From Myxococcales bacterium (lineage in GTDB: Bacteria; Myxococcota_A; Polyangia; Polyangiales; Houyiibacteriaceae), in assembly GCA_024640845.1 (NCBI GenBank), contig JAHEEE010000040.1, positions 1 through 35,081 of the forward strand: 35,081 nucleotides of DNA, read 5' to 3'. Position 1 is the first letter of the stretch; each line of letters begins with the position of its first letter. Of the stretch, positions 1 to 35,081 are shown in pieces. Under the pieces are notes generated by a model. That model had not been told where the DNA came from, did not search any database, and saw only the letters and a program-made list of their open reading frames with translations. The translations under genes were made by a program, and so were the position numbers.

Positions 1-77
1 AACCGAATCCACTTCGGCGTCAGAATCTCATTCCAACACTCGACGAACCCAAGATTGTCGGAGGCAACATCAGTCAT
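1..77 (-). CDS. N-terminal fragment of a gene leaving the window, possibly a SAM-dependent methyltransferase
   Basis: An ATG at 77 on the minus strand opens a frame that runs off the left edge without a stop, giving 25 codons that begin MTDVASDNLGFVECWNEIL and end TPKWIR. The ECWNEIL/PKWIR pattern resembles the N-terminus I associate with one group of class I SAM-dependent methyltransferases. That is a recollection of a short motif, so the product is tentative. No clear Shine-Dalgarno sequence precedes the ATG. The SAM-binding motifs would lie outside the window. The gene points away from the next leftward unit, with the 78-535 gap upstream of it. Confidence 0.4.
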   Translation of the reverse strand, partial: MTDVASDNLGFVECWNEILTPKWIR

Positions 78-535
78 AGAAACGAGATTGCGCCTAGCCC
101 ACGAGAAATACAACACCTGGCGCATCACAGCTGCACAACGTGACGGGACGCCCAGGCGGCGAGGTGCTGACGGGTCTCGAAAAAACGCGATGGGGGTTTC
201 ACGGGACGGTCGACTTGCAGATGCGTTGAGGTCGCAATACACGGCCCGGAGAATCGGTCGCGACGCACGTGCTCGGGAGCGGGTCCCGCTCGGCCGACTC
301 GATACGCCGATGTACGACTCGCCTCCCGCCCACTCCCTGTGCCGCGCATCCCGACCGATTCTCCTCCACACGCAAGTGCGGGAGCGCGAGCCCGAAGGGC
401 GAAGCCCGGCGCGCATGCGCCGCCAAGGCAGAGCGAAGCGAGTGCCGCGGAGGGAGGATTACGCGGCGGGGGTGGGTGGGTGGATGTTACTAAACCTCCC
501 GACGCCAATCGCGCCCTCCAGCCTCCCGACGAGCC
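78..535. other. Gene-free interval of about 460 bases
   Basis: All long reading frames here are GC-driven and resemble nothing. The stretch should hold the promoter of the leftward gene at 1-77 and the 3' end of the leftward transcript from 1015. I see a direct repeat CCTCCCGACG at 495-504 and 522-531, a perfect palindrome GCGCATGCGC at 411-420, and a dense run of short GC inverted repeats around 385-450. There is no clear T-tract terminator. Confidence 0.5.
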
Positions 536-643
536 TTAACCCAGCAGCGCGATCGCGGCGCCCACTGCTGCCAGTAGACCCAGCAACACCACCAACGTGA
601 TCCAAAGCCTGGTGCTCACCGGATCAGAAGGCTTCTCGGTCAT
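536..643 (-). CDS. 35-residue single-pass membrane microprotein
   Basis: The frame from ATG at 643 to TAA at 536-538 encodes 35 residues. A polar start, MTEKPSDPVSTR, is followed by one uninterrupted hydrophobic segment, LWITLVVLLGLLAAVGAAIA, ending LLG. It looks like a single membrane anchor with the N-terminus probably cytoplasmic. Only three bases separate its ATG from the stop of the upstream monooxygenase gene, so the two are probably co-transcribed and translationally coupled. I recognise no family. Evidence that it is real is the coupling and the amphipathic-to-hydrophobic layout; the chief doubt is its size. Confidence 0.6.
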   Translation of the reverse strand: MTEKPSDPVSTRLWITLVVLLGLLAAVGAAIALLG

Positions 644-646
644 CGA

Positions 647-1015
647 TCAATCCGCGCCGCTAGTGGCTTCGTCGGTGCTTAGAAACACCTCGTGGATCGT
701 CAGCTCGTTCGGGCCGCGGAACATCTCCTTGGGGGGGCGGTTGCGGTGGGCTTCGGCGAACTCCGGGCTCGTCGTCCACGCGACGAAATCGTCGAACGAT
801 CGCCACCACGTCTTTACCTCGTAGTAGCCGGAACCGGCGGGACCGCGCGTCCATTCACCCGTCTGATGGTCGAGCTTCATCGGTCGCGGGCGGTGCACTT
901 CGTTTCGAACGAAGCCTTTTGCCTGGTCCACGAGATGAACGCGCTTTGCAAAGCGGTCCTCGAAATCGATTTCATAGCCTTCGGCCACGGGGATGCGGTT
1001 AGTCACGCAAATCAT
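647..1015 (-). CDS. ABM-fold (antibiotic biosynthesis monooxygenase / HmoA-like) protein
   Basis: This 122-residue protein starts MICVTNRIPVAEGYE, the typical first strand of the dimeric ferredoxin-like ABM fold. It contains the family's aromatic stretch YYEVKTWWRSFDDFVAWTTS and an E-F-A-E-A-H segment before a short C-terminal strand. Relatives include heme-degrading monooxygenases and quinol-oxidising monooxygenases; the substrate cannot be read from sequence. The start at 1015 begins directly with the first beta strand. The gene is divergent from ndh, 53 bases away, and is followed at once by a tiny membrane protein that may be its partner. The fold is fairly certain and the reaction is not. 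Confidence 0.8.
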   Translation of the reverse strand: MICVTNRIPVAEGYEIDFEDRFAKRVHLVDQAKGFVRNEVHRPRPMKLDHQTGEWTRGPAGSGYYEVKTWWRSFDDFVAWTTSPEFAEAHRNRPPKEMFRGPNELTIHEVFLSTDEATSGAD

Positions 1016-1068
1016 GGGCTAAGCATAGCCGCGCTTCCGGTTCAGCGCAGGTGCGCTAGAGAGACCCT

Positions 1069-2463
1069 ATGGACCTCACGAAACCACGCGTGGTGATCGT
1101 CGGCGGCGGGTTTGCTGGAATTGCTGCGGCCCGGGCGCTGCGGCGAACCGAGGCCAACGTCGTCATCATCGACAGACACAACCACCACCTCTTCCAGCCG
1201 CTCCTTTACCAAGTGGCGACCGCGGCCCTGCATCCTGGGACGATCGCTGCGCCGATTCGGGGCGTGGTCAGCGGCCAGAAGAACTGCCGCGTTCTGATGA
1301 AGGAGGTCGAGGACGTCGATCTCGATGCCCAGACGGTCGTCCTAGGTGGCGAGCCCTACAGTTACGACTATCTCGTGCTCGCGGCCGGGTTCGAGACCAA
1401 CTACTTCGGCAATGATGACTGGAAGAAGTTCGCCCCGGGCCTCAAAACGATCGACGAGGCAACCGACATTCGGGCGCGCTTCTTGTTGGCGTTCGAGCAA
1501 GCCGAGTTCGAGCAAGACAAAGCCGCCAAACGTGCGGCCCTGACCTTCGCCATCGTGGGGGCCGGCCCCACCGGCGTCGAGATGGCTGGCGCCCTCGCCG
1601 AGATCGCGGACAACGTCCGACGAGATTTCCGCTCGATCGACACGCGAACGACGCGCATCATCATTCTCGATTTCGCCGATCGCGTGCTCACCTCGTTTCC
1701 AGAAGAGCTCTCCGCGCGCGCGCTTCACGATCTCGAGGGCCTCGGCGTGGAGGTCGTTCTCAACACGAGAGTGACCGACGTCGACGAGAAGGGGTTGAGC
1801 GCAGAGACTCCCGAAGGTCCAGTTCGGATCGACGCCAACAACGTCTTCTGGGCTGCCGGGGTAAAGAGCTCTTCACTCACCCACGCACTCGGCGTCGAGT
1901 TGGACCGGTCCGGCAGGGTCGTCGTCGAGAGCGACCTCAGCATTCCCGGTCACGCCAATGCGTTCGTCGCCGGCGACATCGCGCTCCGGATCGACCCCAA
2001 CACCGGCGAGCCGGTTCCTGCCGTCGCGCAGGGAGCCATCCAAGGGGGGGAGTTCGTCGGCAAGACCATCGCCGCGGAAATCAAGGCGCAAAGCCGAGGA
2101 GAAGCTTCACCGCCGCGAAAGGAGTTCATCTATCGCGACAGGGGCTCCATGGCGATCATCGGGCGCAACCGCGCGGTTGCACACATCGGAAAGCTCCGCT
2201 TCGGTGGATATCTCGCGTTCCTCTTGTGGGCGTTGATTCACATCCTGTTCCTCGTCGACTTCCGCAGAAAGCTCGTGGTGTTCGTCGAGTGGGCGTGGCT
2301 CTACTTCACCGGCGGGCGCGGCGCGCGTCTCATCACCGGTGAGGACCGCGTGCCCAAGATGATCAGGCCACCGCCCGATTTTCGAACCGTCGCCCGTGAC
2401 TCGATACCTGGTAGCGGAGCCTCGATCGAACGGCCGAGGGACTATGCTAAGGACCCCGCGTGA
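1069..2463 (+). CDS. ndh: Type II NADH:quinone oxidoreductase (NDH-2)
   Basis: This 464-residue single-subunit flavoprotein passes electrons from NADH to membrane quinone without pumping protons. The FAD-binding Rossmann motif VGGGFAG lies at residues 11-17 and the NADH-binding motif VGAGPTGVEMAG at 163-174. NDH-2 signatures HHLFQPLLYQVAT (39-51) and AAGVKSSSL are present. The C-terminal part has a hydrophobic stretch, YLAFLLWALIHILFLVDF, followed by FVEWAWLYFTGGRGARLI, matching the family's membrane-anchoring end. Length is normal. A GAGAG sequence precedes the ATG at 1069. The stop overlaps the start of gpmI (GTGA), so the two are translationally coupled. Confidence 0.93.
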   Translation: MDLTKPRVVIVGGGFAGIAAARALRRTEANVVIIDRHNHHLFQPLLYQVATAALHPGTIAAPIRGVVSGQKNCRVLMKEVEDVDLDAQTVVLGGEPYSYDYLVLAAGFETNYFGNDDWKKFAPGLKTIDEATDIRARFLLAFEQAEFEQDKAAKRAALTFAIVGAGPTGVEMAGALAEIADNVRRDFRSIDTRTTRIIILDFADRVLTSFPEELSARALHDLEGLGVEVVLNTRVTDVDEKGLSAETPEGPVRIDANNVFWAAGVKSSSLTHALGVELDRSGRVVVESDLSIPGHANAFVAGDIALRIDPNTGEPVPAVAQGAIQGGEFVGKTIAAEIKAQSRGEASPPRKEFIYRDRGSMAIIGRNRAVAHIGKLRFGGYLAFLLWALIHILFLVDFRRKLVVFVEWAWLYFTGGRGARLITGEDRVPKMIRPPPDFRTVARDSIPGSGASIERPRDYAKDPA

Positions 2464-4124
2464 CCGATTGGCACCTGAAGAAGCATCCCACGTTCGGAGG
2501 CGTTCCTGGCCCCGTGCTCATCGTGGTCATGGACGGCGTGGGTTGTGGCGCGTCCAACGACGGGGATGCGGTCTGGCTCGCCCGCACGCCGACTCTCGAC
2601 CGTTTGGCAGAGGTCTCGCTGACCACCCGGCTTTGTGCGCACGGCACGGCCGTGGGTCTGCCGAGTGACGACGACATGGGCAACAGCGAGGTCGGTCACA
2701 ACGCGTTTGGCGCGGGCCGCGTCTTCGATCAGGGCGCCAAGCGCGTGCAGATGGCGATCGACAGTGGCGAGATATTCGAAGGCGACGAGTGGAAGAGGCT
2801 CGTTCGTAGGGTGAAGGAGAGTGGCAAGCCGATGCATTTCATCGGCTTGTTGTCGGACGGCAACGTCCACAGCCACATCAAGCACCTCTTCGCCATGCTC
2901 CGCCGCTGCAATGAAGAGGGGGTCCAAAAAGCGCGCGTGCACATCCTTCTCGATGGGCGCGACGTTCCCGAGACGAGCGCGCTCGAGTACGTCGAGGCTC
3001 TCGAAAAGGTCCTTCACGAGCTCAACGAACAGGGCGGGCGGGACTACCGCATCGCTTCAGGCGGTGGCCGCATGTTCATGACCATGGACCGGTACAATGC
3101 CGATTGGTCCATGGTGGAGCGGGGCTGGAAGCACCACGTGCTAGGCGAAGGGCGAGGGTTCTCGAGCGCGACCGAGGCCATTCAGACTCTCCGTGACGAG
3201 AACCCGGGCATGATCGACCAAGATTTGCTTGGTTTCATCATCGTGGATGAACATGGCGCGCCTGTCGGTCCCATCCGTGATGGGGCAGCCGTCGTGCTCT
3301 TCAATTTTCGCGGCGACCGAGCGCTCGAGCTCACGCGCGCGTTCACCGAGCCAGAGCTCAGCGAGTTCAACCGCGGTCCGATCCCCGACGTCGCCTTCGC
3401 TGGCATGATGGAATACGACGGCGATCTTCACTTGCCACGCCACTATCTGGTACAGCCGCCTTCGATCGATCGCACGATGGGCGAGTACCTCGCGCGCAAT
3501 CAAGTCAGTCAGTTCGCCTGCAGCGAAACGCAGAAGTACGGTCATGTCACCTACTTCTGGAACGGCAACCGCACGGGCATGTTCGACGAGGTGTACGAGG
3601 AGTACGTCGAGGTGCCGAGCGACGTCGTCCCCTTCGAGCAGCGCCCTTGGATGAAGGCTGCGGAGATTACCGACGCCACAATCACAGCGCTGCGCAGCGG
3701 CGGCCTTCGCCACGGACGAATCAACTACGCCAACGGCGACATGGTCGGGCACACCGGCAATCTCGATGCCGCGGTCATTGCCGTCGAGGCGGTCGACCTC
3801 TCACTTGGGCGACTCATTCCGGTAATCGATAAGCTCAATGGCGCCCTCATCGTCACTGCAGATCACGGCAATGCCGACGAGATGTTCGAGATCGACAAGA
3901 AATCGGGCGATTTCAAGCGCGACCCGGCGGGGCATCTCAGGAACAAGACGAGTCACACGCTCAACGCGGTGCCCTGTTACATCTACACGCCCGGTAACGA
4001 CTCTCTCTCGATCGATCCGCATGTCCAACATCCGGGGATCGCAAACATTGCCGCGACGACGCTGCAACTGTTGGGCTTCGAGCGCCCCGAGGGCTACCTG
4101 CCCTCGCTTCTCGCTCAGCGGTAG
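2460..4124 (+). CDS. gpmI: 2,3-bisphosphoglycerate-independent phosphoglycerate mutase
   Basis: It interconverts 3- and 2-phosphoglycerate in glycolysis and gluconeogenesis using two metal ions and a phosphoserine intermediate. At 554 residues it is somewhat longer than the usual 510-515. The first metal-site segment is VVMDGVG (22-28). The catalytic Ser lies in GNSEVGHNAFGAGR (74-87, Ser76). The substrate-binding DGRDVPETSA and ASGGGRMFMTMDRY blocks follow, and TADHGNADEM near the C-terminus gives the remaining metal ligands. The GTG start at 2460 overlaps the ndh stop by four bases. Its 3' end overlaps the convergent HEAT-like gene by ten bases. Confidence 0.96.
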   Translation: MTDWHLKKHPTFGGVPGPVLIVVMDGVGCGASNDGDAVWLARTPTLDRLAEVSLTTRLCAHGTAVGLPSDDDMGNSEVGHNAFGAGRVFDQGAKRVQMAIDSGEIFEGDEWKRLVRRVKESGKPMHFIGLLSDGNVHSHIKHLFAMLRRCNEEGVQKARVHILLDGRDVPETSALEYVEALEKVLHELNEQGGRDYRIASGGGRMFMTMDRYNADWSMVERGWKHHVLGEGRGFSSATEAIQTLRDENPGMIDQDLLGFIIVDEHGAPVGPIRDGAAVVLFNFRGDRALELTRAFTEPELSEFNRGPIPDVAFAGMMEYDGDLHLPRHYLVQPPSIDRTMGEYLARNQVSQFACSETQKYGHVTYFWNGNRTGMFDEVYEEYVEVPSDVVPFEQRPWMKAAEITDATITALRSGGLRHGRINYANGDMVGHTGNLDAAVIAVEAVDLSLGRLIPVIDKLNGALIVTADHGNADEMFEIDKKSGDFKRDPAGHLRNKTSHTLNAVPCYIYTPGNDSLSIDPHVQHPGIANIAATTLQLLGFERPEGYLPSLLAQR

Positions 4125-4783
4125 CGCAGGCGGAGCTTGATGCCCAGAAAGTCCGCGATCTGTTGTGCGTACGAACGTGGAATCAAGTTCAAACGCCCTT
4201 CGACCACCGCGCGTGCGCGCGCGTGCGGCTCGCCTTTGAGGGCGGGTAACACGATCTGGGTCCACTCGAACAGGGTTTTGCCGTTGGCGCCATTGAGGGC
4301 GAGGGTCAGAACCGGTTCGAGACGCTTCTGGTAGGCGACCGATGCCGTGCACAACGCTGCGAATGTTCGCACCAGACCGTCCTTGCCGACGTCGTTGGCC
4401 TGCTCGAAAGAGTTCTTCAGGACGTCGAGCTGCCGCGCCACGCGCGCCGGCGCGATGCGGGCGATCGCCGGCAGCGCTTCCGCGGAGGTCTGGACCACTC
4501 GCTTGTTCGAGGACGACACGCCTTTGGCGAACTTGGCGACCAGCGGCACCACGAGCTCGGGCTTCTCGGCGATGACCTCGCTCAGCACGCGAGCCGACTG
4601 GGTTGCGGCCGTGCGAGGACCCTCCATCATCGTCTCGCCGTGCTCGGCGAGCTTCGATTGCGGGCTCTCGTCGGCGAGAATCTTTCGCGCCGCCGCGGCC
4701 GCACCCCCGGACTTCTTGGCCGGCTTTGCCGGCTTCGCCTCCACAGTGTCCTCTTCCTTCGTGCTCTTCTTTTTGGTCGTCAT
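4115..4783 (-). CDS. HEAT-like helical-repeat protein with a Lys/Ala-rich tail
   Basis: The 222-residue product has two parts. Residues 1-35 are a charged, low-complexity Lys/Ala/Pro tail (MTTKKKSTKEEDTVEAKPAK). The rest is a series of amphipathic helices with HEAT/ARM-like spacing, for example VVPLVAKFAKGVSSSNKRVV, SAEALPAIARIAPARVARQL and GLVRTFAALCTASVAYQKRL. Such scaffolds usually mediate protein-protein contacts; the basic tail could touch nucleic acid or membrane. The ATG at 4783 overlaps the esterase stop (ATGA), implying translational coupling in an argS-esterase-HEAT unit. The 3' end overlaps gpmI tail to tail. I do not recognise a named family and assign no function. Confidence 0.75.
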   Translation of the reverse strand: MTTKKKSTKEEDTVEAKPAKPAKKSGGAAAAARKILADESPQSKLAEHGETMMEGPRTAATQSARVLSEVIAEKPELVVPLVAKFAKGVSSSNKRVVQTSAEALPAIARIAPARVARQLDVLKNSFEQANDVGKDGLVRTFAALCTASVAYQKRLEPVLTLALNGANGKTLFEWTQIVLPALKGEPHARARAVVEGRLNLIPRSYAQQIADFLGIKLRLRYR

Positions 4784-5793
4784 TCGGGTCCTCGAAGTGC
4801 TTCAACGATCTGCGGCAGCGAAACTCCGTATCGCCAGGAGGTGCCTCGGTGTCCACCTTCGAACTCGTCGTAGTGGACAGGCAGCCCGTGCCGGAGCAGC
4901 GCGTCCTTCAGCAATCGCGCAGCGAAGTGTAGCCCGTGCTCATCCCTGTTGCCTGCATCAACGTAAATAAGCGACATCTCTTGCAAAGCGGGGGAAGACG
5001 CCTCGATCCGGTTCAGCGGATCGTGCTCGAGCCAGCGCGCCCAGACCTCGTCCCGGAGCCGGCCGGTGGCCGGGTTGATCGGCAGGTCGGCGAACGGAAA
5101 GCCTCTCGACGACGGGGAATACGCGGCCGAGGCGGCCAGTGTGAAGATCGCGTCGAACTGCGTCGCGTTCTGGGGCCCCGACATCGGAACCTCCTTGGCG
5201 AAGGCTTCGACTCCGCCGGCGAGGTCAAATGCGATCGCCGCGCTGGTGAGCATCGGGCGCATGCTGACCTCGAACGCGGCATCACCCGCGTGGCTTCCGA
5301 TCACCGAGACCACGTCCGGTCGGTCCATGCCGAGCCGCAACGCCCCAAACCCCCCCGAGGATCGCCCGACGACCGCACGCGCCTGCCGATCGGCAATGGT
5401 GTTGAACTCCGCATCGACGAAAGGGAACACCTCGTCGGCCAAGTAGGTCTGATACCTCCCCGAGCCCTCGGAATCGATGAACTGCGAACCGCCCCAGCGA
5501 TTGAAGCAATCCGGCAAGACCAGGATGGCCGGTCCGCACTCCCCATCTACGATCAGCTTGTCGAAGAGTTGCACGGTGTTGGGCGCCCACGGGCTCCACG
5601 CCGCAATGGAATGGTTGGTCGAGCCGAACCCTGCGAGCATCATGACGACGGGGAACCGACGCGTGCCGTCGTACCCCGGCGGCAGGTACACGTAGATGTC
5701 GCGTTCGTAGGGATCCCCGAGGGGATTGCCCTGAAGACACGCGCTCTCATGCGATGTGCGAACGACTCGGCCCTGCATCGGTCGTGTTCGCAT
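4780..5793 (-). CDS. Esterase D / S-formylglutathione hydrolase-like alpha/beta hydrolase
   Basis: This is a 337-residue cytoplasmic alpha/beta hydrolase of the esterase D superfamily. It opens with RDIYVYLPPGYDGTRRFPVV (31-50), the strand and loop typical of the family. The nucleophile elbow is VVGRSSGGFGALRLG (141-155), with Ser145 the likely nucleophile. The acid is probably in YVDAGNRDEHGLH and the catalytic His in EFEGGHRGTSWRYG near the C-terminus. There is no signal peptide. The ATG at 5793 lies 44 bases after the argS stop, and ATG at 5778 is an in-frame alternative. The frame stays open far upstream only because it is antisense-compatible with argS. Substrate is unknown. Confidence 0.85.
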   Translation of the reverse strand: MRTRPMQGRVVRTSHESACLQGNPLGDPYERDIYVYLPPGYDGTRRFPVVMMLAGFGSTNHSIAAWSPWAPNTVQLFDKLIVDGECGPAILVLPDCFNRWGGSQFIDSEGSGRYQTYLADEVFPFVDAEFNTIADRQARAVVGRSSGGFGALRLGMDRPDVVSVIGSHAGDAAFEVSMRPMLTSAAIAFDLAGGVEAFAKEVPMSGPQNATQFDAIFTLAASAAYSPSSRGFPFADLPINPATGRLRDEVWARWLEHDPLNRIEASSPALQEMSLIYVDAGNRDEHGLHFAARLLKDALLRHGLPVHYDEFEGGHRGTSWRYGVSLPQIVEALRGPE

Positions 5794-5837
5794 AGCACAT
5801 CGGGCTTCGGCTGAGGGGGACTCCTCCGCGCTTTTCG

Positions 5838-7598
5838 CTACATGCGATCGACAACGCCGATTCCGACTAGGTCGAGGCCCCGGCGGATTTGGCGGGCGGT
5901 CATCGCGGTCAGCCCGAGCCGACTTTCTCGCGTGGCGCCGTCGGCATCGAGAACGGGGCACTCCGCGTAGAAGCCGTTGAAAGCGCGCGAGAGCTCGTAT
6001 ACGTGCTCGCAAATGAGGTGCGGTTGGCTCGTGATCGCAGCCTGGTGGACGACGTCGGCGAATCGCATCAGGTGCCTGCCAAGGGTCTGCTCCGTCGGCG
6101 TTTCGAGTAATATGGAGGCTTCCGCGGCCGAGTCGTCCATGGTGAGGCCTCCTTTCGCGAAGATGGAGGCGCAGCGCGCATAGGCGTATTGAAGATACGG
6201 GCCCGCGTTGCCCTGAAACGAGATCATCTTGTCCCAATCGAACTGATAGTCGCTGAGCCGATTCTGGCGGAGGTCCGCGTATTTCACCGCGCCGATGCCT
6301 ACGACTCGCGACACCTCGTCCATCTCTTCGGGCCGGACACGAAGCCGACCCTCCGCGATCCCTTCGTCGATTCGGGCGCGGGCTCGCTGCTTCGATTCTT
6401 CGAGCAGGGAAGCGAGCGTGATCACGTGGCCGCTTGCATCCCGGGTGCGCAGCGGCTTGCCGTCGCGGCCGAGGACGGTGCCGAAGCCGATGTGCTCGAG
6501 CGCCATGTCGACTCCGAGAAGCCTCATCGCCGCGAACAGCTGCTGAAAGTGCAGCCCCTGGCGGTTGTCGACCACGTAGAGCGCGCGGTCGGCATGGAGC
6601 GCGTTTGCGCGGTGAAGGACCGTGGCGATGTCCGTCGTCGAGTAGAGGAATGCGCCATCCTTCTTGCGCACGATGAAGGGGGTCTTCTGTTTGCGAAGGT
6701 TCTTGGGCGCGCTGTCGAGCTCGTCCCAGAAGATGCAAACCGCGCCATCGTCCTCGCGCGCGATTCCCTTGCCGAGCAGGGCGTCGACCACGCCGGGGAG
6801 GGCTTCGTGATACGCGCTCTCTCCGAGCCACACGTCGAACGACACATCGAGCTCGGCGTAAACTGCATCGAGAGCCGTCCGGCTCACCTCGACGAAGTGC
6901 TCCCAGAGCTTGCGATTGTCGGCGTCGCCGCTTTGTAGTTTCGCGAGCTCGGCGCGCGCTTGGTCGGCGAACGCTTCGTCCCTGCCTGCGCGCTCCGAGG
7001 CAAGCTTGTATACCCGCTCGAGCTCGGTGATTGGATCGGACTGAAGCGCCGCTTCCTCGCCCCACTCGCGCATGCCGACGATCAGCAGTCCGAACTGCGT
7101 ACCCCAGTCGCCGAGGTGGTTGTCGCGCACGACGTCATGCCCGACGAACGAGAGGATACGCGAGATCGCGTCGCCGATGATGGTCGATCGCAGATGACCC
7201 ACGTGCATCTGTTTGGCGATGTTCGGGCTCGAGAAATCGACGATGACCTTCTCTGGATCCTCGACGGGCGGAACTCCGTCCCGATCGAGGTCATGCAGCG
7301 CCTCAGTGAGCGTCTTGGCGATCCACGCGTTGGAGAGATGGATGTTGACGAAGCCCGGGCCCGCGACCTCGGCTTTTTCAATCGCGTCGATTCCCCGGAG
7401 GGCCTCCGCGATCGGTTGCGCGAGCTCTCGGGGCGGCCTGCCGAGCTCCTTGGCGAGTTTCATTGCCCCGTTGATCTGAAAATCGCCAAACTTCGGGTCG
7501 GTGGTCGGCCGTACGAGCGCCGGACGGGGCCCATCGAGGTTCAAAGCCCGCTGAATGGCTTCCGATCCGATTGTCTCCAAGTACCGCTCGAGCAGCAT
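5838..7598 (-). CDS. argS: Arginyl-tRNA synthetase
   Basis: This class I synthetase of 586 residues charges tRNA-Arg with arginine in the cytoplasm. It has the N-terminal Add-1 domain (about 1-90), the class I signature MHVGHLRSTIIGDAISR with HVGH at 132-135, and the DALR anticodon-binding domain starting near QFDWDKMISFQGNAGPYLQYAYAR. A canonical KMSK is absent; GKPLRTRDASG occupies that place, which is usual for many ArgRS. The ATG at 7598 is chosen because AAGGG lies at the right distance and the protein then begins at MLLERYLETIGS. The frame stays open 51 codons further upstream through a structured repeat, but that extension is unlike ArgRS. Confidence 0.97.
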   Translation of the reverse strand: MLLERYLETIGSEAIQRALNLDGPRPALVRPTTDPKFGDFQINGAMKLAKELGRPPRELAQPIAEALRGIDAIEKAEVAGPGFVNIHLSNAWIAKTLTEALHDLDRDGVPPVEDPEKVIVDFSSPNIAKQMHVGHLRSTIIGDAISRILSFVGHDVVRDNHLGDWGTQFGLLIVGMREWGEEAALQSDPITELERVYKLASERAGRDEAFADQARAELAKLQSGDADNRKLWEHFVEVSRTALDAVYAELDVSFDVWLGESAYHEALPGVVDALLGKGIAREDDGAVCIFWDELDSAPKNLRKQKTPFIVRKKDGAFLYSTTDIATVLHRANALHADRALYVVDNRQGLHFQQLFAAMRLLGVDMALEHIGFGTVLGRDGKPLRTRDASGHVITLASLLEESKQRARARIDEGIAEGRLRVRPEEMDEVSRVVGIGAVKYADLRQNRLSDYQFDWDKMISFQGNAGPYLQYAYARCASIFAKGGLTMDDSAAEASILLETPTEQTLGRHLMRFADVVHQAAITSQPHLICEHVYELSRAFNGFYAECPVLDADGATRESRLGLTAMTARQIRRGLDLVGIGVVDRM

Positions 7599-7628
7599 GG
7601 CCGGACCCTTACAAGCCAGACAGCCCCA

Positions 7629-7717
7629 GCGCCAGCCCGTAAAACCGATGCTTCGCATCGCCCACGGGCCTTCGGCGCCGGCGCGGAGCCCCGTGGTGAC
7701 GAAGTCACTCCGCGGGG
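7629..7717 (-). repeat. Structured repeat, copy 1, in the leader of argS
   Basis: About 90 bases, 30 bases upstream of argS, closely match 31441-31527 upstream of hisIE. On the plus strand an outer stem pairs GCGCC (7629-7633) with GGCGC (7674-7678) and GCCCGT (7635-7640) with ACGGGC (7664-7669). An inner hairpin CGATGC-TTC-GCATCG spans 7646-7660. A second stem pairs CCCCG (7689-7693) with CGGGG (7713-7717) and encloses GTGAC-GAA-GTCAC (7696-7708). It may be a leader RNA element or a REP-like dispersed DNA repeat. Confidence 0.75.
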
Positions 7718-7884
7718 TCGGCGCCAGCGTCGGTGCAGCGGTGCCGCGCAATCAGGCAGGCAGAATTGCAGGATTCCGCTCTTGACCCAAAGACGCGCCG
7801 ACCTCAGATCCCATTACAGCTGGCATCCATCAGGGCCGTCGCGCGTAATCCCGCTGCGGCTCGAGGGTGACCGCTTCGACCATT

Positions 7885-7889
7885 GGAGG
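7885..7889 (+). promoter_or_regulatory. Ribosome-binding site deciding the acyl-CoA dehydrogenase start
   Basis: GGAGG at 7885-7889 lies five bases before GTG at 7895. It also lies inside the longer frame that would start with TTG at 7883, so the Shine-Dalgarno sequence favours GTG 7895. Confidence 0.6.
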
Positions 7890-7894
7890 CTGAT

Positions 7895-9736
7895 GTGGCG
7901 CAAGCAATTAATCGCTACCGTGCGGATCTCAGGGATTTCCGATTTCTTTTCTTCGAGCAATTCGACCTGCCTGCCGTGCTCGGCAAAGAACCCTACGCGG
8001 AGTGGGGCGTGGAAGAGTGCGACATGGTACTCGACGAGGTCTACCGATTCGTTTGTGAGGTGACCGGGCCCCTCAACTCCAGCGGCGACGCGCAGGGATG
8101 CCGGCTCGAAAACGGCCGCGTGATGACCCCTGACGGTTTCAAGGACGCATGGGACAAGCTCTTCGAGGCCGGCTGGCGGACCATCGCAGCTCCCTCCCGC
8201 TGGGGTGGCCAGGACGCGCCGACGATGCTCGGCTCGTTCGTCGAGGAGATGCTCTGCGGCGCGAACACCGCGTTCACGATGTACACCGGCCTAACGCTCT
8301 CCGCTGCCGAGCTAATCTTGGAGTTCGGCACCGAGGAGCAGAAAAAGAAGTACGTGCCCAAGATGCTGAGCGGCGAGTGGACCGGCACCATGTGTCTGAC
8401 GGAGCCGCATGCCGGCTCGGACGTCGGCTCGGCGTCGAGCGGCGCGACCCGCAACGACGACGGCACGTACAACGTACAAGGCACCAAGATCTTCATCAGC
8501 GGCGGCGACAACGACCTCGGCAAGAACGTGATTCACCTCGTGCTCGCCCGGATCGAGGGCGCGGAGCCAGGCACGAAGGGCCTCTCGCTGTTCATCGTGC
8601 CGCGCGTCCGCATCAACGAAGACGGCTCCCTCGGTGAGGAAAACGACGTCACCGTACCGTCCATCGAGCACAAGATGGGAATCAACGGCTCGGCGACATG
8701 TGTCATGAACTTCGGAGACGAGGGCAAGTGCCTCGGCGAGGTGGTCGGTGGTGTCGAGCACCAAGGGATTCGGCAGATGTTCCACATGATGAACGCCGCC
8801 CGCATCGGCGTCGGCATCCAGGGCCTCGCCGTGGCGGCTGCCTCCTACTTGAGCGCGCTCGATTATGCGCGCGAGCGAAAGCAGGGCGCGAGCGTCAAAC
8901 AGTTCAAAGACGCCAACGCGCCCCGTGTTCCGATTCTCGATCATCCGAACATTCGGCGCGATTTGTTGGAGATGAAGGCGAGGGTCGAGGGCGTCCGTGC
9001 TCTGATCATGAAGCTTTCGAACCACGGCGACCGCCTCCGCGCGACACAGGGCAAGGACGACGAGTCCGAGGCGTACCACAAGGGACAGATCGATCTCCTC
9101 ACCCCGCTGGTCAAGGCCTATGGAACCGACGCCGCGTTCGAGGTGTCTTCGAGCGCGATTCAGGTGCACGGCGGCCACGGCTACCTCCGTGACTACCCCG
9201 TCGAGCAGTACTGCCGCGATTCGAAGATCTTTCAAATCTACGAAGGGACCAACTTCATTCAGTCGATGGACTTGGTCAGCCGCAAGCTCGGCCAGGGCGG
9301 CGGCGCCAATACGCAGGCGTTCCTGACGGATATCCAGAGCTTCATCAACGAGAACAAAGACACCCCGGAGCTCTCGGGGGCCATCAAGCACCTCCAGGCT
9401 GCCCACGAGGCGGTCGCTACATCGGTCGCGCAGCTCACCGGCTGGTTCAAGGGCGGCAAGCTCGAGCACATCCCGCTCGCCGCGGAGCCGTTCCTCAGGA
9501 TCATGAGTGAGCTAGCGGTCGGCTGGCTGCTCCTCGACCAGGCGTCCATTGCTCTTCGGAAGCTTCCCGAGACTTCGAAGACGCATCCGGATCATGCCTT
9601 CTACACAGGCAAGAAGTTCTCGGCGCTATACTTCGCCAACAACGTCCTCAGTACCTTGCCGAGCCGTGTGCAACATCTCAGTGCGATCGACACGCTTCCC
9701 GTGGAGATCCCCGACGAAGCTTTCGCGGCAGCCTGA
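7895..9736 (+). CDS. Acyl-CoA dehydrogenase, long (FadE-type) form with C-terminal extension
   Basis: This FAD enzyme performs the first, alpha-beta oxidation step on acyl-CoA thioesters, feeding electrons to ETF. With the GTG start it has 613 residues, the long class with an extra C-terminal helical domain. The N-terminal helices include the WDKLFEAGWRTIAAP block. The flavin-binding CLTEPHAGSDVGSA motif and the middle-domain GTKIFISGGDNDL follow. The C-terminal domain carries VHGGHGYLRDYPVEQYCRD and QIYEGTNFIQSMD, where Glu450 is the likely catalytic base. Acyl chain preference cannot be read. The gene stands alone, with fur converging on it 42 bases downstream, and a structured repeat lies upstream. 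Confidence 0.93.
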   Translation: MAQAINRYRADLRDFRFLFFEQFDLPAVLGKEPYAEWGVEECDMVLDEVYRFVCEVTGPLNSSGDAQGCRLENGRVMTPDGFKDAWDKLFEAGWRTIAAPSRWGGQDAPTMLGSFVEEMLCGANTAFTMYTGLTLSAAELILEFGTEEQKKKYVPKMLSGEWTGTMCLTEPHAGSDVGSASSGATRNDDGTYNVQGTKIFISGGDNDLGKNVIHLVLARIEGAEPGTKGLSLFIVPRVRINEDGSLGEENDVTVPSIEHKMGINGSATCVMNFGDEGKCLGEVVGGVEHQGIRQMFHMMNAARIGVGIQGLAVAAASYLSALDYARERKQGASVKQFKDANAPRVPILDHPNIRRDLLEMKARVEGVRALIMKLSNHGDRLRATQGKDDESEAYHKGQIDLLTPLVKAYGTDAAFEVSSSAIQVHGGHGYLRDYPVEQYCRDSKIFQIYEGTNFIQSMDLVSRKLGQGGGANTQAFLTDIQSFINENKDTPELSGAIKHLQAAHEAVATSVAQLTGWFKGGKLEHIPLAAEPFLRIMSELAVGWLLLDQASIALRKLPETSKTHPDHAFYTGKKFSALYFANNVLSTLPSRVQHLSAIDTLPVEIPDEAFAAA

Positions 9737-9778
9737 GCGAAGGGGACGACCGACTCGTCAGGCATGAGCGGCCTACGC

Positions 9779-10237
9779 CTACCGCTCGGCTCGGCAGTCC
9801 GGACACACTCCGTAGAGCTCGAGCTTGTGGCGAACGAGCCTGAAGCCGTGTTTGGCGGCAACCTGATGTTGGAGGACCTCGATTTCGTCGTCCTCGAACT
9901 CGATGATTTTCTCGCACTCGACACAGATCAAATGATCGTGGTGCTCATTGGACCATGCCACCTCGTACCGTGAGACCCCGTCGCCGAAGTGACGCTCGAA
10001 CGCGAGCCCGCATTCCTTCAGGAGCTTGAGCGTCCGGTAGACCGTTGCGTAGCCGATCCGCGGCTCCTGGAGGCGCACCTGGTCGAGAAGCTCCTCGATG
10101 GAGAGGTGCCCATCGCTGGCGAAAAACATTTCGGTGACCACCCGTCGTTGCTCGGTCGAACGCAGGCCGTGGCGGGCCATGTAATCGTTCAGGCGAGCGC
10201 GCAATTGCTCGACGTCATGTTCGGCGGTCGCTCCCAT
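9779..10237 (-). CDS. fur: Fur-family metal-responsive repressor
   Basis: This 152-residue repressor is of the Fur family. The winged helix includes HGLRSTEQRRVVTEMFF and the recognition segment GYATVYRTLKLLKE. The dimerisation half has the metal-binding SNEHHDHLICVECEKIIEF, and the structural-zinc Cys pairs are CVEC and the C-terminal CPDC. The close match to Fur suggests iron sensing, but Zur or PerR cannot be excluded. ATG 10237 is preferred; an in-frame TTG at 10255 adds six residues and has AGGAA just upstream. The gene is divergent from the unknown envelope protein, with only about 34 bases between the start codons, so the two promoter regions must overlap. Confidence 0.93.
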   Translation of the reverse strand: MGATAEHDVEQLRARLNDYMARHGLRSTEQRRVVTEMFFASDGHLSIEELLDQVRLQEPRIGYATVYRTLKLLKECGLAFERHFGDGVSRYEVAWSNEHHDHLICVECEKIIEFEDDEIEVLQHQVAAKHGFRLVRHKLELYGVCPDCRAER

Positions 10238-10271
10238 TCGAGGTCTATACTCCAAGCGTTCCTAAGGTAAC

Positions 10272-11774
10272 ATGCCGAGTCTGTCCATCCCTGTCGGAAA
10301 TAGCGACTCCCGCTTCACCCGTTTCGGCTGGGCGATTCGGCTGTCTCCGATGCTGGTCGCCATCATTCTCGCGACGCTATGGCTGGCGGGGGCGCCCGCC
10401 GATGTCCCTGATCTCCGGTTCACCGCCCCGCTCGTCGCGCGACCCGGGAGCTCGATTGGCTTGCGAGCATGGCAGATCGATCGCGACGACGATGGATACC
10501 CTGTCGTCTTCGCTCCGGAAGTCGCAGTCGAGCTTCGCAATGATGCGGGTCTGACGGTCGCGCGTACGAAGCTTTCGAGGTCGCTCGTTCAGGGTGTGGA
10601 GGGAAGCCTCGGGATCCCGTCTGGCCTCGATGGTGAGCATTCGTTGATCGCACGCGCCGAGATCGACGGTCGCGCGCTCCAGGTCGATCGCGCGCTTCAT
10701 GTGCGTCCGGGGATCGACTCACGTCGACCCGCGGGCCGAGAGGTCAATGCGTTCCAAACGTATGAGCTCGGTTCCATGCGCGTCGTCGATTCGAAGCGCG
10801 CCCCGGCCGTTCTCGATGTTCGCGCCGCTGAAGGCGTCTGCGTGCCCGATCTTCCCTGTACGCTCGTCGTATGGGTCGGCGATTGGGAGGGGCGGGTCCG
10901 AGCTCGCTCGCTTGCGGGGGTTCAGTTCGCAGCCGACACCGCACGCGCCTCGCGAGGATTCGCCCGCCTCCTTCCGACCGTGCGGGGACAAGAAGGGCGC
11001 GTTACGGTCGAAGCGATCGACGAGGACGGGGCCGTCCTCGCCGCGCGCGAGGCGCGCCTTCCCGTGCTGCCTGGTGGGCTCGTCGCTCGCGCGTCGGTCG
11101 ATGCCGGATCGGTGCGGCTCGAATGGGAACAGCTCGGCGGACCGCAGCCTGTCTTGGTGGACATCTTTCAAGAGCATCGCTGGACCGGGGCGCGATCCCT
11201 CGTCCCCGGCCAGGGGAGCCTCGGCCGGCTCCCGCCCGGCGTCTGGCGGCTCCAGGTCCGGACCGACCTCTTTTCCGACAACACGGCCGCCGTGCTTTTC
11301 GCGGTCGTGACCGGCCCGACCGGGGGCGATCCCCTCCGCCTCGCGGCCGATTCGGTCCTCGCCGAGGCCGATCGCGACGGCTTGGACCCGCTGGCGATGT
11401 CAATCGTCGATGGCGCCTTCTCCGGCGACCAGGATGACGCTCTCGCGGCCCTCTTTTCCGTCCCGAGCTTCGACGTGGTTGCGATGGGTCCGGGTGTCAG
11501 CACCACGGTCGGTGTGGACGAGGCGTTGGCGTTCGCCCAGGAGCGTCGCCGCTGGTGGGCCGCCGCCGCAATCCTTCTTCTCGGCTTCGTGGTGAGCATG
11601 GTGCTGCTGCGCGTCGAGCTCATCGCACGAGCGGAGGCTCGCCAACTCCTCGAAGACCTGGGCGAGGGGGCGCCACTCCGCCGGGACCCCACCTTCGGAC
11701 GCGGACTCTGGGCCTTCGTGCTCCTCGTGTTCATGCTGATGGCGGTGCTCGCGCTCTCTAAACGCTGGTTTTGA
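10272..11774 (+). CDS. Large membrane-anchored periplasmic protein of unknown function
   Basis: The 500-residue product has an N-terminal transmembrane segment (about 24-42, LSPMLVAIILATLWLAGA). Then comes a long extracytoplasmic region rich in beta strands, with repeated sandwich-like patterns such as PDLRFTAPLVARPGSSIGLRA and GVCVPDLPCTLVVWVGDWEG, the latter with two Cys that could pair. Two C-terminal membrane segments follow (about 418-440 and 478-497), separated by a short charged loop. The layout resembles Ig-like or carboxypeptidase-regulatory domains held at the membrane. AAGG precedes the ATG at 10272, and TATACT at 10246-10251 could be a -10 box. It lies 42 bases before secA. I recognise no named family. 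Confidence 0.85.
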   Translation: MPSLSIPVGNSDSRFTRFGWAIRLSPMLVAIILATLWLAGAPADVPDLRFTAPLVARPGSSIGLRAWQIDRDDDGYPVVFAPEVAVELRNDAGLTVARTKLSRSLVQGVEGSLGIPSGLDGEHSLIARAEIDGRALQVDRALHVRPGIDSRRPAGREVNAFQTYELGSMRVVDSKRAPAVLDVRAAEGVCVPDLPCTLVVWVGDWEGRVRARSLAGVQFAADTARASRGFARLLPTVRGQEGRVTVEAIDEDGAVLAAREARLPVLPGGLVARASVDAGSVRLEWEQLGGPQPVLVDIFQEHRWTGARSLVPGQGSLGRLPPGVWRLQVRTDLFSDNTAAVLFAVVTGPTGGDPLRLAADSVLAEADRDGLDPLAMSIVDGAFSGDQDDALAALFSVPSFDVVAMGPGVSTTVGVDEALAFAQERRRWWAAAAILLLGFVVSMVLLRVELIARAEARQLLEDLGEGAPLRRDPTFGRGLWAFVLLVFMLMAVLALSKRWF

Positions 11775-11816
11775 CAGTCGTTTGCGCGCCTCCCCGGGGC
11801 GACCTAGATTGCAGCC

Positions 11817-15005
<3,189 letters not shown>

Positions 15006-15029
15006 CCCTCATCTGATACTAGGCAGGCT

Positions 15030-16220
15030 ATGAGCGGAAGGGTGAAGGGATTTCGCTTCGCTGGGGTGCACGGCGGAGTCAAGAAGGGCGACGCGCTCGA
15101 CATGGGGCTGATCGCAGCGGACCAACCCGCGACCGCCGCCGGTGTCTTCACGCAGAATCGCGTGCGCGCAGCCCCGGTCGTCATCAGCGAGCGACGGCTT
15201 CTTGGGGGTGCGTGCCAGGCGGTCCTCGTCAACAGTGGGAATGCCAACGCATGCACGGGGAAGCAAGGCCGGCAGACGGCGCTGGCGCTGACCCGCACCA
15301 CGGCGGCCGTGTTGGGCGTGCCGCAGGCCTTGGTCGTCCCTGCGTCGACGGGGGTCATCGGCGTGCAGCTACCTGGCGAGACGATGATGGCTTCGATCGT
15401 TCCACTGGTCGATGACTTGTCCGAGGGCGGCGCCGCTCGTTTTTCCCGCGCGATCATGACGACCGACCGGGGCCCGAAGGTGGCTCGAGCCGAAGTCAAG
15501 GTCGGCTGGACGACGTGCCGTGTTCTCGGCGTCGCGAAGGGCGCCGGGATGGTCCACCCCAACATGGCGACCACCCTGGGTTTCGTGATGACCGACGTAT
15601 CGATCGATCGCACGACGCTGCGCCGGATGCTCGTCCGCGCCGCGGAACACACGTTCAACCGCGCGACGGTCGATGGCGACACCAGCACCAACGACGCGAT
15701 CTATGCGCTGGCCTCGGGCGCGGCAACGGACCGCCCGGTCGTTGAAAAGAGCGCCGCCGGCAGTAGGTTCGCACAAGCCCTCACGGAGGTCCTCGAAACG
15801 CTTGCAAAGAAGGTCGTATCCGACGGTGAGGGAGCGGAGCACCTGGTCCGGATCGAGGTTCGCGGCGCCAAGTCCGACGCCGACGCCGTTCAGATCGCCC
15901 GAACGGTCGCCTCTTCTCAGCTGGTGAAGACCGCGCTGCACGGCTGTGATCCGAACTGGGGCCGGATCCTCGCTGCCGCGGGGCGATCGGGCGCGGTTTT
16001 CAATCCTGATCACGTCTCGATGAAGATCGGGCAGGTCTCGGTTTTCGAGGACGGAGTACCGATCATGACACCGAAAACCGAAGCGAAAGCCGCCACCGCC
16101 ATGAAGCGTCGCGAGTACGTGATCACGCTTGTCGTCGGACGTGGGCGCGGTCTCGGTCATTATTGGACCTGTGACCTCGGTCACGAGTACGTTCGGATCA
16201 ACGCCGACTATCGGACCTGA
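15030..16220 (+). CDS. argJ: Glutamate N-acetyltransferase / ornithine acetyltransferase
   Basis: This enzyme transfers the acetyl group from N-acetylornithine to glutamate, recycling acetyl in arginine synthesis. The 396-residue precursor contains KGAGMVHPNMATTLGF (170-185). Self-cleavage would fall between Ala180 and Thr181, leaving Thr181 as the nucleophile and giving alpha and beta chains. TVDGDTSTNDAIYALASG and the C-terminal DLGHEYVRINADYRT are strong family marks. Many family members also use acetyl-CoA to start the pathway, but sequence alone does not settle mono- versus bifunctionality. It starts 24 bases after secA and is followed after nine bases by the CAP-domain gene. Confidence 0.97.
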   Translation: MSGRVKGFRFAGVHGGVKKGDALDMGLIAADQPATAAGVFTQNRVRAAPVVISERRLLGGACQAVLVNSGNANACTGKQGRQTALALTRTTAAVLGVPQALVVPASTGVIGVQLPGETMMASIVPLVDDLSEGGAARFSRAIMTTDRGPKVARAEVKVGWTTCRVLGVAKGAGMVHPNMATTLGFVMTDVSIDRTTLRRMLVRAAEHTFNRATVDGDTSTNDAIYALASGAATDRPVVEKSAAGSRFAQALTEVLETLAKKVVSDGEGAEHLVRIEVRGAKSDADAVQIARTVASSQLVKTALHGCDPNWGRILAAAGRSGAVFNPDHVSMKIGQVSVFEDGVPIMTPKTEAKAATAMKRREYVITLVVGRGRGLGHYWTCDLGHEYVRINADYRT

Positions 16221-16229
16221 TCCAAAGCC

Positions 16230-17267
16230 ATGCTCCGCAAATCGATTCTACTTCTCGCGTCGCTCCTCGCGCTCCATACGACAGCGGACGCTGACCAAAA
16301 CGACCAGGCTCCGCCGGAGGCTCAGGCTGCCCCGGCGCCGCCCAAGCCCCTGTGCACTCGAAGCGAGAAGCTCGAGGAGGTGGCCCAAATCCTCGCAGAC
16401 TTGCAACACATCCCGCCGTCTTCCGAGCTCGTTCAGACCGCTCGCGAGCAAGGTGTCGATGCGAACCCGGTGTACGCGAAGTTCGGGGTGGGCGGCGAGG
16501 TAGCGAGCTTCAAGGCATGGGTCGAGGATCTCATCGAAACCGCTGACGCGCCTTTGATCTGCGGCCGTGCGAGCTCCGGTGAGCGCGTCGTACTCGTCGC
16601 TGCGGTCAGGGCAGGGGCCCTCACACCCGAGGGAACGAACCGTCTCCACGCCGAGGTCATCGAGGACTTCCGCGATCCGTATCTCATGGTGCGTGATCCC
16701 GATGGCGCGTCTCGACGGGTTGCCGTCGACGGCGAGGCCTATGGGTCGACGATCACGCTTCCGGTCGAGTGGGGAAGGCCGCTCTTCGTTCAGCTCGTCG
16801 CCACCGGCCCGAACGGTCCCCGCCCGGTTGCCGAGCGCTGGATCGGAAAGATCCCGCAACACACACCGGTTCAGGGAGGGTCACAGTCGCCGGAAGCCTG
16901 GCTGATGCAGGTTCGGCGCTCGACCGGCGCGCGGACCGTGCGCACCAACCGCCTGCTCAGCAAGGAGGCCACGAGCCACGCGCAGCACGTCTGCGACTCC
17001 GGCAAGCTGGGTCACGAGCTCGATCCGGACGGCGACCCCGAGGCTCGGCTGCTCAAACGGGGGATTCAGGCGCGGGTCGTTGGCGAGGCGGTCGCCAGGG
17101 CTCGAACGATGCGGGAGGCGCTTCACGCGATCGAGGACAGCCCGAGCCACCGCATGACCGTCACCGATCCACGATTCACCGACGCTGGCTTCGGCGAAGC
17201 AAAGGATGACAAGGGTCGCACCTGCGCGGTCATTCTGCTTGCTTCCTGGCCGCGCAAAGCCCCCTAG
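16230..17267 (+). CDS. Secreted CAP/SCP-domain protein
   Basis: The 345-residue product starts with a signal peptide (MLRKSILLLASLLALHTTADA) and a Pro/Ala-rich linker. A middle region of about 160 residues follows, with one possible disulphide pair (Cys42 and the Cys of APLICGRAS). The C-terminal third reads as a CAP (cysteine-rich secretory/PR-1) domain: NRLLSKEATSHAQHVCDSG, GKLGHELDPDGDPEARL, a GEAVARARTMREALHAIEDS helix, SPSHRMTVTDPRFTDAGFG, and a final strand. His residues in GHEL and SPSHR match the usual CAP cavity. Bacterial CAP proteins have varied or unknown functions. The gene follows argJ by nine bases, which probably reflects shared transcription only. Confidence 0.85.
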   Translation: MLRKSILLLASLLALHTTADADQNDQAPPEAQAAPAPPKPLCTRSEKLEEVAQILADLQHIPPSSELVQTAREQGVDANPVYAKFGVGGEVASFKAWVEDLIETADAPLICGRASSGERVVLVAAVRAGALTPEGTNRLHAEVIEDFRDPYLMVRDPDGASRRVAVDGEAYGSTITLPVEWGRPLFVQLVATGPNGPRPVAERWIGKIPQHTPVQGGSQSPEAWLMQVRRSTGARTVRTNRLLSKEATSHAQHVCDSGKLGHELDPDGDPEARLLKRGIQARVVGEAVARARTMREALHAIEDSPSHRMTVTDPRFTDAGFGEAKDDKGRTCAVILLASWPRKAP

Positions 17268-17270
17268 AGC

Positions 17271-18548
17271 TCAATCAGAGCTCGAGCTTCTGCTTTTTTG
17301 GCGGTTCGAGGCCGATTGGTAGATCGCGACGAACACCTGCGCGAGGGCTAGGCCGGCAATGATCGTACCGACCGCGCCCGTCAGCAGTGCCGCGATCGTC
17401 GGTCCCTCGATGCTCGCTGCGCGCCCCGCGATTGGCCAGACCTCGCTCGCGATGAGCAGACCCATGTCGATGCCGTACAGGACCAGAAGCGCCCCGGCCC
17501 AAACGTGTGCGCCCCCGCGAGTGCTGCTCTCCATGAACGCCATCAGCGCCAGAAGCCCGATGAGGCCGAAGCCGATGTGCGAGGCCGCCGGCGCCCAAGA
17601 TTGCCAGTGCCCTTCCAGCATGACCAGGCTCTCGGGGCCGCCAGAGACGACGAACCAGGCGCCCAGGGCCGACACACCGAGGGCGACTGCGAAGCGTGAA
17701 AGCCGCGCACCCCGGTAATAGGCGCGAAACAGGAGAGCCCCGCTCAACAGGATCGTGGCTCCCGCCAAAATGACTCCCTCGGGAGACAGGTCGTGGACGT
17801 TCTGCTGCCAGAGCGCGACGCCGGTGGCGACCGCCCCACACAATCCGAGGGAGATCGCGCGGGCCCTGTAGGACAGCGGCGTGAGCGCCAGGGTGCCCAT
17901 CATGATGAGCAGCGCCGCGGAGACGAATGTCAACGGATGGACACCACCCGCCCACGCAGCAGCGACCAGCCCGATCGTGCTCAGCGTCACCGCAACGACA
18001 CGAAGGGTGTTCGCCCCGGGGCTCGAGGGCCGCATCTGTTCGCGAAGCAGATCGGAGGCGAGAATCGGCGGTCCGGGCGGGGCCGGCATGTTCGGGAGGC
18101 TCTTGTCCCGCTCAGGCAGGGCAGGCCGCGGCTGCTCGCCGGACGGCTCGGATGGCTCCTCGCTGGGAGGGAGGCTACCCGTCTGGCGGAGCCTTTGCTC
18201 CGAGAGGGTCCCGTCCTTGCGGCGGTGCAGTGGCAAGACCGGCGCTGGTTCGCTCGTCTCGCGCTCGCGAATGGCCGTCTGATTGACCTTGGTGTGTCCG
18301 ATATCGGAAGGCTCTGCTTCTACGGGGTCCGACAAGGCGACGACCGCCATGGCGCGCGCAGAGGTCGCGCTCCCCGCGACAGGCGGAAACGCGCCGCTCA
18401 GTCGCTCGGGCCCCGACTGGACGCCGCTCGGGCGCCGGCCGTGCGCAATCGGCACGACGGGTTTGGCGCCGGGAACCGGCTCGCCGCAGGTTCCGCAGAA
18501 AGCATCGGTTCTTAGGACTTTAGCGTTGCAGCTTTTGCACGTTGGCAT
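17271..18548 (-). CDS. Zinc-ribbon protein with a C-terminal multi-pass membrane domain
   Basis: The 425-residue product begins with a double-CxxC zinc ribbon (MPTCKSCNAKVLRTDAFCGTC trimmed: Cys4, Cys7, Cys18, Cys21). A disordered Pro/Ser/Glu-rich stretch (about 25-180) contains PLHRRKDGTLSEQRLRQTGS and SEEPSEPSGEQPRP. About eight hydrophobic segments fill 185-410, and the C-terminus is the polar, Lys/Ser-rich NRQKSRSSSSD. Zinc-ribbon headed membrane proteins with long linkers are common in myxobacteria, but I know no function for this one. It converges on the CAP gene with three bases between stops. Its upstream region is the gap holding the sigma-54 promoter, which points the other way. Confidence 0.85.
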   Translation of the reverse strand: MPTCKSCNAKVLRTDAFCGTCGEPVPGAKPVVPIAHGRRPSGVQSGPERLSGAFPPVAGSATSARAMAVVALSDPVEAEPSDIGHTKVNQTAIRERETSEPAPVLPLHRRKDGTLSEQRLRQTGSLPPSEEPSEPSGEQPRPALPERDKSLPNMPAPPGPPILASDLLREQMRPSSPGANTLRVVAVTLSTIGLVAAAWAGGVHPLTFVSAALLIMMGTLALTPLSYRARAISLGLCGAVATGVALWQQNVHDLSPEGVILAGATILLSGALLFRAYYRGARLSRFAVALGVSALGAWFVVSGGPESLVMLEGHWQSWAPAASHIGFGLIGLLALMAFMESSTRGGAHVWAGALLVLYGIDMGLLIASEVWPIAGRAASIEGPTIAALLTGAVGTIIAGLALAQVFVAIYQSASNRQKSRSSSSD

Positions 18549-18649
18549 TGGGCCCGGCCTATCCGGTGCTCAGATCATACGCGGGACCGGCGGCCAACTT
18601 CAACCTACCGGGTGTGGGGATGTGTGCAGGCCGCGCTCCGGAGTTGGTG

Positions 18650-18693
18650 TGTCGAAACCACGACATCGCGTGCGGGTCCATGACAGAAATGTC
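18650..18693. promoter_or_regulatory. Two TGTC/GACA dyads upstream of the sigma-54 promoter
   Basis: TGTCG-N6-CGACA spans 18650-18665, and GACA-GAAA-TGTC spans 18682-18693. They lie roughly 80 to 125 bases upstream of the predicted start, where enhancer-binding activators of sigma-54 usually bind. The dyads are short and may be chance. Confidence 0.25.
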
Positions 18694-18747
18694 CTACCAA
18701 TCACCCGCTCGCTGAGAAAACCTCTGGCTTTTTTCTGCAAGAACGAG

Positions 18748-18764
18748 TTGGCACTGCGATTGCA
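18748..18764 (+). promoter_or_regulatory. Sigma-54 (-24/-12) promoter
   Basis: TTGGCAC (18748-18754), five bases, then TTGCA (18760-18764) matches the core of the recalled consensus YTGGCAC-N5-TTGCW at every position. The GG and GC dinucleotides have the required spacing. Counting from the -12 element puts transcription start near 18775. A T-rich tract (18730-18735) lies just upstream. No gene start lies downstream on this strand before an intrinsic terminator. Confidence 0.75.
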
Positions 18765-18774
18765 ATGGACTCGC

Positions 18775-18954
18775 TCACTTGCTTAAGACCCACGCCGCGC
18801 ACTTTCCAGCTTGCCCGGCATCCGCGTGGCGGTGGGTCGTCCTTTACTCCGTAAAACTCAGGTTCTTACGGCTTAACTTATCACCTAGCTTATCATTCTA
18901 GCATCGATTCTTTCGTTTGAAATGGGTCACCTTCGGGGGACCCATTTTGCTTTT
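18775..18954 (+). ncRNA. Candidate sigma-54-dependent small RNA of about 175-180 nt
   Basis: The interval runs from the predicted sigma-54 start to an intrinsic terminator and has no credible reading frame. Hairpin 1 pairs 18787-18800 with 18824-18838: 14 base pairs including one G-U, with one bulged G. Hairpin 2 is CCGTAA (18849-18854) with TTACGG (18866-18871). A probably single-stranded stretch carries two near copies of one motif, CTTATCACCTAGC at 18877-18889 and CTTATCATTCTAGC at 18889-18902. The third hairpin is the terminator. The architecture suits a trans-acting regulatory RNA with the repeated motif as a possible seed. Sigma-54-driven sRNAs are known in myxobacteria (Pxr of Myxococcus xanthus), but I cannot claim identity. 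Confidence 0.65.
18920..18954 (+). terminator. Intrinsic terminator of the candidate small RNA
   Basis: AAATGGGTC (18920-18928) and GACCCATTT (18939-18947) form a perfect nine-base-pair stem with a ten-base loop. It is followed by TTTT, GC, TTTT to 18954. Since the stem is A/T-flanked, it could also act on the opposite strand. Confidence 0.8.
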
Positions 18955-18957
18955 AAG

Positions 18958-19019
18958 CCCCGCTCGGGTGGGGTGGTGGGGGATGGAACCCCGCTCGGGT
19001 GGGGTGGTGGGGGATGGAA
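18958..19019. repeat. Perfect tandem duplication of a 31-bp G-rich unit
   Basis: The unit CCCCGCTCGGGTGGGG-TGGTGGGGGATGGAA occurs at 18958-18988 and 18989-19019 without a mismatch. It lies between two intrinsic terminators pointing at each other, outside any gene. Perfect identity suggests a recent duplication. Confidence 0.95.
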
Positions 19020-19026
19020 TTAACCG

Positions 19027-19058
19027 AAAAACGGCCCACCCGGATGCAGGTGGGCCGT
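19027..19058 (-). terminator. Intrinsic terminator of the YdcH-like gene
   Basis: On the minus strand ACGGCCCACC (19058-19049) pairs perfectly with GGTGGGCCGT (19040-19031) over an eight-base loop. A T-run at 19031-19027 follows directly. It ends the leftward transcript from 19291, whose stop is 38 bases upstream. Confidence 0.85.
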
Positions 19059-19096
19059 CGATAGGGGCGCTCAGCAGAGCGCGGCAGGGCCGTGCT

Positions 19097-19291
19097 TCAA
19101 CCGACCGACTCGAGGGCGTCTTTCGCCCAAAGCTTTTCCTTCTTCAGCTGGTGCAGCTCCAGCTCTTCACTCGGTGTCAGGCTCATGCGACTGTCGAGGG
19201 CTGCGACGCGCGCGGCCAGCTCGGCATGTTTCTTTTCGAGGTGCGATCGCGTGCGATCTTCGGGAATGATTCGAGCGTGCTGCTTGGACAT
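19097..19291 (-). CDS. YdcH-like (DUF465) small coiled-coil protein
   Basis: The 64-residue product begins MSKQHARIIPEDRTRSHLEK and is almost wholly charged helix. HAELAARVAALDSRMSLTPS and EELELHQLKKEKLWAKDALE give the two helices of the DUF465/YdcH hairpin, in which the conserved LKKEKLxxKD pattern is diagnostic. Function is unknown in the family. ATG 19291 is chosen because GGAGGTGAC stands immediately upstream; the frame extends further but without such a site. It is a single-gene unit with its own terminator at 19058-19027, divergent from lolA. Confidence 0.8.
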   Translation of the reverse strand: MSKQHARIIPEDRTRSHLEKKHAELAARVAALDSRMSLTPSEELELHQLKKEKLWAKDALESVG

Positions 19292-19470
19292 GTCACCTCC
19301 AGGTGCGGACGGAGTTTCAAAGCCAAGCCAACGCGGGCGCACGGAACGCCAACGCTCTTAGTCTAAGGTTATGGCCGCAAATGATCAATCCCACTTTCGG
19401 GGATATGTGGTCGACTTGTGTACGTTTCCGCAGGGTGAATACTGCCGGCCCGGGAGCGTTGTACACATTG

Positions 19471-20172
19471 ATGACCTCGAGAGTTTTGGCGATCGGCCTT
19501 TGTTTTGCCGTGGTTTCGCCGGTGGGGCGCGCCCTCGGGCAGGAGAAAGCGACCCCCGACGCGGCCGCGATCGTCGCGTTGGTGCAGACCTTCTACGATC
19601 AAACGAAGACCCTGCAGGCGGACTTCGAGCAGACGCGCTACACGCGCCTCTACGATCGCTACGACTACGCGAAGGGGCAGGTCGCATTCAAGAAGCCGGG
19701 CATGATGCGCTGGGACTATTCCATGCCAAACCAGCAGGTCTACGTGAGCAACGGGAAGAGGCTGCTGATCTACCAGCCCCCCGAGGAAGGCGAGAAGCGC
19801 GGCCAGTTGATCGATCGTGACCTCGACGACGATCAGCTCCCGTCGGCGTTTTCATTTCTCACGGGCGGCGGGGATCTCGACAAAGACTTCGAGGTGCGTC
19901 TTCTCGAGTACGACGACGACAAGCTCAAGGACGGCTATGTGTTGCAACTCATTCCGCGGAAACCGACGCCAAACTACGAGCAACTCGTCTTTTACGTCCG
20001 TGCGCTGACGAACGATGGAAAACGCGCCGGGGTGGTGCAAAGGGTCTTGATCATCGACTCGGCCGGCAACCGCAACCGCTTCGACTTCTCGAAGATCAAG
20101 TTCAACCGCGACATACCGGACAAGCGCTTCAACTACCGTCCGCCGAAGGGGACAGAGCGCGTCACGCCCTGA
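19471..20172 (+). CDS. lolA: LolA-type outer-membrane lipoprotein carrier
   Basis: LolA ferries lipoproteins across the periplasm from LolCDE to the outer membrane. The 233-residue protein starts with a signal peptide (MTSRVLAIGLCFAVVSPVGR, cleavage probably after ALGQ near residue 24). The family core follows: LVQTFYDQTKTLQADFEQTR, KKPGMMRWDYSMPNQQVYVS, a DGKRLLIYQP-like NGKRLLIYQPPEE strand and SAFSFLTGGGDL. The beta-barrel pattern and length fit LolA. The ATG at 19471 is the first that gives a signal peptide at the N-terminus; in-frame TTGs at 19459 and 19468 are alternatives. A weak promoter (TTGTGT around 19414, AATACT around 19438) may precede it. Its end overlaps the convergent glycosyltransferase by 11 bases. 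Confidence 0.85.
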   Translation: MTSRVLAIGLCFAVVSPVGRALGQEKATPDAAAIVALVQTFYDQTKTLQADFEQTRYTRLYDRYDYAKGQVAFKKPGMMRWDYSMPNQQVYVSNGKRLLIYQPPEEGEKRGQLIDRDLDDDQLPSAFSFLTGGGDLDKDFEVRLLEYDDDKLKDGYVLQLIPRKPTPNYEQLVFYVRALTNDGKRAGVVQRVLIIDSAGNRNRFDFSKIKFNRDIPDKRFNYRPPKGTERVTP

Positions 20173-21226
20173 GAGCATCGATGGCGTCGGCGAGCGCTGC
20201 CGGGTCGTTCGGCGCCACCAGCCGGATTCGTTCATTCGGCTTCAGCGCGTCGGTGATGGCGCCAACGCGCGTGGCTACGATCGGCAGGCCGTAGGAACGC
20301 GCTTCCATCAGAACGGTCGGGAGACCTTCCCCCGGGCGGGACGGCACGAGCAACGCATCGCATCCGCGAAACAGTGCTTCTTTGTGCGCACCTGCGACCC
20401 AGCCCTCGAACTTTGCATCGACGCCGAGGCGTTGGGATAGCGTCACGAGCCGGTCGCGCTCGGGACCATCTCCAGCGATTCGGATGTGGACGGGCTCGCT
20501 GAGGTTGGCGGCCGCCTGCAGAAGCTGATCGACGCCTTTGACCGGAACGAGCCGTCCGAGGAATAGAAGCGTGAAGCGGTCGAGGCCGAGGGCGCGGCGG
20601 GCCGTCGCGCGGGTGAACCCCGCTTTGCCTGGCGATTCGATCGGCATGGGGCCGAGGTGCGCCGCGACGCTCGATGGGTCGAGTCTCGCCATTTCGAAAA
20701 ATCGATCGCGATGAGTGGCGCTCAGAAACCAAAAGGCGCTGGTGCCCCCGGCGATGCGACCGGCGATGCGGGCGCCACCGGGCACCATCCCGAGCCATCG
20801 CAAGTCGGTCGCGTGGCAGATGCAGAGATGGCTGCGGCCTCGAGCAACCATCGAGGCGACCCATCCGCTCGGCAGGCACCAGGAGCTCACCAGCAGGTCG
20901 CAATCATCGAGCGCGCGCGCCGCAGAAACCAGCAACGAGATCGAAAAGCTCGCCGCCCCCACCCACCGAAGTGGGTGAGCGCGGAGGTTGTCTGGTGCGC
21001 CGGCTTGGTAAAAGGTTGTCTGGAGCCTTCGTGGCCGGACGTAGGAGACCCACTCCACTTCGATTCCGGGCCATCGTGGTGGCGGTCGCACGCGGGCGGG
21101 CGCCGGCGCGAGGACGCGAACCTCATGTCCTTGTGCGACGAGGCCGCGGGCGAGTGTCAGAAGAAATGCGCCGCTGTGGTCGCCCTCGAAACGCGGAAAC
21201 CCCGTCGTGACTAGGCCGACTTTCAC
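20162..21226 (-). CDS. Family 4-like (GT-B) glycosyltransferase
   Basis: The 354-residue product is a GT-B fold retaining glycosyltransferase. The N-terminal Rossmann half starts KVGLVTTGFPRFEGDHSGAF with the GGxxG-like acceptor loop and VRVLAPAPARV. The C-terminal half has the donor-binding FLGRLVPVKGVDQLLQAA, RIAGDGPERDRL, and the signature PSRPGEGLPTVLMEARSYGL with the E-x7-E type motif. The donor sugar cannot be deduced. The GTG at 21226 is seven bases after the glmS stop and gives the natural beta-strand start; a longer frame from 21313 would lie inside glmS. Downstream position after glmS suggests use of amino-sugar precursors, but that is inference. Confidence 0.9.
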   Translation of the reverse strand: MKVGLVTTGFPRFEGDHSGAFLLTLARGLVAQGHEVRVLAPAPARVRPPPRWPGIEVEWVSYVRPRRLQTTFYQAGAPDNLRAHPLRWVGAASFSISLLVSAARALDDCDLLVSSWCLPSGWVASMVARGRSHLCICHATDLRWLGMVPGGARIAGRIAGGTSAFWFLSATHRDRFFEMARLDPSSVAAHLGPMPIESPGKAGFTRATARRALGLDRFTLLFLGRLVPVKGVDQLLQAAANLSEPVHIRIAGDGPERDRLVTLSQRLGVDAKFEGWVAGAHKEALFRGCDALLVPSRPGEGLPTVLMEARSYGLPIVATRVGAITDALKPNERIRLVAPNDPAALADAIDALRA

Positions 21227-21233
21227 CGACCGC

Positions 21234-23066
<1,833 letters not shown>

Positions 23067-23075
23067 GGTTTGACT

Positions 23076-24602
23076 TTAGTGGACGGGGCTGCGGGCTGCA
23101 CCTGTTCCGGTGGTTCTTTCGTCCTTGAACCGTGCTTTGACTTCGCCATCGGGTGACACGACCGTCACCGGGCCGAATTGGCCGAGCGACGGCGCGAAAT
23201 CAGCGGCCTGGCCCACGATCACGACGAGCGCGTCCTTGGGGCGGATGTAGTTGCGGGCGACGTAATACGCCTCGGATGCGCTGGTTTTACGGATCCACTG
23301 CCGGTAGTTGTCCCAGTAGTCGCTTGGAAGGCCAAACGTCCGTAGTTGGACGACGAGATCGGCGAGCTTGCCCGGCGTATCGACCTTGAGGGGGAACGAG
23401 TCGCTCAGGTAGCGCTTGGCGTTTTTGAGCTCCTCTCCCCCCGCGGGTTCCTGATTGATGCGCTCCAGGTGTTCGAGCAACGCGCCAACGGCTTCGGTCG
23501 TGACCTCGGTTCGCACCGATGAGTATGCAACGAACGGTCCGATGTCGACGCGTTCGGCGACCGCGCTGTATGCGCCGTAGGTCAGGCTGCGCTTCTCGCG
23601 AAGGTCCATGAAGAGCCTCGACGCCGCGGAGCCGCCGAGGACCTGATTGGCGACAAGCAGCGGAATCCACTCGCGTTCAGCTCGACGAATCGCGAGATTC
23701 CCCATGTAAATCACCGACTGTACCGAGCCTGGGCGGTCGACCACGAGGATGGTGCGATCGGTTGGTTTCGGTGGGTCATCGTATACAGGCACCGCTCGAC
23801 TGCCCGCCCTCCAGCCACCGAGTGTCTCTTGGCCGACCTCGGCGACGTGGTTCGGGTCGACCTCGCCGGCGACGACCAAGAACGCGTTTCGGCCCACGAA
23901 ATGGCTCCGGTGCCATCGAACCAGGTCCTCTCGGCGGACGCGCTTGACGGCCTGCGGCGTCGTGTCGACCCTGGCGTAAGGGTGCTCGCCGTAGAGCACG
24001 CGATAGAACTCTCTGCGGGCGATGTACTGAGGTTCGCGCTCGGACAACGACAGGCGATCGAGCTCGCGTCGCTTGAGCTTGGCGAGCTCGCTCGTGCTGA
24101 ACGCCGGCTTGCCCGCTACCTCGGCGAGGATGCCCATGACCACGTCGAAGTGCTCCGCCAGCGCACGTACACCGACGTACGTGTTTTCCTCGTCGGAGCT
24201 GGTCCACAGATCAGCACCGAGGAACTCGATCTTCTCGGCGATTTCCGCGGCAGTTTGGTTCACGGTGCCCTCTTTGAGCATCTGCGCGACCAGTCCGGAG
24301 AGGCCGGGGAGTTTCGCCGGATCCGACTCCGCTCCGCTTCGAATGACGAGTGTGGCGTAGACCACCGGCAGTGGCTCGGTGACGATCGTGTTGACCTGCA
24401 GCCCGTTTTCGAGGTTGGCGATTTGTACTGGCGGAAGCTCCAGGTTCTTCGCCGCGGTCGGAGGGGGTGGCAGCTCGCGGTCTGGCTCCGCCTTGACCTG
24501 AGCGTCCTTGGCGGTTTCAGGCTCGGGAGCCTCTTTCGAACACGCCGCGAGCAGCAGAGCTGCTGAGACGCACAGGACAGCGAAACGGAATCGAAACAAC
24601 AT
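23076..24602 (-). CDS. M16-family peptidase homologue, inactive, lipoprotein
   Basis: The 508-residue product has a lipoprotein signal peptide with lipobox LLAAC, so Cys21 would be lipidated. An M16 fold follows (NLENGLQVNTIVTEPLPVV, then SGAESDPAKLPGLSGLVAQM). At the HxxEH position the sequence reads GLVAQ, so no zinc can be bound and the protein is expected to be inactive. It resembles the partner subunit of heterodimeric M16 enzymes. The ATG at 24602 shares one base with the stop of the upstream M16 gene (TGATG), with GGGAGG well placed; a GTG at 24605 would overlap by four. It should pair with the active subunit at the membrane. Confidence 0.92.
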   Translation of the reverse strand: MLFRFRFAVLCVSAALLLAACSKEAPEPETAKDAQVKAEPDRELPPPPTAAKNLELPPVQIANLENGLQVNTIVTEPLPVVYATLVIRSGAESDPAKLPGLSGLVAQMLKEGTVNQTAAEIAEKIEFLGADLWTSSDEENTYVGVRALAEHFDVVMGILAEVAGKPAFSTSELAKLKRRELDRLSLSEREPQYIARREFYRVLYGEHPYARVDTTPQAVKRVRREDLVRWHRSHFVGRNAFLVVAGEVDPNHVAEVGQETLGGWRAGSRAVPVYDDPPKPTDRTILVVDRPGSVQSVIYMGNLAIRRAEREWIPLLVANQVLGGSAASRLFMDLREKRSLTYGAYSAVAERVDIGPFVAYSSVRTEVTTEAVGALLEHLERINQEPAGGEELKNAKRYLSDSFPLKVDTPGKLADLVVQLRTFGLPSDYWDNYRQWIRKTSASEAYYVARNYIRPKDALVVIVGQAADFAPSLGQFGPVTVVSPDGEVKARFKDERTTGTGAARSPVH

Positions 24603-25978
24603 CACTGTCCCTCCCCGGTGGGCGCTTCGCCCGGCAAGACGTTCAGCACCGTTCGGTTCGTGGCGTCGAAATACTGACCTGCCACGCGCTTGATGTCCTC
24701 CGCGGTGACCGCGAGGTAGTGATCGAGCTCCAGCTTGAGGAGGTTGGCATCACCCCAGTAAAGCTCGAACTCGGCGAGCCGTTGGGAGCGTGCCATGTTG
24801 GATTGAAGCCCGAATACGAACGTTGCGCTGACCCGGTTCTTGGCTTTTTGCAGCTCGCGCTCGGTCACACCTGCGTCGGCGATCGACTGGAGCTCTGCAT
24901 AGATGATTTCTTGGGCGGCTCTTGGTGGATGGCCGCTCGCCATCACGGCCCACGCGCTGAAGAGGTCGGGGCCACGACGGTCATCCGTGCCGACCGCGAC
25001 CTCCTGGCAAATCTCCTCCCTCTTCACGAGGCGCTGGTAGAGACGGCTCGATTCCCCGTCGCCCAGCACGAGCGCGAGCATCTCGAGCGCATAGTGATCC
25101 GGCGTGCGACTGGTCGGGATGTGATAGGCGAGGTGAAACGCGGGGAGCGTGGCGTTGGCGTCATACATCGTCTCCGTCTGCTCCGCGGCTTGCTCGGCCG
25201 GAGGTGGTGCGCCGAAGGTCGGGGTCTGGCGCGCCGGGATGTCGCCAAAGTACTCGGTGACCAACCTCATGGCCTCCTGCGGGTCGAAGTCTCCGGCGAT
25301 GCTGATGACCGCGTTGTTTGGCGCGTAGTACGTGTTGAAGAACTCCTGGACGGCCTCGAGGGGCGCGTCGACCAGGTCCTGCATGTCGCCGATGGTCGAG
25401 TGCGCATACGGCCAGTAGTCGCCATAGGCGAGCTCGTTGATGCGGAGCATGCTCGGCACGTACGGTTGATTGTCGATGCGTTGACGACGCTCCTCCATCA
25501 CGGTCATTCGTTGGTTCTCGAAGTTGTCTTGGGTCACCGCCAGCGATCGCATTCGATCGGCTTCGAGCCACAGGCCAAGCCCGAGCTCGTTCGAGGGCAG
25601 CGTCTCGAAGTAGTTCGTGCGGTCGTTGCTCGTCGTGCCGTTCGCGCTGCCGCCTCGATTGATGATCAGACTGAAGTGCTCGCCTTTGCCGACGTTTGCC
25701 GAGCCCTGAAACATCATGTGTTCGAAGAGGTGCGCGAAGCCCGACCGGCCTTTGACCTCGTTCCGAGAGCCGACATCGTAGTAGACGGAGACCGCGACGG
25801 TCGGAACCGTGGCGTCTTGGTTCATGACAACGCGGAGGCCGTTTTCGAGCGTCGCCCGGCTGACCTGCAAGTTGGAGAGGGCGGTCGCGCTTTGCTCGGC
25901 GCCCGCGCGTTCCGCCGCCAATAGCGTCGCGACGGCCACGAGCACCCCCAGTGCTGTTCCGATCAAAACCCGGCTCAT
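24602..25978 (-). CDS. M16-family zinc metallopeptidase (active subunit)
   Basis: The 458-residue product has a signal peptide (1-26, ending AERAGA), with the active M16 motif in GFAHLFEHMMFQGSANVG: His83, Glu86 and His87 form HxxEH. The second zinc ligand is probably Glu163 in VMEERRQRIDN. Other family marks are NGTTSNDRTNYFETLPSNEL and YAPNNAVISIAGDF. No lipobox is seen, so it is probably periplasmic and held by the lipoprotein encoded next. ATG 25978 has AGGAGT eight bases away; the frame continues to a TTG at 25999. M16 pairs degrade or process peptides in the envelope; the substrate is unknown. It starts the four-gene leftward set ending at the glycosyltransferase. Confidence 0.95.
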   Translation of the reverse strand: MSRVLIGTALGVLVAVATLLAAERAGAEQSATALSNLQVSRATLENGLRVVMNQDATVPTVAVSVYYDVGSRNEVKGRSGFAHLFEHMMFQGSANVGKGEHFSLIINRGGSANGTTSNDRTNYFETLPSNELGLGLWLEADRMRSLAVTQDNFENQRMTVMEERRQRIDNQPYVPSMLRINELAYGDYWPYAHSTIGDMQDLVDAPLEAVQEFFNTYYAPNNAVISIAGDFDPQEAMRLVTEYFGDIPARQTPTFGAPPPAEQAAEQTETMYDANATLPAFHLAYHIPTSRTPDHYALEMLALVLGDGESSRLYQRLVKREEICQEVAVGTDDRRGPDLFSAWAVMASGHPPRAAQEIIYAELQSIADAGVTERELQKAKNRVSATFVFGLQSNMARSQRLAEFELYWGDANLLKLELDHYLAVTAEDIKRVAGQYFDATNRTVLNVLPGEAPTGEGQ

Positions 25979-26092
25979 GTGACTCCTATCAACAAACAAA
26001 GCTTGGAAAAACTTCCAGAGGCGCTACCACATACCACCTGGGGAGCAAAGCGGTTGACGCGTTCGGGGGTTTTGCGAAACTCCCGGGCCCGC

Positions 26093-27352
26093 ATGACCGC
26101 CGCCATCCTTTCGATCGGGACCGAGCTCACTCGTGGTGAGCTGATCAACACCAACGCAGCCTGGTTGGGTGAAGAGCTCACCAAGCTAGGCTTCGACGTC
26201 ACCGAGCACGCGACGGTCGACGACGACCTCGATCGAATCGTGACCTTGGTAAGGCGTTTTTCCGAAAATCACCGAGTCGTCATCGCCACCGGCGGTTTGG
26301 GTCCGACATCGGACGACCTCACGACGGAGGCTGCGGCCAAGGCAGCCGAAGTGGGCCTGCGTCGCGATGAACGTGTGGTCGAAGGCATTCGTCAGAAGTT
26401 CAAGGCGTTCGGGCGCGTGATGCCGGAATCGAACGCGAAGCAGGGCGACTTTCCACTGGGAGCAGACGTGTTGCCAAACGCGATCGGCACGGCGCCCGGA
26501 TTCGCGATGACGCTCGGGGGTGCACGCCTCTTTTTCGTGCCCGGTGTGCCGCGCGAGATGAAACACATCTTTCGCGAATCGATTCTGCCGGCGGTTGCGC
26601 CGCTAGCCGAACGCCGAACCCATCAGGTGCACATCCGCACGTTCGGCATGACCGAATCGGGGGTCGCTCAGGCGGTCCGGCATCTCGAAACGGAGCACGA
26701 GGGCCTCACGCTCGGATACCGGGCGCACTTCCCCGAAATCGAGGTGAAGGTCCACGTGCGCGCCGCAACCGCCCATGACGCGACCGAGCGCGCCGAGGCG
26801 ATCGCCTCGGAGGTGCGGAGGATTCTCGGCGACGCGGTGTTCGGAGGCAAAGAGGACTCGTTCGGAGAGGTCGTCGGCGCAGCGCTTCGAGACAAAGGCA
26901 AGACCTTGGCCGTGGCCGAATCGTGCACGGGTGGGCAGGTTGGCGAGATGTTGACGCGCTTTCCTGGGGCCTCGGACTACTTGCTCCTCGACGCCGTGGT
27001 GTACGCCAACAGCGCAAAGGAAGCGGTCCTCGGCGTCAGCCCGGAGCTGCTGCGGGCGCACGGGGCGGTGAGCGCCGAGACGGCGGCCTCGATGGCCGAG
27101 GGCGCACTTCGAGTCGCGCGGGCCGACATCGCCGTCTCGATTACAGGCATCGCCGGGCCGGGCGGGGGAACCGAGGACAAGCCCGTCGGGACCGTGTTCT
27201 TTGGTCTGGCGCGCAAAGGCGAGCCGACGATCACCAAGCATCGAACCCTCCCATGGGGCCGTGATCGGGTGCAGACGCTGTCGGCCTACGTGGCGCTCGA
27301 GCTCGTGCGTCGAGCAGTGCTTGGCCGTGATTTGAACCTCGGTGAGCGTTGA
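26093..27352 (+). CDS. cinA: CinA-family protein: MoCF-like domain plus nicotinamide-nucleotide amidase
   Basis: The 419-residue two-domain protein starts MTAAILSIGTELTRGELINT, the molybdopterin-binding-like (MoCF) domain, followed by TGGLGPTSDDLTTEAAAKAA. The C-terminal CinA/PncC domain carries AVAESCTGGQVGEMLTRFPG, with the nucleophilic Ser in ESCTGG, and ITGIAGPGGGTEDKPVGTVF. The family recycles pyridine nucleotides: an ADP-ribose pyrophosphatase in the N-terminal and NMN deamidase in the C-terminal domain. It is often next to recA, as here, and is named for competence in pneumococcus. ATG 26093 matches the family start; the frame is open to 25979. The 114-base gap to the divergent M16 gene must hold both promoters. 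Confidence 0.93.
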   Translation: MTAAILSIGTELTRGELINTNAAWLGEELTKLGFDVTEHATVDDDLDRIVTLVRRFSENHRVVIATGGLGPTSDDLTTEAAAKAAEVGLRRDERVVEGIRQKFKAFGRVMPESNAKQGDFPLGADVLPNAIGTAPGFAMTLGGARLFFVPGVPREMKHIFRESILPAVAPLAERRTHQVHIRTFGMTESGVAQAVRHLETEHEGLTLGYRAHFPEIEVKVHVRAATAHDATERAEAIASEVRRILGDAVFGGKEDSFGEVVGAALRDKGKTLAVAESCTGGQVGEMLTRFPGASDYLLLDAVVYANSAKEAVLGVSPELLRAHGAVSAETAASMAEGALRVARADIAVSITGIAGPGGGTEDKPVGTVFFGLARKGEPTITKHRTLPWGRDRVQTLSAYVALELVRRAVLGRDLNLGER

Positions 27353-27522
27353 GCCGCCCCGAGGTCTCCGGACGGGACGATCATGGCGCGCGCCTTCCAC
27401 CCGAAGCGCCGCATGAGCTCGTCGGGAGGTCTTCTTCGATTTCGCGCACGGGCCTAGTCGGGGTAGGGTATGGCCTTATGCAGGGGTGGGGGCTTTTGCC
27501 GGGCGCTTCGCCTCGCGCAAAC

Positions 27523-27561
27523 TTGACTAAGCGAAGGAACCCGACTAGACGGGTGTTCAGG
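27523..27561 (+). promoter_or_regulatory. recA promoter candidate overlapped by a LexA-type site
   Basis: TTGACT (27523-27528), 17 bases, then TAGACG (27546-27551) is a moderate promoter. CTAGACGGGTGTTCAGG at 27545-27561 agrees at 15 of 17 positions with the LexA motif I recall from Myxococcus xanthus, CTRHAMRYBYGTTCAGS, including the whole GTTCAG core. It covers the -10 region, as a repressor site would. Confidence 0.55.
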
Positions 27562-27587
27562 TAATTGACCGCAAAGGAATCCGCGCC

Positions 27588-28673
27588 ATGGCCGACTCGA
27601 ACCGCGAAAAAGCCCTCCACCTAGCCCTCGGAAGTATCGAAAAAGCCTACGGAAAAGGCTCGATCATGCGTCTCGGGGACTCCGACGCCAAAATCCAGGT
27701 GCCTGTGATTTCGACCGGGGCGATCTCCCTCGACCTCGCGCTCGGCATCGGCGGGTATCCGAGGGGCCGCATCGTCGAGATCTACGGCCCGGAATCGAGC
27801 GGCAAGACGACCCTGACGCTCCATGCGATCGCCGAGGCTCAGAAAAAAGGCGGCATCGCGGCCTTCATCGATGCGGAGCACGCCCTCGACCCGAATTACG
27901 CCCGCAAGCTCGGAGTCAATGTGGACGAGCTCCTGGTGAGTCAGCCAGACCACGGCGAGCAAGCTCTCGAGATTGCCGACACCCTCGTTCGCTCGGGCGC
28001 GGTCGACATCGTCGTGATCGACTCGGTGGCGGCCTTGGTGCCTCGCGCCGAGATCGAGGGTGAGATGGGCGACAGCCATGTGGGCCTCCAGGCCCGCCTG
28101 ATGAGCCAGGCACTCCGCAAGCTCACCGGTACCGTCCAAAAGAGCAACACGACCCTCTTCTTCATCAACCAGATTCGCATGAAGATCGGCGTCATGTTCG
28201 GCAGCCCGGAGACCACGAGCGGGGGCAACGCGCTGAAGTTCTACGCTTCGCAGCGCCTCGACATTCGCCGCATCGGCACGATCAAGGTGGGCGACGCTGC
28301 AGTCGGCAACCGCTGCCGCGTGAAGGTCGTGAAGAACAAGATGGCGCCTCCGTTCCGGCTTTGCGAGTTCGATATCCTCTTCGGTCAGGGCATCAGCCGC
28401 ACTGGGGACGTGCTCGACCTCGGTGTCGAGGCGGGTATCATCAACAAGTCCGGCGCTTGGTACAGCTACGGCGAGGAGCGCGTCGGCCAAGGGCGCGACA
28501 ATGCGCGCACCTTTCTCGAGGAACACCCCGATATTCTCGAGGCCGTCGAGCGTCAGCTGCTACAGAAGCACGGGCTGTTGGAAGAAGATACCCAGGAAGC
28601 GCCGAAGGCGGAGGCCGTGGCGCCCGAGCCGGCCAAGCCGGCCGCCGCGAGCAAGCGCGCGCGCCCGAACTAG
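27588..28673 (+). CDS. recA: Recombinase RecA
   Basis: RecA forms filaments on single-stranded DNA, pairs homologous strands and stimulates LexA self-cleavage. The 361-residue protein carries the Walker A GPESSGKT (67-74), the [21 protein letters not shown] Walker B and L1 region (cut here: [13 protein letters not shown]), and the L2 segment [20 protein letters not shown]. The C-terminus is Glu/Ala/Lys-rich. AAGGA precedes ATG 27588 at a good distance. It follows cinA by 235 bases; that gap has a promoter and a LexA-type site, so it is probably transcribed alone under SOS control. A 12-base palindrome CCGCTCGAGCGG lies at 28676-28687 just after the stop. Confidence 0.98.
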
Positions 28674-28778
28674 CTCCGCTCGAGCGGCGTCTCAGGCGCC
28701 GGATTCGTCAACCCTAAAATCAATCTGCGAAATAGCGCTAAGCTCTTGAAATCAAAAGGGTTTGCGCGAAAGTAAGCA

Positions 28779-28807
28779 TTGACTTTCCGGCGGCGATTTG
28801 CTATACA
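28779..28807 (+). promoter_or_regulatory. Strong sigma-70-type promoter for carD
   Basis: TTGACT (28779-28784), exactly 17 bases, then TATACA (28802-28807) is a near-consensus promoter, the best on this strand in the window. Transcription should start near 28814, about 97 bases upstream of the carD ATG. Confidence 0.75.
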
Positions 28808-28855
28808 GATCACGTGCATGAAGTGAACTGCACGCCCGTCGACGATTGGAATTCC

Positions 28856-28880
28856 ACCCGCGCAAAAGGCGCGGGTTTTC
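28856..28880 (+). terminator. Terminator-like hairpin in the carD leader
   Basis: ACCCGCGC (28856-28863) pairs with GCGCGGGT (28869-28876) over a five-base loop, followed by TTTTCGTCGTTTTT (28876-28889). It lies after the carD promoter and before its ribosome-binding site (GAAGGAG, 28895-28901). An earlier hairpin CGTGCA (28813-28818) with TGCACG (28829-28834) starts the leader. It could act as an attenuator or give a short leader RNA of about 70 nt. Confidence 0.65.
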
Positions 28881-28910
28881 GTCGTTTTTGACCCGAAGGA
28901 GACTTAGCTC

Positions 28911-29399
28911 ATGAGCTTCAGCGTAGGCGACAAAGCGGTGCACCCGGCGCACGGGGTGGCGGAAATCACCCAAATCGAAGAGCGGTTGATCGGCTCGGAC
29001 AAGATCGATTTCTACATTCTCAAGCTGGTGAACGGAAAGGCGGGGACGATCCGAGTCGCCCTGAACGCCGTCGATCGTGTCGGCCTCCGGCAGGTGATGT
29101 CCCGGAAGGCCGCCAAGACAGTCCTCGAGGAGCTCAGCAAAGATGAGATGGCGGTGACCTCCCAGCCGTGGAACCGCCGCTACCGCGAATACACCGAGAT
29201 GCTCAAGAGCGGCTCGCCGATCAAGGTCGCCAAGGTCCTTCGCGACCTCGCCAAGGTCCGCTCCGACAAGGGCGAGCTCAGCTACGGCGAAAAGAAGCTG
29301 ATGGAACAAGCCCGCAAGCTCCTCATCACCGAGCTAGCGCTGGCCCGCCGCGTCCGCGAAGAGACGATCGAGCGGGATATCGACAAGATCCTGAACTGA
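28911..29399 (+). CDS. carD: CarD/CdnL-family RNA polymerase-binding regulator
   Basis: The 162-residue protein matches CdnL (the short CarD form) rather than the long Myxococcus CarD with an HMGA tail. The N-terminal RNA polymerase-interaction (Tudor-like) domain, about 1-60, reads FSVGDKAVHPAHGVAEITQI and DFYILKLVNGKAGTIRVALN. The C-terminal helical domain (about 65-160) has the conserved Trp in SQPWNRRYREYTEMLKSGSP that contacts promoter DNA at the upstream fork. Members stabilise open complexes at rRNA and other housekeeping promoters and are essential in several bacteria. GAAGGAG precedes ATG 28911. The leader contains a terminator-like hairpin, so expression may be attenuated. cdnL is my alternative symbol. 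Confidence 0.95.
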   Translation: MSFSVGDKAVHPAHGVAEITQIEERLIGSDKIDFYILKLVNGKAGTIRVALNAVDRVGLRQVMSRKAAKTVLEELSKDEMAVTSQPWNRRYREYTEMLKSGSPIKVAKVLRDLAKVRSDKGELSYGEKKLMEQARKLLITELALARRVREETIERDIDKILN

Positions 29400-29411
29400 G
29401 AAGTCTGGGTC

Positions 29412-30746
29412 TCACGACCGCGCCCGCAGGCGCATTCTCAGATCCTTCTCCACGCGCAAAGTCACCGACGGCTTGAGAACGAGCGATTGCTCGGGGAGCA
29501 GGTCGAAGCGGTAGGCGCGGATCAACGTCGCGAGGAGGAGCACGGCCTCCATCATGGCAAAGTGATTGCCGATGCAGATGCGCGGGCCTCCGCCGAACGG
29601 GAAATACGCGTACCGGTGAATCTTTGCCGCGCGTTCCGGAAGCCATCGGTCGGGGTCGAAGCGTAGTGGGTCGGTGAAAGACTCTGGCCGGCGGTGCGTG
29701 ACCCACTGCGCGAAGAGGAGTGTGACCCCTTTTTCGAGGGTGTAGCCGCCGAGCTCGAAGTCCTCGAGCAGCTGCCGGCCGATCGCGTATACCGGTGGGT
29801 AGAGCCGCATTGACTCCTTGATGACGCGCTCGGTGTACTCGAGCCGTGGGTAGTCCTCCGCGGTGGCGCGCCGATCTTCGAGGACTGCCGCGACTTCCCG
29901 GTGCACCTTCGACTCGATCTCGGGATGCTTCGACAAGAGGTAAAAGGTGTGGCCGAGTGCGATGGACGTGGTCTCGTGTCCCGCCAAGAAGAGCGTGATG
30001 CATTCGTCACGGAGCTGCTGGTTGCTCATGCCGCCGCCTTCCTCGTCTTGCGCTTGAAGAAGGGCGCTCAGCAAGTCGCCTCGATCCCGACCGGCTTTTC
30101 GTCGGGCTTCGATCATTTCGGCGACGATGCGATCGACGTTCCTCGCAGCCCTGCGGAACCGAAACATCCCAGGCGAGGGCCACCAGTCCGGAGGCTTGAT
30201 GGGGTTCTCCAGAACCTGCGAGTAGTAGTCGCTGATCACATTCAGGGCGTCGCCGACCTCTTTTGCGGTGTCGCGGACGTCGGTATCGAAGAGCGTTCGT
30301 CCCACGACGTCCATCGTGAGCTCCGCCATCGACTCGTAGATGTTGATTTCGTGTCCGTCCTTCCAGTCCGCCAGCGATCGGTGTGCCGCTGCGACCATCG
30401 CATCGCCGTAGGTTCGAATGCGTCTCGGGATGAACGCATGCGCGACCAGCTTGCGTTGTCTGCGCCAGAGGTCGCCTTCGCTCGTCACCAGGCCTTTCCC
30501 GAGCACGCGGTCTAACTCTCGGGTGAAGCGGTCTTTGCGCATGACGGTGTGTCCCTGCGCCAGGCTTTGCTGGATCAGCTCGGGGTCCCGGACCAACACG
30601 TAGGGTTCGTGAAGGAGCGGCAGATTCGAGAGCGGACCGTACTCGGAGGCATCCATCATGCACCCCAGGGGGTCGCTCATCATCGAGCGGAGGTTGCCGA
30701 TCTTGAAACGGTTCGGAGGCCCCGGTGGCTTGGCGTACCGGCCCAT
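29412..30746 (-). CDS. Cytochrome P450
   Basis: The 444-residue haem monooxygenase lacks a membrane anchor, as bacterial P450s usually do. The oxygen-activating I-helix motif is AGHETTS (255-261), the ExxR of the K-helix is ESMR (311-314), and the PERF-like region is FDPDRW. The haem loop is FPFGGGPRICIG with the thiolate ligand Cys391. The bulky N-terminal and the CYP4-like pattern WRRQRKLVAHAF suggest a fatty-acid or lipid type substrate, but that is inference. No ferredoxin or reductase gene lies nearby. It starts six bases after hisIE, so it is likely cotranscribed, though no pathway link is apparent. Confidence 0.95.
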   Translation of the reverse strand: MGRYAKPPGPPNRFKIGNLRSMMSDPLGCMMDASEYGPLSNLPLLHEPYVLVRDPELIQQSLAQGHTVMRKDRFTRELDRVLGKGLVTSEGDLWRRQRKLVAHAFIPRRIRTYGDAMVAAAHRSLADWKDGHEINIYESMAELTMDVVGRTLFDTDVRDTAKEVGDALNVISDYYSQVLENPIKPPDWWPSPGMFRFRRAARNVDRIVAEMIEARRKAGRDRGDLLSALLQAQDEEGGGMSNQQLRDECITLFLAGHETTSIALGHTFYLLSKHPEIESKVHREVAAVLEDRRATAEDYPRLEYTERVIKESMRLYPPVYAIGRQLLEDFELGGYTLEKGVTLLFAQWVTHRRPESFTDPLRFDPDRWLPERAAKIHRYAYFPFGGGPRICIGNHFAMMEAVLLLATLIRAYRFDLLPEQSLVLKPSVTLRVEKDLRMRLRARS

Positions 30747-30752
30747 GGAAAT

Positions 30753-31412
30753 TCAGCGCGACGCTTTTTCGTCGTGCCCAGAGATGCCGAAGCGGCGAGA
30801 CAGCTCGCTCAGTAGATCTCGAAGTGAGACCTCGCGCAGCACGAGGCCCACCAACAGGTGGTAGATCACATCGGCGGCTTCCGAGACGACCCGTTCGTCG
30901 GACTCGTTGATCAACGCCTGACCGAGCTCCACGGATTCTTCGCGTAGCTTCTCGTCGATCTTCGTTGCGCCTCGGTCGAGCAGCGACTTCGTATAACTCC
31001 GCTCCGAGTCTGATGCTTTGCGGGCTTCGAGGGTGCGCTCGAGGCGCAAGAGGGTGGGCGCGCCATCGCGGGCGTCGTCGACGAGGTTCCCGTCGGCGTC
31101 GAGGCGGCGGAAGAAGCAGGTCTCAGCGCCGGTGTGACAAGACGGGCCCGCCGGATCCACCATGTAAATCAAGGTGTCGCCATCGCAGTCGACCCAGATG
31201 CTCCGCACGGCGAGGGTATTCCCGCTGGTTTCGCCCTTCAGCCAGAGCTCGCCGCGCGAGCGGCTGAAAAAGTGAGCCAAGCCCGTCTGGAGCGTCTTCT
31301 CGATCGCGATCTCGTCCGCATACGCCACCATCCGGATTTCCCCCGTCTCGGCATCTTGAGCGATCACCGGCACGAGACCGCTCGAGCTGTAGTGGAGCGC
31401 GGAGAGAGACAT
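30753..31412 (-). CDS. hisIE: Bifunctional phosphoribosyl-AMP cyclohydrolase / phosphoribosyl-ATP pyrophosphatase
   Basis: The 219-residue fusion performs steps 2 and 3 of histidine synthesis. Residues 1-110 are HisI: FSRSRGELWLKGETSGNTLA and the metal site DCDGDTLIYMV...GPSCHTGAETCFF, with Cys and Asp ligands in place. Residues 115-210 are HisE, a MazG-like helical domain: YTKSLLDRGATKIDEKLREE and SEAADVIYHLLVGL with the Glu/Asp cluster. Order and length fit the HisIE fusion. No other his gene is in the window. A 90-base structured repeat lies about 29 bases upstream, and the HTH/pseudo-receiver gene ends 117 bases upstream on the same strand. Confidence 0.95.
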   Translation of the reverse strand: MSLSALHYSSSGLVPVIAQDAETGEIRMVAYADEIAIEKTLQTGLAHFFSRSRGELWLKGETSGNTLAVRSIWVDCDGDTLIYMVDPAGPSCHTGAETCFFRRLDADGNLVDDARDGAPTLLRLERTLEARKASDSERSYTKSLLDRGATKIDEKLREESVELGQALINESDERVVSEAADVIYHLLVGLVLREVSLRDLLSELSRRFGISGHDEKASR

Positions 31413-31440
31413 GGGCGTACCTTAGCCAGCGCGAGCGCCC

Positions 31441-31527
31441 GCGCCAGCCCGTAGAGGCGACGCTGTCCATTGCCGACGGGGCTTCGGCGCCAGCGGCGCC
31501 CCGTGGCGACCTAGTCGCTCGACGGGG
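31441..31527 (-). repeat. Structured repeat, copy 2, in the leader of hisIE
   Basis: This stretch aligns with 7629-7717, beginning with the shared GCGCCAGCCCGTA. GCGCC (31441-31445) pairs with GGCGC (31486-31490), and CCCGT (31448-31452) with ACGGG (31476-31480). CCCCG (31499-31503) pairs with CGGGG (31523-31527) around GCGAC-CTA-GTCGC (31506-31518). Stem positions and loop lengths of the second stem equal those of copy 1. Its C31507-G31517 pair corresponds to a T-A pair there. The strong inner hairpin of copy 1 is absent. It ends just before the stop of the HTH gene. Confidence 0.75.
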
Positions 31528-31529
31528 CG

Positions 31530-32105
31530 TCAGTGCCGAACGCCCATCAGGGCTTCCAGGGTATCCCTCAGTCCGCTGAGGTCTGATGCCTGGACGTGCG
31601 CCGATGCTCCCGCGGTGAGTGCCGCGTTCCTCTCTCTGTCATCACCCTCGAGGAGAATCGCCCGGACGTGACGGGTGTTCTGGTCGTGCTTCAGGGCCTC
31701 GATGATTTCTGCGCCGGACAGCGCGCCGAACGCGGGGGCCAATACGATGGCGTCGGGCGGTTGCTCGCCGATTTGGAGTAGGGCCGTCACCGGGCTCTCG
31801 TATACGACGACCTCGAAATCGGGCTCGAGCGCTGCCGCCATCTCGCCGCCGGCGTTCATCCCATTGATGAGCAGCCCGACCCGTGGCCGCTCTGCATCGA
31901 GCTCTTCCGGGATCGGGTAGCCATACTTGCGGAGGAAGTCGAGGACGTGCGGGCGAAGGAAGCGCAGGTGTCGCCCTGGGGTTCGAAAGTGAGGAATCTG
32001 GCCGCGGTCGGCCCAGTTGTGAATCGTCTTCAGATCCACCTGACAGAAGCGGGCGATCTGCGACGCGGTGAAGAGATCCCGGGGTTTTCGGACGCTCGCA
32101 ACCAC
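31530..32105 (-). CDS. BldC/excisionase-type HTH protein fused to a degenerate receiver domain
   Basis: Residues 8-60 of this 191-residue protein form a MerR/BldC-like winged helix: LFTASQIARFCQVDLKTIHN, WADRGQIPHFRTPGRHLRF. Residues 74-188 have the alternating strands and helices of a response-regulator receiver (RPRVGLLINGMN, PDAIVLAPAFGALSGAEIIE, RAILLEGDDRERNAALTAGA). The phospho-acceptor Asp is replaced by Ala123, the N-terminal acidic pair by Ile-Asn, and the Thr/Ser and Lys sites by Glu and Ala. It therefore looks like a phosphorylation-independent pseudo-receiver. The start is GTG 32105. A perfect palindrome CCCAATTGGG (32106-32115) lies immediately upstream. Targets are unknown. Confidence 0.85.
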   Translation of the reverse strand: MVASVRKPRDLFTASQIARFCQVDLKTIHNWADRGQIPHFRTPGRHLRFLRPHVLDFLRKYGYPIPEELDAERPRVGLLINGMNAGGEMAAALEPDFEVVVYESPVTALLQIGEQPPDAIVLAPAFGALSGAEIIEALKHDQNTRHVRAILLEGDDRERNAALTAGASAHVQASDLSGLRDTLEALMGVRH

Positions 32106-32115
32106 CCCAATTGGG
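32106..32115. promoter_or_regulatory. Ten-base palindrome at the start of the HTH/pseudo-receiver gene
   Basis: CCCAATTGGG is perfectly symmetric and abuts the GTG start codon. It could be an operator for the encoded HTH protein, or only part of the ribosome-binding region. Confidence 0.25.
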
Positions 32116-32185
32116 TAGCGGGAGGCGTTTAACCCTTACAAGGAGCAGCGTCAGAAATCCGGTAAAACTGTACTCCAGCGAACGC

Positions 32186-33019
32186 TTATTCGGCGTCGAT
32201 CCAAGCACCGTTGTCGAACACCATCCGGGTCGCGCCCGGAAGCACAGCCTCATCTTCGGGGTGCTCGGGATCGCCGGGCAACGCGAGAAACCAACCGCTC
32301 TTGCCGGTGACGAGCCGCGGCCGCACCAAAGGCGGCTTTCGCGAGAGCGCGTCGTCGATCACCGATTGCGCATCGCGGAACTCCGCCAACCATCGGAGGG
32401 TGCGCACGGTTGGGGGCGCGAGCTTGATCTTGCCCGCGATCATGTCGTCGAGCGCTTGCGCTGGCCGAAGCCAAATCGCAGACGTCGTCTCGCTTCCGTC
32501 GTGCGACGCGGTCTGCCCTTCGGGAATGACGGCGATGTAAAACCGGGTGTCGAATCGGCGGCTTTCCATCTTGGGGGTTATCCATCGCGCGTACGGCGCG
32601 AGCGCCATCACATCGATTTTCAGGTCGAGCGCATCGGCGAGGTCGATGAACCTCGCGCCGTCGTGAAGCTGCCGGCGGGTGTCGCTCAAGCGCGCGCCTT
32701 CCCTCGTGCGTGCCAACAAGACGCCAGCCTCTTCGAACGTCTCTCGCACTCCGGCGACCAGGAGACCCAAGCCCCGCGTAGGCTCTGTCTCCCCGAGGAG
32801 CTCGCTGATCTCTTCCGGCGTACGGTCGACTCTACCGAGCCACCGCTCATCGCTATCGGTCGCGTCGACCTTTCCGCCGGGGAAGACGTGTGCGCCGCCC
32901 ATGAAGCCACTCTGCTGATGCCGGCAGAGCATGAAAGTCTCGAGGCTCCCGTTCGCCTCGCGGAGGACGATGACGGTCGACGCGTCCCTTATTGGTTTGT
33001 CGCCGGGGTCGGCGCTCAT
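32186..33019 (-). CDS. Nudix hydrolase, NUDT19-like
   Basis: The 277-residue protein is a Nudix hydrolase, cleaving nucleoside-diphosphate-linked substrates such as CoA or its esters in the NUDT7/19 group. The Nudix box is split by an insertion: HVFPGGKVDA at 45-54 gives the G, and VRETFEEAGVLLAR at 91-104 gives RExxEExG with the Mg ligands. Downstream, WITPKMESRRFDTRFYIAVI (about 140-160) matches the NUDT19-type region. The substrate remains unproven. The ATG at 33019 overlaps the stop of the XRE gene (ATGA), so the two are translationally coupled. Eighty bases separate it from the next leftward gene. Confidence 0.88.
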   Translation of the reverse strand: MSADPGDKPIRDASTVIVLREANGSLETFMLCRHQQSGFMGGAHVFPGGKVDATDSDERWLGRVDRTPEEISELLGETEPTRGLGLLVAGVRETFEEAGVLLARTREGARLSDTRRQLHDGARFIDLADALDLKIDVMALAPYARWITPKMESRRFDTRFYIAVIPEGQTASHDGSETTSAIWLRPAQALDDMIAGKIKLAPPTVRTLRWLAEFRDAQSVIDDALSRKPPLVRPRLVTGKSGWFLALPGDPEHPEDEAVLPGATRMVFDNGAWIDAE

Positions 33020-33837
33020 GACTCGCGCGACACCAACACGTGCGTCGTCGACACTCCAATGGCGTTTGCGATGCGGGCGAGGGTCTCGAGTGATGGCGTA
33101 TGACGCCCTGCTTCGACGCGTGCGATGTTGGGGCGGTGGATCCCGGTGCGTCGCGCGAGCTCGGCTTGCGTAAGACCGGCGGCGAGTCGCAATTGGCGCA
33201 AGCGCGCCCCGAGCTTCTCCCCATCGATCGCGATGTCGCTATCGCCGTTAGTCAGGTCAGATGCTTGCGCGGCGACGACCGTGAGCTGAGACGATGCGCC
33301 GCTTTTGAACAAGAGGGTCGCCTTCGTCGCTGTTGGATCGATGTTGATGCTGACGATCGCAGAGCCGTCGTCCGATGCGTCGATCGGACGACGGTGAAGT
33401 GAAGCATCGCCGTTGCCAAGTACCGCGAGGACATCGTCGCCCACTGGCGACACCGTCACATACTCGAAACGAAACCCGCGCTGCCGATCGGCACGCCGCG
33501 AGATTGCGGCGGCTACCTGCGCGACGTCCCGTTCGTCGCTCGTGACGAGGCCGTGGCAGAGCTCCGTCACGATGTCTTCGAGTGCATCGCGGTCGCGATC
33601 GACGTGCGCGATGGGAAGCGCGCCAGATGCGCGCACGAAACCGATCGTCGCGAGAAGCTCGTCAGAGTCGAGGTGCAAGCCATCTACATCCACGACGACG
33701 GCCGACTCACCGTTCACCGCACTTGCAAGATCCGCAGGCGAAACGACTTTGGTCGTGATGCCATGTTTGGCCAGGGCCTGCTGCCAGCGGTGCGCGAGTT
33801 GCTCACGCTCCGTCAACAATGTCACGCTCAGTGTCAT
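33016..33837 (-). CDS. XRE-family HTH regulator with receiver-like N-terminal and beta-rich middle domains
   Basis: The 273-residue protein has three parts. Residues 3-115 show receiver-like alternation (LSVTLLTEREQLAHRWQQAL; SAVVVDVDGLHLDSDE), with Asp50 a possible phospho-acceptor but few other receiver residues. Residues 120-205 are a beta-rich domain (FRFEYVTVSPVGDDVLAVLG, ATLLFKSGASSQLTVVAAQ). Residues 206-262 are an XRE HTH (LGARLRQLRLAAGLTQAELA, GIHRPNIARVEAGRHTPSLE). ATG 33837 is preferred to ATG 33840 because GGAGG is then four bases away rather than one. It is coupled to the Nudix gene and divergent from prs. Its role is unknown; DNA binding is likely. Confidence 0.85.
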   Translation of the reverse strand: MTLSVTLLTEREQLAHRWQQALAKHGITTKVVSPADLASAVNGESAVVVDVDGLHLDSDELLATIGFVRASGALPIAHVDRDRDALEDIVTELCHGLVTSDERDVAQVAAAISRRADRQRGFRFEYVTVSPVGDDVLAVLGNGDASLHRRPIDASDDGSAIVSINIDPTATKATLLFKSGASSQLTVVAAQASDLTNGDSDIAIDGEKLGARLRQLRLAAGLTQAELARRTGIHRPNIARVEAGRHTPSLETLARIANAIGVSTTHVLVSRES

Positions 33838-33863
33838 CATTCCTCCGAGTGCGGGAGCGATGA

Positions 33864-33873
33864 GGTGTACACC
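33864..33873. promoter_or_regulatory. Palindrome GGTGTACACC upstream of the XRE gene
   Basis: A perfect ten-base palindrome lies 26 bases upstream of the XRE start, and a further GTGTA half-site lies at 33895-33899. This is a plausible autoregulatory operator; binding is unproven. Confidence 0.4.
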
Positions 33874-33924
33874 GCCACGTTCCGATCTACAACCGTGTAT
33901 CCTCGCAAAGGACGGCACGGTTTT

Positions 33925-33959
33925 TGTCAACACTCGACGGGGCGCAGCCACGGTTGACA
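33925..33959. promoter_or_regulatory. Divergent -35 elements between the XRE gene and prs
   Basis: TTGACA occurs on the plus strand at 33954-33959, toward prs, and on the minus strand at 33930-33925, toward the XRE gene. They form inverted arms TGTCAAC/GTTGACA 21 bases apart. Neither has a good -10 at standard spacing: on the plus strand TACTTC is at 33977-33982. Confidence 0.4.
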
Positions 33960-34036
33960 CCTGACTGTCGCTTTGCTACTTCCGAGCGCCTTCCTGCCGG
34001 GGTGGCACCTCTTTCTTCCGTCGAAGGGATCCACCG

Positions 34037-34978
34037 ATGTTCAAATCGACCTGTATTTTCTCCGGCAACTCCAACCCGGAGCTCGCCCAGAAGATCGCCA
34101 ACTATCTGGAATTGCCGATGGGTCGTGTGAGCGTGTCGCGTTTCTCGGATGGGGAAGTGTTCGCTCGGATTCAGGAAAACGTGCGCGGCGTCGACGTCTA
34201 CGTGATTCAGCCAACCTGCGCGCCAGTCAACGATAACTTGATGGAGCTTTTGGTGATGATCGACGCGCTCAAGCGCGCATCCGCCGGCTCCATCACCGCA
34301 GTCATCCCTTATTACGGATATGCGCGGCAGGACCGCAAGGCCGCTCCTCGCACTCCGATTACGGCCAAGCTCGTGGCGGATCTTCTGAGCGCCTCGGGTG
34401 TCGACCGCGTCGTGTCGATGGATTTGCACGCGGCTCAGATCCAGGGCTTCTTCAACAAGCCCTTCGACCATCTGTACGCCCTGCCAGTGTTTCTCGAGCA
34501 CTTGAGCCCCCGATTCCGTGAGCCACCCGTGTTCGTTTCGCCCGACGCAGGCGGCGTGGAGCGAACTCGCGCCTATGCCAAGCGCCTCGGGGCCGATTTG
34601 GCCATCATCGACAAGCGCCGTGAGGCGAAGAACGTCAGTGAAGTCATGCACATCATCGGCGACGTCGAGGGGCGTGAGTGTGTGATTTTGGACGACATGA
34701 TCGACACCGCGGGCACCATCACGAACGCGGCCCGCGCCTTGAAAGAGGAAGGCGCCAAGCGAGTCCTGGCCGCCGCAACCCATCCGGTCTTGTCGGGTCC
34801 GGCGATCGAACGAATCATCGATTCGCCCCTCGAAGAGGTCATCGTGACCAACACCATCCCCCTTAGGGCGGAGGCCAAGGAAACCGGTCGCTTCCGCGTG
34901 CTTTCGGTGGCGGGTTTGCTAGGAGAGGCCATCAAACGCATTCACCACAGCGACTCCGTGAGCTCGCTGTTCGTATAA
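34037..34978 (+). CDS. prs: Ribose-phosphate pyrophosphokinase
   Basis: PRPP synthetase makes phosphoribosyl pyrophosphate from ribose-5-phosphate and ATP, for nucleotides, histidine and NAD. The 313-residue product has [20 protein letters not shown] at the N-terminus. The ATP-binding flexible-loop region is [20 protein letters not shown] and the metal-site segment is [15 protein letters not shown]. The PRPP-binding loop is [18 protein letters not shown], and the C-terminus SVSSLFV is typical. AAGGGA precedes ATG 34037. rplY follows after 15 bases, a common arrangement. Confidence 0.97.
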
Positions 34979-34993
34979 ATGGAGCAATAGAGA

Positions 34994-35081
34994 ATGGAAA
35001 CGACGACGTTGCAGGCTGAGGTCCGCGATTCACGCGGAAAGGGGCCAGCGCGTCGGCTGCGTGCTCAAGGAAAAATCCCGG
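34994..35081 (+). CDS. rplY: 50S ribosomal protein L25 (Ctc-type), truncated by the window edge
   Basis: A frame from ATG 34994 runs off the right edge, giving 29 codons, METTTLQAEVRDSRGKGPAR then RLRAQGKIP. The L25/Ctc family begins this way, with the RxSxGKGxARRLRxxGxIP block contacting 5S rRNA. GGAG at 34981-34984 is the ribosome-binding site. Position just after prs supports the call. Whether it carries the longer Ctc C-terminal domain cannot be seen. Confidence 0.8.
   Translation, partial: METTTLQAEVRDSRGKGPARRLRAQGKIP

Follow-up and report, generated by a model that had tools for sequence, protein, structure and literature searches.

The window analyzed here, the whole 35,081-nucleotide stretch of contig JAHEEE010000040.1 of a Myxococcales bacterium (draft genome of 4.1 Mb in 145 contigs), very probably carries a free-standing gene for a sigma-54-dependent small RNA (sRNA) in the interval before lolA. 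This conclusion is drawn from sequence, and there are no expression data for the element. As the initial annotation had claimed, the promoter, TTGGCACTGCGATTGCA, is a full match to the sigma-54 core TTGGCAC-N5-TTGCA. The pattern TTGGCAY-N5-TTGCA has a single match in the window, and none was expected based on 100 shuffles. A looser core with one mismatch was found three times in the window against 2.98 expected, and is not significant alone. The GG at 18750-51 and the GC at 18762-63 have the GG-N10-GC spacing of a -24/-12 promoter, and the predicted transcription start is therefore at ~18775, 12 nt downstream of the GC in the -12 element. An enhancer site, located 54 bp before the promoter, had been overlooked. 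Its GACA-N4-TGTC palindrome is the core of a conserved block, ATGACAGAAATGTCCTACC (18680-18698), and the distance from the start of the enhancer to the start of TTGGCA was 65-67 bp in all 19 loci of the genus. The GAAAACC..TTTTTT element located between the enhancer and the -24 region may correspond to a DNA bend or to another protein site. The features of the locus are compiled in Table 1.

Table 1. Coordinates of the putative sRNA gene, its predicted parts and its neighbors in the window.
Feature	Position	Strand	Basis or remark
Divergent neighbor gene, protein family unknown	17271..18548	-	conserved neighbor in genus
Enhancer (upstream activator) palindrome GACA-GAAA-TGTC	18682..18693	+	19/19 genus loci; no binding data
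GAAAACC..TTTTTT element between enhancer and -24	18716..18734	+	recognizable AAAA..TTTT form in 17/19 genus loci
Sigma-54 core promoter TTGGCAC-N5-TTGCA	18748..18764	+	unique in window; 0 in shuffles; 19/19 genus loci
Predicted sRNA transcript, ~181 nt	18775..18955	+	+1 placement; conservation limits at both ends; fold z -3.5
5' hairpin (SL1)	18787..18838	+	consensus structure over 19 sequences; fold
Nearly invariant 22-nt loop CTTTCCAGCTTGCCCGGCATCC	18802..18823	+	mean pairwise identity 0.98
Variable single-stranded linker with CUU motifs	18840..18894	+	identity 0.50; length differs among relatives; CUU enrichment
Conserved unpaired 3' segment ATTCTAGCATCGATTCTTTCGTTT	18895..18918	+	identity 0.91
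Intrinsic terminator with T-rich tail	18919..18955	+	9-bp stem; conserved in 19 loci
DUF465 gene, convergent neighbor, syntenic marker	19097..19294	-	PF04325
lolA, outer-membrane lipoprotein carrier, syntenic marker for counterpart search	19471..20172	+	PF03548

The predicted 181-nt RNA folds to -56.4 kcal/mol (z -3.5 against shuffles). It would end in the nine-base-pair terminator that had been placed about 180 bases downstream of the promoter, and which our analysis confirmed, with the stem formed by AAATGGGTC (18920-18928) and GACCCATTT (18939-18947) and with an imperfect tail, TGCTTTTA. Two further stable hairpins had been described in the transcript. The one nearest the 5' end, SL1, held up, being present in 19 of 19 genomes of the genus, whereas that at ~18849-18871 lies inside the variable linker and is missing in many relatives. 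In the consensus of the 19 sequences, the SL1 stem had a double change at one pair only, because the stem barely varies within the genus. The next gene on the plus strand, lolA, starts 516 bp past the terminator, with an opposing gene in between, which indicates that the sRNA transcript is free-standing and not a leader. Directly after the sRNA terminator, a 31-bp unit (CCCCGCTCGGGTGGGGTGGTGGGGGATGGAA) occurs twice in tandem at 18957-19019, and is absent there in the relatives within the genus. A strong minus-strand terminator for the DUF465 gene (19030-19059) faces the sRNA terminator.

BLASTN searches found the element in all 19 genomes of the genus at 73-89% identity, once per genome (split into two adjoining pieces in one of them), and gave no match in 39 genomes outside the genus. 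The covariance search of myxobacterial genomes that had been proposed as a check was successful within the genus, where it recovered the same 19 genomes, but not beyond it, as none of 165 further genomes from the order matched the full-length model. The gene order around the element is identical in 19 of 19 genus genomes. Alignment of the genus sequences revealed conserved blocks in the order enhancer (ATGACAGAAATGTCCTAC), promoter (TTGGCAY-N5-TTGCA), 5' end (CGCTTGCTTAAG) and 5' hairpin, followed by the indel-filled linker, then TAGCATCGATTCTTTCGTTTG and lastly the terminator. Mean pairwise identity was highest in the loop (0.98), the enhancer block (0.92), the -24/-12 region and the 3' segment (both 0.91), versus 0.58 in the spacer, 0.50 in the linker and 0.42 after the terminator. 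Third codon positions of the neighboring genes had identities of 0.45-0.57 when measured against the window. Judged from these alignments, strong purifying selection acts on exactly those parts that a sigma-54 sRNA requires. The initial annotation had regarded a lack of conservation of the promoter and hairpins in related genomes as refuting the sRNA; the promoter, 5' hairpin, loop and terminator were all present in 19 of 19 genus genomes, and the same type of promoter was found in counterparts across the class. In the named genome collection, the exact 20-nt loop was present in members of the genus and in four isolated matches, which lacked the rest of the RNA and were taken to be chance. Records with the exact loop were Myxococcales or Deltaproteobacteria metagenome bins, e.g., LJTN01000009 (Myxococcales bacterium SG8_38).

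Counterparts in other genera were beyond the reach of both BLASTN and the covariance model, and our search for them was guided by synteny at the lolA locus and by the enhancer-promoter signature. At lolA in other genera and families, the enhancer and a TGGCA-type sigma-54 promoter were observed at the corresponding place, with the same position and orientation in 12 of the 20 lolA loci examined (two of these, L232 and L235, had no exact enhancer match). Two further cases at lolA loci, L229 and L234, had rearranged surroundings, and L283 was one more syntenic case. A class-wide search for the enhancer-promoter signature gave matches in 60 of 318 genomes, and none for a reversed control pattern. 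These matches were of two kinds: promoters of genes, whose products were mostly secreted or lipoprotein-like, and promoters that precede CUU-rich DNA without coding capacity, in many cases ending in a terminator-like hairpin. When the RNA-type matches are counted together with the lolA cases, putative counterparts of the RNA occur in ~23 genera of nine families of the class, three of which (f18, f26 and f30) are outside the order. No counterpart was found in some genera (g5 and g11) or in nearly all of family f12. It should be considered that exact patterns undercount diverged sites, that many of the genomes are drafts, and that a terminator was not located for every counterpart. No report of an RNA of this kind turned up in the open-access literature, and this family of CUU-repeat-bearing RNAs in many myxobacterial lineages has apparently not been described so far.

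The most prominent feature of the counterparts was their repeated CUU motif. Fourteen counterparts outside the genus contained 79 occurrences of CTT-N1-3-CTT, where dinucleotide-preserving shuffles had 18.4 (z 13.9) and the opposite strand had none, and CTTGGCTTG was observed 8 times versus 0.1 expected. Within the genus, there were 16 occurrences of CTT-N1-3-CTT versus 4.1 expected (six sequences). The gap between CTT motifs was most often 1-2 nt and the next base was most often G or A; in predicted folds, the unpaired fraction was 0.67 for CTT and 0.45 for all bases. The short RNA of the window's genus has ~10 CUU motifs, and those elsewhere have 11 to 22 in their first 250 nt. Repeat counts were bimodal, at 2-8 or 0-1, with a mean of 3.2 for the RNA type versus 0.08 at gene-type promoters of the same signature, but this comparison is partly circular, as CUU content was used in part to sort the two types. 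A second shared feature was TGCCCGGC, found in 7 of the 14 counterparts, mostly within a hairpin near +30 whose position matches that of the genus loop and whose outer stem differs in sequence. The apical loop UUGCCCGGC was common to part of the counterparts. The RNAs meet the criterion of many copies of one short unpaired motif, as in protein-titrating RNAs of the CrcZ and CsrB type; they do not meet the repeated-GGA criterion of the CsrB/RsmZ family, as GGA is scarce (0-4 per transcript). In CUU-rich RNAs of family f26 (L265, L266, L267 and L271-L273), CTCCTTCTCTTGTC or a near form of it, complementary to a strong Shine-Dalgarno sequence, was located just before the terminator.

The dependence on an enhancer-binding activator that had been inferred from the promoter type is supported by the invariant upstream site, which is common to a promoter adjacent to an activator gene, although there are no binding data. 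The window's genome has 18 clear enhancer-binding proteins, and at only one of their loci was there a GACA-N4-TGTC site, TGACATTAATGTCA. This site is directly downstream of the gene for a protein with FHA, GAF, AAA+ and HTH domains (Pfam; G000:C93:50620-52443), and is followed by a GGCATGACCTTTGC promoter and then by a short lipoprotein-like gene. In eight good genomes of the genus, the only recurring pairs of enhancer and -24/-12 promoter were those at the sRNA and at the FHA-GAF gene, and enhancer and promoter abutted the 3' end of the FHA-GAF gene in every one of the 15 loci checked in the genus. Both promoters have a GAAAACC..GGTTTT element between the enhancer and the -24 region. Conservation of the FHA-GAF activator extends to most of the order, and a site after its gene also persists in some distant families. 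The FHA-GAF-AAA+-HTH protein is likely the activator of the sRNA; this assignment is inferred from association alone in a genome with ~18 such activators. In the window's genome, a PilZ gene (PF07238; L117:175-909) was noted adjacent to the FHA-GAF gene.

We propose that the FHA-GAF-AAA+-HTH protein would sense a signal via its FHA and GAF domains, bind the GACA-N4-TGTC palindrome and induce both the RNA and the lipoprotein-like gene adjacent to its own. The RNA would act via its multiple unpaired CUU(R) sites and its conserved loop, and may occupy an RNA-binding protein that recognizes CUU, so that a burst of the RNA would free the mRNA targets of that protein. The production of the RNA, its activation by the FHA-GAF protein and the role of CUU as a working part are all inferred. 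Titration is most likely the final step, but that step rests on analogy with CrcZ-Hfq and CsrB-CsrA, and the protein partner is unidentified. Taken as a whole, with sigma-54 control, FHA-GAF activation and titration of a protein by CUU sites, the proposal is one we favor only modestly. The wider hypothesis, in which an old, class-wide family of sigma-54 CUU(R) RNAs would titrate an unknown RNA-binding protein through a new recognition motif, wired to the FHA-GAF protein and to envelope lipoprotein genes, is more tentative, and on balance we lean somewhat against it.

The main alternative is that the RNA is a trans-acting antisense sRNA whose 22-nt loop and unpaired 3' segment pair with the leaders or start regions of mRNAs, with the CUU motifs serving as many weak seeds or as stability elements. 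We consider this possible, if doubtful. Among the transcribed parts, constraint is strongest in the loop and the 3' segment, which lie in a loop and between hairpins, as would suit pairing, and the complement of the 3' segment (GAAAGAATCGATGC / GAAAGAAUCGAUGC) resembles a ribosome site plus start codon; the CTCCTTCTCTTGTC of the f26 RNAs also fits such a role. That whole segments of 22 and 24 nt are invariant exceeds what CUU repeats need and counts against titration, as base pairing or a structured binding site would fit equally well. However, no conserved target with up to three mismatches in 20 nt was found in ten genomes of the genus, although real pairing can be shorter. That search used the complement of the loop and that of the 3' segment, and only the sRNA itself recurred besides GATGCCGGGCATGATGGAYA, which reads Met-Pro-Gly-Met-Met-Asp and looks like a codon run of a receiver domain. 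Pairing also does not need dozens of loosely spaced CUU motifs confined to one strand. CUUG and CUUA are not complementary to the Shine-Dalgarno sequence, and CUUR has the complement YAAG, which is no Shine-Dalgarno sequence; this speaks mildly against ribosome sites being simply blocked.

It is very unlikely that the region is a short coding gene or the leader of a downstream gene, with its hairpin-rich DNA being untranslated. Small ORFs can hide in free-standing sRNAs, and chance ORFs of 16-86 codons are present in the transcripts; however, the longest ORF in the window's transcript has 40 codons, and indels among relatives break every frame, in agreement with the earlier claim that no credible frame exists between promoter and terminator. 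The conserved terminator and the distance and orientation of the genes up to lolA nearly refute a leader. Scarcely tenable, too, is the idea that no stable RNA is made and that the conserved sequence serves merely as a regulatory or structural site in the DNA: no transcript has been measured, but the promoter, start, structured body and terminator are ordered on one strand and the motif enrichment is strand-specific.

The sRNA interpretation can be compared with known systems. No Rfam 15 family was found above the gathering threshold for the whole window or the 14 counterpart loci, or for 18549-19100 searched at a permissive threshold, and two weak hits, Chlorobi-1 and STnc450, were both outside the transcript. 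Sigma-54-dependent sRNAs proved less rare than the initial annotation had assumed. GlmY is one example, and in the enterobacterial GlmY/GlmZ system the activator half-sites are likewise TGTC/GACA, but opposite-facing and further apart. A link to GlmY/GlmZ via glmS, which is at 21234-23066 in the window, was dropped because Rfam gave no match and the half-sites of the sRNA enhancer have the opposite orientation. The classical CsrB/RsmZ RNAs, which are not known to be sigma-54-dependent, resemble the window's RNA in having many copies of one short unpaired motif and in the logic of titration, but their motif is GGA in hairpin loops. A Vibrio Qrr RNA is also sigma-54-dependent (PMC10162802), as is CrcZ, which has an RpoN-dependent promoter and six A-rich repeats and sequesters Hfq (PMC4063720). 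The likeness to CrcZ/CrcY of Pseudomonas includes the RpoN promoter with an enhancer-binding activator (CbrB), the free-standing gene and the repeated short unpaired motifs (PMC4063720). The differences are A-rich A-R-N repeats for Hfq rather than CUU(R), CbrB rather than an FHA-GAF activator, and the lack of any sequence relation, there being no Rfam hit; moreover, CrcZ titrates an RNA-binding protein (PMC4063720), which has not been shown for the window's RNA.

Pxr of Myxococcus xanthus, which the initial annotation had named as a sigma-54-driven sRNA without being able to show homology, has a predicted sigma-54 promoter adjoining pxrR/nla19, an enhancer region, three stem loops and a 3' terminator-like stem (PMC5568312, PMC5684412), and has been reported from Cystobacterineae only (PMC5568312). 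That the sRNA is a diverged member of the Pxr family is the least credible reading, even with both being sigma-54-dependent, hairpin-rich and myxobacterial: the Smith-Waterman score was equalled by 137 of 500 shuffles, the C-rich SL1 loop of Pxr is absent, no pxrK/pxrR two-component genes are adjacent (the neighbors being the gene of unknown family, the DUF465 gene and lolA), and the range and the activator, for Pxr the response regulator PxrR/Nla19, also differ. Our Pxr query was pieced together from published primers and is a few bases off the stated length, so this comparison is approximate.

Regulation by sRNAs in myxobacteria is known mainly from Pxr, in one suborder. The sRNA described here would be a second, unrelated sigma-54-dependent myxobacterial RNA, one found in many genera and with a candidate activator. 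If the titration proposal is true, it would represent a myxobacterial post-transcriptional switch with a logic equivalent to that of CsrA/CsrB or Hfq/CrcZ. The repeated CUU motif is directly usable as bait, and if it binds a protein, a global post-transcriptional regulator would be exposed in these multicellular, predatory bacteria.

The enhancer-promoter signature was also observed in other settings. In other genera (L063, L065 and L066), it precedes ORFs with an RDLSGGG-type motif that are PilZ-domain-like. In family f31 (L279-L281), it drives a conserved protein gene, whose product starts with MMPNAR or MISNAQR, and no RNA. One genome, G221, has five near-identical units of GACA-N4-TGTC plus sigma-54 promoter (GACAACCCTGTCCAAAAAGTGTCCAACTTAGCC...), at L259 and four other places, a pattern suggestive of a dispersed repeat or a mobile element.
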